Below, in pieces: positions 1-64,000 of a stretch of DNA of 64,000 nucleotides. Where the stretch lies: positions 1 through 64,000 of the forward strand of contig NZ_JACVXA010000005.1 in assembly GCF_014903745.1 (NCBI RefSeq). Reading direction: 5' to 3'. Made by a program: the position numbers and the translations under genes. The notes beneath the pieces are model-generated. The model saw only the letters and a list, made by a program, of their open reading frames with translations, did not search any database and was not told the DNA's origin. Source of the stretch: Mangrovicoccus algicola. Its GTDB lineage: Bacteria; Pseudomonadota; Alphaproteobacteria; Rhodobacterales; Rhodobacteraceae. The stretch's first letter is position 1. Each line of letters opens with the position of its first letter.

Positions 1-1
1 A

Positions 2-145
2 GGTGCCGCCGGCGGCGCCCTGGCGGGCGGCATCACCGCGGGGGCCCTGGCCGTTGGCGTGGCCGCCGCCGCCGCGATCGGCGTGGCCGTCGCCGTGGCC
101 AGCAACGACAATAACAGCACCAGCTCCGCGTCCAGCAGCCGCTGA
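2..145 (+). CDS. C-terminal fragment of a small Gly/Ala-rich membrane or exported protein
   Basis: The window opens inside this gene, so only the last 47 residues are visible, in the frame starting at base 2 and ending with TGA at 143-145. They form a Gly/Ala/Val hydrophobic stretch (AGALAVGVAAAAAIGVAVAV) followed by a polar Ser/Asn tail ending SSASSSR. This looks like a single membrane segment or a low-complexity exported protein. I do not recognise a family. The start and any signal peptide lie upstream of the window. Confidence 0.5.
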   Translation, partial: GAAGGALAGGITAGALAVGVAAAAAIGVAVAVASNDNNSTSSASSSR

Positions 146-168
146 GCCATGTCGCCGAACGCAGCGGA

Positions 169-189
169 CCGCCGGAGAATCTCCGGCGG
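169..189. repeat. Inverted repeat (9-bp stem, loop AAT) between convergent genes
   Basis: CCGCCGGAG / CTCCGGCGG with a 3-base loop lies between the first gene fragment (+) and dctM (-). There is no T run on either side, so this may be a bidirectional RNA 3' end stabiliser rather than a canonical terminator. Confidence 0.4.
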
Positions 190-241
190 CCCGCCCTGCC
201 CGCATTCGCCCTGCCTTGCGCCTGCCCGTTCCCGGGCGAGG

Positions 242-260
242 CCGCTCCTTGGCGGAGCGG
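242..260. repeat. Inverted repeat (7-bp stem, 5-base loop)
   Basis: CCGCTCC-TTGGC-GGAGCGG is the second perfect hairpin in the 174-base gap downstream of dctM. It has no T tract. It may act with the hairpin at 169-189 to end or protect the dct transcript. Confidence 0.3.
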
Positions 261-319
261 ATGGCGCAGACGGCCTGCCCGTCCTCTCGGACCTGCCGCC
301 TGCGCCTGCCGTGCTTCGC

Positions 320-1714
320 TTACCGGGTGATGATCTCCGGCCCCATCATCGTCGTCGGCAGCCAGGTCGACAGCGCCGGGACATAGGTGACCAGGATCAG
401 GAAGACGAAGAGCACCGCCAGGAAGGGCAGCGCGGCGCGCACCACCGCCATCATCGGCATCCCCGCCACGCCCGAGGTGACGAAGAGGTTCAGCCCGACC
501 GGCGGCGTGATCATGCCGATCTCCATGTTCACCACCATGATGATGCCCAGATGGATCGGGTCGATCCCCAGTTCGATGGCGATCGGGAAGACCAGCGGCG
601 CGACGATCACCAGCAGACCCGAAGGCTCCATGAACTGCCCGCCGACCAGCAGGATGACATTGACCATGATGAGGAAGGTCACCGGCCCCAGCCCCGCGCC
701 CAGCATCGCCTCGGCGATATGCTGCGGCACCTGCTCGTCGGTCAGCACATGCTTGAGGATCAGCGCGTTGGCGATGATGAACATCAGCGTCACGGTCAGC
801 TTGCCCGCATCATAGAGCGTGCGCAGCGTGTCGCGGTGGAAGAAGGCGGTGACCAGCGCATGCGGCCGCTCCAGCAGCGTCAGGTTGCGCCCCGTCTCGC
901 CGCCCGAAAGCGGGCCCATGTCGCGATAGACGAAGCAGGCAACCAGGAAGGCATAGACCGAGGCCGCCGCCGCCGCCTCCGTGGGGGTGAAGATCGCGCC
1001 GGTCACGCCGGGAATGCCATAGATCCCCACCATGATGATGACGATCAGCATCAGCCCCCAGAACGCATCGCGGAAGGAGGCGCCGATCTCGTCCCAGCCC
1101 AGCCAGTCGCCCTTGGGCAGGTTGCGCAGCCGGGCCATGACATAGATCGTGACCATCAGCATGCCTCCCGCCATCAGCCCCGGGATCACGCCCGCCAGGA
1201 ACATCCGCCCGACCGAGACATCGGTGGCCGAGGCATAGACGACCATGACGATGGAGGGCGGGATCAGGATGCCCAGCGTGCCCGCGTTGCAGATGACGCC
1301 CGCCGCGAAGTCGCGCGAATAGCCCACCTTGCGCATCGCCGCGATGACGATCGAGCCGATGGCGACCACGGTCGCGGGCGAGGACCCCGACAGCGCGGCG
1401 AAGATCATGCAGGCGAAGACCCCGGCAATGGCCAGACCGCCGGGCAGATGCCCGACGCAGGCGATGGCAAAGCGGATGATCCGCCGCGCCACCCCGCCGG
1501 TGGACATGAAGGAGGAAGCCAGGATGAAGAACGGGATCGCCAGCAGCGTGTAATGCCCGGCCATCGCCTGGTAGAGCGATTGCGAGACCGAGGCCAGCGA
1601 GCTTTCCGAATTCACCAGCAGGAACAGGATCGAGCTGAGCCCGAGCGAGACCGCGATCGGCACGCCGATCAGCAGCAGCGCCACGATCACGACGAAGAGA
1701 AGAACGATTTCCAT
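320..1714 (-). CDS. dctM: TRAP transporter large permease (DctM)
   Basis: This 464-residue, almost wholly hydrophobic protein begins MEIVLLFVVIVALLLIG and has the length and about 12 membrane segments of the DctM subunit of tripartite ATP-independent periplasmic transporters. DctM is the ion-coupled channel that moves the substrate released by DctP, working in complex with DctQ. It is the last gene of dctP-dctQ-dctM, 7 bases after dctQ. The neighbouring DctB/DctD regulators and the DctP type point to C4-dicarboxylates (succinate, fumarate, malate) as substrate, which is an inference from context. Confidence 0.93.
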   Translation of the reverse strand: MEIVLLFVVIVALLLIGVPIAVSLGLSSILFLLVNSESSLASVSQSLYQAMAGHYTLLAIPFFILASSFMSTGGVARRIIRFAIACVGHLPGGLAIAGVFACMIFAALSGSSPATVVAIGSIVIAAMRKVGYSRDFAAGVICNAGTLGILIPPSIVMVVYASATDVSVGRMFLAGVIPGLMAGGMLMVTIYVMARLRNLPKGDWLGWDEIGASFRDAFWGLMLIVIIMVGIYGIPGVTGAIFTPTEAAAAASVYAFLVACFVYRDMGPLSGGETGRNLTLLERPHALVTAFFHRDTLRTLYDAGKLTVTLMFIIANALILKHVLTDEQVPQHIAEAMLGAGLGPVTFLIMVNVILLVGGQFMEPSGLLVIVAPLVFPIAIELGIDPIHLGIIMVVNMEIGMITPPVGLNLFVTSGVAGMPMMAVVRAALPFLAVLFVFLILVTYVPALSTWLPTTMMGPEIITR

Positions 1715-1721
1715 CGGCGCG

Positions 1722-2405
1722 TCAGTCCTTGTGATGGGTGGCGGAAAGGTCGTCGATCTGATCCTCCGCCTCGTGGCTGACGATCAGGCTGTCATTGCGG
1801 CCCGCAAGCACGCCGAGGAAGGCCTCGATCACCCGCAGCAGCAGCAGCAGGCAGCCCACGGGCAGGATCAGGTAGGGGATCATCCGCGGCAGTTTCTCGT
1901 AGCTTTCGCCCGCGTTGAACACCGGCTCCATCCAGCGCAGCCAGTCCAGCATCGGGATCTGGTCGGTCTCGTACCAGGCTTGGTCGCGGCTGGACGCGAA
2001 TCCCGTGGGAAACCAGCGCCCCGTCGTGGCATCCAGCCCCGCGAAGGGCGCCCAGTAATCCCACGCCCCCTTCAGCAGGAGGAAGGCATAGGCGATGCAG
2101 CACAGCGCCGAGATCACGCCCAGCGCCCTCTTGGCCCGCGGCGGCACGATGTTGACGATCGCATCCACGCCCAGATGCGCGGTGACGCGGAAGGCATGGC
2201 TTATGCCGAAGAGGACGAGCCAGGCAAAGAGCACCAGCACCACCTCCAGCCCCCAGATGATGGAATGGTTGAACACGTAGCGCAGCACCACGTTGACGAA
2301 GGTCAGCAGCACCATCGCCCCCAGAAGCGCCGCGATCACGACCTCCTCGGCACGGGCGACAGACTGGCCGAACAGGGTCTGCGGTTGATGTCTCTGCCCG
2401 CTCAT
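1722..2405 (-). CDS. dctQ: TRAP transporter small permease (DctQ)
   Basis: The 227-residue protein has four hydrophobic segments (first near residues 22-42, last near 170-195) and the DctQ family layout. DctQ bridges DctP and DctM in the inner membrane. I chose the ATG at 2405 (MSGQRHQP...) because the longer frame runs back through the dctP coding end. The loop between membrane segments 3 and 4 is long (about 50 residues, with many Trp), as in the dicarboxylate-type DctQ of related bacteria. Expression relative to dctP is probably reduced by the hairpin between the two genes. Confidence 0.9.
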   Translation of the reverse strand: MSGQRHQPQTLFGQSVARAEEVVIAALLGAMVLLTFVNVVLRYVFNHSIIWGLEVVLVLFAWLVLFGISHAFRVTAHLGVDAIVNIVPPRAKRALGVISALCCIAYAFLLLKGAWDYWAPFAGLDATTGRWFPTGFASSRDQAWYETDQIPMLDWLRWMEPVFNAGESYEKLPRMIPYLILPVGCLLLLLRVIEAFLGVLAGRNDSLIVSHEAEDQIDDLSATHHKD

Positions 2406-2435
2406 GGGCCTCTCCCCGAAAGGCGCGGACGAAAA

Positions 2436-2459
2436 AGGGGCCGGACAATGCCCGGCCCC
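2436..2459 (-). terminator. Partial terminator between dctP and dctQ
   Basis: On the minus strand GGGGCCGG-GCATTGT-CCGGCCCC is followed by TTTTT (2432-2436). It lies in the 70-base gap after dctP and before dctQ. It has the form of an intrinsic terminator and could let dctP be made in excess over the membrane subunits. Confidence 0.7.
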
Positions 2460-2475
2460 CGTCGTCCGGCGCGAA

Positions 2476-3468
2476 TTACATGCTGTCGTTGATCTTCTGG
2501 GCCGCCTCGATGTTCTCGGCGCCGACATCTTCCTCGAACTGGGCCCAGACCGGCTTCATCGCCTCGACCCAGGCGCCGCGCTGCTCGGGGGTCAGTTCGC
2601 GGATCACCCCGCCCGCATCCAGGATCGCCTGGCGGTTCTCGGCATCGACCTCGGCGATGGCCGCGTTGCGCTCCTGCGTGACCTCGGTGATGATGGTGCC
2701 CAGCTGGCCGCGCACGTCATCGGGCAGGCTGTCCCACCAGTCGGCCGAGGTCACGACCATGTAGTCGAGCACGCCGTGATTGGTCTCGGTGATGCCGTCC
2801 TGCACCTCGAAGAATTTCTGGCCGTAGATGTTGGACCAGGTGTTTTCCTGCCCGTCCACGACCCCGGTCTGCAGCGCGCCATAGACCTCGGAGAAGGCCA
2901 TGGGCTGCGGCGAGGCATCCAGCGCCTGCATCTGCGCCACCAGCACGTCGGAAGGCTGGACGCGGAATTTCAGGCCCGCGGCATCCCCGGGCATTTCCAG
3001 CGGCTTGTTGGCCGAGAATTGCTTCAGCCCGTTATGCCAGAAGCCCAGCCCGACCAGACCGCGGCGCTCCATCGAGGACAGCATCTCCTGCCCGGCATCG
3101 GAATTCTGGAACGCGTCCACGGCCTCCATGTTCACGAACATGAACGGCAGGTCGAAAATGCGGAATTTCTTGGTGAACTTCTCGAACTTGGACAACGAGG
3201 GCGCCGCAAGCTGGACATCGCCCTGCAGCATCGCCTCCAGCACCTGGTCGTCATTGTAGAGCGTGGAGTTGGGATAGACCTCCATGCAGGCCGTGCCATT
3301 CATCTCCTCGTTGACGCGGCTCTGCAGCAGCGCGGCGGCAATCCCCTTGGGATGCTTGTCGGTATTGGTGACATGGCTGAACTTGATGACGGTCTCGCCC
3401 GGGTCGCAATTGGCAAGCGCCGCAGAGGTGGAAAGGGCCAGAACGGCCACGGTGGTCAGGAATTTCAC
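2476..3468 (-). CDS. dctP: TRAP transporter substrate-binding protein (DctP)
   Basis: This 330-residue periplasmic binding protein has an N-terminal signal peptide (KFLTTVAVLALSTSAALA, then NCDPG). It captures the substrate and delivers it to DctQM. The family shape is clear: TVIKFSHV near the mature N-terminus, LKFRVQPSD with the conserved carboxylate-binding Arg near residue 170, and a C-terminal helix. I chose a GTG start at 3468 because GGAGGA lies at 3475-3480 with a 6-base spacer; the longer frame has no ribosome site. Two palindromic sites 180-230 bases upstream probably bind DctD. Confidence 0.93.
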   Translation of the reverse strand: MKFLTTVAVLALSTSAALANCDPGETVIKFSHVTNTDKHPKGIAAALLQSRVNEEMNGTACMEVYPNSTLYNDDQVLEAMLQGDVQLAAPSLSKFEKFTKKFRIFDLPFMFVNMEAVDAFQNSDAGQEMLSSMERRGLVGLGFWHNGLKQFSANKPLEMPGDAAGLKFRVQPSDVLVAQMQALDASPQPMAFSEVYGALQTGVVDGQENTWSNIYGQKFFEVQDGITETNHGVLDYMVVTSADWWDSLPDDVRGQLGTIITEVTQERNAAIAEVDAENRQAILDAGGVIRELTPEQRGAWVEAMKPVWAQFEEDVGAENIEAAQKINDSM

Positions 3469-3644
3469 GAGAAGTCCTCCCTCGGTCTGTGTCACGGCCC
3501 CCTGGGGGCGTGTCTTTTTAGGCAATGCCCTGCCCCGCCCGGCAAGCAACCGCCCAGCTGCGCCGCGGCAACTGCGCAACCCTTTGAATTCATGAAGGGT
3601 TAATGTGCATATCCGCCATGCGCTGAACGCATGGGATCAGCCCA

Positions 3645-3694
3645 TGTGCGGAAAACCACACGGCGCCCCCGCCCGTTGTGCGGAAATCCGCACA
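3645..3694. promoter_or_regulatory. Tandem palindromic operators upstream of dctP (putative DctD sites)
   Basis: TGTGCGGA-AA-TCCGCACA at 3677-3694 is a perfect 8+8 palindrome. A second copy at 3645-3662 keeps the left arm TGTGCGGA exactly and 5 of 8 bases of the right arm. The copies are 32 bases apart, close to three helical turns. Placement about 180-230 bases before dctP matches the upstream activating sequences of dct promoters. Assignment to DctD is inferred from position. Confidence 0.65.
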
Positions 3695-3728
3695 GGCAGA
3701 CCGGCGCGCGCCGCCCGAATCGACGGCC

Positions 3729-4943
3729 TCAGCGAAAGGATTCGGGACGCAGCCCGTGACGGGCCAGCTTGTCGTAGAACGTCTTGCGCGGCAGGCGCAG
3801 GTCGGCAGCCGCGCGGCTGGCCTGGCCGCCGCTGCGCTGCAGGGCCCGCACCAGCAAGGTCTTTTCCACCTGCGCCATGTGTTCCGCGAGGCTCAGACCC
3901 TCCTCGGCGCCGGGATCTTCCAGCCCCAGCACGAATTGCGTGGCCTCGTTCATCAGCGCGCGGGCATTGCCCGGCCAGTCACGGGCCATCAGATCCGCCA
4001 GATAGCCGTCGGGAACGGCCGGGACGGGCACGCGCGAACGCTCCGCGATATCGGCGACATAGTACAGGAACAGGTCCGGGATATCCTCCACCCGGTCGCG
4101 CAGGGCCGGTATGTCCACCCGGACCGCATCCAGCTGCAGGCGCAGATCGGTGTTGAACCCCGGCACGGCGGCCAGGTCGCGATAGCTTCCCGCGATCACC
4201 AGCGCCGGGCTGCCCGCTTCCAGCCGCTCCAGCAATGCGAATTGCGTATCGGCCGGGAGCGACGCGATCTCGTCCAGGAACAGCGTGCCCGTCTCCACCG
4301 CCCCGAAGGCCGCGGCCAGATCGGAGGGGCCGAGCCCGTAGGAGACCCGCCTTTCGAAACCCTGTCCCTCGCGCCCGGCCAGCCGGCGGATGACATCCGC
4401 CACCTTCGGCGTGTTCGCCCCGTCCGGGCCGGTCACCAGCACCGGCTGCCCGGCCGCGGCCACCGCCCGCAGACGGTCGCGATAGGCCTGCGCGACAAGG
4501 CTCTTGCCGGGGATCATCCGCGCGGCATGATCGCCCCGGGTCAGGCGGCGCTTCAGCGCGCGGTTCTCCATGACGAGCCCGCGCATCCGCGCCGCGCGCT
4601 CCACCGCGGCCAGCAGGGTCTTGGGGTCGCAGGGCTTCTCAAGGAAATCGAAGGCCCCCTCCTGCATGGCGCGCACCGCCATGGGGATGTCCCCCTCGCC
4701 GGTCAGCAGGATCACCGGCAATTCGCCGTCCTGCCCCCGCGCGTAATCCAGCAAATGGAAGCCGTCGCGCCCCGGCATGCGGATATCGGTGACGATGATG
4801 CCGGGGAACCCTGCCGAGATCAGATCCTTGGAGGCCACGAAACTGCCCGCCGCATGAACACGGTACCCCGCAAGGTCCAGCGTCTGGGCAAGGGCCTCGC
4901 GCAGGATCGGGTCGTCCTCGACCAGAAGTACCTCGGTGGTCAT
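3729..4943 (-). CDS. dctD: DctD-like response regulator with degenerate AAA+ domain
   Basis: This 404-residue NtrC-class regulator has a receiver domain (residues 1-120; phosphoacceptor Asp53 in VTDIRMPG, Lys103 in FLEKP), a central domain (about 145-340) and a C-terminal Fis-type helix-turn-helix (366-396, RKTFYDKLARHGL). The central domain keeps Walker B (GTLFLDEI, 219-226) and RDWPGNARAL. The Walker A loop reads TGPDGANTPK with no GK[T/S], and the GAFTGA sigma-54 contact loop is absent, the stretch being about 20 residues short. It overlaps dctB by ATGA, so the two are translationally coupled. It probably controls dctPQM, but not by the usual ATP-driven sigma-54 mechanism. Confidence 0.85.
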   Translation of the reverse strand: MTTEVLLVEDDPILREALAQTLDLAGYRVHAAGSFVASKDLISAGFPGIIVTDIRMPGRDGFHLLDYARGQDGELPVILLTGEGDIPMAVRAMQEGAFDFLEKPCDPKTLLAAVERAARMRGLVMENRALKRRLTRGDHAARMIPGKSLVAQAYRDRLRAVAAAGQPVLVTGPDGANTPKVADVIRRLAGREGQGFERRVSYGLGPSDLAAAFGAVETGTLFLDEIASLPADTQFALLERLEAGSPALVIAGSYRDLAAVPGFNTDLRLQLDAVRVDIPALRDRVEDIPDLFLYYVADIAERSRVPVPAVPDGYLADLMARDWPGNARALMNEATQFVLGLEDPGAEEGLSLAEHMAQVEKTLLVRALQRSGGQASRAAADLRLPRKTFYDKLARHGLRPESFR

Positions 4944-6733
4944 GGCTGTGCCTCATCCGGCGGGACAGGCAGGGTCACGGTGAAGACCGCGCCGCCGCCC
5001 GTCCGGTTGCGTCCCTCGATATTGCCGCCGAAACTCTGCACCAGCCCGTAGGAAATGGACAGGCCCAGCCCCATCCCCTCGGCCGGACCCACCGCCTTGG
5101 TGGTGTAGAAGGGATCGAAGATCCGGTCGGGATGCGCCAGGCCCGGTCCGCGATCGGCGACGCGGATGCGCACCTCGCCCGCGGCGGGCTCGATCGCGAT
5201 GCTCAGCGTGCCGCCCCCCGGCTCCATGGCGTCCAGCGCGTTCTGCACCAGATTGGTCAGCACCTGCTGGAGCCGCACCTCCCCGGCCATCACCCGCACC
5301 GGCCCCTCCGGCGGCTGCCAGTCCAGATGCATGCCCGTGTCTTGCAGGCGGGACCCTGCCATATCGAGGACGGCTTCGACGACGCGGACCGGATCGACCG
5401 GCCGCACCGGGGCGCTCTCCTGCCGGGCGAAGGCCCGCAGGTTGCGGATGATCCGCCCCATGCGCTCGCCAAGTTCCGAGATGCGCCCCAGGTTCTGTGC
5501 GACCACATCCGTGCGCCCCCGCTCCAGCAGCAGCCGCGCATTCTCGGAAAAGGACTGGATCGCCATCAGCGGCTGGTTCAGCTCGTGGCTGATCCCCGCC
5601 GACATCTCGCCCAGCGCAGAAAGCTTGCGCGCCTGCACCAGACGGTCCTGCGCCGCCTTCAGCCGCGCCTCCGCCTCGCGCCGTTCCGCCACCTCGTGGC
5701 GCAGCCTGTCATTGGCCTGGGACAGGTCGCGCGTGCGGTCGCGCACCCGCGCCTCCAGCGCCTCCTTGGCCGCCGCCTCCGCCCGCAGCCGGTTGCGCAG
5801 CGCGTCGCGCCGGGCCATCAGCCACAGGCCCAGCGCCCCCGCGGACAGGGCCGCCAGCACGGCCAGCCCGGTCTGGGTCAGCGCGATGCGCCGCGCGGTG
5901 GCAAGATCGACCAGAACATCGGCGCGCATCCCGATCTGCGGCAGGTCGCGCCCGACATGCAGCGCCATGCCCGGCAGGTATCGTCCCCCCGGCGGCAGGC
6001 GCCACAGGTCATGCCCCGCGACCTTGCGGGCGCTGTAATCGGGAAAGGCACCGCCCCGCGCGCCCATCGTCGCCAGCACCAGTTCGCTGCGATTGGACAG
6101 CATCACCCGTCCCTGCGCATCGCGGAAGAACACCGCCACCGGGTCCGCACGCCATTCCGCCTCGATCGCCTCAAGGTCCGCGGCAACGACCAGCACGCCG
6201 CTGGGCGCGGCGCTGCGACGCGTGAAGACCGGCGCGGCGAAGGCAAAGCTGCGCCGTCCGCTATCGGGATCCACCCCCGTCACCAGCCCCAGCGCCCCCT
6301 GGAAGGCGCGTTCCGCCGCCTCCTGCCACAGCAGCGGCAGGCGCGCGCCCCTGTCCAGGTCGCTCTGCGCCATGCCCTGCCCGTTCGACCGGTAGACCCC
6401 GATGCGCAGCGCCCCGGTCTTGTCGGCGATCTCCTGCAGCAGCGTCTCCGCCTCGCGGCGCGTCACCTCCTGCAGCGTGGGATCCAGCACCGCGAAGCCC
6501 GGACGCAGCAGCGCCTCCACCTCGGGATGGTCCGCCAGCAGGACCGCCAGTTCGCGATAGCTCTGCAATTGCGCGATCAGGCGCTCGGAGGTCAGCGTCA
6601 GGTCGGTTTCGGCCCGCGCCGCCACCAGGCGCAACGTGGCGGGCCAGCCGATATGCCAGGCGGCAAGCCCTGCGGCAGATGCGCCGCAGAGCACCAGGAG
6701 CGCAGGCAGGAGGCGGCGGCGGATCGGCGTCAT
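4940..6733 (-). CDS. dctB: C4-dicarboxylate sensor histidine kinase (DctB)
   Basis: The 597-residue membrane kinase has a first membrane segment near residues 7-25, a periplasmic sensor region (about 30-275), a second membrane segment (TGLAVLAALSAGALGLWLMA), a coiled-coil, and a complete kinase core: H-box SHELNQPL, N-box NLVQNALDAM, G1 DRGPGL, F-box FDPFYTTK, G2 GMGLGLSIS. It should sense dicarboxylates in the periplasm and phosphorylate DctD. The ATG at 6733 sits 6 bases after a good -10 element, so the mRNA may be leaderless. An upstream extension of the frame runs into the divergent P450 gene and was rejected. Confidence 0.9.
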   Translation of the reverse strand: MTPIRRRLLPALLVLCGASAAGLAAWHIGWPATLRLVAARAETDLTLTSERLIAQLQSYRELAVLLADHPEVEALLRPGFAVLDPTLQEVTRREAETLLQEIADKTGALRIGVYRSNGQGMAQSDLDRGARLPLLWQEAAERAFQGALGLVTGVDPDSGRRSFAFAAPVFTRRSAAPSGVLVVAADLEAIEAEWRADPVAVFFRDAQGRVMLSNRSELVLATMGARGGAFPDYSARKVAGHDLWRLPPGGRYLPGMALHVGRDLPQIGMRADVLVDLATARRIALTQTGLAVLAALSAGALGLWLMARRDALRNRLRAEAAAKEALEARVRDRTRDLSQANDRLRHEVAERREAEARLKAAQDRLVQARKLSALGEMSAGISHELNQPLMAIQSFSENARLLLERGRTDVVAQNLGRISELGERMGRIIRNLRAFARQESAPVRPVDPVRVVEAVLDMAGSRLQDTGMHLDWQPPEGPVRVMAGEVRLQQVLTNLVQNALDAMEPGGGTLSIAIEPAAGEVRIRVADRGPGLAHPDRIFDPFYTTKAVGPAEGMGLGLSISYGLVQSFGGNIEGRNRTGGGAVFTVTLPVPPDEAQP

Positions 6734-6739
6734 CCGCGC

Positions 6740-6768
6740 AGCATAGGACCCGCCCCCCGTCCTTCCAA
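6740..6768 (-). promoter_or_regulatory. dctB promoter (TTGGAA-N17-TATGCT)
   Basis: The -35 TTGGAA is at 6763-6768 and the -10 TATGCT at 6740-6745 on the minus strand, spacer 17. The predicted transcription start falls on or beside the A of the dctB ATG. Confidence 0.6.
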
Positions 6769-6792
6769 GACCCCGCCTGCGGGGCGCGGTGC

Positions 6793-6821
6793 TTGGCAAG
6801 GCTCCGCGGCCTGCGTATCGA
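6793..6821 (+). promoter_or_regulatory. P450 promoter (TTGGCA-N17-TATCGA)
   Basis: The -35 is at 6793-6798 and the -10 at 6816-6821, spacer 17. Only 5 bases separate the -10 from the ATG at 6827, so the transcript is probably leaderless. It is back to back with the dctB promoter. Confidence 0.6.
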
Positions 6822-6826
6822 AGCAC

Positions 6827-8017
6827 ATGCACAGCTTTCGCCAGTCGCCCGCCGACCCCGCCTTCGTCCAGGATCCCTATCCCGCCTATGAGGCGATGCG
6901 CAGGGAAGGCGACATCGTGATGTGGGAGGATTACGGCATGGCGGCCGCCGTCTCCCACGAGGCGGTCCAGGCGATCCTGCGCGGCCGCGACTTCGCCCGG
7001 CTTCCCCCGGCGGGCCACGAGGCCCCCACGCCCTGGGACGACCTGCCTGCCTTCCGCCGCCTGGAGGAGGCCTCGATGCTGTCCAACGAGGCCCCGCGCC
7101 ACCCGGTGCTGCGCCGCTCGGTGGTCACGGCCTTCACCAATGCCCGCGTGCAGGCGATGGCCCCGCAGATCGAGGCGCTGTGCCACGAGCTGATCGATGC
7201 CTTCCCCCGGGGACCCTTCGACCTTCTCTCCGCCTATTGCACGCCCATCCCCGTGACGGTGATCGCGCAGATGCTGGGCGAACCGGTCGCGCTGGCGCCG
7301 AAGCTGCTGGAGTGGTCCCATGCGATGGTGCGCCTCTACACGCAGGCCCCGCAGGGGGCGGAGCGCGCGGCGGCGGAACGGGCCTCGGCCGAGTTCGCGG
7401 CACATCTCACCGCCTCCCTCGCGACGAAGGAGGGCCGGGCCGATGGCGACCTGGCCCAGGCGCTGAAGGCCGAGGCAGAGGCCGGTCGGCTGAGCGCGGA
7501 CGAGGTGCTGGGCACATGCGTCCTTCTGCTGAATGCCGGGCACGAGGCGACGGTCCATGCGATCGGGAATGCCGTGCGCCTGCTGCTGGCCACCCCCGAT
7601 CCCGCGGCCCTGGCCTCCGCCGGACAGGTGGCCGCGACCGCCGAGGAGGCGCTTCGCCTCGATCCGCCGCTGCATCTCTTCACCCGCTACACCCAGCGCG
7701 ACACCGAGGTCGCGGGCCACGCCTTCGCCAAGGGCCGGCAGGTCGCCTGCCTGCTGGGGGCCGCCAATCGCGACCCGGCGGTCTTCGACGCGCCCGCCGC
7801 CTTCCGTCCGGGGCGCAATGCCAAGGCCCTGACCTCCTTCGGCGCGGGGGTCCATTTCTGCCTCGGCGCGCCGCTGGCGCGGCTGGAGATGCAGATCGCG
7901 CTGAGGGTGCTCTTCGCGCGCCTGCCGGGCCTGCGCCTTGCGGAACCGCCCGCTTTCGCGCCCACCTATCATTTCCACGGCCTGTCCCGCCTCATGGTTA
8001 CGCAAGGGAAGGCCTGA
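6827..8017 (+). CDS. Cytochrome P450
   Basis: This 396-residue soluble bacterial P450 shows the I-helix NAGHEATVH (variant of A-G-x-E/D-T, near residue 236), the K-helix E-x-x-R in EEALRLDPP (near 272), and the heme loop FGAGVHFCLGAPLARLE with the thiolate Cys near residue 344. The family uses O2 and electrons from a ferredoxin to hydroxylate small organic substrates. No redox partner gene is adjacent and the substrate cannot be read from sequence. The long open frame upstream (from about 5132) is the antisense of dctB, so I start at the ATG at 6827, directly behind a promoter. Confidence 0.9.
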   Translation: MHSFRQSPADPAFVQDPYPAYEAMRREGDIVMWEDYGMAAAVSHEAVQAILRGRDFARLPPAGHEAPTPWDDLPAFRRLEEASMLSNEAPRHPVLRRSVVTAFTNARVQAMAPQIEALCHELIDAFPRGPFDLLSAYCTPIPVTVIAQMLGEPVALAPKLLEWSHAMVRLYTQAPQGAERAAAERASAEFAAHLTASLATKEGRADGDLAQALKAEAEAGRLSADEVLGTCVLLLNAGHEATVHAIGNAVRLLLATPDPAALASAGQVAATAEEALRLDPPLHLFTRYTQRDTEVAGHAFAKGRQVACLLGAANRDPAVFDAPAAFRPGRNAKALTSFGAGVHFCLGAPLARLEMQIALRVLFARLPGLRLAEPPAFAPTYHFHGLSRLMVTQGKA

Positions 8018-8087
8018 AACCGCCCACAATCCCTTGTGGACAGAATCCGGCCAGACCCCTAATCTGGACGCGAGCAGTTATACAAGG

Positions 8088-8096
8088 TTATCCACA
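8088..8096 (+). promoter_or_regulatory. DnaA box upstream of dnaB
   Basis: TTATCCACA is an exact match to the DnaA box consensus TTATNCACA, 73 bases before the dnaB start. A weaker inverted copy (TGTGGACAG) is at 8035-8043, and a TATACA element at 8079-8084 lies immediately beside the box. Confidence 0.55.
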
Positions 8097-8168
8097 GGAT
8101 ATCCGCCTTGCACCCAACAGGGGCAAGGGACTATCCCGCCCGGTACGGGTGACAGTGAGGCAGGAACC

Positions 8169-9650
8169 ATGAACGACATGGGACAGATCGGTGCGCAAAG
8201 CGCCGAGGAAGTCAGCGACGCGCTACCGCATTCCATCGAGGCCGAACAGCAGCTTCTGGGCGCGATCCTGACCAATGACCGGGTCTTCGACCGCGTGGCG
8301 TCGATCCTGAAATCGGACCATTTCTACGACCCCGTCCACGGGCGGATCTTCGAGATCGCGGCCAGCCGCTTTGCCAAGAACGCGCTGGTCAGCCCGGTGA
8401 CGCTGGGGGCGTTCCTCGAGGACGATCCGGGGCTGGCGGAACTGGGCGGGCCGGCCTATCTGGCGCGGCTGGCGGGGGCGGCGATCTCCACCTTCGCGGC
8501 GGCCGATTACGCGCAGCTGATCCATGACATGTACATGCGCCGCCAGCTGATGCAGCTGGGCCGCGACATCTCGGAACGCGCGCGCCGCGTCGAGGCCGAT
8601 AGCGAGCCCAAGGATCAGATCGTCCAGGCCGAGCAGGCGCTCTATGCGATGGGCGAACAGGGCCAGGCCTCGAAGGGCTTCACCTCCTTCCTGCGCGCCG
8701 TGACCGAGGCGGTGAATGTCGCCAATGCCGCCTATCAGCGCGATGGCGGCCTGGCGGGCATCTCCACCGGGCTCGACGACCTCGATAAGAAGCTGGGCGG
8801 GCTGCACCGGTCGGACCTTCTGATCCTCGCCGGGCGTCCGTCCATGGGCAAGACCTCGCTGGCCACCAACATCGCCTTCAACATCGCCAAGGCCTACAAG
8901 AAGGGCACCCTGCCCGACGGGACCGAAGGCGCGGTGAATGGCGGCGTCGTGGGCTTCTACTCGCTGGAGATGTCGTCCGAACAGCTGGCCGCGCGGGTCC
9001 TGTCCGAAGCCTCCGAGGTGCCGTCGGAACAGATCCGCCGCGGCGACATGACCGAGGCCGAGTTCCGCCGCTTCGTCGAGGCGGCGAAGACGCTGGAATC
9101 CTGCCCGCTCTATATCGACGACACGCCCGCCCTGCCGATCTCGCAGCTTGCCGCCCGGGCGCGGCGGCTGAAGCGGACGCATGGGCTGGATGCGCTGATC
9201 GTGGACTATCTGCAGCTGGTGCGCCCCGCCTCCGCCAAGGACAGCCGCGTCAACGAAGTCTCCGAGATCACGCAGGGCCTCAAGGCCATCGCCAAAGAGC
9301 TGAACATCCCCGTCGTCGCGCTGTCGCAGCTGAGCCGGGCCGTCGAAAGCCGCGAGGACAAGCGTCCGCAGCTTTCGGACCTGCGCGAATCCGGCTCGAT
9401 CGAGCAGGATGCCGATGTGGTGATGTTCGTTTACCGCGAGGAATACTACAAGGAACGCGAAAAGCCCTCCGACGACAATCTCGAGGCCATGGCCAAGTGG
9501 CAGGAGACGATGGAGCGCTGCCATGGCAAGGCCGAGGTGATCCTGGGCAAGCAGCGCCACGGGCCGATCGGCACCGTGGAGCTGAGCTTCGAGGGTCGTT
9601 TCACCCGTTTCGGCAACCTGGTCAAAGCCTGGCAGAACGACAGTTTCTGA
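8169..9650 (+). CDS. dnaB: Replicative DNA helicase DnaB
   Basis: This 493-residue hexameric helicase unwinds the chromosome at the fork. The N-terminal domain (residues 15-120, ALPHSIEAEQQLLGAIL) binds primase. The RecA-like domain has Walker A AGRPSMGKTS (near 218-227), Walker B DALIVDYLQL, SQLSRAVE and the ESGSIEQDAD arginine-finger region. The ATG at 8169 has a purine-rich site (GAGGCAGGA) and the N-terminus typical of alphaproteobacterial DnaB; longer versions read through the promoter region. It converges with luxI, with 3 bases between the stops. Confidence 0.97.
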   Translation: MNDMGQIGAQSAEEVSDALPHSIEAEQQLLGAILTNDRVFDRVASILKSDHFYDPVHGRIFEIAASRFAKNALVSPVTLGAFLEDDPGLAELGGPAYLARLAGAAISTFAAADYAQLIHDMYMRRQLMQLGRDISERARRVEADSEPKDQIVQAEQALYAMGEQGQASKGFTSFLRAVTEAVNVANAAYQRDGGLAGISTGLDDLDKKLGGLHRSDLLILAGRPSMGKTSLATNIAFNIAKAYKKGTLPDGTEGAVNGGVVGFYSLEMSSEQLAARVLSEASEVPSEQIRRGDMTEAEFRRFVEAAKTLESCPLYIDDTPALPISQLAARARRLKRTHGLDALIVDYLQLVRPASAKDSRVNEVSEITQGLKAIAKELNIPVVALSQLSRAVESREDKRPQLSDLRESGSIEQDADVVMFVYREEYYKEREKPSDDNLEAMAKWQETMERCHGKAEVILGKQRHGPIGTVELSFEGRFTRFGNLVKAWQNDSF

Positions 9651-9653
9651 CGG

Positions 9654-10274
9654 TCAGGCCGCGCGCGCAGCCTGCTGCCGCGCAACCGCCGCCCGCTCTG
9701 CCAGGCGGGCGGCCCCTTCTCCAAGCCGCCATTCCGTCTCGGCCGTGCACGCCCACAGGCAGAGCCAGGTCTCGCGCCCGTCGGTCTCGAACCGGTCGAG
9801 GCGGTGGTGGTCCCATCCCGCGTGGCGGATGGCCCGGGCGACCCCCGGATAGACGATGCCGAAGACCAATGCCTGCCCGCTTGCTCCGCCATGGCGGCAC
9901 AGGCCCAGAAGCAGCTCCGCCACTGCGGCCCGGCGCGCGGGCGCGTCCGCCCCCGGCGCCGCGCAGAACCGCGTCACCTCCGACAGCCCGGCAAGACGGT
10001 CCGCGTGGCGGTCCCACAGCGCGGGGAAAGCCGCTTCGGTCAGGCTGCCCAGACGCGCCCGGCGCAGCCGCAGCGAGGCCAGCGGCACCCCCGCCTCTTC
10101 GGCGATCAGATATTCCGTCCCCGGCGCGTCGAACTGGTCCGTTTCCTGCCCCTCTCCGCTGAGGTCCAGCGGCCAGCCATGGCGGGTGACGAATTGCGCC
10201 GCGCGGTCGCCGAAGATGCGGCGGGACAGGGCGGGACGGGCGGAAAAGGCATGATGGTCGAGGATTCTTGTCAT
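9654..10274 (-). CDS. Acyl-homoserine-lactone synthase (LuxI family)
   Basis: The 206-residue protein carries the family's conserved positions: Arg/Phe/Trp in DRAAQFVTRHGW, the acidic pair in ETDQFD, Arg in SLRLRR, and the catalytic Glu and Arg in EVTRFC. LuxI enzymes join S-adenosylmethionine and an acyl chain from acyl-ACP or acyl-CoA to make an AHL signal. It is divergent from a LuxR-type gene across a 130-base region, the standard quorum-sensing arrangement. Start at ATG 10274 (MTRILDHHAF); the longer frame lacks a ribosome site. Acyl chain length cannot be predicted. Confidence 0.88.
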   Translation of the reverse strand: MTRILDHHAFSARPALSRRIFGDRAAQFVTRHGWPLDLSGEGQETDQFDAPGTEYLIAEEAGVPLASLRLRRARLGSLTEAAFPALWDRHADRLAGLSEVTRFCAAPGADAPARRAAVAELLLGLCRHGGASGQALVFGIVYPGVARAIRHAGWDHHRLDRFETDGRETWLCLWACTAETEWRLGEGAARLAERAAVARQQAARAA

Positions 10275-10292
10275 GGAATATCTGGCTCCCGT

Positions 10293-10320
10293 GAATTTGG
10301 AACAAATTGAAAACAAATTC
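10293..10320. promoter_or_regulatory. Inverted repeat in the luxI-luxR intergenic region
   Basis: GAATTTG (10293-10299) and CAAATTC (10314-10320) form an inverted repeat in an unusually AT-rich stretch 20-45 bases upstream of luxI. Its position suits an operator for the luxI promoter. It does not match the classical lux box, so the binding protein is unassigned. Confidence 0.35.
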
Positions 10321-10368
10321 AGAAAGCACCGGAATTCCCTGCCAATTCGTTTCCGCGAGCGAAATCTC

Positions 10369-10398
10369 TTGGCCCGGGCGGGCGGCCCGGTCTATCCT
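10369..10398 (+). promoter_or_regulatory. luxR promoter (TTGGCC-N18-TATCCT)
   Basis: The -35 is at 10369-10374 and the -10 at 10393-10398, spacer 18. Six bases follow before the ATG at 10405, which predicts a leaderless mRNA. Confidence 0.5.
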
Positions 10399-10404
10399 CG
10401 GGGC

Positions 10405-11292
10405 ATGATGGCCAACTGGGTCTACACATCCCTCGTGAACTCCATCGGATCGCTTCGCAGCGTCGGCGAGGATGTGCTGGCCGAAGACATCCTGCGGCTG
10501 GTCAAGTCAGGCCAGCTGGAACGCCTCCGGGTGCTGCGCCACGAGGATGCCGAAGCCCTGGCGCGGGAGATCGCGGAGATCCGCGACCCCACCGCCATCG
10601 CTCCCGTCCTGCAGGCGCTGGCCTGTCGCTTCGGCGCGAGCCACGCCACGGTGCATGTCATCACCGACACGCCCTCGATGCTGATCGATCCGCGGGTCGT
10701 GACCAGCTATCCCGAACCCTGGATCACGCGCTATGTCGAACGCGGCTATTCCGCCATCGACCCGGTCCTTGCGCGGGCTCGCAGCAGCATGGCGGGATTC
10801 TACTGGGACATGCTGGAACGCGATCACCCGGAGGTGGAGGATTTCTTTGCCGCCGCGTCGCGGCTGGGCGTCGGGGCCTCCGGATACACGCTGCCCTGCC
10901 GCATCTGGAAGGATCTGCGGGTGGCCGTCACGCTTTCCTCCACGCTCGACGACACGACGTTCCGCGCGGGACTGGAGCCGGAGCTTTCGGATTTCGAATT
11001 CCTGGCCGAGGCGCTGGCCCGGGCCTTCGCGGAGGTCGCCTCGGAGGAATACCGTGCCGACCGGCGGCCGCCCCTGGCGCTGCTGCAGGTGCTGCGGGCC
11101 ATCTCCCAAGGCATTCCCGCCGAAGAGGCCGCGACCCGGCAGGGGCTGTCCCCCGAAGAGGCGGAGCGCGCCATCTGCGCCTGCTACGGCGCCTCCACGC
11201 TGATCCAGGCCGCGATGATCGCGACCCGGTTGCGCCATCTGGAGACCCTTCCCTTCGAACGCGGCGACATCGCAGGCAGCCCGCGCGCCTGA
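10405..11292 (+). CDS. LuxR-family AHL-binding regulator with eroded HTH
   Basis: This 295-residue protein has an autoinducer-binding domain with the key positions intact: Trp and Tyr in WITRYVERGY, Asp-Pro in AIDPVL, Trp in FYWDML, Gly in GVGASGY. The C-terminal region (about 225-290) aligns in spacing with a LuxR helix-turn-helix, but the usual RE...VL is ALLQVL, and the recognition helix reads SPEEAERAICACYG, acidic rather than DNA-contacting. It is divergent from luxI. A frame extension of 44 residues upstream overlaps the luxI start and is not preferred. It could act as an AHL-responsive regulator with altered DNA specificity or through protein contacts. Confidence 0.8.
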   Translation: MMANWVYTSLVNSIGSLRSVGEDVLAEDILRLVKSGQLERLRVLRHEDAEALAREIAEIRDPTAIAPVLQALACRFGASHATVHVITDTPSMLIDPRVVTSYPEPWITRYVERGYSAIDPVLARARSSMAGFYWDMLERDHPEVEDFFAAASRLGVGASGYTLPCRIWKDLRVAVTLSSTLDDTTFRAGLEPELSDFEFLAEALARAFAEVASEEYRADRRPPLALLQVLRAISQGIPAEEAATRQGLSPEEAERAICACYGASTLIQAAMIATRLRHLETLPFERGDIAGSPRA

Positions 11293-11295
11293 GGC

Positions 11296-12195
11296 TCAGC
11301 CCCAGGGACCGCTGCGCGGCCCGGCCGGGGGCACCGAAGGCCGCCGGGCCGGGCGCCCTGCGGCGCCGCCCCCCATCGCCCGCAGCGCCGCCACGCGGTT
11401 CTCGGTCGCCGGATGCGTGGCGAAGAGATTGTCCATCTTCCCGCCGTGCAGCGGGTTGATGATGAACATGTGCGCGGTGGCCGGGTTGCGCTCTGCCGCG
11501 GCATTGTTGATGCGCGGTGCGCTGCGCTGAAGCCCTTCCAGCGCCGAGGCCAGCCATTCGGGATTGCCGCAGATTTCCGCGCCGATGCGGTCGGCCTCGT
11601 ATTCGCGCGACCGCGAGATCGCCATCTGCACCAGCGTCGCCGCAAGCGGTGCCAGGATCATCAGCGCGATGGTGCCGACGATCCCCGCCCTTTCCCGGCT
11701 GCCGCCGAAGAACAGCGCGAAATTGGCCAGCATCGAGATCGCCCCGGCGAAGGTGGCCGTCACGGTCATGATCGCGGTATCGCGGTTGCGGATATGCGCC
11801 AGTTCATGGGCCACGACCCCCGCGACCTCCTCGCGGCTGAGCCGCGCCAGCAGGCCCGACGTGACCGCCACCGCCGCGTTGTCCGGGCTGCGCCCGGTGG
11901 CGAAGGCATTGGGCTGGGCCTCCTCGATCAGGTAGACTGCCGGGCTGGGCAGCCCGCCCTGCCGGGCCAGGCCCGCGACCATCTCGTTGAGCCCGTAGCG
12001 GTCGCCCGGCGCCAGGAAATGCGCATTGTGCATGCGCAGCACCATCTTGTCGGAATTCCACCAGCTGAAAACATTCATGCCCCCCGCCACGACCAGCGCC
12101 ACCAGCGCGCCGCCCCCGCCGCCCAGGAGATAGCCGATCCCCATGAACAGCGCCGTCATCGCGGCCATCAGCAGCGCGGTCTTCACATAGCCCAT
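11296..12195 (-). CDS. htpX: Membrane zinc metalloprotease HtpX (M48B)
   Basis: This 299-residue inner-membrane protease involved in membrane protein quality control has two N-terminal membrane segments (about 4-45), the zinc motif HELAH (in [14 protein letters not shown]), two further membrane segments, and a third ligand Glu in [26 protein letters not shown]-type sequence ([15 protein letters not shown]) near the end is typical of the family. The tail after about residue 275 is Gly/Pro/Arg-rich. The gene converges with luxR, with 3 bases between stops. Confidence 0.94.
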
Positions 12196-12313
12196 CGGTT
12201 CCTCCGGTTCTGCGGCCTTCCGGATATGGGCAGATCATCGGCGGGCGGCAAGCCCGCCGATGCAGGAGACGATGCAGGACCGGGACCCCTGCGACGGGAC
12301 CCCGGCAATGGCC

Positions 12314-12331
12314 GGCGGCAAGCCTGCCGCC
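12314..12331. repeat. GC-rich hairpin downstream of the VPLPA-CTERM gene
   Basis: GGCGGC-AAGCCT-GCCGCC is followed by a second palindrome GGCGCCCGCGGGCGCC at 12335-12350. There is no T run. This is probably the 3' end structure of the minus-strand gene ending at 12354. Confidence 0.3.
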
Positions 12332-12353
12332 GCGGCGCCCGCGGGCGCCGTCA

Positions 12354-12992
12354 TCAGCCGGCGCGGCGCCGCCTGCGCAGGCCCGCCAGCGCGCCGATCC
12401 CCCCGACAAGCAGCATCGCCGAAGCCGGAAGCGGCACCGGCGGCGGATCGGACACGATGGTCTTCTGCACGTCGACACGGGCCCGCCAGACCGCGCCCAG
12501 CACCGGATCATAGACCGTGGTGCCGGCCAGGACCGAACCCGCCAGTTTCAGGTCGGCCTTGTCGTCATCGGGATCGATCCCGACAGTGCCGGTCGTATAG
12601 GTCAGCGTGCCGATCAGGTCCCCATCCGCCAGCGCCGTATCCAGCGTGTATCCGATCGCCAGCGAGGTCTGACCGGCGATCACCAAGTCGAAGATCGTCG
12701 TCTTGGTAATGGCGCTGGAAAAGGCGAAGCTGAGCGATGTGATCTCGGTCCCGTCCTGGGCAAGGGCGGTGAAGGCATGCAAGCCCACCGAGCCGCCGCT
12801 GGTATCGACCGTGTCGGTATAGAGGATATCGATCGTGTAGGTGCCGAAATCCGCCAGGTTGCACACATCCGAGATCCCGATGACGCCGTCACAGTCGGAA
12901 CTGACGAACATCACCGATGCCTGCGTTGCCGAACCGGAGCCGATCAGGGTGCCAATAACGGCAAGACTCCGGAGTACTCCTCCGATTTTCAT
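12354..12992 (-). CDS. VPLPA-CTERM sorting domain protein
   Basis: This 212-residue exported protein has an N-terminal signal peptide (MKIGGVLRSLAVIGTLIGSG...ATQAS) and a C-terminal tripartite sorting tail: VPLPASAML, a hydrophobic helix (LLVGGIGALAGL) and a basic end RRRRRAG. VPLPA-CTERM tails are a Rhodobacteraceae variant of PEP-CTERM, recognised by an exosortase-type transpeptidase. The central part is a Ser/Thr/Asp-rich beta-type domain with no recognised catalytic motif. Start at ATG 12992 is supported by AAGGAA. A similar protein is at 63190-63915. No exosortase is in the window. Confidence 0.8.
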   Translation of the reverse strand: MKIGGVLRSLAVIGTLIGSGSATQASVMFVSSDCDGVIGISDVCNLADFGTYTIDILYTDTVDTSGGSVGLHAFTALAQDGTEITSLSFAFSSAITKTTIFDLVIAGQTSLAIGYTLDTALADGDLIGTLTYTTGTVGIDPDDDKADLKLAGSVLAGTTVYDPVLGAVWRARVDVQKTIVSDPPPVPLPASAMLLVGGIGALAGLRRRRRAG

Positions 12993-13057
12993 TACAAAAT
13001 TCCTTCTAAAACGTCTGGGATCGCTCCCGGTACAGGGGCATAATCCCCCTGACCCGG

Positions 13058-13071
13058 GACAATACATTGTC
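13058..13071. promoter_or_regulatory. Palindrome GACAAT-AC-ATTGTC upstream of the VPLPA-CTERM gene
   Basis: This perfect 6+6 inverted repeat lies 66-79 bases upstream of the start at 12992. A related sequence (GTATTG-GTGA-CAATAC) lies upstream of the second VPLPA-CTERM gene at 63036-63051. The rest of the 344-base gap 12993-13336 is AT-rich, contains TTAACCA on the minus strand near 13150, and shows no gene. Confidence 0.4.
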
Positions 13072-13336
13072 ACATTCTGTTTTGACAGTTTATTCGTAAA
13101 CCAAGCGAAAACTTTTTATTTCTGTCGCCGGGAACTCATATTCGAATGCTGGTTAATGACGCCTGAAGGGAAACGGCCTGCCCGGGCGGCCGCCGCACTG
13201 CCGCCGGAGCGCGCCGGGCCGCTCCGCATTTCTTGAGCGCTGCGAGAGGCAGCCGACAGGAACCGCGCCGCAGGCCGCGTGTTGGCAGGGCATGACCCCG
13301 CGGGCAGACCCCGCATCACCGGAAAGGAGACACGAC

Positions 13337-13897
13337 ATGACTGATATCACGTCTGCGACCATCGCCATTCTCGCCACTGACGGCTTCGAGAAATCGGAAC
13401 TTTTCGAACCGCGCCGCCAGCTGGGCGAGGCCGGGGCGAATGTCGTCATCGTTTCGCCCGGCAAGTCCGAGATCCGCAGCTGGGACAAGGATGACTGGGG
13501 CGAAAGCATCGCCGTCGACCGTCAGCTTGCGGATGTCTCGCCCGAGGATTTCGACGCGCTGGTGCTGCCCGGCGGGCAGATCAACCCCGATGTGCTGCGC
13601 GCGGACAAAGATGCCGTCAGCTTCGTGAAGGCGTTCTTCGACACCGGCAAAACGCTGGCCGCGATCTGCCATGCCCCGTGGCTCCTGGTAGAGGCGGATG
13701 TCATCCGCGACCGCGAAGTGACCTCCTTCCATTCGATCCGCAGGGATGTCGAGAATGCGGGCGGCCTCTGGCGGGACGAACCCGTGGTCTGCGACCGCGC
13801 GGTCGTGACCTCGCGCAACCCCGGCGATCTGGACGCGTTCTGCGCAAAGATCATCGAGGAAATCCGCGAGGGGCGGCACAAGCGCAAGGCGGCCTGA
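13337..13897 (+). CDS. DJ-1/PfpI family protein (type 1 glutamine amidotransferase fold)
   Basis: The 186-residue protein has the family nucleophile elbow AICHAPWLL (Cys near residue 114), an upstream acidic residue in DGFEKSELFEP, and GGQINPD near residue 80. PfpI/YhbO relatives act as general stress proteins, reported as proteases or deglycases; the exact activity here is not certain. The ATG at 13337 has AAGGAG 9-10 bases upstream. It stands alone between the VPLPA-CTERM gene and a divergently placed exporter. Confidence 0.9.
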   Translation: MTDITSATIAILATDGFEKSELFEPRRQLGEAGANVVIVSPGKSEIRSWDKDDWGESIAVDRQLADVSPEDFDALVLPGGQINPDVLRADKDAVSFVKAFFDTGKTLAAICHAPWLLVEADVIRDREVTSFHSIRRDVENAGGLWRDEPVVCDRAVVTSRNPGDLDAFCAKIIEEIREGRHKRKAA

Positions 13898-13957
13898 CCC
13901 TGGAACCGGCGGCGACCGCGCCCGGGGGCCGGGCCGCCGCAGCCGGAAGGCACGCCG

Positions 13958-14857
13958 TCAGGCCCGGCGGCCCCGCCAGAGGATGAACAGGCCCGACAGC
14001 ACGATCAGCCCGGCGCCCGCGATCATCGCGGCGTCGGGCCTTTCGCCGAAGATCACGATGCCCAGGGCGATGCCGAAGATCAGCCGCGTGTAGCGGAACG
14101 GCGTGACGGCCGAGACATCGCCGGTGCGCATCGCCACCATGAGGCAGCCATAGGCCAGCGTTCCGGCCGCCACGGCCCCGGCCAGCGACAGCGCGGCGCC
14201 GGATCCCGGACGGACCGGCGCCGTGCCGTCGATGACGGCCAGCGCGGCGCCTGCGACGATCACCGCCAGGAACCCGTAGAATCCCAGAACCGCCGGACCC
14301 AGCGACGGCGGCGCGACGCGGCTGGCCAGATCGCGCCCGGCAAAGCCCAGCGTGCCGATCACGGCCAGCAGCGACAGCGCCGAGAACCCCTCCGTTCCCG
14401 GGCGCAGGATCAGGAGCACCCCCGCCAGCCCGATCAAGATCGCGCTCCAGCGGCGCCAGCCGACCCGCTCGCCCAGAACCAGCGCCGCCGCCCCGACGAC
14501 CAGCAGCGGCGTCGCCTGCAGGATCACCGTTGCCGAGGAAAGCGGCGTCAGCGCCAGGGCCAGCATGTAGAACAGCCGCCCCGTCACCTCGAAGACCGCG
14601 CGCAGCCGCATCGCGCGCGACCCGGCCGCGGCCGAAAGCAGCGCCTCGCCGCGCAGCCGGGCCGCCATCGCGAAGACCGCCGCCCCGCCCAGCCCGAACA
14701 GCATCAGCACCTGCCAGGGCGGCAGGGCCGCCGCGGCCCCCTTGATCAGCGCGTCTTCCAGGGCGAAGGCCGCCATCGCCGCGATCATCCAGAGGCTGCC
14801 CGCCAGATTGCCTTCCGGTCCTGCCGCCGCCCCGCCGGTCCCGCCACCTGCCTGCAT
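13958..14857 (-). CDS. DMT superfamily (EamA) transporter
   Basis: This 299-residue, ten-helix membrane protein is built from two EamA repeats (about residues 20-150 and 165-295), like RhaT/YdcZ-type drug and metabolite exporters. The substrate is unknown. Two start codons are 9 bases apart (14866 and 14857). GAGGGA touches the first ATG but is correctly spaced from the second, so I prefer 14857. The gene is divergent from the potassium channel gene. Confidence 0.88.
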   Translation of the reverse strand: MQAGGGTGGAAAGPEGNLAGSLWMIAAMAAFALEDALIKGAAAALPPWQVLMLFGLGGAAVFAMAARLRGEALLSAAAGSRAMRLRAVFEVTGRLFYMLALALTPLSSATVILQATPLLVVGAAALVLGERVGWRRWSAILIGLAGVLLILRPGTEGFSALSLLAVIGTLGFAGRDLASRVAPPSLGPAVLGFYGFLAVIVAGAALAVIDGTAPVRPGSGAALSLAGAVAAGTLAYGCLMVAMRTGDVSAVTPFRYTRLIFGIALGIVIFGERPDAAMIAGAGLIVLSGLFILWRGRRA

Positions 14858-14941
14858 GTCATCCATTCCCTCAGCCACCGGCAGCGCAATGCGCCTCCGG
14901 CGCCCCGGCGTCAACGGGCGGACGGCGGATCGCCCCGGGGG

Positions 14942-14970
14942 TTGGCCATGCGCGAAGGTCCCGCTAGGTC
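14942..14970 (+). promoter_or_regulatory. Promoter of the potassium channel gene (TTGGCC-N17-TAGGTC)
   Basis: The -35 is at 14942-14947 and the -10 at 14965-14970, spacer 17. The expected start near 14977 leaves a 23-base leader with AGAGGGG before the GTG at 15000. Confidence 0.5.
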
Positions 14971-14999
14971 TTGAACGGAACCGGCAAGAGGGGGCGACC

Positions 15000-15758
15000 G
15001 TGGCGGGGCTGCGCGAATTGTATCACGGGGACAGCCGCGAGGCGCACAGGTTCCGCTACGGGCTCGTAGCCTTCGACCTGGCGACGATCCTGTTCATCGT
15101 CGTCACCTCCTTCCTGCCGCGCGCGCAATGGATCGAGATCACGGACCTGGTCTTGGGCCTCTTCATCATCAGCGATTTCCTGATCCGCGTCTGGCTGGAG
15201 GCCGATCGCTGGCGCTTCTTCACCCGGCCCTCGACCTGGGCGGACATGGCGGCGATCTTTTCGTTCCTCGCCCCGATCACCGGCGAGGGGCTGGGATTCC
15301 TGCGCGCCATGCGCACGCTGCGGCTGCTGCATTCCTACCAGCTGCTGGCACGGCTGCGCCAGGATTCCCCCTATTTCCGCCGCCAGGAGGAGGTGATCCT
15401 GGCCACGGTCAACCTGCTGGTCTTCCTCTTCATCGTGACGGGGATGATCTATGCCAGCCAGCAGGCGATCAATCCGCAGATCAACAACTATGCGGATGCG
15501 CTGTATTTCACCGTCACGACGCTGACCACCACCGGGTTCGGCGACATCACGCTGCAGGGCACGACGGGGCGGATGCTGGCCGTGGCGGTGATGATCTTCG
15601 GGGTGACGCTGTTCCTGCGGCTGGCGCAGGTGATGTTCCGCCCCACCAAGGTGCGGGTGGAATGCCGCCGCTGCGGGCTGGAACTGCACGATGCCGATGC
15701 CGTGCATTGCAAGCATTGCGGCGCGCATATCCATATCGATACCGAGGGCCTGACCTGA
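15000..15758 (+). CDS. Voltage-gated-type potassium channel with C-terminal zinc ribbon
   Basis: The 252-residue protein has six membrane segments in Kv order. Segment S4 contains regularly spaced basic residues (FLRAMRTLRLLHSYQLL), and the pore helix ends in the K+ selectivity filter TTTGFGD. After S6 a short linker leads to CRRCG...CKHCG, two CxxC pairs typical of a zinc ribbon (about residues 220-245). The GTG start at 15000 is chosen for its upstream AGAGGGG and promoter; longer frames enter the divergent transporter gene. The family conducts K+ across the inner membrane. Confidence 0.88.
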   Translation: MAGLRELYHGDSREAHRFRYGLVAFDLATILFIVVTSFLPRAQWIEITDLVLGLFIISDFLIRVWLEADRWRFFTRPSTWADMAAIFSFLAPITGEGLGFLRAMRTLRLLHSYQLLARLRQDSPYFRRQEEVILATVNLLVFLFIVTGMIYASQQAINPQINNYADALYFTVTTLTTTGFGDITLQGTTGRMLAVAVMIFGVTLFLRLAQVMFRPTKVRVECRRCGLELHDADAVHCKHCGAHIHIDTEGLT

Positions 15759-15780
15759 CGGCCCCCGGCGGCGGCGCGTC

Positions 15781-16425
15781 TCAGCCCAGGATCGCGTCGA
15801 TCTGCCGGATCAGCGCGACGGGATCCCCAGCCGCCCACAGATCCTCTCCGAGGCCCAGGAAATCGGCGATCGGCGCCAGCTCGCGCAGCTTGGCCAGCGG
15901 GTCGTCGCCCCGCCCGATCAGCGCGCCCTCGGCCACCACGGGCAGCTCGATCATGTCCGACCACCAGGAGAACAGCTCCAGCTCGGCCACCTCCCCGCCC
16001 AGCCCGTCATCGGCGACGGGACCGAAGCTGACGTAATCCGCCCCGGCCTCGCCCGCGGTCATCCCGTCATGGCGCGAGGTGCCGCAGAACGTGCCGACGA
16101 TGGCCTCCTCGCCCAGGGTCTCGCGCGCCTTGCGGACATTGCGCGTGCCTTCCAGATGGACCCCGTCCAGCCCCAGCCGCTCGGCCAGCGCCAGGTGCTT
16201 CTCCACCACGAAGGGCACGTCGCGCTCATGCGCGATCAGCCGCACCGCATCGGCGGCGCGTGCCACCGCATCCGCGTCCTGGCTGCCCAGCCGCAGCCGC
16301 AGGCACGAGATCTCGACCGCGTCCAGCACCGCGGCCAGCCGGTCGGGGAAGGTCTCCAGATCGATCCCCGGCGGGGTGATCAGGTAAAGCTGCGTGCGGT
16401 CCTTGGGCTCTGCGGCGTCTGACAT
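15781..16425 (-). CDS. ThiE-like TIM-barrel protein with altered active site
   Basis: This 214-residue protein follows the thiamine phosphate synthase fold order (LYLITPPG, DGVHLEG, GTFCGTSRHD, YVSFGPV). However, the usual QLREK substrate motif is LRLRL, the FIINDR motif is FVVEKH, and the Lys expected after GPV is missing (GPVADDGLGG). It may therefore have a related but different function, or be a non-catalytic paralogue of ThiE. A promoter on the minus strand and a divergent trmJ gene lie upstream. Genome annotation would probably call it thiamine phosphate synthase, which I doubt. Confidence 0.75.
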   Translation of the reverse strand: MSDAAEPKDRTQLYLITPPGIDLETFPDRLAAVLDAVEISCLRLRLGSQDADAVARAADAVRLIAHERDVPFVVEKHLALAERLGLDGVHLEGTRNVRKARETLGEEAIVGTFCGTSRHDGMTAGEAGADYVSFGPVADDGLGGEVAELELFSWWSDMIELPVVAEGALIGRGDDPLAKLRELAPIADFLGLGEDLWAAGDPVALIRQIDAILG

Positions 16426-16456
16426 CGGGCATTTCCGTTTCTGGGGCTGAGCCGAC

Positions 16457-16485
16457 CTCCTAGTGGCGCGGCCCTGCCATGGCAA
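16457..16485 (-). promoter_or_regulatory. Promoter of the ThiE-like gene (TTGCCA-N17-TAGGAG)
   Basis: On the minus strand the -35 is at 16480-16485 and the -10 at 16457-16462, spacer 17, giving a leader of about 25 bases. Confidence 0.5.
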
Positions 16486-16536
16486 GCCCCCCCCGCCTCG
16501 CCCCCCGCCCCGCCCGCCTCGGCCCCGCCTCGGCCA

Positions 16537-16565
16537 TTGCCCCGCGCGCGGCGCTGCGCTATGCG
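16537..16565 (+). promoter_or_regulatory. trmJ promoter (TTGCCC-N17-TATGCG)
   Basis: The -35 is at 16537-16542 and the -10 at 16560-16565. Six bases follow to the ATG at 16572, so a leaderless mRNA is predicted. Confidence 0.5.
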
Positions 16566-16571
16566 CGCGCC

Positions 16572-17330
16572 ATGAGCCAGACCGCCGCAATCCCGCCCGA
16601 ACTCGCCCCCGTCTTCGTCCTCGTCCGCCCGCAGATGGGCGAGAATATCGGGGGCGCCGCCCGGGCGATGTGGAATTTCGGCCTCGACCGGATGCGCGTC
16701 GTCGCCCCCCGCGACGGCTGGCCCAACCCCAAGGCGGTGGCCATGGCCTCGGGCGCGGGACGGCTGCTGGACGAGGCCGTGCACGCGCAGGACACGCCCG
16801 CCGCTCTGGAGGATTGCGCCTATGTCTTCGCCACCACCGCGCGGGCCCGCGGCCTGACCAAGCCCGTCTTCACCCCCGAGGCGGCGATGGCCCATGCCGC
16901 GAGCCTGGCCCGCCAGGGCCAGCGTACGGCCGTCCTCTTCGGGCCGGAACGCGCCGGGCTGGAAAACGACGACATCGCGCGGGCCAATGCGATCATCAAC
17001 GTGCCGGTGAACCCCGATTTCGCCTCGCTCAACCTGGCGCAATGCGTGCTGCTGACCGCCTATGAATGGCGCCGCCAGGTCCATGAGGTCGCGCCCGCGC
17101 GGCTGGAGCTGGCCGGGGCCGACATGGCCAGCGCCACCGAGATCGAGAAGCTGGCCGAACATTACGACCGCCGCATGGAAGAGGCCGGGTTCTTCTATCC
17201 GCCGGAAAAGGCCGAGGGCATGAAGATCGTGCTGCGCAACCTGTGGTCGCGGATGCCGCTGACCCGCTCGGACGTGCAGATCTTCCACGGGATGCTGCGC
17301 CAGATGGTGCGCTGGAAGGAGCGCGGCTAG
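16572..17330 (+). CDS. trmJ: tRNA/rRNA 2'-O-methyltransferase (TrmJ-like SPOUT)
   Basis: This 252-residue SPOUT-class methyltransferase is probably the enzyme that methylates the ribose at tRNA position 32. Visible family motifs are PQMGENIGGAARAMWNFG (residues 18-35), LFGPERAGLEN and the knot-region SLNLAQCVLLTAYEW. A C-terminal helical extension after about residue 165 is normal for TrmJ. Start at ATG 16572 is chosen because a promoter ends 6 bases upstream and the preceding sequence is proline-rich junk typical of a frame extension. Confidence 0.88.
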   Translation: MSQTAAIPPELAPVFVLVRPQMGENIGGAARAMWNFGLDRMRVVAPRDGWPNPKAVAMASGAGRLLDEAVHAQDTPAALEDCAYVFATTARARGLTKPVFTPEAAMAHAASLARQGQRTAVLFGPERAGLENDDIARANAIINVPVNPDFASLNLAQCVLLTAYEWRRQVHEVAPARLELAGADMASATEIEKLAEHYDRRMEEAGFFYPPEKAEGMKIVLRNLWSRMPLTRSDVQIFHGMLRQMVRWKERG

Positions 17331-17371
17331 TCCCGGCCCGTCCGAAACGTCCCGCCCCGCGGGCGCGGCGC

Positions 17372-17400
17372 TTGCCCGCCCCGGTCGCGTGTCCTAGGAA
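17372..17400 (+). promoter_or_regulatory. ctaA promoter (TTGCCC-N17-TAGGAA)
   Basis: The -35 is at 17372-17377 and the -10 at 17395-17400. The predicted leader is about 20 bases and contains GAGGGAG before the ATG at 17428. Confidence 0.5.
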
Positions 17401-17427
17401 ACCCGCGACCATGTGAGGGAGCACCCC

Positions 17428-18567
17428 ATGAGCAAGCGAAGCATATTCGAAGAGGTCGGCGCCGAGGGCCCGGCCGCGAAGGCCACGCCCACCCCCGGAC
17501 TGATCGATCGCGGCCAGGACCGGGGCCGCGGCGCGGTGCGGATCTGGCTGCTGATCCTCGGCCTTCTGGTCGTGGCGATGATCACCGTCGGCGGACTGAC
17601 CCGGCTGACCGATAGCGGCCTGTCGATCACCGAGTGGAAACCCGTGACCGGCGCGCTGCCGCCGATGAGCGCCGAAGGCTGGGACAGCGAGTTCGCCAAG
17701 TACCAGGCAAGCCCGCAATACGAACACATGAATGCCGGCATGACGCTGGGCGAATTCAAGTCGATCTACTGGTGGGAATGGGGCCACCGGCAGCTGGGCC
17801 GCGTCATGGGGCTGGTCTGGGCGGCGGGCTTCGTCTTTTTCCTGGCCACGAAACGCATGCCCCCGGGCATCGCCAGACGCGCCGCGATCCTGGGCGTCCT
17901 GGGCGGGCTGCAGGGCGCGATCGGCTGGTGGATGGTCTCCTCGGGGCTGGTCGGCACCATGGTCTCGGTCGCCAGCTACCGGCTGGCGGTGCATCTGGGG
18001 ATCGCCTTCGCCATCCTGGGGCTGATCGCCTGGACGATGCTGCTGCTGTCGCGCCCGGCCCATGCGCTGATGCAGGCCCGCCGCGGCAAGGAGCCCAAGC
18101 TGTTCTCCATGGCCACCGGGCTGATGCATTTCGCCATGCTGCAGATCCTGCTGGGCGCGCTGGTGGCGGGGATCGATGCGGGCCGCACCTTCACCGACTG
18201 GCCGCTGATGGCGGGGGGGATCTTCCCGCTGGACATGTGGGGGCTCGACCCGTTCTGGACCAATTTCTTCGAGAACCCGGGCACGGTGCAGTTCTTCCAC
18301 CGCGTCTCGGGCTATCTTCTGGTGATCTTCGGGCTGGTGGTCTGGCGGCGCTCGCGCCGCTCGGGCAATGGCGCGACCCGCGCGGCCTTCTCCATCGCCG
18401 CGGGGCTGCTGCTGTGGCAGATGGTGCTGGGCATCATGACGGTGCTGCATGCCGCGCCGCTGCCGCTGGCCATCGCCCACCAGTTCACCGCGATCCTGCT
18501 GTGGATCGCCATCATCCGGGCGCGGTTCCTCGCCCAGTATCCCGTGGCACAGTCGGTGAGAGGCTGA
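17428..18567 (+). CDS. ctaA: Heme A synthase (CtaA/COX15)
   Basis: This 379-residue membrane enzyme oxidises the heme O methyl group to a formyl group, giving heme A for aa3-type cytochrome oxidase. There are eight membrane segments, with the conserved heme-ligand histidines in EWGHRQLGR, AVHLGIAF, FFHRVSGY and AHQFTA, and the family start GGLTRLTDSGLSITEWKP near residue 55. The ATG at 17428 has GAGGGAG at a good distance. One base separates it from the following carboxypeptidase gene, so the two are probably cotranscribed. Confidence 0.96.
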   Translation: MSKRSIFEEVGAEGPAAKATPTPGLIDRGQDRGRGAVRIWLLILGLLVVAMITVGGLTRLTDSGLSITEWKPVTGALPPMSAEGWDSEFAKYQASPQYEHMNAGMTLGEFKSIYWWEWGHRQLGRVMGLVWAAGFVFFLATKRMPPGIARRAAILGVLGGLQGAIGWWMVSSGLVGTMVSVASYRLAVHLGIAFAILGLIAWTMLLLSRPAHALMQARRGKEPKLFSMATGLMHFAMLQILLGALVAGIDAGRTFTDWPLMAGGIFPLDMWGLDPFWTNFFENPGTVQFFHRVSGYLLVIFGLVVWRRSRRSGNGATRAAFSIAAGLLLWQMVLGIMTVLHAAPLPLAIAHQFTAILLWIAIIRARFLAQYPVAQSVRG

Positions 18568-18568
18568 G

Positions 18569-20041
18569 ATGAGCGCATATGACGAGCTGATGGCCTTCAC
18601 CCGCGAGACCGAGGCGCTGGCCTCCGTCGCGGGTCGCACCGGCTGGGACCAGGAAACGATGATGCCCGCAGGCGCGGCCGAAATGCGCGGCGAGGAGATG
18701 GCGGCGCTGGAATCGGTGCTGCATGCCCGCCGCGGCGATCCCCGCATCGGCGGCTGGCTGGACGCGGCCGAGGCCCCCGACGAGGTGGGCGCGGCGCAGC
18801 TGCGGCTGATCCGACGCAGCCACGCGCGCGCCACCAAGGTGCCCGCGCGGCTGGCGGTGGAACTGGCGCGCGTCACCTCCGTGGCCCAGGGCGAATGGGC
18901 GGCGGCACGGCGCGGCGAGGACTGGGCGGGGTTCGCCCCGCGCCTGGCGCAGATCGTCGCGCTGAAACAGGAGGAAGGCGCGGCGCTGGCCGCGGGCGGC
19001 GATGCCTATGACGCGCTGCTGCAGGATTACGAACCCGGCACCACCGCGGCCGAGATCGCGACGCTTTTCGACGCGCTGCGCCCGCCGCTCGTCGATCTGC
19101 GCGCCCGCATCCTGGACAGCGCCGCGACCGCCCCGAAGCTGTCGGGCGAGTTCGACGAGGCGGCGCAGATGGCGCTGTCGGAGAAGCTGGCGGCGGCCTT
19201 CGGCTATGACTTCACCCGCGGGCGCATCGACAAGGCGGTGCATCCCTTCTCCTCGGGCTCGGGGACGGATGTGCGCATCACCACCCGCACCGATCCGGCC
19301 GATCCGTTCAACTGCTTCTACTCGACCATCCACGAGGTCGGCCACGCCACCTATGAGCAGAAGGTCGATCCCGCCTATCTTCTGACGCCGCTGGGCGCGG
19401 GCGCCTCGATGGGCGTGCATGAAAGCCAGAGCCGCATCTACGAGAACCAGCTCGGCCGCTCGCGCGCCTTCACCACCTGGCTGTTCCACCGGATGCAGGA
19501 AAGCTTCGGCGACCTGCGCATCGGCGGGCCCGAGGAGTTCTTCGCCGCCGTCAACCGGGTGCATTCGGGGTTCATCCGCACCGAGGCCGACGAGGTGCAT
19601 TACAACCTGCATGTCATGCTGCGCTTCGACCTGGAACGCGCCCTGATCGCCGGGGATCTGGCCGTGGCCGACCTGCCCGGCGCCTGGAATGACCGTTTCG
19701 CCGCCGATTTCGGCGTCGCGGTCGACAAGCCGTCGAATGGCGTGCTGCAGGACGTGCACTGGTCGGTCGGGCTATTCGGCTATTTCCCGACCTATGCGCT
19801 TGGCAATGTCTATGCAGGCTGCCTGCATCAGGCGCTGCGCCGCGACATCCCCGACCTGGATGCGCAGATGGAGGAAGGCGACCTGTCGGCGGCGCTGGAC
19901 TGGCTGGCGCGCAACCTGCAGCGCCATGGCAGCCGTTTCGAGCCGCGCGACACCATCGCCCGCGCCTGCGGCACGGAGCCCGGGGCGGAACCGCTCCTGG
20001 CCTATCTCGAAGAGAAATTCGCCGCGATCTACGCGCTGTGA
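18569..20041 (+). CDS. M32 carboxypeptidase
   Basis: This 490-residue protein has the zinc signature HEVGH (in TIHEVGHATYEQ, near residue 254) and the third ligand Glu in HESQSRIYEN, both diagnostic of thermostable carboxypeptidase Taq (peptidase family M32). These cytosolic enzymes trim C-terminal residues from peptides. It begins one base after the ctaA stop. Full length compared with the family (about 490-510). No signal peptide. Confidence 0.95.
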   Translation: MSAYDELMAFTRETEALASVAGRTGWDQETMMPAGAAEMRGEEMAALESVLHARRGDPRIGGWLDAAEAPDEVGAAQLRLIRRSHARATKVPARLAVELARVTSVAQGEWAAARRGEDWAGFAPRLAQIVALKQEEGAALAAGGDAYDALLQDYEPGTTAAEIATLFDALRPPLVDLRARILDSAATAPKLSGEFDEAAQMALSEKLAAAFGYDFTRGRIDKAVHPFSSGSGTDVRITTRTDPADPFNCFYSTIHEVGHATYEQKVDPAYLLTPLGAGASMGVHESQSRIYENQLGRSRAFTTWLFHRMQESFGDLRIGGPEEFFAAVNRVHSGFIRTEADEVHYNLHVMLRFDLERALIAGDLAVADLPGAWNDRFAADFGVAVDKPSNGVLQDVHWSVGLFGYFPTYALGNVYAGCLHQALRRDIPDLDAQMEEGDLSAALDWLARNLQRHGSRFEPRDTIARACGTEPGAEPLLAYLEEKFAAIYAL

Positions 20042-20081
20042 CAGCGGCGCGGGAGGGTCCGCCCCTCCCGCGCCCGCAGGC

Positions 20082-20474
20082 TCAGGACACCTGGGCGATC
20101 CAGTCTTCCAGATTGTAATAGGTCGTCACCCGCGCGATCCTGCCGTCCTTCAGCGCGAAGAACGACCCTGCGGGCAGGCGATAGGTCTGGCCATGCGCGG
20201 GCGGCAGCCCCTCGTCATCGGCCTTGTAGGTGCCGTTGACGGTGAATTCCGCCGCCGCGCGATCGCCCTCGGCGAAGATCACCAGATCGGTGAGGTTTTC
20301 CGAATAGCAGCGCTCCATATGGGCGCAGAACTCGGCAAACGCCGCCTTGCCGCGGCGGATGCCGCCCTGGTTGACGTGATGTTCCACATCCTCGGCCAGC
20401 AGTTCCAGCATGGCGGCGGCATCGCCTGCGTTGAAAGCCTCGAAATAGGCGGTGATGACGGTCCTGGTATCCAT
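20082..20474 (-). CDS. NTF2/SnoaL-like ketosteroid isomerase-fold protein
   Basis: This 130-residue single-domain protein of the NTF2 fold starts TRTVITAYFEAFNAGDAAAM and ends FFALKDGRIARVTTYYNLEDW, features of ketosteroid-isomerase-related proteins of unknown substrate. The ATG at 20474 follows GGAGGA. It has its own promoter on the minus strand and converges with the M32 gene. Confidence 0.85.
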   Translation of the reverse strand: MDTRTVITAYFEAFNAGDAAAMLELLAEDVEHHVNQGGIRRGKAAFAEFCAHMERCYSENLTDLVIFAEGDRAAAEFTVNGTYKADDEGLPPAHGQTYRLPAGSFFALKDGRIARVTTYYNLEDWIAQVS

Positions 20475-20495
20475 GGGTCCTCCGGGGTTTTCCGA

Positions 20496-20524
20496 CCCTT
20501 AGGGGCCCGCCGCCGCCACCGCAA
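20496..20524 (-). promoter_or_regulatory. Promoter of the NTF2-like gene (TTGCGG-N17-TAAGGG)
   Basis: On the minus strand the -35 is at 20519-20524 and the -10 at 20496-20501, spacer 17. A GGAGGA ribosome site follows before the ATG at 20474. Confidence 0.45.
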
Positions 20525-20575
20525 CACAGTCCTTCGGCGGCCCCTCCGCAGTGCCGGAGAGGCCGCCCGGCACCG

Positions 20576-21436
20576 TTACTCGGCCGGGGTCCAGGCCTCC
20601 ATCGCGTCGATCTTCATCTGGCGGCGCTCATCAGGCGACAGCGACCAGTCGCCGCCGAAAGTCGCCGATTCCCAGGACCCGTATTCGGGGTTCGGGAAGA
20701 TGATCCAGTCCTTGCCGAAATGCTCCGCCGCTTCCTCCAGCGCGGCATCGCGTTCCTCCAGGCTGCCATCCGCGGCATCCGAGAAATCGCCGAAATTGTC
20801 GCCCATCAGCAGCGCGACGCGGTAATTCTCGGCCACGAAGGCGATGCGGTTCTCCTTGGCAGAGCCCCATTCCTCCTTGTCGCCGCGCAGCAGGACCGTG
20901 TCGACATTGCCGCCCATCGGGAATCCCAGCGCCTCGAGATTTCCGATCGTGCCCTCCTTCTCCACGTTCTTGCGGTTGGAGACGTAGAAGATCTTCACCC
21001 CCTGGCTGTCGGCATAGTTCAGGAAATCCAGCGCGCCGGGCAGCGCGCCCGAGGTCTGGCTGTTGACGTAATCGGTCCATTCCGACGAGCTGTAGGAGGT
21101 GCCGCGCTTGACCAGCGAGGCCTGGTAATTGCCGTTATCCATCAGCGTCTCGTCGAGATCGGCGACGATCGCGACCGGCAGGTCGGCATAGCCCTCGCCC
21201 TGCTTGTCGGGGACGGCGGTCCATTCGCTGTCGGCCAGCGCGGCATCCAGCTGCGTCTGCGCCAGCTTGAACAGCTGCATCACCGTGGCCTTGTACTCGA
21301 CCGAGGTCTCCATCCAGACGGTGGCGTTCATCAGGTCGTTCTGCGGGACGGCCTCCTGCGCCTGGGCCGCGAGAGGCAGGGCAAGGAAGGCGGCAAGGGC
21401 CGCGGCGGAGACGGAGCGGCGATAGCACGGGGACAT
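20576..21436 (-). CDS. Secreted HAD-type acid phosphatase (e(P4)/class C-like)
   Basis: The 286-residue protein has a signal peptide ending AAQAQ near residue 27 and the HAD nucleophile motif VADLDETLMDN (near residue 90), as in class C acid phosphatases and the e(P4) 5'-nucleotidase. Other motifs are FYVSNRKN and MGDNFGDFSDA, the metal-binding aspartates. There is no lipobox Cys, so it is probably periplasmic and not a lipoprotein. The family releases phosphate from nucleoside monophosphates and other esters. A near-consensus Pho box lies 69-87 bases upstream, suggesting induction by phosphate starvation. Confidence 0.9.
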   Translation of the reverse strand: MSPCYRRSVSAAALAAFLALPLAAQAQEAVPQNDLMNATVWMETSVEYKATVMQLFKLAQTQLDAALADSEWTAVPDKQGEGYADLPVAIVADLDETLMDNGNYQASLVKRGTSYSSSEWTDYVNSQTSGALPGALDFLNYADSQGVKIFYVSNRKNVEKEGTIGNLEALGFPMGGNVDTVLLRGDKEEWGSAKENRIAFVAENYRVALLMGDNFGDFSDAADGSLEERDAALEEAAEHFGKDWIIFPNPEYGSWESATFGGDWSLSPDERRQMKIDAMEAWTPAE

Positions 21437-21504
21437 GGCGAAATCCTTTGATCAGACGCGGCCCTCGGATGTCTGCGCCGGGGCCCGGACCGAGCCTGCC
21501 CCCA

Positions 21505-21522
21505 GTGTCATAAATCTGTCAA
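21505..21522 (+). promoter_or_regulatory. Pho box upstream of the acid phosphatase
   Basis: GTGTCAT-AAAT-CTGTCAA matches the PhoB direct repeat CTGTCAT-N4-CTGTCAT at 12 of 14 positions with the correct 11-base period. On this strand the repeat points away from the phosphatase gene. It lies in the 197-base gap 21437-21633, which holds no gene. Confidence 0.6.
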
Positions 21523-21575
21523 ATCCGAATTGCCGGTCCTCCCCCGCCGCGCCGTCCGGTCGCGCCCGGCGCATG

Positions 21576-21604
21576 AAAAAGGGGCCGCCCCGAAGGACGG
21601 CCCC
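21576..21604 (-). terminator. secF terminator with UUCG loop
   Basis: On the minus strand GGGGCCGTCC-TTCG-GGGCGGCCCC (21604-21581) is followed by TTTTT (21580-21576). The stem has one G-T pair and a stable UUCG tetraloop, 30 bases after the secF stop at 21634. Confidence 0.85.
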
Positions 21605-21633
21605 CTTGCGCAGCCGACGGGGCTGCGCGGATC

Positions 21634-22611
21634 TCAGGCGTCGATATTGGCGAATTGCGTGCCGCCCTTGCCGTCGTTCTTCCTGGACCAGTCGCGCTTC
21701 ACGCCGAGGCGCAACAGGATCGCCGAGGCCACGTAGATCGAGGAATAGGTGCCCACCACGATCCCCCAGATCATCGCGAAGACGAAGCCGCGGATCACGT
21801 CCCCCCCCAGCGCGAAAAGCGCGAAAAGCGCGATCAGCGTGGTGAAGGAGGTCATCGTCGTGCGGCTGAGCGTCTCGTTGATGGAGAGGTTCAGAACCTC
21901 CTTCAGCGGCCGCTTCTTGTAGCGCTGCAGGTTCTCGCGCACCCGGTCGAACACCACCACCGTGTCGTTCAGCGAATAGCCCACGATGGTCAGCAGCGCC
22001 GCGATGATCGCCAGGTCGAACTTGATCTGCAGAAGCGCGAAGATGCCGATGGTCAGCGTCACGTCATGGACGAGGCTCAGCACAGCACCTGCCGCGAACT
22101 GCCATTCGAAGCGCAGCCAGATATAGACCAGCACCGCCGCGATGGCGAGCGTCACGGCGATCACCGCTTCGGTGACAAGCTCGCCCGAGACCTTGGGACC
22201 GACGCTTTCCACCTGCGGGAAGGTGATCGTGGGATCGACCGATTGCAGCGCCGCCTCGACATCGGCGATGACCTGCTGGGCGACGGAGGCGTCGCCATCG
22301 CCCTGCGCCTCAATGCGGATCTGCGCGACATGCTGATCCTCGTCGAAGGTCGGATCGAAGACCTCGCTGATCGCCACGTCGCCCAGCCCCAGCGGCGCCA
22401 TCGCGTCGCGATAGGCCCCGACATCGACGGGCTGCGCGCTTTCGGTGCGGATCGTGGTGCCGCCGCGGAAGTCGATGCCGAAATTCAGCCCCATGGCGAA
22501 GAACAGCACGACCGAAGCGACCATCGCCAGGCCCGAGGCCGCGAAGAAGACCTTCGTCAGGCGGAAGAAGTCCCAATCGGTGGTTTCGGGAACAAGTCTC
22601 AGCCGCTTCAT
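21634..22611 (-). CDS. secF: Protein translocase subunit SecF
   Basis: The 325-residue inner-membrane protein has six membrane segments and the SecF signatures MGLNFGIDFRGGTTI near residues 45-60 and IVGYSLNDTVVVFDRVREN near 220. With SecD and YajC it uses the proton gradient to complete export through SecYEG. It starts one base after secD ends, in the yajC-secD-secF operon, and is followed by a strong terminator. Confidence 0.97.
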   Translation of the reverse strand: MKRLRLVPETTDWDFFRLTKVFFAASGLAMVASVVLFFAMGLNFGIDFRGGTTIRTESAQPVDVGAYRDAMAPLGLGDVAISEVFDPTFDEDQHVAQIRIEAQGDGDASVAQQVIADVEAALQSVDPTITFPQVESVGPKVSGELVTEAVIAVTLAIAAVLVYIWLRFEWQFAAGAVLSLVHDVTLTIGIFALLQIKFDLAIIAALLTIVGYSLNDTVVVFDRVRENLQRYKKRPLKEVLNLSINETLSRTTMTSFTTLIALFALFALGGDVIRGFVFAMIWGIVVGTYSSIYVASAILLRLGVKRDWSRKNDGKGGTQFANIDA

Positions 22612-22612
22612 G

Positions 22613-24277
22613 TCAGACCTCCAGCGTCTTCGGACGGGCCCGGGAGAACCAGGCCACCACGATCAGCCGCGTCACGTAGATCGCCGCGAAGACCGAGGTG
22701 ATGATGCCGATGCCCAGGGTGATGGCAAAGCCCTTCACCGGGCCGGAGCCCATGAAATACAGGATGCCCGCGGTGATCAGCGTGGTGATGTTGGCATCGG
22801 CGATGGCGCTGAAGGCCTTCTCGTAGCCCAGCTCGATCGCCCGCGCCGGACCCCGCGCGGTCTTCAGCTCTTCCTTGATCCGCTCGAAGATCAGGACGTT
22901 GGCATCGACCGCCATGCCGATGGTCAGCACGATCCCCGCGATCCCCGGCAGGGTCAGCGTGGCGCCGATCAGCGACAGCGCCCCGAAGATCAGCCCGATA
23001 TTGATGATCAGCGCGATATTGGCGAAAAGCCCGAACAGCCCGTAGGCCGCGAACATGAAGATCAGCACCGCGACGAAGGCCACGGCGCAGGCCAGCGCGC
23101 CCGCCCGGATCGAATCCGCGCCCAGTTCCGGGCCGATCGTGCGTTCCTCGAGGAAGGTCATCTCGGCCGGCAGGGCGCCTGCGCGCAAGAGCACGGCAAG
23201 CTGGGTGGACTCCTCGACATCGAAATTGCCGGTGATGATGCCCGAACCGCCGGCGATATGGCTCTGGATCACCGGGGCCGAGACGACCTCGCCATCCAGA
23301 ACGATGGCGAAGGGTTCGCCGATATGCCCGGCAGTGAAATCGCCGAAGCGCCGCGCGCCGCCGGGATTGAACCGGAAACTGACCGCCGGGCGGCCGTTCT
23401 GGTCGAAGGAGGGCTGCGCATCGGTCAGATCCTCGCCCGAAACGACAGCGGTCGTCTCGATGGCGTAGAAGGTGCCGGGCTCGTTCATCGCCGGGACCAG
23501 TTCCTGGCCGGGATCGACCGGCTGGTTCTCGCTGGCGGTGCGCCCCGCGACCTCGTTGAAGGTCAGCCGCGCGGTGGTGCCGATCAGGTTCTTCAGTTCC
23601 TGCGCCGATCCGATGCCCGGCACCTGGATCAGGATGCGGTCCTCGCCCTGGCGCTGGATCGTGGGTTCGCGCGTCCCCGCCTCGTCGACGCGGCGGCGGA
23701 TGATCTCCAGCGACTGGCGCATGGTGCGGTCGTCGGTGGCGGCGCGCTCTGCCTCGCTGAGGCGCACGACCACCTCGGCCCCCTCGGCGCTGGCCTCGAA
23801 GTCGCGCGCCCCCACCCCGGTCAGCGACACGATGGGCGAGGACAGGTCGGCCACGGCCCGGACGGCCGCCTGGATGTTGTCGGGATTGCCCACCCGGATG
23901 CGCAGCTCGTCGGGCGCGCTGTCCTGGCGGCGGATGGTGCCGATGGTGCCGCGTTCGGCGCGCAGCGCGTCGCGGATCTCGGGCCACAGGTTGTCCATGC
24001 GGTCGGCATAGACATCCTGCGTATGCACCTCGGCCAGAAGATGCGCCCCGCCCCTGAGGTCGAGGCCCAGATTCACCAGCCCCGAAGGCAGGAAGGACGG
24101 CCACCCATCCGCGGCCGCCTGCAGTTCGGGGGTTGTCGTCCCGGTCCGTTCGACGGCCTGGAGCGCATCGTTATGGCTCTCCACGCGGGAGTAGAACAGG
24201 TTCGGGGCTGCAAATAGCAGCCCCGCCACGCACAGGCCCGTGACGAGGACCCGTTTCCAGACCGGAACGTCCAGCAT
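22613..24277 (-). CDS. secD: Protein translocase subunit SecD
   Basis: The 554-residue protein has an N-terminal membrane segment, a large periplasmic P1 region (about 40-380) with GLDLRGGAHLLAEV, and five C-terminal membrane segments including AGIVLTIGMAVDANVLIFERIKE in two runs. It is the partner of SecF in protein export. It overlaps yajC by one base, showing translational coupling. Confidence 0.97.
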   Translation of the reverse strand: MLDVPVWKRVLVTGLCVAGLLFAAPNLFYSRVESHNDALQAVERTGTTTPELQAAADGWPSFLPSGLVNLGLDLRGGAHLLAEVHTQDVYADRMDNLWPEIRDALRAERGTIGTIRRQDSAPDELRIRVGNPDNIQAAVRAVADLSSPIVSLTGVGARDFEASAEGAEVVVRLSEAERAATDDRTMRQSLEIIRRRVDEAGTREPTIQRQGEDRILIQVPGIGSAQELKNLIGTTARLTFNEVAGRTASENQPVDPGQELVPAMNEPGTFYAIETTAVVSGEDLTDAQPSFDQNGRPAVSFRFNPGGARRFGDFTAGHIGEPFAIVLDGEVVSAPVIQSHIAGGSGIITGNFDVEESTQLAVLLRAGALPAEMTFLEERTIGPELGADSIRAGALACAVAFVAVLIFMFAAYGLFGLFANIALIINIGLIFGALSLIGATLTLPGIAGIVLTIGMAVDANVLIFERIKEELKTARGPARAIELGYEKAFSAIADANITTLITAGILYFMGSGPVKGFAITLGIGIITSVFAAIYVTRLIVVAWFSRARPKTLEV

Positions 24278-24606
24278 CAGGAGGCTGCCGGCTCGGTCTT
24301 GGACACCACCTGGGCGATGGTGGACTTGACCACGCGGACGCGGACCTCGGGGGCGATCTCCACCTCGACCTCGCCGTCTTCCTTGACCTTGGTGACCTTG
24401 CCGATCACGCCGCCCTGGGTGACGACCTGGTCGCCGCGGCGCACCGCCTCGATCATCGCCTTGTGCTCCTTGACCTTCTTCTGCTGGGGACGGATCAGCA
24501 GGAAATACATGATGGCGAAGATCAGGATCAGCGGCACGAAGCCCTGGATGGCGGCCATCGGCCCGCCGGCTCCGGCGGCTTGGGCAAAGGCAGGTGTCGC
24601 GAACAT
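24277..24606 (-). CDS. yajC: Preprotein translocase accessory subunit YajC
   Basis: This 109-residue protein has one N-terminal membrane helix (FVPLILIFAIMYFLLIRPQ) followed by the family motif QQKKVKEHKAMIEAVRRGD and a small beta domain. It associates with SecDF. The start at 24606 follows GAGGAGGGA. The N-terminus MFATPAFAQAAGAGG is typical of alphaproteobacterial YajC. Confidence 0.95.
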   Translation of the reverse strand: MFATPAFAQAAGAGGPMAAIQGFVPLILIFAIMYFLLIRPQQKKVKEHKAMIEAVRRGDQVVTQGGVIGKVTKVKEDGEVEVEIAPEVRVRVVKSTIAQVVSKTEPAAS

Positions 24607-25069
24607 TCTTGGGGTCCCTCCTCGGGCAGGTTCAAGGTCGGGCGGAACCTATGCACCACCGGAGGGAATGGCAAGGCAGGGCTGCGAAATACGCAAGGCG
24701 CGAGGCATTGCCGCCGCCGCCCCCCCCCCCGCCGCCAAGGCAAGCTCCAGCGGCCAGATCCCCCGGCGCCCCCTGGCGCCCGCCCGGGATCGACCGGAGC
24801 ATCGCGCCCCGTCCTCCTGCCGGATCAAGGCAGGCCCGTTCCGCCTCATGCCCGGATGAGCCCTCGGCGATCCGGTCCCGGCGGCGCAGCGGCCCGTTTC
24901 CATGCCGTGGCGGCGACCTGCGCGGCGGGATCGGACGGGCCGGGCCGGGCGGCACGCGCCCGATGCCGGATCGCAGCCGAGGCGGGGTGTCCCGGGAAGG
25001 ATCCATCATCCGCTTGGCCCGGGCCCGGCGATGGGCTAGGAGACCGGCAAACGATGCCCGGAGGCCAGA
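24607..25069. other. Gene-free interval between yajC and serS
   Basis: These 463 bases lie between divergent genes. They contain the yajC ribosome site, a run of 11 C (24720-24730) inside a CCG-repeat tract, and the serS promoter. I see no convincing coding frame with a ribosome site and no recognisable RNA gene. Confidence 0.5.
25014..25042 (+). promoter_or_regulatory. serS promoter (TTGGCC-N17-TAGGAG)
   Basis: The -35 is at 25014-25019 and the -10 at 25037-25042, spacer 17. The short leader carries GGAGG at 25060-25064, 5 bases before the serS ATG. Confidence 0.5.
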
Positions 25070-26365
25070 ATGCACGACATCCGCATGATCCGCGACAATC
25101 CCGCAGCTTTCGACGCCGCCATGGCGCGGCGGGGGCTTTCGGGCGTGTCGGACGAGGTGCTGGCCCTCGATTCCGAGCGCCGCGCCAAGATCGCCGCCGC
25201 CGAGGCCGCGCTGGCCGAACGCAACGCGGCGTCCAAGGAGGTCGGCCGCGCCAAGGCGCAGGGCAACGAGGCGGAATTCGAGCGGCTGCGCGCCCTCGTG
25301 GCCGCCAAGAAGGAGGAGATCGCCGCGCTGGAGGCCGAGGCCAAGGCCCGCGACGAGGCGCTGCGCGACCTGCTGATGACGCTGCCCAACATCATGTCCG
25401 ACGCGGTGCCCGAGGGCGCGGACGAGGCCGACAATGTGGAACTGCGCCGCAACGGCACGCCGCGCGAATTCGCCTTCGCCCCGAAGGAGCATTACCAGAT
25501 CCCCGGCGTCATGGCGGGCATGGATTTCGAGACGGCGGCCAAGCTGTCGGGCGCGCGCTTCGTCGTGCTGAAGGGCGCGGTGGCCCGCATCCACCGGGCG
25601 CTGGCGCAGTTCATGCTGGATACCCATGTCGACGAGAACGGGCTGCAGGAAACCTGGACCCCCGTGCTGGTGCGCGAGGAAATGCTTTACGGCACCGGGC
25701 AGCTGCCGAAATTCGGCGAGGACAGCTATCGGACCCGAGAAGGGTTCTGGCTGGTGCCGACCGCCGAGGTGACGCTGACCAACACCGTCAACGACCTGAT
25801 CCTCGACGAGGCCGCCCTGCCCCGCCGCATGGTCGCCCATACCCAGTGCTTCCGGTCCGAGGCAGGCAGCGCCGGGCGCGATACGGCGGGCATGCTGCGC
25901 CAGCACCAGTTCGAGAAGGTGGAAATGGTCTCGGTGGTGCGCCCCGACCAGAGCGAGGCCGAGCAGGAGCGCATGACCGCCTGCGCCGAGGGCATCCTGG
26001 AGAAGCTGGGCCTGCCCTTCCGCACGGTCATCCTGTGTTCGGGAGATATCGGCTTCGGCGCGGTCCGGACCCATGACATCGAGGTCTGGCTGCCCGGGCA
26101 GGACACCTATCGCGAGATCAGCTCCGTGTCGAATTGCGGCGATTTCCAGGCGCGGCGCATGAATGCCCGCTTCCGCCCCGAGGGCGGCGGCAAGCCGGAA
26201 TTCGTCCATACGCTGAACGGGTCGGGCCTGGCGGTGGGCCGCGCGCTGATCGCGGTGCTGGAAAACGGCCAGACCGCGGATGGCGGCGTCGACCTGCCTG
26301 CCGCGCTGCATCCCTATCTGGGCGGGCGCACCCGGCTCAGCCCCGAGGGCGTGCTGACCGCCTGA
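25070..26365 (+). CDS. serS: Seryl-tRNA synthetase
   Basis: This 431-residue class II synthetase charges tRNA-Ser. The N-terminal coiled-coil arm (about 25-105) grips the long variable arm of the tRNA. The catalytic domain has motif 2 ([20 protein letters not shown]) and motif 3 ([16 protein letters not shown]). The ATG at 25070 has GGAGG just upstream. Full length. Confidence 0.98.
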
Positions 26366-26458
26366 CCCTGCGCAGGGGCTTGATGGGAGCGGGCATTCCT
26401 TCGTACCAATGACGGCAGGTTCAGGGAGAATGTCCGTTGCAGCGTCCGCCTTTCCGTG

Positions 26459-26482
26459 AACGGGCCGTCGCGCGGCCCGTTT
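26459..26482 (+). terminator. Hairpin after serS
   Basis: AACGGGCCG-TCGCG-CGGCCCGTT is followed by only one more T and then a C run. It is a weak terminator candidate about 95 bases downstream of the serS stop, just before the next gene. Confidence 0.4.
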
Positions 26483-26504
26483 CCCCCCGCCCCGGCCGGT
26501 GGCC

Positions 26505-27455
26505 ATGACCATGCCGCCGGAGCCCCCGGAGGAAGGACCTGTCCTTCCCTGCGACCTGCCGCATAGCGGCCACCGGCCCTTCGCCCATACCCGTTTCTAC
26601 GATGATGACGACACGGGGCTGATATCCTACCGGTTCAACAGCGCCGGTTTCCGCGGCGAGGAATACCGCCCCGATGCCCGCCTGCGCATCTGCGTGATCG
26701 GCGCCTGCCGCGCCTTCGGCACCGGCATCCACCAGCACCTGACCTATGGCGCGCGGCTGGGCGACCACCTGGCCACGGCGCTGGAGCTGCCGCGCGAGGA
26801 GGTCAATGTCCTCAACCTGTCGGTCGGGCGCGCCTCGGGCGATTACGTCACGCGCATGCTGCTGACCCATGTGCCGCTTCTGGCGCCCGACCTGGTGCTG
26901 CTGGGCTTTCCCGCGCCGCAGCGGATGGAATATTTCGGCGCGGAAGGCTTCGAAAGCTATGATCTGGCCACCGTGCCGCGGCGCGGCCGCCAGGGGCTTC
27001 CCGCGCCGCTGGCGGGCTTCCGCGATCTCTACAATCCCGACCTGGGGCGGATCGCGATGGCCCGCAACATCCTCATGGCACAGGGGCTGATGGAACATGC
27101 CCGCATCCCCTACGCGATCACGACCGAGCATCTGCGCCCGAACCTGCGGCACCAGCCCCAGCTGGCGCCCTTCCTGGCCGCGCTGGATGACCGGTTCATC
27201 CTGCGGCACCGGCATTTCCACCTGGCGCCCGACCGCGCCGCGCATGATCAGCGCGGCGGCCCTGCGGCCCATGGGGCGCTGGCCATCGCGCTGCTGCCGC
27301 TGGTCGCGGCGCAGTTCGACCGGCTTGGCGAGGAGGAGGCCGTGGCACGCATCACCGCGCTGTCCGGGCACCTGAAGGAGACGGATCTGGACTGGCTGGC
27401 CGCGCGCGATGCGATCCTGGAGGCGCGCGCGGCACGGGCGGCAAGGACGGGCTGA
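26505..27455 (+). CDS. SGNH-hydrolase-like protein with altered nucleophile motif
   Basis: This 316-residue protein starts like many bacterial SGNH/GDSL proteins: FNSAGFRGEEYRPDARLRICVIGACRAFG parallels the common NS-x-GFRG...GDS-x-TFG pattern, but the Ser of GDS is Cys here (GAC). Asn in VLNLSVGRASGDY could be the block III residue, and GGPAAHGALAIAL near the end could supply the catalytic His. There is no signal peptide. Function is unknown; it may be a Cys-based esterase or an inactive relative. GTG at 26499 or ATG at 26511 are possible alternative starts; none has a good ribosome site. Confidence 0.65.
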   Translation: MTMPPEPPEEGPVLPCDLPHSGHRPFAHTRFYDDDDTGLISYRFNSAGFRGEEYRPDARLRICVIGACRAFGTGIHQHLTYGARLGDHLATALELPREEVNVLNLSVGRASGDYVTRMLLTHVPLLAPDLVLLGFPAPQRMEYFGAEGFESYDLATVPRRGRQGLPAPLAGFRDLYNPDLGRIAMARNILMAQGLMEHARIPYAITTEHLRPNLRHQPQLAPFLAALDDRFILRHRHFHLAPDRAAHDQRGGPAAHGALAIALLPLVAAQFDRLGEEEAVARITALSGHLKETDLDWLAARDAILEARAARAARTG

Positions 27456-27463
27456 GCCCGTCC
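27445..27463. repeat. Inverted repeat spanning the stop codon of the SGNH-like gene
   Basis: GGACGGGC-TGA-GCCCGTCC, with the stop codon as the loop, lies between convergent genes (SGNH-like gene and prfB). It may serve as a bidirectional 3' end hairpin; there is no T run. Confidence 0.4.
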
Positions 27464-27476
27464 CGCTGCCGGGGCG

Positions 27477-28598
27477 TCACTCGCCGCGGGCTTCCGAGCG
27501 GCTCTTGCCCGCCACGTCCAGCGCCAGCGTGGCGGCCATGAACCTGTCGAGATCGCCGTCCAGCACGCCCTGCGTGTCCGAGGTCTCGACATTGGTGCGC
27601 AGGTCCTTGACCATCTGGTAGGGCTGCAGGACGTAGCTGCGGATCTGGTTGCCCCAGCCGGCCGATCCCTTGTTCTCATGCGCCTCGTTGATCGCCGCGT
27701 TCCGGCGGTCCAGCTCCATCTGGTAGAGCCGCGATTTCAGCGCCTTCATGGCGATGTCGCGGTTCTGGTGCTGCGACTTTTCCGAAGAGGTCACGACGAT
27801 GCCGGTCGGGTGGTGGGTGATCCGCACCGCCGAGTCGGTGGTGTTGACGTGCTGCCCGCCCGCGCCCGAGGACCGGTAGGTGTCGATGCGGATATCCGAG
27901 GGGTTCACCTCGATCTCGATATTGTCGTCGACGACCGGGTAGACCCAGACCGAGGCGAAGGAGGTTTCGCGCGTCCCCTTGCCGAAGGGCGAGATCCGCA
28001 CCAGGCGGTGCACGCCGGATTCCGATTTCAGCCAGCCATAGGCATTGGGACCGGAAATCTTGTAGGCGACGGACTTGATCCCCGCCTCGGAGCCGGCTTC
28101 CTCGGATTGCAGTTCCACCTCGTAGCCATGCGCCTCGGCCCAGCGGACATACATGCGCTGCAGCATCTGGGCCCAGTCGCAGGCCTCGGTGCCGCCGGCG
28201 CCGGCATTGATCTCCAGGAAGGTGTCGTTGCCGTCGGCCTCGCCGTTCAGCAGCGCCTCCAGCTCTTTCTGGGCGGCGCTGTCGCGGACGCGGCGGATCG
28301 CCTCCTCGGCCTCGGTGACGACCTCCCGGTCATCCTCCATCTCGCCCAGCTCGATCAGCTCGACATTATCGGCCAGGTCCTGCTTGAGGCTTTCGTAATT
28401 GCCCAGCTGGTCCACCAGCATCTGGCGATCGCGCATCAGCTTCTGCGCCTTGTCCGGATCGTTCCACAGATCCGGATTCTCGGTCATGGCATTGAACTCT
28501 TCCAGCCGGTGCGGCGCGGTTTCGATATCCATCCGCTGCGCCAAGAGCTTCAGCGATTTTTCGATTTCGGCAACGAGGTTCTGTATTTCAGCGCGCAT
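27477..28598 (-). CDS. prfB: Peptide chain release factor 2
   Basis: The 373-residue class I release factor has the anticodon-mimic SPF (in VRISPFGKGTR), which reads UGA and UAA, and the catalytic GGQ (SSGAGGQHVNTTDSAV). The frame is continuous, so the programmed frameshift of the E. coli gene is not used here. It is the last gene of the minus-strand block after mrcA, but it has its own promoter. Confidence 0.97.
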   Translation of the reverse strand: MRAEIQNLVAEIEKSLKLLAQRMDIETAPHRLEEFNAMTENPDLWNDPDKAQKLMRDRQMLVDQLGNYESLKQDLADNVELIELGEMEDDREVVTEAEEAIRRVRDSAAQKELEALLNGEADGNDTFLEINAGAGGTEACDWAQMLQRMYVRWAEAHGYEVELQSEEAGSEAGIKSVAYKISGPNAYGWLKSESGVHRLVRISPFGKGTRETSFASVWVYPVVDDNIEIEVNPSDIRIDTYRSSGAGGQHVNTTDSAVRITHHPTGIVVTSSEKSQHQNRDIAMKALKSRLYQMELDRRNAAINEAHENKGSAGWGNQIRSYVLQPYQMVKDLRTNVETSDTQGVLDGDLDRFMAATLALDVAGKSRSEARGE

Positions 28599-28969
28599 GA
28601 CGGATCCGGCCAGTTTCAGCAGGATCGGGGTATATCCCCGCCCCGCGCCGGACGCAACCAGAGCCGCCCATCTCCGGCCCCGGCAACCCCGACGCGCCCG
28701 GAAAAGGAGCTCGGCGGCGGGGAACCCGGCCCCGTCGGCACCGGATATCGCCCTTGGCCTGCCCCCCGTCGATACGGCTACGGGCCCGCGCGCCGTTCCG
28801 GGTCAGGCTCGGCGGCGGACGCAATATCGCCGTGGACGGGAGGTCCGGCAATGGCGGTCACGGGGTGATCCGCGACCGCCGGGACCGGGACAAGGTCCAG
28901 GCCCGTTGCCCGCCTCGCGCCGCGCATCGGGCGCACCGGCCGCCCCCGGAGGCGCGGCCGCGGACGGGA
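28599..28969. other. Interval between mrcA and prfB
   Basis: These 371 bases contain the prfB promoter at the prfB end and otherwise only GC-rich sequence with several short palindromes. I see no gene. Confidence 0.4.
28629..28657 (-). promoter_or_regulatory. prfB promoter (TTGCGT-N17-TATACC)
   Basis: On the minus strand the -35 is at 28652-28657 and the -10 at 28629-28634, spacer 17. The leader is about 25 bases. Confidence 0.5.
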
Positions 28970-31498
28970 TCAGTACAGCCCGCCCGCCGAGATGGTCCCG
29001 AAATTGGCCGCCTTGGGGATCGACTTGCGTTCGCCCGTCGAGGTCAGGACCTCGTCCGTGCCCGTGGACAGGGCCTCGTCGCGCGAATACATCGGCATCC
29101 CCTCGCCCATGGCGAAACCGCCATCGATGGCCGCGGCCAAGCCGAAGATCGGCTCGATCCCGTCGCGGAAATATTCCGCCACCACGCCCGGTCCCGAGGC
29201 GTCCGCCGAAAGACGCGCGCCGGTGACGCGGTCGATATTGATGAAATGGCCGCCCGGCGGCACGCGGAACGGACCGCCGCCGAATTTCTTGACCGCCTCT
29301 TTCATGAAGTCGTTGAAGACCGGGCCGCACATGCCGCCGCCGGATCCGTGCGGGATCTCGCGGGGGTTGTCATAGCCCATGAAACAGCCGGCCACGATGT
29401 TGGAGGAGAAGCCGACGAACCAGACATCGCGCGCGTCGTTGGTCGTGCCGGTCTTGCCCGCGATCGGCACCGGAAGGTTGACATAGTTGGAGGCGGTCCC
29501 GCGTTCGACCACGCCGCGCATCATCGATGTCAGCTGATAGGCGGTGATCGGGTCCATGATCTGTTCGCGGTGGCTGGCGATGCGCGGCGCCGTGCCCGGC
29601 GGCACATAGGCGATGTCGCAATCGACGCAGTCGCGGTCGTCATGGCGATAGGTGGTGCGCCCGAAGCGGTCCTGCACGCGGTCGACCAGGCTGGGCTGCA
29701 CCCGCTCGCCGCCATTGGCGAACATCGCATAGGCCGAGACCATGCGGAACAGCGTCGTCTCCTCCGATCCCAGCGCGTTGGCAAGGTGGGTCGCCATGTG
29801 GTCGTAGACGCCGAAGCGTTCGGCATATTGCGCCACCACCGGCATGCCGACCGCATTGGCCAGCCGCACGGTCATGACGTTGCGCGACCGCTCGATCCCG
29901 GTGCGCAGCGGCGTGGGGCCGTAATACTTGTTCGACGCGTTCTGCGGGCGCCACATGGAGCCGTCGCCATTGGGAAACTCGATCGGCGCATCGACCACGA
30001 TGGTCGCGGGGGTATAGCCCGAATCCAGCGCCGCGGCATAGACGAAGGGCTTGAAGGACGAGCCCGGCTGCCGCGTCGCCTGGGTGGCGCGGTTGAACAC
30101 CGAATCCTGGTAGGAGAACCCGCCCTGCATCGCCAGCACGCGGCCGGTATTGACGTCCATCGCCATGAACGCCCCCTGCAGCAGCGGCACCTGGCGCAGC
30201 GACCAGCGGTCCAGGCTGCCATCGGAATTCTCGATCCGCCGCACCAGCACCACGTCGCCCGCGCTCAGGATATCGCCCGGCACGCTGGCCTTGCGGATCC
30301 ATTTGACGTCCTCGGCGGTGATCTTCTGGGTTTCGGGGTCGCGCGGCAGGTTCTCGATGCCGATCTGCGCCTCGCCGCCCGCCACCGACAGCACGACCGC
30401 CGGGATCCAGCCGCCGATATCGCGCGGGGCCTTCTCGTTGGCCACCTCGTAAAGCGCCTTGCGCCACGCGGCCTCGTCTTCCAGCGTCTCGGCGGGAATG
30501 GTCGCGCCGGTGCCGCGCCAGATGCCGAAGCCGCGATCGTATTTCTCCAGCCCGTCGCGCAGCGACTGTTCCGCCGCCGCCTGCATCAGCGGATCGAGGG
30601 TGGAACGCACCGACAGGCCGCCGGTGAAGAACTGGGTCTCGCCGAAATCGCGGCTGAGCTGGCGGCGCACCTCGTCGGTGAAGTAGCCGCGCGGCGGCAG
30701 CGACTGGCGGAAGCCGGGGATGTCGCCGCGCTGAACGGTGCGCAGCGGCTCGGCGATGGCGGCCTGGGCGACCGCATCGGTGAGATACCCGTTATCCTCC
30801 ATCTCGCGCAGCACGTAGTTGCGCCGCCCGACCGCGTCGTCGTAGTCGCGCACCGGATGCAGCGTGGAGGGCCGCTGCGGCAGCGCCGCCAGATAGGCCA
30901 CCTCGCCCGGGGTCAGGTCGCTGAGCTTCTTGTTGAAATAGGTCTGCGCCGCGGCGGCCACGCCATAGCTGTTCTGGCCGAGATAGATCTCGTTCAGGTA
31001 CAGTTCCAGGATCTTGTCCTTGGACATGGTCTGTTCCAGACGCGCGGCCAGGATCAGTTCCTTGATCTTGCGCTCGGCGGAGCGGTCCGAGCTGAGCAGG
31101 AAGTTCTTCATCACCTGCTGGGTGATGGTCGAGGCGCCGCGCAGCCGCGCGCCCTGGGCGGCATCCACCGCCGCCTTGACCATGCCCATCGGGTCATAGC
31201 CGCGGTGATGGTAGAAATTCTTGTCCTCGGCCGAGATGAAGGCTTCCTTCACCAGGTCGGGGATCTCGCTGGAGGGGGCGAAGAGCCGCCGTTCCTCGGC
31301 GAATTCGTCGATCAGCGCGCCTTCGGAGGAATAGACCCGGCTGATGGTCGGCGGCGCGTATTGCGCCAGCTGCTCGTGATTGGGCAGGTCACGGCCATAC
31401 ATCCAGATGACCGCGCCGACGATCAGGCAGCCCAGGACCGCGCCGATGGTGAGAAAGCTGAAGATCGCTCCGAAAAAGCTGAAGATGGCGCGCAGCAC
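28970..31498 (-). CDS. mrcA: Class A penicillin-binding protein 1A
   Basis: This 842-residue bifunctional peptidoglycan synthase has an N-terminal membrane anchor (about 5-33), a GT51 glycosyltransferase domain (AEDKNFYHHRGYD, GASTITQQVMKN), an OB-like insertion, and a transpeptidase domain with SSFKPF (active Ser near 481), SRN and KTGTTN. The start is GTG at 31498, supported by a strong promoter. It is placed after amiC and before prfB on the same strand. Confidence 0.96.
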   Translation of the reverse strand: MLRAIFSFFGAIFSFLTIGAVLGCLIVGAVIWMYGRDLPNHEQLAQYAPPTISRVYSSEGALIDEFAEERRLFAPSSEIPDLVKEAFISAEDKNFYHHRGYDPMGMVKAAVDAAQGARLRGASTITQQVMKNFLLSSDRSAERKIKELILAARLEQTMSKDKILELYLNEIYLGQNSYGVAAAAQTYFNKKLSDLTPGEVAYLAALPQRPSTLHPVRDYDDAVGRRNYVLREMEDNGYLTDAVAQAAIAEPLRTVQRGDIPGFRQSLPPRGYFTDEVRRQLSRDFGETQFFTGGLSVRSTLDPLMQAAAEQSLRDGLEKYDRGFGIWRGTGATIPAETLEDEAAWRKALYEVANEKAPRDIGGWIPAVVLSVAGGEAQIGIENLPRDPETQKITAEDVKWIRKASVPGDILSAGDVVLVRRIENSDGSLDRWSLRQVPLLQGAFMAMDVNTGRVLAMQGGFSYQDSVFNRATQATRQPGSSFKPFVYAAALDSGYTPATIVVDAPIEFPNGDGSMWRPQNASNKYYGPTPLRTGIERSRNVMTVRLANAVGMPVVAQYAERFGVYDHMATHLANALGSEETTLFRMVSAYAMFANGGERVQPSLVDRVQDRFGRTTYRHDDRDCVDCDIAYVPPGTAPRIASHREQIMDPITAYQLTSMMRGVVERGTASNYVNLPVPIAGKTGTTNDARDVWFVGFSSNIVAGCFMGYDNPREIPHGSGGGMCGPVFNDFMKEAVKKFGGGPFRVPPGGHFINIDRVTGARLSADASGPGVVAEYFRDGIEPIFGLAAAIDGGFAMGEGMPMYSRDEALSTGTDEVLTSTGERKSIPKAANFGTISAGGLY

Positions 31499-31526
31499 CC
31501 GTCACATCCTTGTCCATGGTCGCGGC

Positions 31527-31555
31527 CTTATACGCACAAGCGCCGGGAGGGTCAA
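31527..31555 (-). promoter_or_regulatory. mrcA promoter (TTGACC-N17-TATAAG)
   Basis: On the minus strand the -35 is at 31550-31555 and the -10 at 31527-31532, spacer 17. This is one of the best sigma-70-like promoters in the window. Confidence 0.65.
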
Positions 31556-31599
31556 AATCACAATAGGGAGGAAACGCGGGGTTTCGCCGGCCCGCGCGG

Positions 31600-32778
31600 C
31601 TATTGCGGGCCCTGCCCGGCCCCGGTCTCGGCCCAGCGGGTGATGCCCTCGGCCAGGGCCGCCGCCATGTCGGCGCGGAACTGCGGATCGACCAGCCGCG
31701 CCCGGTCCTGCGGTTCCGACAGGTATCCCAGCTCCACCAGCACCGAGGGCACGTCGGCGGCACGCAACACGACGAAATTCGACAGTTTCCTGGGCGTCTT
31801 GTAAAGCGGCATGCCGGCATCGCCCATCGCCTGGACCAGATCTGCGGCCAGCGCCTCCCCGGCCTCCAGCGACTGTTCGCGCGCCAGCTCCATCAGCACC
31901 TTCATCGTCGCGTCATCGACATCGCCGTCGGTGCTGGCCAGGGCGGCGCCGCCCAGCCGGTTCAGAAGGAACCTGTCTCCCGATCCCCCCGATTCGGGCG
32001 ACAGGCTGTGCACCGAGGCGCCGGTGGCATGGCCGATCAGCACCGCATCCGCATGCAGCGACACGAACAGGTCCGCCCCCGCCGCGACGGTGCGCGCCAC
32101 GCGTTCGGACAGCGGCACGAAACTGTCATCCTCCCGGGTGAGGCTGACCTCGAACCCGTCCGCCTCCAGGTCGCGGCGCAGCTCGCGGGCCAGCGACAGC
32201 ACCACGTCCGCCTCGCGGATGCCGTCGTAATCGGCCCCCGGATCCTGTCCGCCATGGCCGGGATCCAGCATCACGTGCAGCCGGTAGCCCGGGGCCGGAC
32301 GCTCCGGCACGGTCATCGCGGGCGCCGGCTTCCAGCGGGCTGCCGCCGTGGCGAACCCGTCGCGCCCGGCGCCGTCCAGACGCAGCCTCAGCCGCGCGGA
32401 TCCGTCATCCTGCCAGTCGATCGAGGCCGAGGCCAGCAGCGCCGGTCCGTCCAGCGGCAGCTGAAGCTCGGTGCTCAGCCCGTTGGGCACCAGCACCGGT
32501 TCGGGCCCCCGCCGGGGCTGGCCGCTGGTTTCCAGCACCGACTGGAAGCGCACGACCAGGCGCGGCGGATCGGCCAGGACGCCGACGGCATAGGGAACGG
32601 CCTCGGACAGGGCCAGGTCCAGGCTGACCCCCGCCCCGAACCAGTCGCCGCGGATCTTCGATTGCGCCAGATCCAGCACCGGCGCCTCGTTGGGCAGGGC
32701 CGCCGCCAGGCCCGGGACAAGCGCCAGGACCAGCGCGGCAACCGCCCGCCTCATGCCCCTTTTCATGCCCCCGCTCAT
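31600..32778 (-). CDS. amiC: N-acetylmuramoyl-L-alanine amidase (AmiC-like)
   Basis: The 392-residue exported amidase has a signal peptide in its first 30 residues (AVAALVLALVPGLAAALP), an N-terminal AMIN-type domain (about 35-160), and a C-terminal Amidase_3 domain with the zinc ligands in MLDPGHGGQDPG, ADLFVSLHADAV and VLVELGYLSEP. It cleaves peptide stems from peptidoglycan during cell separation. It overlaps the aminotransferase stop by ATGA. MKRGMRR at 32766 is an alternative start. Confidence 0.92.
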   Translation of the reverse strand: MSGGMKRGMRRAVAALVLALVPGLAAALPNEAPVLDLAQSKIRGDWFGAGVSLDLALSEAVPYAVGVLADPPRLVVRFQSVLETSGQPRRGPEPVLVPNGLSTELQLPLDGPALLASASIDWQDDGSARLRLRLDGAGRDGFATAAARWKPAPAMTVPERPAPGYRLHVMLDPGHGGQDPGADYDGIREADVVLSLARELRRDLEADGFEVSLTREDDSFVPLSERVARTVAAGADLFVSLHADAVLIGHATGASVHSLSPESGGSGDRFLLNRLGGAALASTDGDVDDATMKVLMELAREQSLEAGEALAADLVQAMGDAGMPLYKTPRKLSNFVVLRAADVPSVLVELGYLSEPQDRARLVDPQFRADMAAALAEGITRWAETGAGQGPQ

Positions 32779-33926
32779 GCCCGGGCGTCCCGCGCCTTGA
32801 GGAACGCCTCCAGCCGGTCCAGCCCCTCGGCCACATGCGCCCGGTCGCGCGCATAGCTCAGCCGGATGGTGCGATGACCGCGCGCCGGGTCGAAATCCAG
32901 CCCCGGCGTCACCGCCACCCCCGCCCGGTCGAGGATCTCGGCGGCCAGCGCGCGGCTGTCATCGCCCAGATGGGCCGTGTCGACATAGACGTAGAAGGCC
33001 CCGTCCGGCGAGGCGAAGCGCGTCAGCCCCATCCGCGGCAGCCGCTCCAGGAGCAGCGCGCGCGTCGCGGCATAGCCCTCGCGCAGCCGTTCCAGTTCCT
33101 CGATATCCGACAGCGCCGCCAGCGCGGCGACCTGGCTGGCATGGGGCGGGCAGATGAACAGGTTCTGCGCCAGCCGCTCCACCGTCCGCAGGTCGCGTTC
33201 GGGCACCACCATCCAGCCGACGCGCCAGCCGGTCATCGAGAAGTATTTCGAGAAGGAATTGATCACCCAGGCGTCATCGTCGATTTCCAGCGCGCAGACC
33301 GCGCGGTCGCCGTAATGCAGCCCGTGATAGATCTCGTCCGAGATGAAGGCCGTGCCCGCGGCCCTGGCCTGCGCGATCAGCGCGCCCAGCTGGTCGCGGT
33401 CCAGCATCGTGCCGGTGGGATTGGCGGGCGAGGCCACCATGATCCCGTCCAGCCCCGCGGGCACATCGACAGGTTCCAGCACATGGCGCGCCGCGTCGCG
33501 GGTCGGCATCCCCACCGGCACGCAATCCAGCGCCTTGAGGATCTGGCGGTAGGAGGGATAGCCCGGTTCGGTCACGCCCACCCGCGCCCCCGCGTCGAAA
33601 AGCGCGGTAAAGGCCAGCACGAAGGCGCCGGAGGACCCGGCCGTGACCACCACGCGGGCCGGGTCCAGCTCGATCCCGTACCAGCGGCGATACAGCGCGG
33701 CGATGCCCTCGCGCAGCGCGGGCAGGCCCAGCGCGACGGTATAGCCCAGCGACTGCGACTCCAGCGCCTGCGCCACCGCGGCGCGCGCGGCAGGCGGCGC
33801 CGGGGTCGAGGGCTGGCCGACTTCCATGTGGATGATGTGCCGTCCGGCCGCTTCGGCCCTGCTTGCGGCCTCCATCACATCCATCACGATGAAGGCATCT
33901 ATTTCGGCACGGCTTGCGGTGGGCAT
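32775..33926 (-). CDS. PLP-dependent aminotransferase, class I/II
   Basis: This 383-residue fold-type I aminotransferase has the PLP Lys motif SFSKYFSMTGWRVGW (Lys near 233), the Asn/Asp positions NPTGT and SDEIYHGL, and the C-terminal substrate carboxylate Arg in RLSYARD. It belongs to the aspartate/alanine-type group; the exact amino acid is not predictable. Start at ATG 33926 is supported by a near-perfect AAGGAGGA 5 bases upstream. It is the first gene of a minus-strand block with amiC. Confidence 0.92.
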   Translation of the reverse strand: MPTASRAEIDAFIVMDVMEAASRAEAAGRHIIHMEVGQPSTPAPPAARAAVAQALESQSLGYTVALGLPALREGIAALYRRWYGIELDPARVVVTAGSSGAFVLAFTALFDAGARVGVTEPGYPSYRQILKALDCVPVGMPTRDAARHVLEPVDVPAGLDGIMVASPANPTGTMLDRDQLGALIAQARAAGTAFISDEIYHGLHYGDRAVCALEIDDDAWVINSFSKYFSMTGWRVGWMVVPERDLRTVERLAQNLFICPPHASQVAALAALSDIEELERLREGYAATRALLLERLPRMGLTRFASPDGAFYVYVDTAHLGDDSRALAAEILDRAGVAVTPGLDFDPARGHRTIRLSYARDRAHVAEGLDRLEAFLKARDARA

Positions 33927-33977
33927 GCAATCCTCCTTAGGCTCGGGCACAAGTTGCAAGAGGACGCGACAGGGTCA

Positions 33978-35339
33978 ATGGCGAAACTCGGGACGGCTTC
34001 CCTGCTCCGGCGGCTTGCCGCTGTCATGGTCGTCCTGTGCCTGGCCTCCGGGGCGCAGGCCAGGTCGCTGATCCGCGATGCCGGGCTGGAATACGCGCTG
34101 GACACGATCGCGCTGCCGGTGATGACCTCGGCCGACCTGTGGGGCGGCTCCGTGAGGGTGATGATCGTCAACGACATGTCGCTGAATGCCTTCGTGGTCG
34201 ATGGCCGCGCGGTCTATGTCCATGCCGGGCTGATCCTGCGCCTGTCCACGCCCGCGCAGCTCCAGGCGGTGATCGCCCATGAACTGGCCCATATCACCAA
34301 TGGCCACATCACGCGGCGCAGCCTGAATGCCGAAAGCGCGGGGCTCTATTCCGGGCTGGGCCTTGCGCTTGGCGTCACCGCGGGGATCCTCAGCGGCAGC
34401 CCCGTCGCCGGGGCGGGCCTGGCCTATGGCACGGCCGGATCGGCGCGCGGCGTCTTCCTGGGCCATACCCGCGAGGAGGAGAGCGCCGCGGACCGTTCGG
34501 GCATGCGGTTCCTCGCCCGCGCCGGGATCGACCCCTCGGCCATGGCCGAGGTGATGACCCTGTTCGCCGGGCAGGAGGATATGTCGCCCTCGCGCCAGGA
34601 CGCCTATCTGCGCAGCCACCCGCTGTCGCGCGACCGCCTGCGCGCGATCCGCAGCTATGCCGAGGTCCTGGGCCCGCGCACCGCCGACCAGGCCATGGTG
34701 GATTACTGGTTCGCGCGGCTGCAGGCCAAGCTGGGCGCCTATCTGCGCGACCCCGACTACACATTCCGCCGCTATCCCGCCTCGGACCTTTCGGATGCCG
34801 GGCGGATCGCGCGGTCGCTGGCCCAGTACAAGATGGGCCGCGCCCAGGCCGCCTGGGCGGAACTGGACCCGGTTCTGGCCGCGCGCCCCGAAGATGCCTA
34901 CCTGCACGAGCTGAAAGGCTGGATCGCGCTGGAATCCAACCGCATGGACGTCGCCCTGCCCGCCTATCGCCGCGCCGCCAAACTGGCCCCGAAGGAACCG
35001 CAGGTCCTGGCCGGGCTGGGCAAGGTCCTGCTGGCCCAGGGGACGAAGGCCACGGATGCCGAGGCGCTGGCCGTGCTGCAATCGGCGCGCAGCCGCGACG
35101 CGCGCGATCCCGGCATGCTGCGCGATCTGGCGATGGCCTATGCGCGCACCGGCGAACCGGCGATGGCCTCCCTTCACACCGCCGAGCGTTACGCGCTATT
35201 AGGCGAGTACGAGGACGCGCTGATCCATGCGCGGCGCGCGGTGGCCGGTCTGCCGGTGGGCGCGCCGGGATGGGCGCGGGCCCAGGACATCATCGACGCC
35301 GCCGAGCGCGAGACCAAAAACCGCAGGACCAGAAGGTAG
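33978..35339 (+). CDS. Periplasmic M48 metalloprotease with TPR repeats (BepA-like)
   Basis: The 453-residue protein has a signal peptide (ending ASGAQA near residue 28), an M48 zinc site HELAH (IAHELAHITNGHITRRS) with Glu in EEESAADRSG, and a C-terminal half of tetratricopeptide-like helices (about 290-445). The architecture matches BepA/YfgC, which oversees outer-membrane protein assembly. It is divergent from the aminotransferase gene and runs into the DsbA-like gene 7 bases downstream. Confidence 0.93.
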   Translation: MAKLGTASLLRRLAAVMVVLCLASGAQARSLIRDAGLEYALDTIALPVMTSADLWGGSVRVMIVNDMSLNAFVVDGRAVYVHAGLILRLSTPAQLQAVIAHELAHITNGHITRRSLNAESAGLYSGLGLALGVTAGILSGSPVAGAGLAYGTAGSARGVFLGHTREEESAADRSGMRFLARAGIDPSAMAEVMTLFAGQEDMSPSRQDAYLRSHPLSRDRLRAIRSYAEVLGPRTADQAMVDYWFARLQAKLGAYLRDPDYTFRRYPASDLSDAGRIARSLAQYKMGRAQAAWAELDPVLAARPEDAYLHELKGWIALESNRMDVALPAYRRAAKLAPKEPQVLAGLGKVLLAQGTKATDAEALAVLQSARSRDARDPGMLRDLAMAYARTGEPAMASLHTAERYALLGEYEDALIHARRAVAGLPVGAPGWARAQDIIDAAERETKNRRTRR

Positions 35340-35346
35340 GACCCTC

Positions 35347-36105
35347 ATGACCTCTCTCCGCAGCCTCATGGCAGGGTGCAGCCTTGCCGCCGCAATGGCC
35401 ATGCCCGCCCATGCCTTCGATATCGGCGCCATGAGCGACGCCGAACGCGCCCAGTTCCGCGAGGAGATCCGCGCCTATCTCCTGGACAATCCCGAGGTGC
35501 TGATGGAGGCGATCGGCGTGCTGGAGAACCGCCAGGCCGAGGCCCAGGCCACTGCCGACAAGGACCTGGTCGCCGCCCATGCCGAGGCGCTGTTCGAGGA
35601 TGAGGCCAGCTGGGTCGGCGGCAATCCCGAGGGCGACCTGGTGCTGGTCGAGTTCATGGATTACCGCTGCGGCTACTGCAAGAAGGCCTATGACGAGGTC
35701 AGCGAGCTGGTCGAGAGCGACGGCAACATCCGCTTCGTCGTCAAGGAATTCCCGATCCTGGGCGAGGAGTCCGTGCTGGCGGCGCGCTTTGCCGTGGCGG
35801 TCAAGCTGGAGGCCGGGGACGCGGCCTATGAACAGGTCCATGACGCGTTGATGACGCTGCGCGGCAATGTCACCGCGGACGCGCTGGAACGGGTCGGCCG
35901 CGATGCCGGGATCGATGTCGATGCCGTCATGGCGCGGATGGAGGATCCGCAGGTCACCGCGACGCTGGAGGCCAACCATGCGCTGGCCCAGCAGCTCTCG
36001 ATCTCGGGGACGCCGACCTTCATCATGGGCGACGAGATCCTGCGCGGCTACCTGCCGCTGGACGCGATGCGCCAGGTCGCCGAGCAGGAGCGCGCCGAGG
36101 GCTGA
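35347..36105 (+). CDS. DsbA-family thiol:disulfide oxidoreductase
   Basis: The 252-residue periplasmic thioredoxin-fold protein has a signal peptide (LMAGCSLAAAMAMPAHA), an N-terminal helical region (about 25-80), the active-site CGYC (in MDYRCGYCKKAYDEV), and the cis-Pro loop SGTPTFIMGD. It resembles Com1/DsbA-like oxidoreductases. The ATG at 35347 follows GGTAGGA. It is probably cotranscribed with the M48-TPR gene, linking two envelope protein-quality functions. Confidence 0.93.
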   Translation: MTSLRSLMAGCSLAAAMAMPAHAFDIGAMSDAERAQFREEIRAYLLDNPEVLMEAIGVLENRQAEAQATADKDLVAAHAEALFEDEASWVGGNPEGDLVLVEFMDYRCGYCKKAYDEVSELVESDGNIRFVVKEFPILGEESVLAARFAVAVKLEAGDAAYEQVHDALMTLRGNVTADALERVGRDAGIDVDAVMARMEDPQVTATLEANHALAQQLSISGTPTFIMGDEILRGYLPLDAMRQVAEQERAEG

Positions 36106-36132
36106 GCCGCGGCATCCCCGGCGGCGGCTGGC

Positions 36133-36161
36133 TTGACCGGGGCACGGCACATGACTACCCC
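36133..36161 (+). promoter_or_regulatory. Possible acyltransferase promoter (TTGACC-N17-TACCCC)
   Basis: The -35 is at 36133-36138, a strong match, and the -10 at 36156-36161, a weaker match. It lies in the 86-base gap before the acyltransferase gene. Confidence 0.35.
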
Positions 36162-36191
36162 ATCCTGAACAGCTTTGCAGGATGATCCTCC

Positions 36192-38159
36192 ATGCGCCAC
36201 CGCCCCGAGATCGACGGACTGAGGGCCTTCGCCGTCCTTCCGGTCATCCTCTACCATGCCGGTCTGGGCCCGTTCCCGGGGGGCTATGTCGGCGTCGACG
36301 TGTTCTTCGTGCTGTCGGGGTTCCTCATCACCTCGCTGCTGGCGGAGGATCTGGAGCGCGGCCGCTACAGCCTCGCGGGGTTCTATGAACGCCGCGCGCG
36401 GCGCCTGATCCCGGCGCTGGCGCTGGTTCTCGGCGCCACGACGCTGGGCGCATTGGCGATCCTTCCGCCCGAACAGCTGCAGGGCTATGCCGCCAGCCTG
36501 CTGGCCTCGGCGCTTTTCTATGCCAATGTCCATTTCTGGCTGAATAGCGGGTATTTCGCCCCCGGCGCCGAGGACCTGCCGCTGCTGCATGTCTGGAGCC
36601 TGGCGGTGGAGGAACAGTTCTACCTGATCTTCCCGCCGGTGCTGGCGCTTCTGTGGCGCCGGGGCCTCCCCCTGGCGCGCAGGGTGCTGTGGGGGGCCGT
36701 CCTTGCGTCCTTGCTGCTCTGCCTCGCCGGGATCGCCGATTACCCGGGCGCGACCTTCTTCCTGCTGCCAAGCCGTGCCTGGGAATTGCTGGCCGGAAGC
36801 CTTCTGGCCCTGCACCTGCATGCGGCGCCGCGCGGCGGACGCGCCCTGCCCGCCTCGATCGGGTTCGGGCTGATCCTGCTCTCCGCGATGACCTTCACCG
36901 AGGAGACACCCTTCCCGTCGCATTTCACGCTGGTGCCGGTGCTCGGCACGGTGCTGGTGCTGCGCTATGCGGCCCCCGGGCAGTGGGTGTTCCGCATCCT
37001 GACCTGGCGGCCCTTCGTGCTTGTCGGCCTGGTCTCCTACAGCGCCTATCTGTGGCACCAGCCGCTGCTGGTCCTGGCCCGTGCGGCCAGCTACGATCCG
37101 CCGGGACCCTGGCTGCGCGCGGGCCTCGTCGTGCTGACGCTGGTTCTGGCGGCGGCGACCTGGGCCTTCGTCGAACAGCCGTTCCGCGGCCGCCCCGCCA
37201 GATGGCTGCCCGGGCGCACGCCGATCCTCGGGGCCTCCGCGGCGGTGCTGCTCCTCGCGGCGGCGGCCGGCATCTCGGGCATCGCCAGCGCCGGATGGCC
37301 CCGCCTGTGGGAAGCCACGCGCCCGCAGGCCGTGGTCGCCACGCACCGGCTGCTGTCGCAGCGCGACCAGCGCGCGGAAGACCCGTTCCCCGGGCCCTGC
37401 CGCTTCAACCTCTATCCCGACGAGGACGCCCGCACGCCGCTTGCGGATATCGTGCCGCGGCTGCGGGACTGTGCCGCGCGGCACGGACCCGGCATCGCCG
37501 TTCTGGGCGACAGCCACGGCTCCGATCTCTACCGCGCGCTCCTCGCCAGCAGCGACAGGCCCTTTCTCGTGGGCCTGGCCCGCGGAAGCTGCCGGTTCCA
37601 TGACGGCAAGCCGGGCTGTCCCTACGATGCGCTGGCGGCCTTCCTGCGCGACAGTCCCGATGCCCTGGGCGCGATCATCTTCGAACAGGCCGCCTATCCG
37701 CTGCTCCGCTCGGAGCGTTTCGGCGCCTCCACCCGGGACATCTTCACCGCCCTGGCCGTGGACGAGCCGGTCCCCGCCACCCGCCCGGTGGCGGCGCGCA
37801 TCGGCGAGCCGCGGGATTACCTTGCCGCCCTGCCCGGCACGGCGCGGATCATCTGGTTCGGGCCGCGGCCGGTCCATTACATCCCCGACCGCTTCATCCT
37901 GGCGAAGGGCTGCGACTATCCGTTCCGGCTGCGGCCGGGCATGCTGGACCCGATCCGCATGCTGGATGCCGCGATCCGGGAGGCGGTCGCCGGGACGCGG
38001 ATCGAATATGTCTCGCAACTGGAGCTGATGGACCTGACCCTGCCGGGCGACCTGATGGATTGCGGCGCGATCTACTGGACCGATGGCGACCATTTCAGCG
38101 CGGAGGGCGAGATCCGCTTCGGCCGCCGCTTCGACCTGGTGAACCGGCTGAGGCTCTGA
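36192..38159 (+). CDS. Acyltransferase-3/SGNH fusion (OafA/YrhL type)
   Basis: The 655-residue membrane protein has an N-terminal acyltransferase-3 domain (residues 1-370, ten membrane helices; RPEIDGLRAFAVLPVILYH with the conserved Arg and His, and GVDVFFVLSGFLIT) and a C-terminal extracytoplasmic SGNH domain (GDSHGSDLYRALL; DGDHFSAEG gives the Asp-His). Such fusions O-acetylate surface polysaccharides or peptidoglycan. The acceptor is unknown; no polysaccharide cluster is adjacent. Confidence 0.94.
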   Translation: MRHRPEIDGLRAFAVLPVILYHAGLGPFPGGYVGVDVFFVLSGFLITSLLAEDLERGRYSLAGFYERRARRLIPALALVLGATTLGALAILPPEQLQGYAASLLASALFYANVHFWLNSGYFAPGAEDLPLLHVWSLAVEEQFYLIFPPVLALLWRRGLPLARRVLWGAVLASLLLCLAGIADYPGATFFLLPSRAWELLAGSLLALHLHAAPRGGRALPASIGFGLILLSAMTFTEETPFPSHFTLVPVLGTVLVLRYAAPGQWVFRILTWRPFVLVGLVSYSAYLWHQPLLVLARAASYDPPGPWLRAGLVVLTLVLAAATWAFVEQPFRGRPARWLPGRTPILGASAAVLLLAAAAGISGIASAGWPRLWEATRPQAVVATHRLLSQRDQRAEDPFPGPCRFNLYPDEDARTPLADIVPRLRDCAARHGPGIAVLGDSHGSDLYRALLASSDRPFLVGLARGSCRFHDGKPGCPYDALAAFLRDSPDALGAIIFEQAAYPLLRSERFGASTRDIFTALAVDEPVPATRPVAARIGEPRDYLAALPGTARIIWFGPRPVHYIPDRFILAKGCDYPFRLRPGMLDPIRMLDAAIREAVAGTRIEYVSQLELMDLTLPGDLMDCGAIYWTDGDHFSAEGEIRFGRRFDLVNRLRL

Positions 38160-38177
38160 GACGGCGCCGCGGCCGTC

Positions 38178-38585
38178 TCAGGGCTCTTCCGGCTCGGGGG
38201 GCTGCGCCGGCCGGCGCAGCATCGGCTGGGCCCGGCCGCGGGGGTCGCGGGCAGGCTCCGGCGGTGCCGGGACGGGCTGCGCGCGCCCCGCCGCGGCGCT
38301 GCCGGGCTGGGACGGGACATTCAGAACCAGCGCCCGGCCCGACAGGGCGATGTCGAACAGCGCCAGCATTCCCTGGGCCCCCGCGACCATGAACAGCCCG
38401 TTCATCGCCACCGCGAAGCCGCCGCCCAGATAGGGCGCCAGAAGCCACAGGTCGCGCGTGCCCAGCACGATCATCTGGAACACGCCCAGCCCGATGAGCA
38501 CCAGCCCCCCGGCCAGCAGCAGCCAGCCCAGGACGGAAAGCAGCCAGACCGCCGCGCGGCCAAGCCTGTACCTGCGTGCCGGCAT
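38178..38585 (-). CDS. Small membrane protein with Pro/Arg-rich tail
   Basis: This 135-residue protein has two or three hydrophobic segments (about 11-37, 45-70) and a C-terminal tail of about 45 residues rich in Pro, Ala and Arg. I do not recognise a family. It lies 50 bases after ispG on the same strand and probably shares its transcript. Confidence 0.65.
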   Translation of the reverse strand: MPARRYRLGRAAVWLLSVLGWLLLAGGLVLIGLGVFQMIVLGTRDLWLLAPYLGGGFAVAMNGLFMVAGAQGMLALFDIALSGRALVLNVPSQPGSAAAGRAQPVPAPPEPARDPRGRAQPMLRRPAQPPEPEEP

Positions 38586-38635
38586 GGCTCAGCCCCCGCC
38601 CCTGCGCGGCATCGAATTCCCGCTGCGCGCCACGG

Positions 38636-39769
38636 CTATTCGGCCGCCTCGGCGGAGGCGGCTTCGGCTGCCTCGATCTCGGCGGCCTTCTTCTCCACCT
38701 GCTCGACGATATGGTCGATCATCTGGTCATTGGTCATCTTGTGGCTCTGCTTGCCGGCCAGATAGACCATGCCCGCCCCCGCCCCGCCGCCGGTGAAGCC
38801 GACATCGGTCATCAGCGCCTCGCCGGGGCCATTGACCACGCAGCCGATGATCGACAGGCTCATCGGCGTCTTGACATGTTCCAGCCGCTTTTCCAGCGCC
38901 TCGACGGTCTTGATGACGTCGAAGCCCTGGCGCGCGCAGCTGGGGCAGGAGATGATGTTGACGCCGCGATGGCGCAGGCCCAGCGATTTGAGGATCTCGT
39001 AGCCGACCTTGACCTCCTCGACCGGATCGGCCGAGAGCGACACCCGGATCGTGTCGCCGATGCCCATCCACAGCAGGTTGCCCAGCCCGATGGCCGACTT
39101 GATCGTGCCCGAGACCAGCCCGCCCGCCTCGGTCACGCCCAGATGCAGCGGGCAGTCCGTCGCATCGGCCAGCGCCTGATAGGCGGCCGCGGTCAGGAAC
39201 ACGTCCGAGGCCTTCACCGAGACCTTGTACTCGCGGAAGTCATTATCCTCGAGGATGCGGATATGTTCCAGCGCCGAGGCCACCATCGCATCCGGGCAGG
39301 GTTCGCCATACTGTTCCAGCAGGTGCCGTTCGAGGCTGCCGGCATTGACGCCGATGCGGATCGAACACCCATGGTCCTTGGCGGCCCGGATGACTTCCTT
39401 CACGCGCTTCTCGTCGCCGATATTGCCGGGGTTGATCCGCAGGCAGGCAGCCCCCGCCTCGGCCGCCTCGATGGCGCGCTTGTAGTGGAAATGGATGTCG
39501 GCGACGATCGGCACTGGGCTTTCGCGCACGATCTCGCGCAGCGCGGTCGTGGCCGCCGCATCGGGGGCGGAGACCCGGACGATATCCGCCCCGGCCTCGG
39601 CCGCGGCCTGGACCTGCGCCACCGTCGCGGCCACGTCGGCCGTGTCGGTATTGGTCATGGTCTGGACCGCGATGGGCGCATCCCCGCCGACCGGGACATT
39701 GCCCACCATGATCTGGCGGGAGGTCCGGCGGTAGATGTTCTTCCAGGGACGGACATGGTTGAGCGACAT
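38636..39769 (-). CDS. ispG: 4-hydroxy-3-methylbut-2-enyl-diphosphate synthase
   Basis: This 377-residue iron-sulfur enzyme of the MEP isoprenoid pathway has the cluster cysteines in [11 protein letters not shown] and [12 protein letters not shown] with the family spacing, followed by DVGFTGGG. Start [15 protein letters not shown] at 39769 matches the family; the longer frame crosses the promoter. The C-terminus ends in an Ala/Glu-rich tail. It is downstream of rodZ with its own promoter between them. Confidence 0.97.
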
Positions 39770-39807
39770 GGGGGAAGGGTGCTCCGCGTGGTACTCGACT
39801 TGGCCGG

Positions 39808-39836
39808 ACCATACGCCGGGCACCGCGGCTCCGCAA
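39808..39836 (-). promoter_or_regulatory. ispG promoter (TTGCGG-N17-TATGGT)
   Basis: On the minus strand the -35 is at 39831-39836 and the -10 at 39808-39813, spacer 17, giving a leader of about 33 bases. Confidence 0.5.
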
Positions 39837-39842
39837 TGCGGC

Positions 39843-41141
39843 TCACTCGGGCTGGGGGGTCTCCGGGCGCATCACGAGTTCGGCAAGTCGGCGCAGTTCG
39901 GGATCCGCGGCGGTCATGTCCACCGCCTGATAGCGGTCGGACAGGGCAGCGGCGGACAGTTCGACATTCTTGGTGACGGATCCCGCCGGGCCGGCCGGGC
40001 CCAGCGTGGCGCCGTTGACCGCGAAGAACAGCGCGCCGGAATTGCCTGCGCGCAGGCTGGGCGCGGTCTCGGTCTGCGGCAGGACATAGCGTTCCCCCGC
40101 CGCCAGCGTCTTCTCCAGCAGCTTGGTGCCGTCGGCGGCGCTGACCCGGACCCAGACGGGATCATTGGCGAAAAGCACGATCCCCGGCGCCTGCGGGGCC
40201 AGCACGGCGACATCCGCCGCCGCGGGCGCGGCCGCCGCGGGCGGTCCCTGCACCTCGGCAAGCTGGCTGCCGGGAAGCCCCTGCACGGCATCCAGCGCGC
40301 CCGGACCGCCCGGCGGGGCGATCCCCGCAGCGGCCAGCTGGCGGGCGGGATGCGCCGCGCCGGAGATGCCGGCATAGGCGCCCTGCCCGCGCGGATCCAG
40401 CGTGGCGATCGGCCCGTCGCGGGCGACCATCACCGGCGCATCCAGCGCCTGCGGCCGGTAGAGGTTCATCAGCGCCTCGCCCGTGGCGCGGCTGACGGCG
40501 CCGGGATCGGTGCTTTCCGTCCCGGCGGCGGCAGGCCCGATATCAAGCGCGACGACCGGGGTTTCCACCGGCGCCAGCGTCACCCGCTGGATCGATTGCA
40601 GCACCGACCAGGCGCCGTAGCCCAGCCCGCCCAGCAGCACCAGCAGCGCCGCGGTGGAGGCGACGGCCCCGGGCCGGATCTCGGCGAAAACGGCGGCGCG
40701 CGGCGCCCGGTAGAGCGGGTTGCGCGCCAGCACGGCATCGCCGCCCTTGTGCACGACCGGCCGCGGACGCGGGCGCCCGTTCGGCTGGGCAGAGCGGGCC
40801 GTGGCATAGACCCGCGCATCCAGCCCCTCGACATGGGAATAGCCGGTCTGTTCGCAGAACGCCTGGTAGACCAGTTCCGGGTCCAGCCCCAGATAGCGCC
40901 CATAGGATCGGACATAGCCGCCGATGAATCCCGGCGTCTCGAAGGCGCTCAGGTCGCCCTCCTCGATCGCCGCGATATACCCGGCCTTGACCTTGATGTC
41001 GCGCTGCACGTCCAGAAGCGACTTTCCCATGGTGGCGCGTTCGCCCCGGAGGATGTCGCCGAGCACCAGCTCGTAATCGTCGAAGCCTTTCGGCGTCTCC
41101 AGATATGTTCCGTCAGCCGGCGCGGGTTCGCGCCTTGTCAT
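39843..41141 (-). CDS. rodZ: RodZ-like membrane protein (HTH_25 plus DUF4115)
   Basis: The 432-residue protein has an N-terminal Xre-like helix-turn-helix (residues 25-90, [22 protein letters not shown], given in two parts: [10 protein letters not shown] and [12 protein letters not shown]), one membrane segment ([18 protein letters not shown], near 180), a long Pro/Ala-rich periplasmic stretch, and a C-terminal beta domain ([18 protein letters not shown]). This is the RodZ layout; RodZ ties MreB to the membrane in rod-shape maintenance. It is placed upstream of ispG, a conserved neighbour arrangement in many proteobacteria. Confidence 0.85.
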
Positions 41142-41202
41142 AGGATCCAGCCCATGTTGCCGCTCGTGTCCCCAGATGCCCCACGATTCGTATAGCGGGT
41201 GC

Positions 41203-41230
41203 GTTATAAGGGAGAGTTAGCACAATTCAA
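41203..41230 (-). promoter_or_regulatory. rodZ promoter (TTGAAT-N16-TATAAC)
   Basis: On the minus strand the -35 is at 41225-41230 and the -10 at 41203-41208, spacer 16. It is a strong match and gives a leader of about 55 bases. Confidence 0.6.
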
Positions 41231-41320
41231 CGCATCTGGCACCCGGGCGGGACGAAAAACGAAGCCTTTTACGGACCTGCCCGCAACGGCAGCTGTGCGA
41301 TGCAGGCAGCTCCGGCGGCT

Positions 41321-42544
41321 TCAGGCGGAAAGCTGCCCGCGCGACAGGGCGCATTGCGACCACAGGTCGTCCAGCGCCCGGATCAGCGCGTCCAGCTCGC
41401 GCGGCCCGTGCACGGGCGACGGGGTGAAGCGCAGCCGCTCGGTGCCGCGCGGCACGGTCGGGAAGTTGATCGGCTGGACATAGATGCCGTGATCCTCCAG
41501 CAGCCTGTCCGAGATCATCTTGCATTTCACGGGATCGCCGACGATCAGCGGCACGATATGGCTGCCATTGTCGATCACCGGCAGGCCCATGCCCTTCAGC
41601 CGCGCCTTCAGCACCCGCGCCACCGCCTGGTGGCGGTCGCGGATGGAGGGGTCGGATTTCAGCACCGCGATGGAGGCCGCCGCCCCTGCCGCCACGACCG
41701 GCGGCAGCGAGGTGGTGAAGATGAAGCCCGGCGCATAGGAGCGGATCGCGTCGCACATCTTCGCCGAGGCCGCGATATAGCCGCCATGCACGCCGAAGGC
41801 CTTGCCCAGCGTGCCGTTGACGATGTCGATGCGGCCGATATTGCCCTGCGCCTCGGTGACGCCGCCGCCGCGCGGCCCGTACATGCCGACCGCATGGACC
41901 TCGTCGATATAGGTCAGCGCGCCGAATTCCTCGGCCAGGTCGCAGATCGCGTCGATCGGACCGAAATCGCCATCCATCGAATAGACGGATTCGAAGGCGA
42001 TCAGCTTGGGCGCCTCCGCCGGGATCGCCTCGAGGATCTCGCGCAGATGGGCCAGGTCGTTATGGCGGAAGATGTGCTTGGGGCAGTTGCCGTGGCGGAT
42101 GCCCTCGATCATCGAGGCGTGGTTCAGCTCGTCCGAGACGATATGCAGCCCCGGGAACAGCTTCGGCAGCGTCGAGAGCGTCGCGTCATTGGCGATATAG
42201 GCCGAGGTGAAGACCAGCGCCGCCTCCTTGGCATGAAGGTCGGCCAGTTCCGCCTCCAGCTTCTTGTGCCAGACCGTGGTGCCCGAGATGTTGCGCGTGC
42301 CGCCCGATCCCGCACCGGTCGCGTCCAGCGCCTCGTGCATGGCCGCCAGGACCTCCGGATGCTGCCCCATCCCCAGATAGTCGTTGCCGCACCAGACCGT
42401 CACCGGCTTGGACGTGCCGTCGGGGCGGTGCCAGACGGCGTGGGGGAAGTTCCCCTTCTCGCGGGCGATGTCGATGAAGGTGCGGTAGCGGCCTTCCTGG
42501 TGAAGACGCGAAAGCGCCGCGTCGAGGCTGGCGGAGTAATCCAA
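41321..42544 (-). CDS. hemA: 5-aminolevulinate synthase (HemA/ALAS)
   Basis: This 407-residue PLP enzyme condenses glycine and succinyl-CoA, the first step of heme synthesis in alphaproteobacteria. Motifs: GRYRTFIDI at the N-terminus, [36 protein letters not shown], and the PLP Lys in [15 protein letters not shown] place the start at a TTG (42544), because [15 protein letters not shown] aligns with the usual MDYN...L N-terminus and gives the family length. The ATG at 42688 would add 48 residues of unlike composition. An FNR site and -10 element are upstream. Confidence 0.95.
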
Positions 42545-42738
42545 GGCGGTCTTGCCCTTTTCGTGTCTGGGCTCCCGCGGTCGGGCGCCTGGTTGCGGTC
42601 CTGGGTCAGTCCCGTTCTCTACTTGCCCGGAAAAGCGGCACGAATGCAATCCGCCCGTCCCGACATTTTCCCTGATCGGCTCTGTCATGATCGCTGATCG
42701 CCACAGGATGTATGCGCAGACCTTCGCCGGTCCAGCCC

Positions 42739-42781
42739 CGCCTAGCGGCAAAGATCCGCCTGCCGCTTTGATCCTGATCAA
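42739..42781 (-). promoter_or_regulatory. hemA promoter with FnrL box (TTGAT-N4-ATCAA)
   Basis: TTGATCCTGATCAA at 42768-42781 is a perfect FNR consensus. A TAGGCG -10 element lies at 42739-42744 on the minus strand, which puts the site centre near -41.5/-42.5, the class II activator position. The leader would be about 188 bases. Confidence 0.75.
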
Positions 42782-42795
42782 GCCCTTACTAGGTC
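42768..42795 (+). promoter_or_regulatory. Possible opgG/opgD promoter overlapping the FNR box
   Basis: TTGATC (42768-42773), spacer 16, TAGGTC (42790-42795) on the plus strand. The -35 is inside the FNR box, so FnrL bound for hemA could block this promoter. Confidence 0.35.
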
Positions 42796-42811
42796 TTTGA
42801 CATCACGCCCC

Positions 42812-42838
42812 GGCCCGGTCTGAATGACCGGGCCTTTT
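42812..42838 (+). terminator. Attenuator-like terminator in the leader of the glucan gene
   Basis: GGCCCGGTC-TGAAT-GACCGGGCC is followed by TTTT at 42835-42838. The 9-bp stem is perfect. It lies 30 bases before the ATG at 42869 with no gene on this strand upstream, so it may be an attenuator. Confidence 0.7.
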
Positions 42839-42868
42839 CTGCGGGCCACCTAGCGAGTCGAGACGACG

Positions 42869-44461
42869 ATGGACCAAGACCAGACCAGACGCGACATCCT
42901 CAAGGCGCTCGGCGCCGGCGCCTTCTTCCTGCTGCCGCGCCTTGCCAGCGCCCAGACGCCGGCCCAGGCCACCGGAGAAGCCGAACCCTTCTCCTTCGAG
43001 CGCCTGCGCGAGATGGCGCGCGACCTGGCCGGGCACCCGTTCCAGCCGATGGCCGTGGCCGATCCCGACATCGTCGACAGGATCGACTACGACGCCCATA
43101 ACCAGATCAGCTATCGCCGCGAGGACACGCTGTGGAAGGACCAGGGCGACCGCTCGCCGGTGCAGTTCTTCTTTCCCGGCCGCTACTTCCCGCAGCCCGT
43201 GCATATCTACGCGGTCGAGGACGGGATGGCGCGCGAGGTGCCCTTCTCCCTCGATCTCTTCGACATCCCCCAGGGCAATCCGGCGCGCGAGCTGACCCGC
43301 ACCGACGGCTTCGCCGGGTTCCGCGTGATGAACCCGGACATGAAATCCGACTGGATGGCCTTCCTCGGCGCCGCCTATTGGCGGACCTCGGGCTATTCGG
43401 GACAGTTCGGCCTCTCGGTGCGCGGCCTCGCGATGGACACCGCCATGCCCGACGGGCCCGAGGAATTCCCCCGCTTCACCCGGTTCTGGCTGGAACCCGG
43501 CGAGGCGGGCGCGCTGACCGCCTATGCGCTGATGGAAAGCCCGCGCGCCACCGGCGCCTACCGCATCGCCAGCCGCCAGGAGGACGGGATCATCCAGGAC
43601 GTGGAGGCCGCCGTCTTCCTGCGCGGCGATGTCGGGCGCATGGGGCTGGCGCCGCTGACCTCGATGTTCTGGTACGGCAAGATGAACGAAAGGCTCGCCA
43701 CCGACTGGCGCCCCGAGATCCATGACAGCGACGGGCTGGAGATCCTCTCGGGCACCGGCGAACGCCTGTGGCGGCCGCTGAACAACCCGCCGCGCACCAT
43801 GGCCAATGCCTTCTCCTCGCCCTCGGTGCAGGGCTTCGGCCTGATGCAGCGCGAGCGCGATTTCGAGCGCTACCAGGATGACGGCGTGTTCTACGAGAAA
43901 CGCGCCTCGGTCTGGGTCGCGCCGACCGACGACTGGGGGGACGGCGCGGTGACGCTGGTGGAGATCCCCACCAATGACGAGATCCACGACAATATCGTCG
44001 CCATGTGGACCCCGGGCGGCGATGCCACGGCCGGGACCGAATACAATTTCGGCTATACCCTCTCCTGGCTGGAGGACAGCCCGGTGCCGCAATCGACCGG
44101 CCGCTTCGGTGCCATCCGCATCGGCAAGGGCGGCGTGCCCGGCCAGCCGCGCCCCGAGGGCGTGGCCAAGATCGTCTGCGATTTCGACGGCATGGGGCTC
44201 GAGGGGCTGGGCCGCGGCGACGGCGTGACGCTGGAGGTCTCGGTCTCGCGCGGGGAAACCGGCAATGCCGACGTCTTCCCCGTGGTCTCCACCGATTACT
44301 GGCGGGCGATGTTCGACCTCGACTTCTCGTCCCTGCCGCCCGAGGACGAGACGCCGGTGGATGTCCGGCTCTATGTCACGCATGACGGCGATGCGCGGAC
44401 CGAGACGCTGCTGCTGCAGCTCTTCCCCTCGCAGCTGCGCAACCAGCTCGACGGGGTCTGA
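42869..44461 (+). CDS. Periplasmic glucan biosynthesis protein (OpgG/OpgD family)
   Basis: This 530-residue protein of the MdoG family is needed for osmoregulated periplasmic glucans. The N-terminus has a twin-arginine signal (TRRDILKALGAGAFFLL), which is more like OpgD than OpgG. Family sequences include FSFERLREMARDLA, ISYRRED, FFPGRYFPQPV, AAYWRTSGYSGQFGLS and FWYGKMNER. No opgH glucosyltransferase is adjacent. Its leader carries an attenuator-like hairpin. Confidence 0.9.
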   Translation: MDQDQTRRDILKALGAGAFFLLPRLASAQTPAQATGEAEPFSFERLREMARDLAGHPFQPMAVADPDIVDRIDYDAHNQISYRREDTLWKDQGDRSPVQFFFPGRYFPQPVHIYAVEDGMAREVPFSLDLFDIPQGNPARELTRTDGFAGFRVMNPDMKSDWMAFLGAAYWRTSGYSGQFGLSVRGLAMDTAMPDGPEEFPRFTRFWLEPGEAGALTAYALMESPRATGAYRIASRQEDGIIQDVEAAVFLRGDVGRMGLAPLTSMFWYGKMNERLATDWRPEIHDSDGLEILSGTGERLWRPLNNPPRTMANAFSSPSVQGFGLMQRERDFERYQDDGVFYEKRASVWVAPTDDWGDGAVTLVEIPTNDEIHDNIVAMWTPGGDATAGTEYNFGYTLSWLEDSPVPQSTGRFGAIRIGKGGVPGQPRPEGVAKIVCDFDGMGLEGLGRGDGVTLEVSVSRGETGNADVFPVVSTDYWRAMFDLDFSSLPPEDETPVDVRLYVTHDGDARTETLLLQLFPSQLRNQLDGV

Positions 44462-44481
44462 TCCCTGCCCCTGCGCCCGGC

Positions 44482-44509
44482 TTGCGCCCGGGCGCAGGGA
44501 CGCTAGGGT
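44482..44509 (+). promoter_or_regulatory. Promoter of the M20 peptidase gene (TTGCGC-N16-TAGGGT)
   Basis: The -35 is at 44482-44487 and the -10 at 44504-44509, spacer 16. A CAGGAG ribosome site precedes the ATG at 44537. Confidence 0.45.
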
Positions 44510-44536
44510 CCGGGGCGACGACAAGACAGGAGTCGC

Positions 44537-45913
44537 ATGATGTCAGTTGCCCCCGTTCTCGCCCGCATCGACACCGATCTGGATGCCGCGCTCGCGCGGC
44601 TCTTCGATCTGCTGCGCATTCCCTCGATCTCCACCGACCCGGCCTATCGGGCCGATTGCGCCCGCGCGGCGGACTGGCTGGTGGCGGATCTGGCGGCGAT
44701 GGGCTTCGACGCCTCGACCCGCCCGACCCCGGGCCATCCGATGGTGGTGGCGCATCATGACGGGCCGGGGCCGCATGTGCTGTTCTACGGCCATTACGAC
44801 GTTCAGCCGGTCGATCCGCTGGAGCTGTGGGATCGCGACCCGTTCGATCCGCAGATCGAGGACAGCCCGGCCGGGAAGGTGATCCGCGGCCGCGGCACCT
44901 CCGACGACAAGGGCCAGCTGATGACCTTCATCGAGGCCTGCCGCGCCTGGATCGCCGAAACCGGCAGCCTGCCCTGCAAGGTCACGATCTTCCTCGAGGG
45001 CGAGGAGGAAAGCGGCTCGCCCTCGCTGGTGCCCTATATGAAGGAAAACGCCGCCGAACTGACCGCCGATATCGCGCTGATCTGCGACACGACGCTGTAT
45101 GACAGCCGCGTGCCCGCGATCACCACCCAGCTGCGCGGGCTCCTGGGCGAGGAGATCACCGTCACCGGCCCCTCGAAGGACCTGCATTCGGGCATGTTCG
45201 GCGGCCTGGCGATGAACCCCGCGCGGGTGCTGGCCCGGATCGTCGCCGCGCTGCATGACGACGAGGGCCGCGTGACGGTTCCCGGTTTCTATGACGGCGT
45301 GCCCGAGATCTCGCCGGAGCTCCGGGCGCAATGGGACGGGCTCGGCTTCGACGCCGCGGGCTTCCTCGGCGGCGTGGGCCTTGCCGATCCCGCGGGCGAG
45401 ACCGGGCGCTCGGGGCTGGAAATGCTGTGGAGCCGCCCGACCTGCGAGGTCAACGGCATCTGGGCGGGCTATACCGGGGCGGGGTTCAAGACCGTCCTGC
45501 CCGCGCAGGCCCATGCCAAGATCAGCTTCCGCCTGGTGGGCACGCAGGATCCGCACAAGCTGCGCGAGAGCTTCCGCGACTACGTCTCCGCCATGGTCCC
45601 CGCCGATTGCAGCATCGCCTTCAAGGGCCACGGCAATTCGCCCGCCAGCGTCATGCAGACCTCGCATCCCGCCTTCGAGAAGAGCCGCCAGGCCCTGACC
45701 GAGGAATGGGGCGTCGAGGCGGCCTTTGTCGGATCCGGCGGCTCGATCCCGGTCGCGGGCTATTTCAAGACCCATCTGGGGATGGATACCGCGCTGATCG
45801 GCTTCGGCCGCGATGACGACCAGATCCATTCCCCCAACGAGAAATACGATCTCGAAAGCTTCCGCCGCGGGGCGCGCAGCTGGGCGCGGATCCTGGGCGA
45901 GATGGGCGCCTGA
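44537..45913 (+). CDS. M20 family dipeptidase/metallohydrolase
   Basis: The 458-residue cytosolic zinc hydrolase has the family ligands in FYGHYDVQPVDP (His, Asp), RGTSDDKGQ (bridging Asp), EGEEESGSPS (catalytic Glu pair) and the dimerisation domain (about 200-360). The closest recalled group is the M20/M25/M40 dipeptidases. The substrate is not predictable. The ATG at 44537 is directly followed by a second ATG; either could be used. Confidence 0.92.
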   Translation: MMSVAPVLARIDTDLDAALARLFDLLRIPSISTDPAYRADCARAADWLVADLAAMGFDASTRPTPGHPMVVAHHDGPGPHVLFYGHYDVQPVDPLELWDRDPFDPQIEDSPAGKVIRGRGTSDDKGQLMTFIEACRAWIAETGSLPCKVTIFLEGEEESGSPSLVPYMKENAAELTADIALICDTTLYDSRVPAITTQLRGLLGEEITVTGPSKDLHSGMFGGLAMNPARVLARIVAALHDDEGRVTVPGFYDGVPEISPELRAQWDGLGFDAAGFLGGVGLADPAGETGRSGLEMLWSRPTCEVNGIWAGYTGAGFKTVLPAQAHAKISFRLVGTQDPHKLRESFRDYVSAMVPADCSIAFKGHGNSPASVMQTSHPAFEKSRQALTEEWGVEAAFVGSGGSIPVAGYFKTHLGMDTALIGFGRDDDQIHSPNEKYDLESFRRGARSWARILGEMGA

Positions 45914-45934
45914 CGGTCCCGGCCGCGGGCGCGC

Positions 45935-48439
45935 TCAGCGCCCGTCGGCCTCTCCGGCGCCGTCCATGTCGGCACTGGAGAGCATCGCGCCCCCCCGCCC
46001 CGGACCCGGCCGCGCGGCGCCGGGCGCCTCGGAGGCGGTGCCGGTCTCGGGACGCATGACAGGGTGGCTGCGCGGGCCCGAGGCCTCGTGCAGCCAGACA
46101 TCCTGCTGCGGGAAGGGGATCTGGATCCCCTCCTCCAGGAACCGCCGGACAATCTCGTGATTGATGTCGGATTTCACGTTCAGCAGGAAATTGATGTCGC
46201 GCAGGATCACCCGGATCTCGAAATCCAGCGACGAGCCGCCCAGCCCCATGAACAGAACCTGCGGCGGCGGCGACATCGCCACCAGCGGATGCGCCTCGGC
46301 GATCTCCTGCAGGATGCGTTCCACCTGGCGCGTGTCGCTGCCATAGGCGACGCCCACCGGCACGATGGCCCGGCCGATCAGGTTGCCGCGGGTCCAGTTG
46401 GTGACCACCCCCGAGACGAGATCGGAATTGGGCACGATCACGTCGGTCCGGTCGAAGGTCTCGATGCGGGTGGCGCGCACCGCGATCGCCTTGACATAGC
46501 CCATCTGCCCGCCGACCTCGATCCAGTCGCCCTCCGAGACGGGGCGCTCGATCAGCAGGATGATCCCCGAGACGAAATTCGACACGATGGTCTGCAGGCC
46601 GAAGCCGATGCCCACCGACAGCGCCCCGGCCACGATGGCGATGCTGGACAGGTCCAGCCCCGCCGAGGTGAAGGCGGCCAGCCCCGCCAGGAAGAACCCG
46701 ACATAGCCCGCCCCCGAGGTGATCGCCCGCTGCGCGCCCAGATCCAGCCGCGTCTTGGGCAGGATCGCCTGGGACAGGACCCCCTGGGTGAACCGCGTCA
46801 GCACGAAGCCCGCCGCGAAGACCAGCACCACCACCAGGACCAGGTCGGGGGAAATCTGCACCCCGCCCAGCGTCATGCCGGTGCGCAGCGAGGTCCAGAC
46901 TTCGCCCAGATCGGCGGCGCGCGCGCCCCATAGCAGCGCCATGAGCGGCACGGCCAGCACATAGAGCACGCCCCCCGCCAGGGTCGCGCCCAGCCCGTTG
47001 GCGGCCCGCGTATCGCCGTGGTTGAGCACGACGAAGACCTGCGCGACCAGCCGCTGCGCCCGGCCCAGGCCGGCCAGCAGGAAGAAGGTGGAACAGGCCG
47101 GGAAAACCAGTGCATCGGCAGCGCGCAGATAGCCCGCCGCCCCGGCCAGCGGTCCGGCGATCGCGATGACCCGCGCCAGCCCGGCCAGCGCCGCGATCAC
47201 CCTGCGGCCGAAATGCCCGTCCTCCCCGGGATCGGCTGCGGCGGGGTCGGTGCGCGCGCCGTGCGACAGCACGTTGCGCGCCCGGTAGAGCCTGCCGATA
47301 TTGAACAGCGCGGCCGAGGCCATGACCACGAAGATGAAGCCGAGATAGTCCTGCGCCGCCTCGGAATAGCCCAGGTTCTCGGCCGCGCGGGTGATCCCCG
47401 CAAAGAGCGCCAGGACCAGGACCAGGCCGGTGGAGACCCGCCGCGCCGTGGCCGAGAGCCGTTCGGGCAGGAGATCCGCGCCATCCTGCAGGCCCTCCTG
47501 GGGGCTGCGCGGATAGATGCGCAGCACCAGCCAGGTCCCCAGGATCAGCGTCATCGCGAAGGTCGAGACGCCCTCCAGCAGGCCCGAGCCGGTATCGCCC
47601 AGAAGCCCCGAGCGGCTGATCGCGGTCAGCACCAGCACCAGCCCGGCCACCGGCAGCAGCAATTGCAGCGTGACGCCCGTCAGCTGCGCGCCGAGCCGGG
47701 CGAAGCGGTTGCCGAGGAACTGGCCGAAATGCAGGATGCCCCGCGTCCAGCGCCCCGACCGCCACATCAGCACCAGCCCCGCCGCCGCGAGGGCCAGCGC
47801 CGAGGGCAGACCCTCCAGCCGCTCGCGGCGCGCCTCGGCCGAACTGTAGAGCCCCAGCATCTCGCGCGGGACGGAGGCGAGGCTCGCGCCGACCTCGCGC
47901 AGCGTATCCGTCCAGTTCAGCGGGTTCAGCGGGGTCGGCCGGCGCTGCATCAGCTCCGAGGCCTGGCGCTGGCGCAGCTCCTCGTCGATCTCGCGCACCA
48001 GCCCGTCGGCATGGGCGAAGGCCAGCTGCGCCTTGACCGAGGGTTCCTCCACCACGCTGCGCTGCTCGGTCAGCGAGGCGCGCTCGGCGGTGACGGCCTC
48101 GGGCTCCGTCTCGCCCTCCGCGGGCGGTTCGGGCAGCATCGACAGGCGCCGGTCGATGGTTTCCAGGCGGCGGCTGTTCAGCGTGTTGTCGGCAAGGAAC
48201 TTGTCGCGCCAGCTGACCACCTGGTCGCGCAGCGCGGTCAGCGCGCTGTCGGGGGCGGCATCGACGGCCAGGGTCTGTTCGACCCGCGCCGCCAGCCGTT
48301 CCCACGCGTCGTAATCCTCGCTGCTCTGGGCGCGCAGCGGCGCGGCCAGCAGCAGGCATGCCACGAGCAGGGCGGCCGCCGCCGCCATGCCCGCGCGACC
48401 GGCTGCGGGCAGGATGCGGCGGAGCCCCGCCCCGCTCAT
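45935..48439 (-). CDS. Large mechanosensitive channel (MscS family, DUF3772)
   Basis: The 834-residue protein has a signal peptide (ALLVACLLLAAPLRAQ), a periplasmic helical N-terminal domain (about 40-200), ten or more membrane segments, and a C-terminal MscS module with the pore helix and beta domain (SVGIGFGLQTIVSNFVSG, then RPVSEGDWIEV). It resembles MscK/YbiO-type channels that open under hypo-osmotic stress. It begins at 48439 with ATGA overlapping the cysK stop, so it is co-translated with cysK. Confidence 0.92.
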   Translation of the reverse strand: MSGAGLRRILPAAGRAGMAAAAALLVACLLLAAPLRAQSSEDYDAWERLAARVEQTLAVDAAPDSALTALRDQVVSWRDKFLADNTLNSRRLETIDRRLSMLPEPPAEGETEPEAVTAERASLTEQRSVVEEPSVKAQLAFAHADGLVREIDEELRQRQASELMQRRPTPLNPLNWTDTLREVGASLASVPREMLGLYSSAEARRERLEGLPSALALAAAGLVLMWRSGRWTRGILHFGQFLGNRFARLGAQLTGVTLQLLLPVAGLVLVLTAISRSGLLGDTGSGLLEGVSTFAMTLILGTWLVLRIYPRSPQEGLQDGADLLPERLSATARRVSTGLVLVLALFAGITRAAENLGYSEAAQDYLGFIFVVMASAALFNIGRLYRARNVLSHGARTDPAAADPGEDGHFGRRVIAALAGLARVIAIAGPLAGAAGYLRAADALVFPACSTFFLLAGLGRAQRLVAQVFVVLNHGDTRAANGLGATLAGGVLYVLAVPLMALLWGARAADLGEVWTSLRTGMTLGGVQISPDLVLVVVLVFAAGFVLTRFTQGVLSQAILPKTRLDLGAQRAITSGAGYVGFFLAGLAAFTSAGLDLSSIAIVAGALSVGIGFGLQTIVSNFVSGIILLIERPVSEGDWIEVGGQMGYVKAIAVRATRIETFDRTDVIVPNSDLVSGVVTNWTRGNLIGRAIVPVGVAYGSDTRQVERILQEIAEAHPLVAMSPPPQVLFMGLGGSSLDFEIRVILRDINFLLNVKSDINHEIVRRFLEEGIQIPFPQQDVWLHEASGPRSHPVMRPETGTASEAPGAARPGPGRGGAMLSSADMDGAGEADGR

Positions 48440-49470
48440 GCGTCGGCGAAGACTTCGGGAAGCACCCGGCCCGACCCTTCCAGCCAGCCCGGAACCGGCA
48501 GGCCCTTGGCCCGCAGGAAGCCGGGATTGAACAGCTTCGACTGATAGCGCGAACCGTAGTCGCACAGGATCGTCACGATCCGGTGGCCCGGGCCCATCTC
48601 GCGCGCCATGCGCACGGCGCCCGCGATGTTGATCGCGGTGGAGCCGCCCATCACCAGCCCCTCCTCGGCCGCCAGGTCGAACACGTAGGGGAAGGCCTCG
48701 GCGTCGGGGATGTTGAAGCTCATGTCGGGCGTGAAGCCCTCGAGGTTGGCGGTGATGCGGCCCTGGCCGATCCCCTCGGTGATGGAATCGCCGCCGGATT
48801 TCAGCTCGCCCGTGGTGTAGAAACTGTGCAGCGCCGCGCCATCGGGATCGGCCAGGCCGATCTTGACCCCCTTGGGCTGAAGCGCCGCGGCCACCCCGGC
48901 CAGCGTCCCGCCCGAGCCCACCGCGCAGATGAACCCGTCCACCTTGCCGCCGGTCTGGTCCCAGATCTCGGGGCCGGTGGACTCGACATGCGCCTGGCGG
49001 TTGGCGGTATTGTCGAACTGGTTCGCCCAGATCGCGCCATTGGGTTCGCTCTGCGCCAGAGCCGCCGCCAGGCGCTGCGAATAGCGGATGTAGTTGTTGG
49101 GGTTGCGATAGGGCGCGGCAGGCACCTGCACCAGCTCCGCCCCGGCCAGGCGGATCATGTCCTTCTTCTCCTGGCTCTGGGTCTCGGGGATGACGATGAC
49201 CGTCTTGAACCCCATGGAACTGCCCACCAGCGCCAGGCCGATCCCGGTATTGCCCGCGGTCCCCTCGACGATGGTGCCGCCGGGCTTCAGCGCGCCGCGG
49301 GCGATCGCGTCGCGGATGATCCACAGCGCGGCGCGGTCCTTCACCGACTGGCCGGGATTGAGGAATTCCGCCTTGCCGAGGATCTCGCAGCCGGTTTCCT
49401 CGCTGACCTTGTTGAGCCGGATCAGCGGCGTGTTGCCGATGGCAGACGCGAGGTCCTTGTAGATCGCCAT
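48436..49470 (-). CDS. cysK: Cysteine synthase A
   Basis: The 344-residue PLP enzyme joins O-acetylserine and sulfide to make cysteine. The PLP Lys is in LNPGQSVKDRAA (near 46), the phosphate loop is VGSGGTLAG and the substrate loop is EGTAGNTGIGLALV. Start MAIYKDLASAIGNTPLIRL at 49470. The promoter lies in the 52-base gap after the NUDIX gene. The NUDIX-cysK order resembles the tellurite-resistance locus of Rhodobacter sphaeroides (trgB, cysK), recalled from literature. Confidence 0.96.
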   Translation of the reverse strand: MAIYKDLASAIGNTPLIRLNKVSEETGCEILGKAEFLNPGQSVKDRAALWIIRDAIARGALKPGGTIVEGTAGNTGIGLALVGSSMGFKTVIVIPETQSQEKKDMIRLAGAELVQVPAAPYRNPNNYIRYSQRLAAALAQSEPNGAIWANQFDNTANRQAHVESTGPEIWDQTGGKVDGFICAVGSGGTLAGVAAALQPKGVKIGLADPDGAALHSFYTTGELKSGGDSITEGIGQGRITANLEGFTPDMSFNIPDAEAFPYVFDLAAEEGLVMGGSTAINIAGAVRMAREMGPGHRIVTILCDYGSRYQSKLFNPGFLRAKGLPVPGWLEGSGRVLPEVFADA

Positions 49471-49497
49471 GATGCACCCTTTCGTCGAAGCCCGGCC

Positions 49498-49526
49498 TAT
49501 GTACGCCCCGCCGGGCAGAGGTTCAA
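49498..49526 (-). promoter_or_regulatory. cysK promoter (TTGAAC-N17-TACATA)
   Basis: On the minus strand the -35 is at 49521-49526 and the -10 at 49498-49503, spacer 17. The -35 overlaps the last codons of the upstream NUDIX gene. Confidence 0.55.
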
Positions 49527-50617
49527 CCGGAGCCGCGCAGCCGCTCCAGATTGAGTTCCAGCCAGAAGGCCGAGACCAGAAGCGGCGCATCGGGGATCTC
49601 GTTGGCCATCAGCCGCCGCATCAGCTCGGCGCGGGGCATGACATGGCCGCGGATATCCTCGCCCTCCGCCGCCACCCCCGCCAGGGTCGCCGCCGCGTCG
49701 GGCAGATCGGCGATGCCGATATAGGAATACAGGTATTCCGAGAAACACCCCGTGGACGGGTAGTAATCGCCGATGAAATGCAGCGCCCCCAGATCCAGCC
49801 CGGCCTCCTCGCGCGCCTCCTTGCGCGCGGTGGTCTCGGGGCTGTCGCCCGGCTCGATCCGCCCGGCCACCGGCTCCAGGATCCAGGCGGTGGCATCGCC
49901 GCGGGCGATCGGCGCGGCGCGCACCTGTTCGACCAGCAGCACCCGGTCGCGCACCGGGTCATAGGGCAGAACCGTCACCGCATCCGAGGCAATGAAGACC
50001 GCCCGCAGCACCGGCTCGCTGTGCCCGCCATCGAAACGGGCATGGGAATAGACCATCTCGTCCACCGCGAAATAGCTGGAATAGGCGCGCCGCCGCTCGT
50101 GCATCGTCACATCCGGCAGGCCCAGCCCGGAGAGCAGCGGCTTCGGCGCCGCCGCCGCCGCCTCGGCGCGCGAGGCCGCCCGCATCAGCATCACCGGCAG
50201 CCGCCCTGCCGCCTCCGCCGCAGAAAGGCTGCCGCGATAGCCGAGGATTTCCGCCACGACGAAGCCCAGGATCGCGCCCCAGCCCAGGTGCTCCGCATCC
50301 TGCCAGGGCGCGGCGCCCGGCGCCTCCGGCTCCAGGCAGAGCGTCGCCGACACCCCGGCGGGGCCCTCCACCTGCCGCTCCGTCTCGACCAGCCCCAGGA
50401 CCGTCGCCACGTAGCGCAGCGCCGCCAGATCCGCCCCGTCCAGATCGCCCGTCACCACCGGCAGCTCGCCCGGCCCGGGCGCGATCCCCGGCACCATGAT
50501 CTCGCCGCCGCTCAGCACCGCGCCCCGGATATGCCCCGCCGCCAGCCGCGCCCCGCCCGCCAGCGCCGCCAGAACGCCCGGCGCCGCGAGAGGGCCGTGA
50601 AAACACACCTGTACCAT
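49523..50617 (-). CDS. GGCT-like/NUDIX fusion hydrolase (TrgB-like)
   Basis: The 364-residue protein has two parts. Residues 1-140 resemble a gamma-glutamylcyclotransferase-like (AIG2) beta-barrel ([18 protein letters not shown]...GAVL). The C-terminal part (about 185-364) is a NUDIX hydrolase of the ADP-ribose/nucleoside-diphosphate-sugar type, with the box [23 protein letters not shown] intact. Start at ATG 50617; the longer frame enters the trmFO upstream region. The neighbouring cysK suggests equivalence to TrgB, which was named for tellurite resistance. Confidence 0.88.
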
Positions 50618-50762
50618 GATCGCTCCTTCCGGATCGCCTGCCCCAGTCTTGGCCCCGCCCGCCCCCCGGGTCCAGCGCCGGGGCTTGCGGCATTCGGACC
50701 CGGCGGCAGGCTGCTGCCGAGACCGCTTCAAACCGGCCGCGAAAGGCGCTATCAGCCGCGCC

Positions 50763-52112
50763 ATGACAGAACGGTTGAACATCATCGGCGGCGGCATGGC
50801 CGGATCCGAGGCGGCCTGGCAGGCGGTCTCGATGGGCGTGCCCGTCACCATCCACGAGATGCGCCCGCATGTGGGCACTTTCGCGCATCAGACCGGCGAC
50901 CTGGCCGAGATGGTCTGCTCCAACTCCTTCCGCTCGGATGACAGCGAACAGAACGCCGTCGGGCTGCTGCATTGGGAAATGCGCCAGGCGGGCGGGCTGA
51001 TCATGGAAATGGCCGACCGGCACCGCCTGCCCGCGGGCGGCGCGCTGGCCGTGGATCGCGAGGCCTTCGCGGCCGCCGTGACCCAGCGGCTGCGCAGCCA
51101 CCCCCTGGTCGAGATCGCCGAAGGCGAGATCACCGAACTGCCGCGCGACGGCCAGTGGATCATCGCCACCGGCCCGCTGACCTCCGGCGCGCTGGCCGAG
51201 TCGATCCGCGCCGAGACCGGGGCCGAGGCGCTGGCCTTCTTCGACGCCATCGCGCCGATCGTGCATTTCGACTCCATCGACCTGTCCAAGGCCTGGTTCC
51301 AGAGCCGCTATGACAAGGGCGAGACCGAGGAGGAACGCACCGCCTATCTCAACTGCCCGATGGACAAGGCCCAGTACGACGCCTTCATCGACGCGATCCT
51401 GGCCGCCGACAAGACCGAGTTCCGCGAGGGCGAGACGGCCAAGTATTTCGACGGCTGCCTGCCGATAGAGGTGATGGCCGAACGCGGCCGCGAGACGCTG
51501 CGCCACGGCCCGATGAAGCCCGTGGGCCTGACCAATCCGCACCAGCCCGAGATCAAGGCCCATGCCGTGGTGCAGCTGCGCCGCGACAACAAGCTGGGCA
51601 CGCTGTTCAACATCGTCGGTTTCCAGACCAAGATGAAATACGGCGCCCAGACCGAGGTGTTCCGCCTGATCCCCGGGCTGGAGGACGCGCGCTTCGCCCG
51701 GCTGGGCGGCATCCACCGCAACACCTTCCTCAATTCGCCGACGCTGCTGGACGACCAGATGCGGCTGCGCTCGCGGCCCAATATCCGCTTTGCCGGGCAG
51801 ATCACCGGGGTCGAGGGCTATGTCGAAAGCGCCGGGATGGGCCTTCTGGCGGGGCGGCTGGCCGCCTGCGAGATGCGGGGCCGCACCCTGCCCGCGCCGC
51901 CCGATGTCACCGCTACCGGCGCGCTCGTGACGCATATCACCGGCGGCGCGGATGCGAAGACCTTCCAGCCGATGAACGTCAATTTCGGGCTGTTCCCGCC
52001 GATCGACGCGAAAGGCGGGCGCCGCGGACGCAAGGACCGCTACAAGGCCTATACCGACCGCGCCAAGGCGGCCTGGTCGGACTGGCTGGACGCCGCGACG
52101 GCACCGGCATGA
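50763..52112 (+). CDS. trmFO: Methylenetetrahydrofolate-tRNA-(uracil-5)-methyltransferase TrmFO
   Basis: This 449-residue FAD protein makes T54 in tRNA using methylene-THF. The FAD-binding start is [17 protein letters not shown]; family motifs are [21 protein letters not shown], given as SNSFRSDD and GLLHWEMR, and [13 protein letters not shown] near the end. The ATG at 50763 lies 7 bases after a TATCAG element, so the mRNA may be leaderless. Confidence 0.96.
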
Positions 52113-52130
52113 CGCATGGGCGGCGGGGCC

Positions 52131-52160
52131 TTGCACTCGCCGCCCCGCGCCCCAGATATG
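52131..52160 (+). promoter_or_regulatory. Promoter of the YqaE-like gene (TTGCAC-N18-GATATG)
   Basis: The -35 is at 52131-52136 and the -10 at 52155-52160, spacer 18. Six bases separate the -10 from the ATG at 52167, predicting a leaderless mRNA. Confidence 0.4.
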
Positions 52161-52166
52161 TGAGCC

Positions 52167-52376
52167 ATGAACTACGTTCTCGCCCTCTTCCTGCCGCCGC
52201 TCTCGATCCTGCTGATCGGGCGCATCTTCCTGTCGATCGTCGTCTTCGTGATCTGGATCCCGGCGATCATCTTCTCGGGCGGGCTGACCCATCCGATGTT
52301 CATCGCGCTGGCCTGGATCCTGATCTACCAGGCGGGCGCGGAAAAACGCATGGGCCGCTTCACGCGTGACGACTAG
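52167..52376 (+). CDS. Small two-helix membrane protein, YqaE/Pmp3-like
   Basis: The 69-residue protein has two membrane helices and the start MNYVLALFLPPLSILLIGR, which parallels the FLPPxxVxL pattern of the Pmp3/YqaE family of stress-related membrane peptides. The match is partial, since the Gly-Cys pair typical of Pmp3 is absent. Its end overlaps the gluQRS start by 11 bases, so the two are probably co-translated. Confidence 0.7.
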   Translation: MNYVLALFLPPLSILLIGRIFLSIVVFVIWIPAIIFSGGLTHPMFIALAWILIYQAGAEKRMGRFTRDD

Positions 52377-53241
52377 GACGCGGTTCGCGCCGTCGCCCAC
52401 GGGGCCGCTGCATCTGGGCCATGGCTATGCCGCGCTGGTCGCGGCCGATCTGGCGCGGGCGGCGGGCGGTCAGTTCCTGCTGAGGATCGAGGATATCGAC
52501 CGGAGCCGGGCCCGACCGCATTGGGAAGCGCAGCTGAAGGACGACCTGCACTGGCTGGGCCTCGACTGGCCCGACCCCGCGATGCGCCAGTCCGAGCGGC
52601 TGGGGGTGTATGAAGAACGCCTTGCAACCCTCTGGAAGGATGGGCTTCTCTATCCCTGCACCTGCAATCGTCGCGACATCCAGTCCGCCGCCTCCGCACC
52701 GCAGGAAGGCGCGCCGATGCTCGGGCCCGACGGGCTGGTCTATCCCGGCACCTGCCGTCACCGCCATGACCGGACCGGGCCGATGCCACGCGACGCGGCG
52801 TTGCGGCTGGACATGGGCCTGGCGCTGGAGCGGTTGGGTGCGCAGCTGATTAGATTCAACGAAACCGGGCCCTTGCAAAAGGACATCCGGACCGATTGGA
52901 CCCGCGCGGAACTCCTGCAGGGTGTGGGCGACGTGGTGCTGAGCCGCCGCGAGATGGGCACGTCCTATCACCTGTCGGTGGTGGTCGACGACCATGACCA
53001 GGGCATCACGCTGGTGACACGGGGGGCCGACCTCGCCGATGCGACAAGCATTCATGTTGTTCTTCAAGGCCTTTTGGGGCTTTCCTCACCCTCCTACCAT
53101 CACCATCGCCTGATCCGGGACCCGGCGGGCAAGCGGCTGGCCAAGCGTGATGACGCCCGCGCCCTCGCCGCCTATCGCGCCGAGGGGCTCGCTCCGGCGG
53201 ACCTGCGCCGGATGATCGGCTTCACGCCATCGGTTTCATGA
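52366..53241 (+). CDS. gluQ: Glutamyl-Q tRNA(Asp) synthetase
   Basis: The 291-residue protein is a truncated glutamyl-tRNA synthetase lacking the anticodon domain. It attaches Glu to queuosine of tRNA-Asp. The HIGH-type motif is APSPTGPLHLGHGYAAL; the KMSKS-type motif is KRLAKRDDAR. Zinc ligands are in YPCTCNRRDI and YPGTCR. The start is GTG at 52366, inside the preceding small gene. It converges and overlaps by 20 bases with hisI. Confidence 0.93.
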   Translation: MTTRTRFAPSPTGPLHLGHGYAALVAADLARAAGGQFLLRIEDIDRSRARPHWEAQLKDDLHWLGLDWPDPAMRQSERLGVYEERLATLWKDGLLYPCTCNRRDIQSAASAPQEGAPMLGPDGLVYPGTCRHRHDRTGPMPRDAALRLDMGLALERLGAQLIRFNETGPLQKDIRTDWTRAELLQGVGDVVLSRREMGTSYHLSVVVDDHDQGITLVTRGADLADATSIHVVLQGLLGLSSPSYHHHRLIRDPAGKRLAKRDDARALAAYRAEGLAPADLRRMIGFTPSVS

Positions 53242-53581
53242 TCTCCACCTCTTCGCCGGTGGCGACGGACGTGTAGAAACAGCTTTTGCGGTTGGTATGG
53301 CAGGCCGGGCCGGTCTGACGCACCACCGCCAGCAGGCAATCGCGGTCGCAATCGACCCGCAGATCGACCAGCTCCTGCACGTGGCCCGAGGTCTCGCCCT
53401 TGACCCAGAAGGACTGACGCGACCTGGACCAATAGGTTACGCGGCGATCTTCAAGTGTCTTCCGCACGGCCTCGGCAGTCATCCAGGCCATCATCAGGAC
53501 CTCTCCGGTGGCCTCTTCCTGGGCGATCACCGGGATCAGTCCATGCGCGTCATAGGTCAGGCTGTCCGGGTCGAAACGCAT
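53222..53581 (-). CDS. hisI: Phosphoribosyl-AMP cyclohydrolase
   Basis: This 119-residue enzyme performs the third step of histidine synthesis. The metal-binding positions are in LRVDCDRDCLLA and GPACHTNRKSCFY, and the substrate motif YWSRSRQSFWVKGETSGH is intact. It is a stand-alone HisI (no HisE fusion), normal for alphaproteobacteria. The ATG at 53581 follows AAAGGAAA. It is divergent from the IscU-like gene. Confidence 0.95.
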   Translation of the reverse strand: MRFDPDSLTYDAHGLIPVIAQEEATGEVLMMAWMTAEAVRKTLEDRRVTYWSRSRQSFWVKGETSGHVQELVDLRVDCDRDCLLAVVRQTGPACHTNRKSCFYTSVATGEEVEIMKPMA

Positions 53582-53591
53582 CAGTTTTCCT

Positions 53592-53619
53592 TTGCATCCA
53601 CGGGTCGGACCGCTATCTA
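53592..53619 (+). promoter_or_regulatory. Promoter of the IscU-like gene (TTGCAT-N16-TATCTA)
   Basis: The -35 is at 53592-53597 and the -10 at 53614-53619, spacer 16. The leader of about 20 bases has AAAGGAAA before the ATG at 53646. Confidence 0.45.
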
Positions 53620-53645
53620 CCCTCTGGCAGAGCAAAGGAAAAGCC

Positions 53646-54098
53646 ATGTCCGACACCGATCTGGTCAAGCTGTATTCCCAGCGCATCCTGCGGCTGGCGG
53701 CCAGCATCCCCCATGCCGGACGCCTGGAGGCGCCCACGGCCAGCGCCGCGGTGCGCGCGCCGCTCTGCGGCTCCACCGTGACGGTGGACCTGCATCTGGA
53801 CGGGACCGGACGCATCACCGGCTTTGCCCAGGACGTGAAGGCCTGCGCGCTGGGTCAGGCGGCCGCCTCGGTCGTGGGGGCGCATGCGATCGGGCGCGAC
53901 CATGCCGAGATCCTGCGGGCCCGCGCCGAGCTCAAGGCGATGCTGACCGAGGACGGCCCGCCCCCCGCCGCCCCCTTCGAGGAGCTGGAAACCCTGCGCC
54001 CGGCCGCGGAATTCCGCAACCGCCACGCCTCGATCCTGCTATGCCTGGATGCCACGCTGGCCGCCATGGAAGGCCGCGCCAGCGCCGCGGCGACCTGA
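53646..54098 (+). CDS. IscU/NifU-N-like iron-sulfur scaffold protein
   Basis: The 150-residue protein has the three cysteines of the IscU/SufU scaffold in order: APLCGSTVTV (near 39), VKACALGQAAAS (near 68) and SILLCLDATLA (near 134). The usual Asp after the first CG is Ser. It may carry a cluster or persulfide, but no iscS, sufS or hscBA gene is nearby. A possible role in cluster delivery to a specific target is inference. Confidence 0.82.
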   Translation: MSDTDLVKLYSQRILRLAASIPHAGRLEAPTASAAVRAPLCGSTVTVDLHLDGTGRITGFAQDVKACALGQAAASVVGAHAIGRDHAEILRARAELKAMLTEDGPPPAAPFEELETLRPAAEFRNRHASILLCLDATLAAMEGRASAAAT

Positions 54099-54149
54099 CT
54101 TAAGCCATCCTCAACCTGTTGGCGCTAGCCCTGATGCCGGAGGGTCAGG

Positions 54150-55568
54150 ATGCGCGACATGACGGAACAGGACGGGACGGAACGGGGTCCGCCGGATCAC
54201 GCGGTGCTGGACCGGCTGTCGCGCTGCGCGACTGCCCTGGGCTACGAGGTCGTGGAGGTCTCCGGCTTCATCGACCTGATCCATGCCCGCGCCGCCGCCC
54301 AGGGCCCGGTCCTGGCGGAGGGACGTGCCGCCGCCGATCGCATCCTCGAGGCCAACAGCGCCGCGACCGAGGCGCTGGGGGCGATCCGCGCGGCGGCCGA
54401 ACGCGGCCTGTCCAGCGTGGAGGACTCCGTCGCCGCGCTGCGCGAAAGCGGCAGCCGGAGCCAGGCGGTCGCGGAATGGGTCCAGGCGCTGGATACCCGC
54501 ATGGGCGAGGTCAGCGACACGCTGAAGGAAGTGCGCAAGAACAACGGCGCCGTCACCTCGATCGCGGGACAGGTCAATATCCTGGCGATCAACGCCAAGA
54601 TCGAGGCCGCCCGCGCCGGGGATGCGGGGCGCGGCTTTGCCGTGGTCGCGGAGGCGGTCAACGAACTCTCCCGCCGCACCGCCGATGCGGCGGAGGCCAT
54701 CCTGACCAGCCTGACGGCGCTGACCGGCTGGATCGAGGCGCTGCGCGGCGAGGCCGCCAGCATCGGCAAGGAGGCCGGCGGCGTGCTGGAGGGGGCGCGG
54801 CGCACCGACGAGGCGCTGGCGGCCATTGCCGGAAACGTGCGCGCCACCCGCGACGATGCGGCCGGAGTGGAAGCCCGCGCCCGTGACGTCACCCGGGCCG
54901 GCAGCGCCTTCGGCGACTGCTTCTCCCGCGTGGAGGCGGCAATGGAGGACATGCGCGGCGGGATCGAGCAGGCGCGCGACCGGGTGCACGGTCTGATCGA
55001 CAAGAGCGAGACGATGGTCCAGCAAAGCGTCGCGATGGGCGGCGGGTCGACGGATGGCGCGCTGATTGCGCTGGCCCAGTCCCGCGCGGCGGAGATATCG
55101 CGGATTTTCGCGGAGGCCGTCGCCACCGGGCGGATCAGCCGCGGCGCCTTGTTCGATTTCACCTACCGGCCCGTCCCGGGCAGCGATCCTCCGCAATTCA
55201 CCGCTCCCTTCCTGGAACTGACCGATGCGCTTCTGCCGCCTATCCTGGAGGAGGTGCTGAAAGCCGATCCCAAGATCGTGTTCTGCGCCGCCGTCACGCG
55301 CCATGGCTATCTGCCGACGCATAACCGCAAGTTCTCCAACCCCCAGCGTCCGGGAGATCCGGCCTGGAATGCCGCCAACTGCCGAAACCGGCGCATTTTC
55401 GACGACCGGGTCGGGCTCAAGGCGGGCCAGAATCGCGATCCGTTCCTGCTTCAGGTCTATCGGCGGGACATGGGCGGCGGGGAATACCGCATGATGAAGG
55501 ACATCTCGGCGCCGATCACCGTCGATGGCGCCCCTTGGGGCGGGTTCCGGATGGGCGTGAATTTCTGA
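54150..55568 (+). CDS. Soluble methyl-accepting chemotaxis-type receptor with C-terminal sensor
   Basis: The 472-residue protein has no membrane segment. Residues 45-330 are the MCP coiled coil with the signalling tip SIAGQVNILAINAKIEAARA and GDAGRGFAVVAEAVNELSRR. The C-terminal 140 residues (from SRGALFDFTYRPVPG) end in MKDISAPITVDGAPWGGFRMG, a pattern seen in Cache-like tails of alphaproteobacterial cytoplasmic MCPs. No che genes are in the window. GGAGGG precedes the ATG at 54150. Confidence 0.9.
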   Translation: MRDMTEQDGTERGPPDHAVLDRLSRCATALGYEVVEVSGFIDLIHARAAAQGPVLAEGRAAADRILEANSAATEALGAIRAAAERGLSSVEDSVAALRESGSRSQAVAEWVQALDTRMGEVSDTLKEVRKNNGAVTSIAGQVNILAINAKIEAARAGDAGRGFAVVAEAVNELSRRTADAAEAILTSLTALTGWIEALRGEAASIGKEAGGVLEGARRTDEALAAIAGNVRATRDDAAGVEARARDVTRAGSAFGDCFSRVEAAMEDMRGGIEQARDRVHGLIDKSETMVQQSVAMGGGSTDGALIALAQSRAAEISRIFAEAVATGRISRGALFDFTYRPVPGSDPPQFTAPFLELTDALLPPILEEVLKADPKIVFCAAVTRHGYLPTHNRKFSNPQRPGDPAWNAANCRNRRIFDDRVGLKAGQNRDPFLLQVYRRDMGGGEYRMMKDISAPITVDGAPWGGFRMGVNF

Positions 55569-55601
55569 AAAAAGCCGCCATGCCCCTCGGGACATGGCGG
55601 C
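55568..55601 (-). terminator. Intrinsic terminator for the 40-residue small gene
   Basis: On the minus strand GCCGCCATG-TCCCGAGGGG-CATGGCGGC (55601-55574) is followed by TTTTTT (55573-55568). It directly abuts the end of the MCP gene and has the right orientation to end the transcript of the small gene at 55730-55852. Confidence 0.8.
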
Positions 55602-55729
55602 AGGCAGGCGAAACCCTTGCGCCGGACCGTTGGGGGACGATCGGACGGATCACCGGAACAGGCAGGAACCGGTCAGGATATTTCGCAGGCAGAGGTAAAC
55701 AGTCGGTCAGTCAGGCTGAAGCGCCCGGA

Positions 55730-55852
55730 TCACAGGAAATTCGGCAGATGCAGGCAGCCGAGAAGGATGACGGACAGCGCGGCCATTCCAGCGAGGTCCG
55801 CATAGAATGCTGCGGTGGCGCGGGTCTTGAGCTTTTCAATCACGGTCGGCAT
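55730..55852 (-). CDS. Small membrane protein (40 aa) under a LexA-type operator
   Basis: The reading frame starts at ATG 55852 and stops at TGA 55730-55732. It begins MPTVIEKLKTRATAAF (basic, amphipathic) and continues as one hydrophobic segment (LAGMAALSVILLGCLHL, residues 20-36). AAGGAGG at 55860-55866 lies 7 bases before the ATG, the best Shine-Dalgarno in the window. Two overlapping GAAC-N7-GAAC boxes lie 62-87 bases upstream, and a perfect terminator lies about 130 bases past the stop. These signals together make it a real gene despite its size. By analogy with SOS-induced small membrane proteins such as Caulobacter SidA, it may delay division after DNA damage; that is inference. Confidence 0.75.
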   Translation of the reverse strand: MPTVIEKLKTRATAAFYADLAGMAALSVILLGCLHLPNFL

Positions 55853-55913
55853 TGGCAGGCCTCCTTGGCTGATCGGATGTTGTATCTTTGTTCCGATTCT
55901 CGCCGTGTGTAAA

Positions 55914-55939
55914 GAACTTTTTAAGAACCTTTAAGGAAC
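55914..55939. promoter_or_regulatory. Tandem overlapping LexA (SOS) boxes
   Basis: Three GAAC half-sites start at 55914, 55925 and 55936, exactly 11 bases apart, so they form two overlapping GAAC-N7-GAAC boxes (GTTC-N7-GTTC on the minus strand). That is the LexA box established for alphaproteobacteria, including Rhodobacter. A fourth GAAC at 55949 is 13 bases on. The surrounding 55869-55975 is far more AT-rich than the rest of the window. Confidence 0.75.
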
Positions 55940-55952
55940 CAATAATGAGAAC

Positions 55953-56024
55953 ATGCGACAGTGGGGTATAAAACTGGCGATTGGTGCCGTATCGGCACTT
56001 ATCGACAGCACTGCCCCGGATTGA
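55953..56024 (+). CDS. Possible leaderless 23-residue peptide facing recG
   Basis: The frame starts at ATG 55953 and encodes a short peptide with a hydrophobic core (IKLAIGAVSALI). An AATAAT -10-like element (55941-55946) ends 6 bases before the ATG, the same spacing as other putative leaderless genes here, and the LexA boxes fall between it and a poor -35 (TTTTTA, 55918-55923). There is no ribosome site. It may be a real SOS-controlled peptide, the 5' end of an RNA antisense to the recG 3' end, or chance. Confidence 0.2.
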   Translation: MRQWGIKLAIGAVSALIDSTAPD

Positions 56025-56077
56025 CCGGTGATTGTTTCGAAAATCGCGATAGACCCGGCTAGATTCTGCCCTGGGGG

Positions 56078-58165
56078 TCATCCCACATCGAGAAGACGCA
56101 GCGCCTCGTCCCGCTGCATCAGCCATAGCAGATGACGCAACGCCCGGCCGCGATCGGTCAGCGGCGCGAATTCGGTATCGAGCGCCGCACGCGCCTCGCG
56201 CTGCGCCAGCATCATCAGCCCGGCCTGGTGTTCCAGATCGGCAATGCGGAACCGCGGGAGCCCGGACTGCGCGCGCCCGATGACATCCCCCACGCCGCGC
56301 ATCGCCATGTCCTCTTCCGCCAGCCGGAACCCGTCCTCGGTTTCGCGCATCAGGGTCAGCCGCCGTTCCGCCGAAGGCGAGAGCGGCGGCTGGTAGAGCA
56401 GCAGGCAGGTGGAGGCCGCCGCCCCGCGCCCGACCCGTCCGCGCAGCTGATGCAGCTGGGCCAGCCCGAAACTGTCGGCCCGCTCGATCACCATGATCGA
56501 GGCATTGGGCACATCGACGCCGACCTCGATCACCGTGGTCGCCACCAGCACCAGCAGGTCGCCGGCAGCGAAGCGCGCCATCACCGCGTCCTTGGCGGCG
56601 CCCGGCATCTGCCCATGGACCAGCCCCACCATCTGCGCCCCCAGCGCCGCCTGCAGGTGCCGCGCGCGCGCCTCCGCCGCGGTCAGATCGACGGTCTCGG
56701 TTTCCTCCACCAGCGGGCAGACCCAATAGGCCTGGCGTCCCTCGCCGATGGCCCGCGCCAGGTGGGCGACCACCTCGTCCAGCCGGTCCATCGGCATCAC
56801 GGCGGTGCGCACGGGCAGCCGGCCGGGCGGCTTCTCGTCCAGCACCGACAGGTCCAGATCGCCGTATTGCGCCAGCGCCAGCGAGCGCGGGATCGGCGTG
56901 GCGGTCATCACCAGCACGTCGGTGGCCGGGCCCTTGCGCGCCAGTTCCTGCCTCTGGGCCACGCCGAAGCGATGCTGTTCATCGATCACTGCCAGACGCA
57001 GATCGGCAAAGCGCACCTCCGGCTGGAACAGCGCATGCGTCCCGATCACCAGCGCCGCCTCGCCCGAGGCAATCCGCGCCAGCTTGGCGGCGCGCGCCTG
57101 GCCAGTGTCGCGCCCGGTCAGGATTTCGACCTGCACCCCGGCCGCCGCGGCGAGCGGGGCGATCCCCGCCAGGTGCTGCCGCGCGAGGATCTCGGTCGGG
57201 GCCATCATGGCGCCCTGGCCTCCGGCCTCCACCGCCTGCAGCAGCGCAAGCGTCGCCACCAGGGTCTTGCCCGCCCCGACATCCCCCTGCAGCAGCCGCG
57301 ACATCCGCGTCCCGGCCGCCATGTCGGCCGCGATCTCGGCGGCGGCGCGGGTCTGGGCGCCGGTCGGCGCGAAGGGCAGCGCCGCCAGCACCCGGGCGCG
57401 CAGATGCCCGTCGCCATGACTGGCACGGCCGCCGCGGCGGCGCTCGCGCTGGCGCGAGATGGCCAGGGTCAGCTGGTGGGCCAGCAATTCGTCATAGGCC
57501 AGCCGCGCCCGCGCAGGCGCCGCGCGCTCCAGATCGGCGGCCGATTCAGGATGATGCGCCAGGCGCAGCGCCTCGCGCCAGCCGGGCCAGCCCTTCTGCG
57601 CGCGCAGATGCGGGTCGATCCATTCGGGCAGATCCGGCGCCATGTCCAGCGCGCCCAGCACCGCCTTGCGCAGACCCCGCCCGGTGAGGCCCGCGGCCAG
57701 CGGATAGACCGGTTCATGCGAGGCCAGCGCCGCCGCCTCGTCGCGGGTCAGAACATGGTCGGGATGGGCCATCTGCGGATGGCCGTCGAACAGCTCCACC
57801 CGGCCCGAAACGATCCGGGTCTCTCCCACCGGCAGGTGCCGGTCCAGCCAGGCGCCCCTGGCATGGAAGAAGACCAGCGTGAAACGGGTGCCCGCATCCT
57901 CGACCAGCACCCGGTGCGGCCGCCCCTTCCGCGCGGGGGCGTCATGCGACAGGATCCGCACCTCCACCGTCGCGACCGCGGGCGGCTCCACCTCCAGCAC
58001 CGAGCGTTTCAGCCGCCGGTCGATCACCCCCTGGGGCAGCGTGAAAAGCAGGTCGCGCGGCCGTTCCACCCCCAGCCCGCCCATCGCCTGCGCGCCCTTG
58101 GGGCCGACGCCCGGCAGGCGGGTCAGTTCCGAGAAGAGCGGAAACAGGATCTCGGGCCGGGCCAT
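56078..58165 (-). CDS. recG: ATP-dependent DNA helicase RecG
   Basis: This 695-residue branch-migrating helicase reverses stalled replication forks. The N-terminal wedge/OB domain is residues 1-250 (LTRLPGVGPKGAQAM at the start). The helicase core has Walker A LLQGDVGAGKT, DEQH (VIDEQHRFGV), TATPIPRS and the RecG-typical TVIEVGVDVPNA and QLHQLRGRVGRG. It starts 7 bases after ligA on the same strand and is probably cotranscribed with it. The LexA-controlled small gene lies just downstream. Confidence 0.97.
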   Translation of the reverse strand: MARPEILFPLFSELTRLPGVGPKGAQAMGGLGVERPRDLLFTLPQGVIDRRLKRSVLEVEPPAVATVEVRILSHDAPARKGRPHRVLVEDAGTRFTLVFFHARGAWLDRHLPVGETRIVSGRVELFDGHPQMAHPDHVLTRDEAAALASHEPVYPLAAGLTGRGLRKAVLGALDMAPDLPEWIDPHLRAQKGWPGWREALRLAHHPESAADLERAAPARARLAYDELLAHQLTLAISRQRERRRGGRASHGDGHLRARVLAALPFAPTGAQTRAAAEIAADMAAGTRMSRLLQGDVGAGKTLVATLALLQAVEAGGQGAMMAPTEILARQHLAGIAPLAAAAGVQVEILTGRDTGQARAAKLARIASGEAALVIGTHALFQPEVRFADLRLAVIDEQHRFGVAQRQELARKGPATDVLVMTATPIPRSLALAQYGDLDLSVLDEKPPGRLPVRTAVMPMDRLDEVVAHLARAIGEGRQAYWVCPLVEETETVDLTAAEARARHLQAALGAQMVGLVHGQMPGAAKDAVMARFAAGDLLVLVATTVIEVGVDVPNASIMVIERADSFGLAQLHQLRGRVGRGAAASTCLLLYQPPLSPSAERRLTLMRETEDGFRLAEEDMAMRGVGDVIGRAQSGLPRFRIADLEHQAGLMMLAQREARAALDTEFAPLTDRGRALRHLLWLMQRDEALRLLDVG

Positions 58166-58172
58166 GCGCGCC

Positions 58173-61380
<3,208 letters not shown>

Positions 61381-61473
61381 GGTTTCTCTCCGATGGAAGT
61401 CGCTTCACGACGTTAACGTGGACAATAGAGGTTAATCGCACGTTACTGCAGGCCCGTTTCCCCTGAGAACAAC

Positions 61474-61752
61474 TTAAAGTTGTCGATACTTTTGTAAAGA
61501 GGTGGTTTTCAACGCGGCCTCGCCATGGGATTTCACGGCATTCTGCCAGGAATCCAGCTCTTCCTCGGACAGGCCGTACATCTTCATCGCCTCTTCCTTG
61601 GTGATAAGGCTGTGCTGCACCGCCTTGACGACGATGGCCTTGCGGCTGGCCACCCAGCGACGGGTATCGGCCGACGGAAGATCCGCCCGGCTCAACGTTC
61701 CGCCATCGGGCAGACTGACAATGCGCGGCCCCTCGACTTTCCTGATATACAT
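61474..61752 (-). CDS. sciP: CtrA inhibitor SciP
   Basis: This 92-residue DUF1153 protein has the core VEGPRIVSLPDGGTLSRADL, then WVASRKAIVVKAVQHSLIT and EEAMKMYGLSEEELDSW, a helix-turn-helix that in Caulobacter represses CtrA-activated promoters. I choose ATG 61752 because AGGGGA is correctly spaced for it; ATG 61758 is too close to that site. It precedes ctrA, with 93 bases between. Confidence 0.93.
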   Translation of the reverse strand: MYIRKVEGPRIVSLPDGGTLSRADLPSADTRRWVASRKAIVVKAVQHSLITKEEAMKMYGLSEEELDSWQNAVKSHGEAALKTTSLQKYRQL

Positions 61753-61822
61753 CGGCATTCCCCTCATCGCCCCACGCCGGTCATTTCGCTGTGAGGGGAC
61801 TAAAAACGTGTAAAACCCGTCC

Positions 61823-61850
61823 TTGTAAGTAAATGGCTTTTGCCTATAAT
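61823..61850 (+). promoter_or_regulatory. mnmA promoter (TTGTAA-N16-TATAAT)
   Basis: The -35 is at 61823-61828 and the -10 at 61845-61850, spacer 16, with a perfect TATAAT. The predicted leader is about 27 bases. Confidence 0.7.
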
Positions 61851-61883
61851 GCCGCGCTTCCCTGCAGACCGGAAACGGATCGG

Positions 61884-63017
61884 ATGACCCAAGAGCTGAA
61901 CTCCCTGGGCTTTGCAAAGCCCCCCGCGGAAACCCGCGTGATCGTCGCCATGTCCGGCGGTGTCGACAGCTCCGTCGTGGCCGCGCTGCTGCATGAACAG
62001 GGCTATGACGTGATCGGCGTGACGCTGCAGCTTTACGATCACGGGGCCGCGCTGGCCAAGAAAGGCGCCTGCTGCGCGGGACGCGATATCCATGACGCGC
62101 GCCGCGTCGCCGAGGATCTGGGCTTTCCCCATTACGTCCTGGATTACGAGAACATCTTCAAGGATGCGGTGATCGACGAATTCGCCGACAGCTACCTCGC
62201 CGGGGCCACGCCCGTGCCCTGCATCCGCTGCAACGAGCGGGTGAAGTTCCGCGATCTGCTGCAGACCGCGAAGGACTTGGAGGCCGATTGCATGGCCACG
62301 GGCCATTACATCCAGCGCATCGCGGGGACGACCGGGCCGGAGCTGCATGCCGGGGCCGATCCGCAGCGCGACCAGAGCTATTTCCTGTTCTCCACCACCC
62401 CCGACCAGCTCGACTATCTGCGCTTCCCGCTGGGCCATCTCGCCTCCAAGGCCGAGACGCGGGCGCTGGCGGCGAAATACGGGCTGATGGTGGCCGACAA
62501 GCCCGACAGCCAGGACATCTGCTTCGTTCCCGACGGCAATTATGCCGCCGTGATCGAGAAGCTGCGGCCCAACGCGGCCGATCCCGGCGAGATCGTCGAC
62601 ATGCAGGGCAATGTCCTCGGGCAGCATCGCGGCGTGATCCATTACACGATCGGCCAGCGCCGGGGCCTGGGCATCGGCGGGCTGGACACGCCGCTTTACG
62701 TGGTCCGGCTCGACCCCGACAGGCGGCAGGTCGTCGTCGGCCCGAAAGAGGCCCTGGCCACGCGCCGGGTGCCGCTGCGCGAGCTGAACTGGCTGGGCGA
62801 CGGCAAGCTGACCGACCGCGCCGAATGGGAGGTGACGGCAAAGGTGCGCTCCACCCGGCCGCCGCGCCCGGCGATCCTGCGCCCGGTCAGCGAGACCGAG
62901 GCGGAGGTGGAGCTGCTGACCCCCGAGGAAGGCGTCAGCCCCGGCCAAGCCTGCGTGCTGTATCAGCCCGACAGTTCCCGGGTGCTGGGCGGCGGCTGGA
63001 TCTGGCGCGGCCACTGA
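61884..63017 (+). CDS. mnmA: tRNA 2-thiouridine synthase MnmA
   Basis: This 377-residue enzyme thiolates U34 of tRNAs for Lys, Glu and Gln. The PP-loop is [18 protein letters not shown]; catalytic cysteines are in [14 protein letters not shown] and [22 protein letters not shown] and [10 protein letters not shown] follow the family. ATG 61884 is used rather than the upstream in-frame ATG 61833, which overlaps the promoter. Confidence 0.96.
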
Positions 63018-63035
63018 GCGCGGCCCCCGCGGATG

Positions 63036-63051
63036 GTATTGGTGACAATAC
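63036..63051. promoter_or_regulatory. Inverted repeat GTATTG-GTGA-CAATAC
   Basis: This lies between mnmA and the second VPLPA-CTERM gene. It shares GTGACAAT with the palindrome upstream of the first VPLPA-CTERM gene, in the same orientation relative to each gene. Confidence 0.35.
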
Positions 63052-63134
63052 AGATACGGTCCGGCCGGAAAGGCGGATCCTGATCACCATATGGAACCTA
63101 TCCATCTGAAATAAAAGTGATATTCATGGACCTG

Positions 63135-63163
63135 ACCATGCGTCACATGTTAACCATGCGTCA
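63135..63163 (+). repeat. 11-bp direct repeat with embedded CtrA-type half-site
   Basis: ACCATGCGTCA occurs at 63135-63145 and 63153-63163, an 18-base period. The second copy is joined to TTAACCAT (63150-63157), the CtrA half-site form reported for Rhodobacterales. It lies 27-55 bases before the VPLPA-CTERM start, a promoter position. Confidence 0.45.
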
Positions 63164-63189
63164 GTGAACTGAATCATCAGGAGTTGATC

Positions 63190-63915
63190 ATGCGTTTCCT
63201 CCCGACGCTTGTCGCGGCCGGCAGCCTCATGGGCGCCCTTCCCGCCGCGGCAGCGACGCTCACCGTCGCGACCGACAACAGCGGCGGCTTTGTCTCCCAG
63301 GACGGCATTGCCGCCTATAACAGCTCCGGCGCCACCCTGGCCGGGGCAACCGTCACGGCGACCTTCGCCGATGGCACGAGCGAAAGCGGCACGATCGCGG
63401 CCTTCGGGCGCAATACCGGCGCGCTCTACGGCTCCGGCTTCGAGCTGGTCCAGACCGGCACGACCTATTCCAACGCCTTCGCGCTGTTCAACGACTATAC
63501 CTCCGCGCTGGTTACCCTGTCGATCGACCTGGTTCCGGCCAGCGCGGTCTTCGACCTGGATTTCGGCGGCGCGACCGGCACTGACGGGTCCAACCTGGGC
63601 CGGACCCTCATCCAGTCGGACAGCTCCGGCTCCGAGGATGGCAGCGGCCTCACGGGCGACGTGGTGGCGACCTATGCGGGCCGTGTCAGCGTCGGCAGCG
63701 CGGCAGCGGTCGGCGATCTCTACACCTCCCTGGTCCTGGACCTCTCGGGGACGCTCGACGGGGGGCTCGCCTCGGGCGGCGAATGGTACTTCATCGCCGA
63801 TACCGACACGCTGAAGACCGCCGGCGACCTGGCGCCGGTTCCGCTTCCGGCGGGGGTGCTGACGCTGGGGGCCGCCCTGGCCGGGCTGGGCCTGCTGCGC
63901 CGCCGCAAGGGCTGA
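63190..63915 (+). CDS. VPLPA-CTERM sorting domain protein
   Basis: This 241-residue exported protein has a signal peptide (FLPTLVAAGSLMGALPAAAA) and a C-terminal sorting tail: VPLPAGVLTL, a hydrophobic stretch (GAALAGLGLL) and RRRKG. The mature part is rich in Gly, Ser, Thr and Asp with beta-sandwich character and no catalytic motif I recognise. CAGGAG precedes the ATG at 63190; a TTG at 63184 is a less likely start. It is followed by a strong terminator. Confidence 0.82.
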   Translation: MRFLPTLVAAGSLMGALPAAAATLTVATDNSGGFVSQDGIAAYNSSGATLAGATVTATFADGTSESGTIAAFGRNTGALYGSGFELVQTGTTYSNAFALFNDYTSALVTLSIDLVPASAVFDLDFGGATGTDGSNLGRTLIQSDSSGSEDGSGLTGDVVATYAGRVSVGSAAAVGDLYTSLVLDLSGTLDGGLASGGEWYFIADTDTLKTAGDLAPVPLPAGVLTLGAALAGLGLLRRRKG

Positions 63916-63947
63916 GACCGGGCAATCCGGACAGCAGATCGCGCAGA

Positions 63948-63980
63948 GGGCGGCGGACCGGACAATCCGCCGCCCCTTTT
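63948..63980 (+). terminator. Intrinsic terminator after the second VPLPA-CTERM gene
   Basis: GGGCGGCGGA-CCGGACAA-TCCGCCGCCC is followed by CTTTTC. The 10-bp stem is perfect and lies 33 bases after the stop. Confidence 0.85.
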
Positions 63981-64000
63981 CATGCCCGGCGGCTGTCGCG

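Follow-up and report, generated by a model that had tools for sequence, protein, structure and literature searches.

SOS division inhibitors vary between bacterial lineages, and for the Rhodobacteraceae, a large group of marine and photosynthetic bacteria that includes several laboratory models, none was found in the limited collection of literature that was searched. TisB is an SOS-regulated toxic peptide with a single helix. SidA of Caulobacter crescentus is reported to be an inner-membrane SOS division inhibitor of 29 amino acids that acts on FtsW (PMC4211646). DinR of Klebsiella pneumoniae is an sRNA from the 3′ end of the LexA-controlled dinI mRNA that blocks the ribosome-binding site (RBS) of ftsZ (PMC10907235), and DinQ is reported as a toxic peptide under SOS regulation, with a single transmembrane segment and with antisense RNAs (PMC3567139).

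A small gene next to recG in Mangrovicoccus algicola, located in the 64,000-nucleotide stretch of DNA analysed here (the window), shares features with each of these systems. Like SidA, it has LexA-type control, a very short product, a single predicted transmembrane helix and an alphaproteobacterial host; unlike SidA, its peptide has 40 residues instead of 29, and the Rhodobacteraceae locus is linked to recG and includes a structured RNA, neither of which comes up in the text consulted on SidA (PMC4211646). The parallel is an analogy, in which regulation, size and topology fit. As with DinR, an RNA with complementarity to the ftsZ RBS is situated at the 3′ end of a small-protein mRNA, and this putative host mRNA has a LexA-type operator, a structured 3′ end and an intrinsic terminator. 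The host gene of DinR, in contrast, is DinI, an 83-amino-acid RecA modulator, and the pairing region of DinR is specific to Klebsiella, whereas in the Rhodobacteraceae both the RNA and the motif it may target extend across the family. Pos19 of R. sphaeroides and VcdRP of Vibrio cholerae are known to have the arrangement proposed here, one transcript that provides a regulatory RNA as well as a small protein, but Pos19 belongs to the RpoE regulon, the sequences differ, and no LexA link was seen. TisB and DinQ have SOS-type control and a single-helix peptide in common with the locus, which differs from both in its core-genome distribution, in having no known antisense RNA and in having a stem within the 3′ UTR.

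A 40-codon frame behind putative LexA-type operators

An earlier note made from the letters of the window had proposed an uncatalogued SOS-type gene for a small membrane protein beside recG. The small ORF was confirmed at the place noted, on the minus strand (55730..55852), with the ATG at 55852, the stop codon at 55732-55730 and 40 codons. The Shine-Dalgarno sequence AAGGAGG (55866-55860, minus) is present 7 bases 5′ of the ATG, and so are the two overlapping LexA-type boxes. These putative operators, read from the sequence, are GTTCCTTAAAGGTTC at 55939-55925 and GTTCTTAAAAAGTTC at 55928-55914 (both minus); each is an exact match, and one GTTC half-site is common to both. The putative promoter (55886..55916, minus) consists of TTCTTTAC at 55916-55909 and GGAACAAAG at 55894-55886. 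The arrangement GTTCTTTAC-N15-17-GAGAACAAA is common among relatives, and the window carries GGAACAAAG where they have GAGAACAAA; a sigma-70 consensus scan does not detect this putative promoter.

The transcription unit would end at an intrinsic terminator (55568..55601, minus), which is composed of a 12-bp stem at 55601-55574 and a T6 run at 55573-55568. Hairpin and T6 had both been noted correctly; the claim that they are dedicated to the small gene became unclear because a convergent chemoreceptor-like ORF (54150-55568, plus) has its stop codon directly next to the T-run. The terminator stem, GCCGCC...GGCGG-T, is kept across 60 aligned relatives.

In the window alone, GTTC-N7-GTTC was observed 3 times against 0.74 expected, and a scan for terminators gave a single site, the one described, where shuffled sequence gave 0.8 on average. 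The third GTTC-N7-GTTC (30992, plus) is inside a long frame, presumably of a penicillin-binding protein, and looks like chance. The window by itself thus gives modest evidence for the small gene, and the evidence against chance is comparative.

Conservation of frame, box and recG linkage in the Rhodobacteraceae

A profile of the peptide matched 269 of 296 Rhodobacteraceae genomes at E<=0.1 and 227 of 244 at E<=0.001, with a single match per genome in most genomes. The frame is therefore family-wide, and the lack of conservation that the earlier note had named as fatal to its reading was not seen. In a sample of 289 genomes of the class, nothing credible was found for the profile outside the Rhodobacteraceae; one credible-looking match was within an 817-codon frame and was taken as spurious.

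The locus was compared at 96 places, which remained from 106 after removal of L009, L013 and L014 (no profile match) and of 7 repeats of the same places. The exact box GTTC-N7-GTTC was present upstream of the small gene in 95/96 loci, in agreement with the proposed co-conservation of box array and frame, and in 1/796 control windows of 250 bp from the same loci; two boxes were present in 9/96. The same box type precedes lexA in all 12 loci tested out of 14 (9 from the family and 3 others) and recA in all 9 tested out of 13, the genome of the window being included in both sets. Thus, the small gene has in its promoter the GTTC-N7-GTTC/GAAC-N7-GAAC operator that characterises the LexA regulon, and LexA binding and damage-induced, RecA-dependent transcription would be expected from it.

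The recG gene was found upstream in 95/96 loci, which are mostly the better-scoring profile matches and not a random sample; nine of these loci share an identical gene sequence with a named locus. Because of this bias, 30 genomes with missed or weak profile matches were examined by position. Five had no recG in the assembly. Among the remaining 25, a box-like site and a short hydrophobic frame followed recG in 18 (15 with exact GTTC-N7-GTTC, 2 with the GAAC form only and 1 degenerate) and neither in 7; G164 (L151) has the box and a 38-amino-acid frame. A DNA scan with the promoter pattern, in which the peptide was not used, returned 118 loci, and the peptide was present in 117 when all 118 were tested; the stretch of the other one (L257) stops short of it. 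Just upstream, recG was seen in 115 of the 118, while the stretches of L247 and L261 do not extend as far as recG and L272 is a real exception. One test took 80 of the 118 named loci. The co-conservation of frame, box and position across the family bears out the proposal of an SOS-type small membrane-protein gene by recG.

Coding signature and predicted topology of the peptide

The codon-position entropies, taken over the 78 ORFs whose length is exactly 40 codons, were 1.13/0.70/1.55, which is a coding-like pattern, and this signature together with the conservation of the peptide indicates that the ORF is under selection. A 19-residue window with KD >=1.6 was found in 95/96 peptides. The hydropathy of the window's peptide peaks at 1.88 over 19 residues starting at residue 16, and a structure prediction gave one helix at residues 2-39 with a mean pLDDT of 84, so the hydrophobic helix of the earlier reading was recovered. 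The N-terminal segment is mostly basic, and the single predicted transmembrane helix ends in LHLPxL or alike; the predicted location is the inner membrane. Searches of Pfam and NCBIfam gave 0 families for 12/12 peptide members (E<=1) and, with Rfam also lacking a match for the RNA, the locus is indeed uncatalogued in these collections. We are highly confident that this frame of 40 codons is a genuine gene and under SOS control.

A structured RNA between the stop codon and the terminator

The region between the stop codon and the terminator hairpin was found to hold a conserved structured RNA. In the window, it opens with a first CUGCCUG (55686..55692, minus), which is complementary to the ftsZ RBS of the same genome (-14.7 kcal/mol). 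The 5′ arm of a long-range stem, P1, is GCGAAAUAUCC (55676..55686, minus), and its 3′ arm, placed by the partner test and the fold, is GGUUUCGC (55608..55615, minus); the duplex of the two scores -17.5, and 3/90 foreign partners are equally good. Between the arms, a predicted hairpin CCGG-UUCCUGCCUGUU-CCGG (55653..55672, minus) carries the second CUGCCUG (55665-55659) in its loop, which makes the best predicted pairing with the own ftsZ RBS (-16.2 kcal/mol). The third copy (55601..55607, minus; -13.6 kcal/mol with ftsZ) is directly 5′ of the terminator stem.

The P1 partner test was made on 91 UTRs, these being the 94 with a terminator (not L051 and L073) minus L027, L076 and L102. The own partners scored -20.4 against -13.97 (sd 0.33) for permuted ones, with 0/2000 permutations as good, and -13.5 was obtained when the own partner was shuffled. 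Compensatory changes were present in 28/28 pairs of P1, and the count of double-changed cells was 331, where shuffles gave 75.7 and slid controls 43-65. The fold z of the UTR in 32 loci was -4.6 for the whole and -1.65 without the last 45 nt. CTGCCTG occurs up to 320 nt past the stop codon in 80/96 loci, and within the UTR the columns of CUGCC and UGUCC rank with the best conserved and are mostly outside stems. RNAalifold recovered the terminator alone from a 60-row MAFFT alignment and did not recover P1 from a second set (A5, 17 rows). An RNA model built from 15 sequences (R1; L008 and L062, both among the nine identical loci, are seeds) gave 73 matches, 57 of them at E<=0.01 and one (L091) off the locus, and it misses the window's own copy, a divergent member. 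One count, 38/80, is not wholly independent because named and unnamed loci overlap.

Rfam returned nothing at the 3′ UTR, either for the window stretch, where one sub-threshold snoRNA match was elsewhere, or for 20 loci, where 6 Ysr141 matches were below the cut-off and outside the UTR. The RNA is a new family, absent from Rfam. Coding, operator and RNA fold are all strongly supported by the sequence comparisons, and the 3′ UTR is very probably a real structured RNA. Neither this RNA nor the ftsZ link had been picked up in the earlier reading.

Complementarity of the RNA to the ftsZ ribosome-binding site

The exposed CUGCCUG/CUGUCC motifs complement the ftsZ RBS over about 7-9 bp, and this is conserved. 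The RBS is typically aCAGGCGGACAG-N3-ATG, with CAGGCAG in the window's genus, and CAGGC[A/G]G was found there in 77/93 genomes, which are those with the locus plus profile-missed ones deliberately added. The total was again 77 after correction, as the match in G020 is inside the coding sequence and G004 has the motif at its true start. L329 (G001) was left out because it reads as foreign sequence, and G195 has an ftsZ fragment only. The motif was seen in 0/9 ftsZ RBS of other families, 1/36 ctrA and 5/440 long ORFs. It was present in 75/82 genomes with the small gene, the exact form being missing in 7, against 2/11 without it (Fisher p 6e-7); on the tree, with G164 and G195 omitted, this co-occurrence came down to 3-4 independent pairs that were mostly concordant and not significant (median p 0.5).

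When pairing energies were compared for the RNA motifs of 13 relatives, between 9 and 114 of the 440 start regions in the background paired as well as ftsZ or better, and for the window's RNA 2/89 did; this background contains spurious frames and, in the case of the relatives, genes of other species. By pairing energy alone, ftsZ does not stand out. The duplex of the whole UTR with the ftsZ start in 11 genomes gave no signal (own -56.6 vs foreign -54.5, sd 9.6). It may be noted that no target gene had been tried before ftsZ and that the motif list was made with the RNA in view. We put ftsZ as a target of the 3′ UTR RNA at even odds.

A possible brake on division and its alternatives

We propose that the locus is a LexA-repressed dual-output stress gene, whose membrane peptide and ftsZ-silencing RNA would brake division, and we give this reading a probability of about 0.5. 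In the undamaged cell, LexA would occupy one or two GTTC-N7-GTTC boxes across the -35 region. DNA damage would remove LexA and allow a single transcript of ~300-350 nt with the 40-amino-acid ORF, the structured 3′ UTR and the terminator. The peptide would enter the inner membrane and most likely slow division in a SidA-like manner, and the 3′ UTR would form a multi-stem RNA, closed by the long-range helix and exposing several CUGCCUG/CUGUCC copies, that may pair with the RBS of the ftsZ mRNA and lower FtsZ synthesis. Peptide and RNA together would delay division until repair is complete. Both activities are predicted from sequence features; that the peptide is a division inhibitor is a claim we make with some doubt. 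Equally tentative is the wider picture of a hitherto undescribed Rhodobacteraceae SOS checkpoint in one short transcript, with the peptide at the divisome, the RNA on ftsZ translation and the ftsZ RBS kept family-wide as a docking site for the RNA.

If true, one LexA-controlled gene would halt division at two levels, the divisome and the synthesis of FtsZ, and a gene near-universal in the Rhodobacteraceae and small enough to overlook, together with its RNA family, may be their means of pausing division during DNA repair. The locus could be a second case beside DinR, far more widely conserved, and it makes testable the idea of one SOS transcript stopping division by peptide, RNA or both.

The size, single helix and LexA-type box would fit a peptide that acts alone like SidA, binding a divisome protein to block division, with a 3′ UTR that serves to stabilise the mRNA or to adjust translation of the peptide, and with an unrelated likeness to the ftsZ RBS. 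The divergence of the RNA in the window's genus, where the peptide is retained, and the result of the pairing energies agree with it. We consider it rather unlikely, since the conservation of CUGCC/UGUCC, mostly outside stems, exceeds the need of a passive stabiliser, and CAGGC[AG]G is found at the ftsZ RBS family-wide but not at ctrA (save that one case) or at ftsZ of other families. The opposite emphasis, in which the 3′ UTR has some other target than ftsZ, or sponges a protein or sRNA, and the peptide is minor, would suit several exposed copies of one motif, and few targets besides ftsZ were examined (P3-complement sites, zapA and ctrA). The selection on the ORF and the conserved ftsZ RBS motif make it improbable.

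Similarly improbable is a type I toxin-like module, where translation of an SOS pore-forming peptide of the TisB/DinQ kind would be restrained either by an antisense RNA or by the structure of its own mRNA, and the outcome would be dormancy in place of a division block. SOS-type control, about 40 amino acids, a single helix and a long structured UTR are in line with such a module, but the gene, mostly with one match per genome and near-universal in the family, looks more like a core checkpoint gene, and the conserved stem is entirely inside the 3′ UTR. The sigma-70 consensus scan of both strands at 55300-56300 found no antisense promoter, which says little because it missed the gene's own promoter too. 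A chance frame and box beside recG would accord with the window, where the boxes are mildly unexpected and the hairpin is not; all comparative results oppose it, and the co-conservation of frame, box and recG position across the family refutes it.

Other candidate targets

A shared target was sought through the perfect 11-nt complement of the P3 motif (GGGACAGGCAG) and was rejected, with 41 sites in 12 genomes against 49 for a reversed-pattern control. No shared locus was seen among 30 of these sites that were read; three weak protein similarities (29-32%) were found between pairs, one pair being neighbouring stretches of one genome. The gene ctrA was also rejected, its only match being in L234. 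One P3-complement site (L315, G222) falls at the RBS of a gene for a coiled-coil protein, immediately upstream of zapA. When 30 further zapA loci were inspected, some of them with uncertain starts, any motif variant occurred in 4 and CAGGC[AG]G in 1, and zapA was set aside as a target. Another of the 30 sites (L311) is the opposite strand of the small-gene locus itself.

A 40-codon gene with LexA-type boxes next to recG

The frame, boxes, Shine-Dalgarno sequence and hairpin described in the earlier note were all borne out in the window sequence. The ORF (55852–55730, minus strand) is flanked by recG on the same strand (58165–56078) and by a convergent chemoreceptor-like ORF on the plus strand (54150–55568), whose stop codon adjoins the T-run of the terminator (window 55574–55566); a similar convergent gene was present in 25 of 96 distinct loci. 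An exact GTTC-N7-GTTC box was found within 250 bp upstream of the ORF in 95/96 loci, with two boxes in nine, as against 1/796 control windows of the same loci, and recG was located upstream on the same strand in 95/96, its match ending 93–623 nt before the ORF. The co-conservation of the box with the frame, which the earlier note had proposed to look for, and the position next to recG that it had stated therefore hold among the homologues. The same box seen on the opposite strand, GAAC-N7-GAAC, was present at lexA in 12/12 genomes (nine of the family and three others of the class) and at recA in all nine tested, which belong to the family. In five loci (L017, L048, L052, L059 and L076) the stretch from the first box to the start codon also contains a complete GAAC-N7-GAAC, which may be a further operator.

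The ORF was exactly 40 codons long in 78 of the 96 loci and started with ATG in 95, and the codon-position entropies of 1.13, 0.70 and 1.55 showed the third positions as the most variable. The translated M. algicola peptide is MPTVIEKLKTRATAAFYADLAGMAALSVILLGCLHLPNFL. Among 73 aligned members G22, L34 and P37 were invariant and D19 nearly so. A 19-residue window with Kyte-Doolittle value of at least 1.6 was found in 95/96 peptides, and the net charge of residues 1–18 averaged +1.2 and was positive in 75/96. From hydropathy we infer an inner membrane location; the AlphaFold model was a single helix spanning residues 2–39 (mean pLDDT 84, pTM 0.43). No Pfam or NCBIfam family matched any of the 12 members tested, in agreement with the claim that the gene was uncatalogued, and no description of the gene or its RNA was found in the largely open-access literature searched.

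The gene is distributed across Rhodobacteraceae

In an initial search of 41 genomes there were 17 matches at E ≤ 1, of which four were strong, namely M. algicola itself and three genomes of the same genus (80, 73 and 74% identity); ten of the remaining weak ones had the same place and the same signals as the window gene. With a 12-member profile the gene was detected in 269/296 Rhodobacteraceae genomes at E ≤ 0.1, and the frame is thus conserved, a point that the earlier note had raised. A 73-member profile, applied to 244 genomes sampled from the order, was positive in 227 (E ≤ 0.001), all of them Rhodobacteraceae among the matches listed. The class-wide sample of 289 genomes, in which the 263 match-free genomes are given as a total and not itemised, yielded six profile matches, five in Rhodobacteraceae; the sixth was inside an 817-codon frame and was taken as spurious. 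From these counts in the family, order and class, the small gene therefore looks near-universal within one family. When 30 genomes with no or weak profile match were examined by position, 18 of the 25 that carried recG showed a box-like site and, after it, a short hydrophobic frame, for example MSTIRRARHFLASAPAQAAGDAIGLIAMVAVVALGFTLPGYF in G007. In two small AT-rich relatives, G173 (locus L163) and G104 (L162), recG is still followed by a LexA-type box and a short frame of hydrophobic character, with very little sequence similarity.

The promoter was also searched without using the peptide, as the pattern GTTC-N7-GTTCTTTAC-N15-17-GAGAACAAA across 84,980 species represented by a single genome each, and at least 118 stretches were obtained. 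Among the matches listed, the peptide was present in 117/118 (115 at E < 1e-3), the 118th stopping short of its position, and recG was just upstream in 115. Two of the three stretches without recG were cut before it; the third, L272 from a MAG, is a real exception: it matches the promoter pattern and encodes a related peptide, MRTLSVILYQHRTTIFGDTIGVLAILALVTSVLALPGM, with no recG directly upstream. The record titles among the matches listed named Ruegeria, Roseovarius, Sulfitobacter, Paracoccus, Rhodovulum and other genera, which we take to be Rhodobacteraceae, and MAGs labelled Alphaproteobacteria, Rhodobacterales or Rhodobacteraceae. At least 36 of the 118 named records, those in which the start of ctrA is complete, have this gene for the master cell-cycle regulator within the same 8-kb stretch as the recG locus.

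The 3′ UTR contains a structured RNA

The distance from stop codon to terminator end was 106–273 nt, mostly 150–200. This stretch is strongly patterned, and CTGCCTG and CTGTCC were each found within 320 nt past the stop in 80/96 loci. Most of 17 individual folds showed a long-range stem (P1) closing a multi-branched structure with P2 (loop CUGUCCC), P3 (GAC-CUGCCU-GUC) and P4 (loop GCCUC), followed by the terminator. P1 was evaluated without alignment by swapping arms between species in 91 UTRs. Arms of the same species paired at a mean of −20.4 kcal/mol versus −13.97 when swapped (SD of permuted means 0.33; 0/2000 permutations as low) and −13.5 with a dinucleotide-shuffled partner. In a 73-row alignment, whose construction favours the structure, double changes at all 28 pairs occupied 331 cells versus 75.7 in shuffled controls and 43–65 with slid partners. 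A covariance model of this RNA (R1), built from 15 sequences, matched 73/95 loci at E ≤ 1, with one match off the locus, and 38 of 80 loci named by the promoter scan at E ≤ 0.01, at least two being model seeds under other names. Under stricter filters it matched 8 of 41 genomes, once each and at the place of the small gene, and missed 33, M. algicola included; Rfam gave nothing for this RNA. The window copy is divergent and is not detected by R1. It retains three copies of CUGCCUG, and its P1 arms pair at −17.5 kcal/mol, with only 3/90 foreign partners as good.

A possible link of the RNA to ftsZ

The gene ftsZ, examined because of the DinR precedent in Klebsiella (PMC10907235), was the first gene tried as a target. 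In most of the family its ribosome-binding site (RBS) is aCAGGCGGACAGagcATG or nearly so, and in the genus of M. algicola it is CAGGCAG. CUGCCUG is complementary to this motif over 7 bp, with one G-U for CAGGCGG, and GGACAG, where it follows the motif, is complementary to CUGUCC. After two corrections, CAGGC[AG]G was counted at the ftsZ RBS in 77/93 family genomes and in none of nine other-family genomes, two of which have the motif far upstream. Elsewhere it occurred at the start of ctrA in 1/36 (L234, with CAGGCGG at the RBS), near lexA in 0/9, near recA in 1/9 and near long ORFs in 5/440. Among genomes where the gene was detected, 75/82 have the ftsZ motif, versus 2/11 among those where it was not; placed on a RecG tree, the absences form three to four independent pairs, mostly concordant and too few for significance. 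The best predicted RNA-ftsZ duplex of M. algicola (−16.2 kcal/mol) involves the hairpin loop at 55672–55653. By pairing energy alone many other start regions equal ftsZ, and whole-UTR duplexes with ftsZ gave no own-versus-foreign difference; we therefore put action of the RNA on the ftsZ RBS at roughly even odds.

As judged from the boxes, LexA would leave and the transcript would be made; the hydropathic peptide would enter the inner membrane, the RNA with its conserved complementarity would bind the ftsZ RBS, and both would delay division. In its mode of action the small gene may combine those of SidA and DinR, and it is not assigned as a member of either.

A zapA-linked target was also considered. 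In L315 (genome G222) a coiled-coil gene lies immediately before zapA, and its RBS contains an 11-nt stretch perfectly complementary to the RNA motif; the complement was not consistent in 30 other zapA loci and the candidate was rejected. The ftsZ match (L329) of G001, an assembly of the same genus as M. algicola, reads as foreign sequence, and this assembly may therefore be contaminated. A CAGGCGGAC-like ftsZ RBS, which the nine other-family genomes lack, is unusual and is conserved in most of the family, as in L340 of M. algicola.
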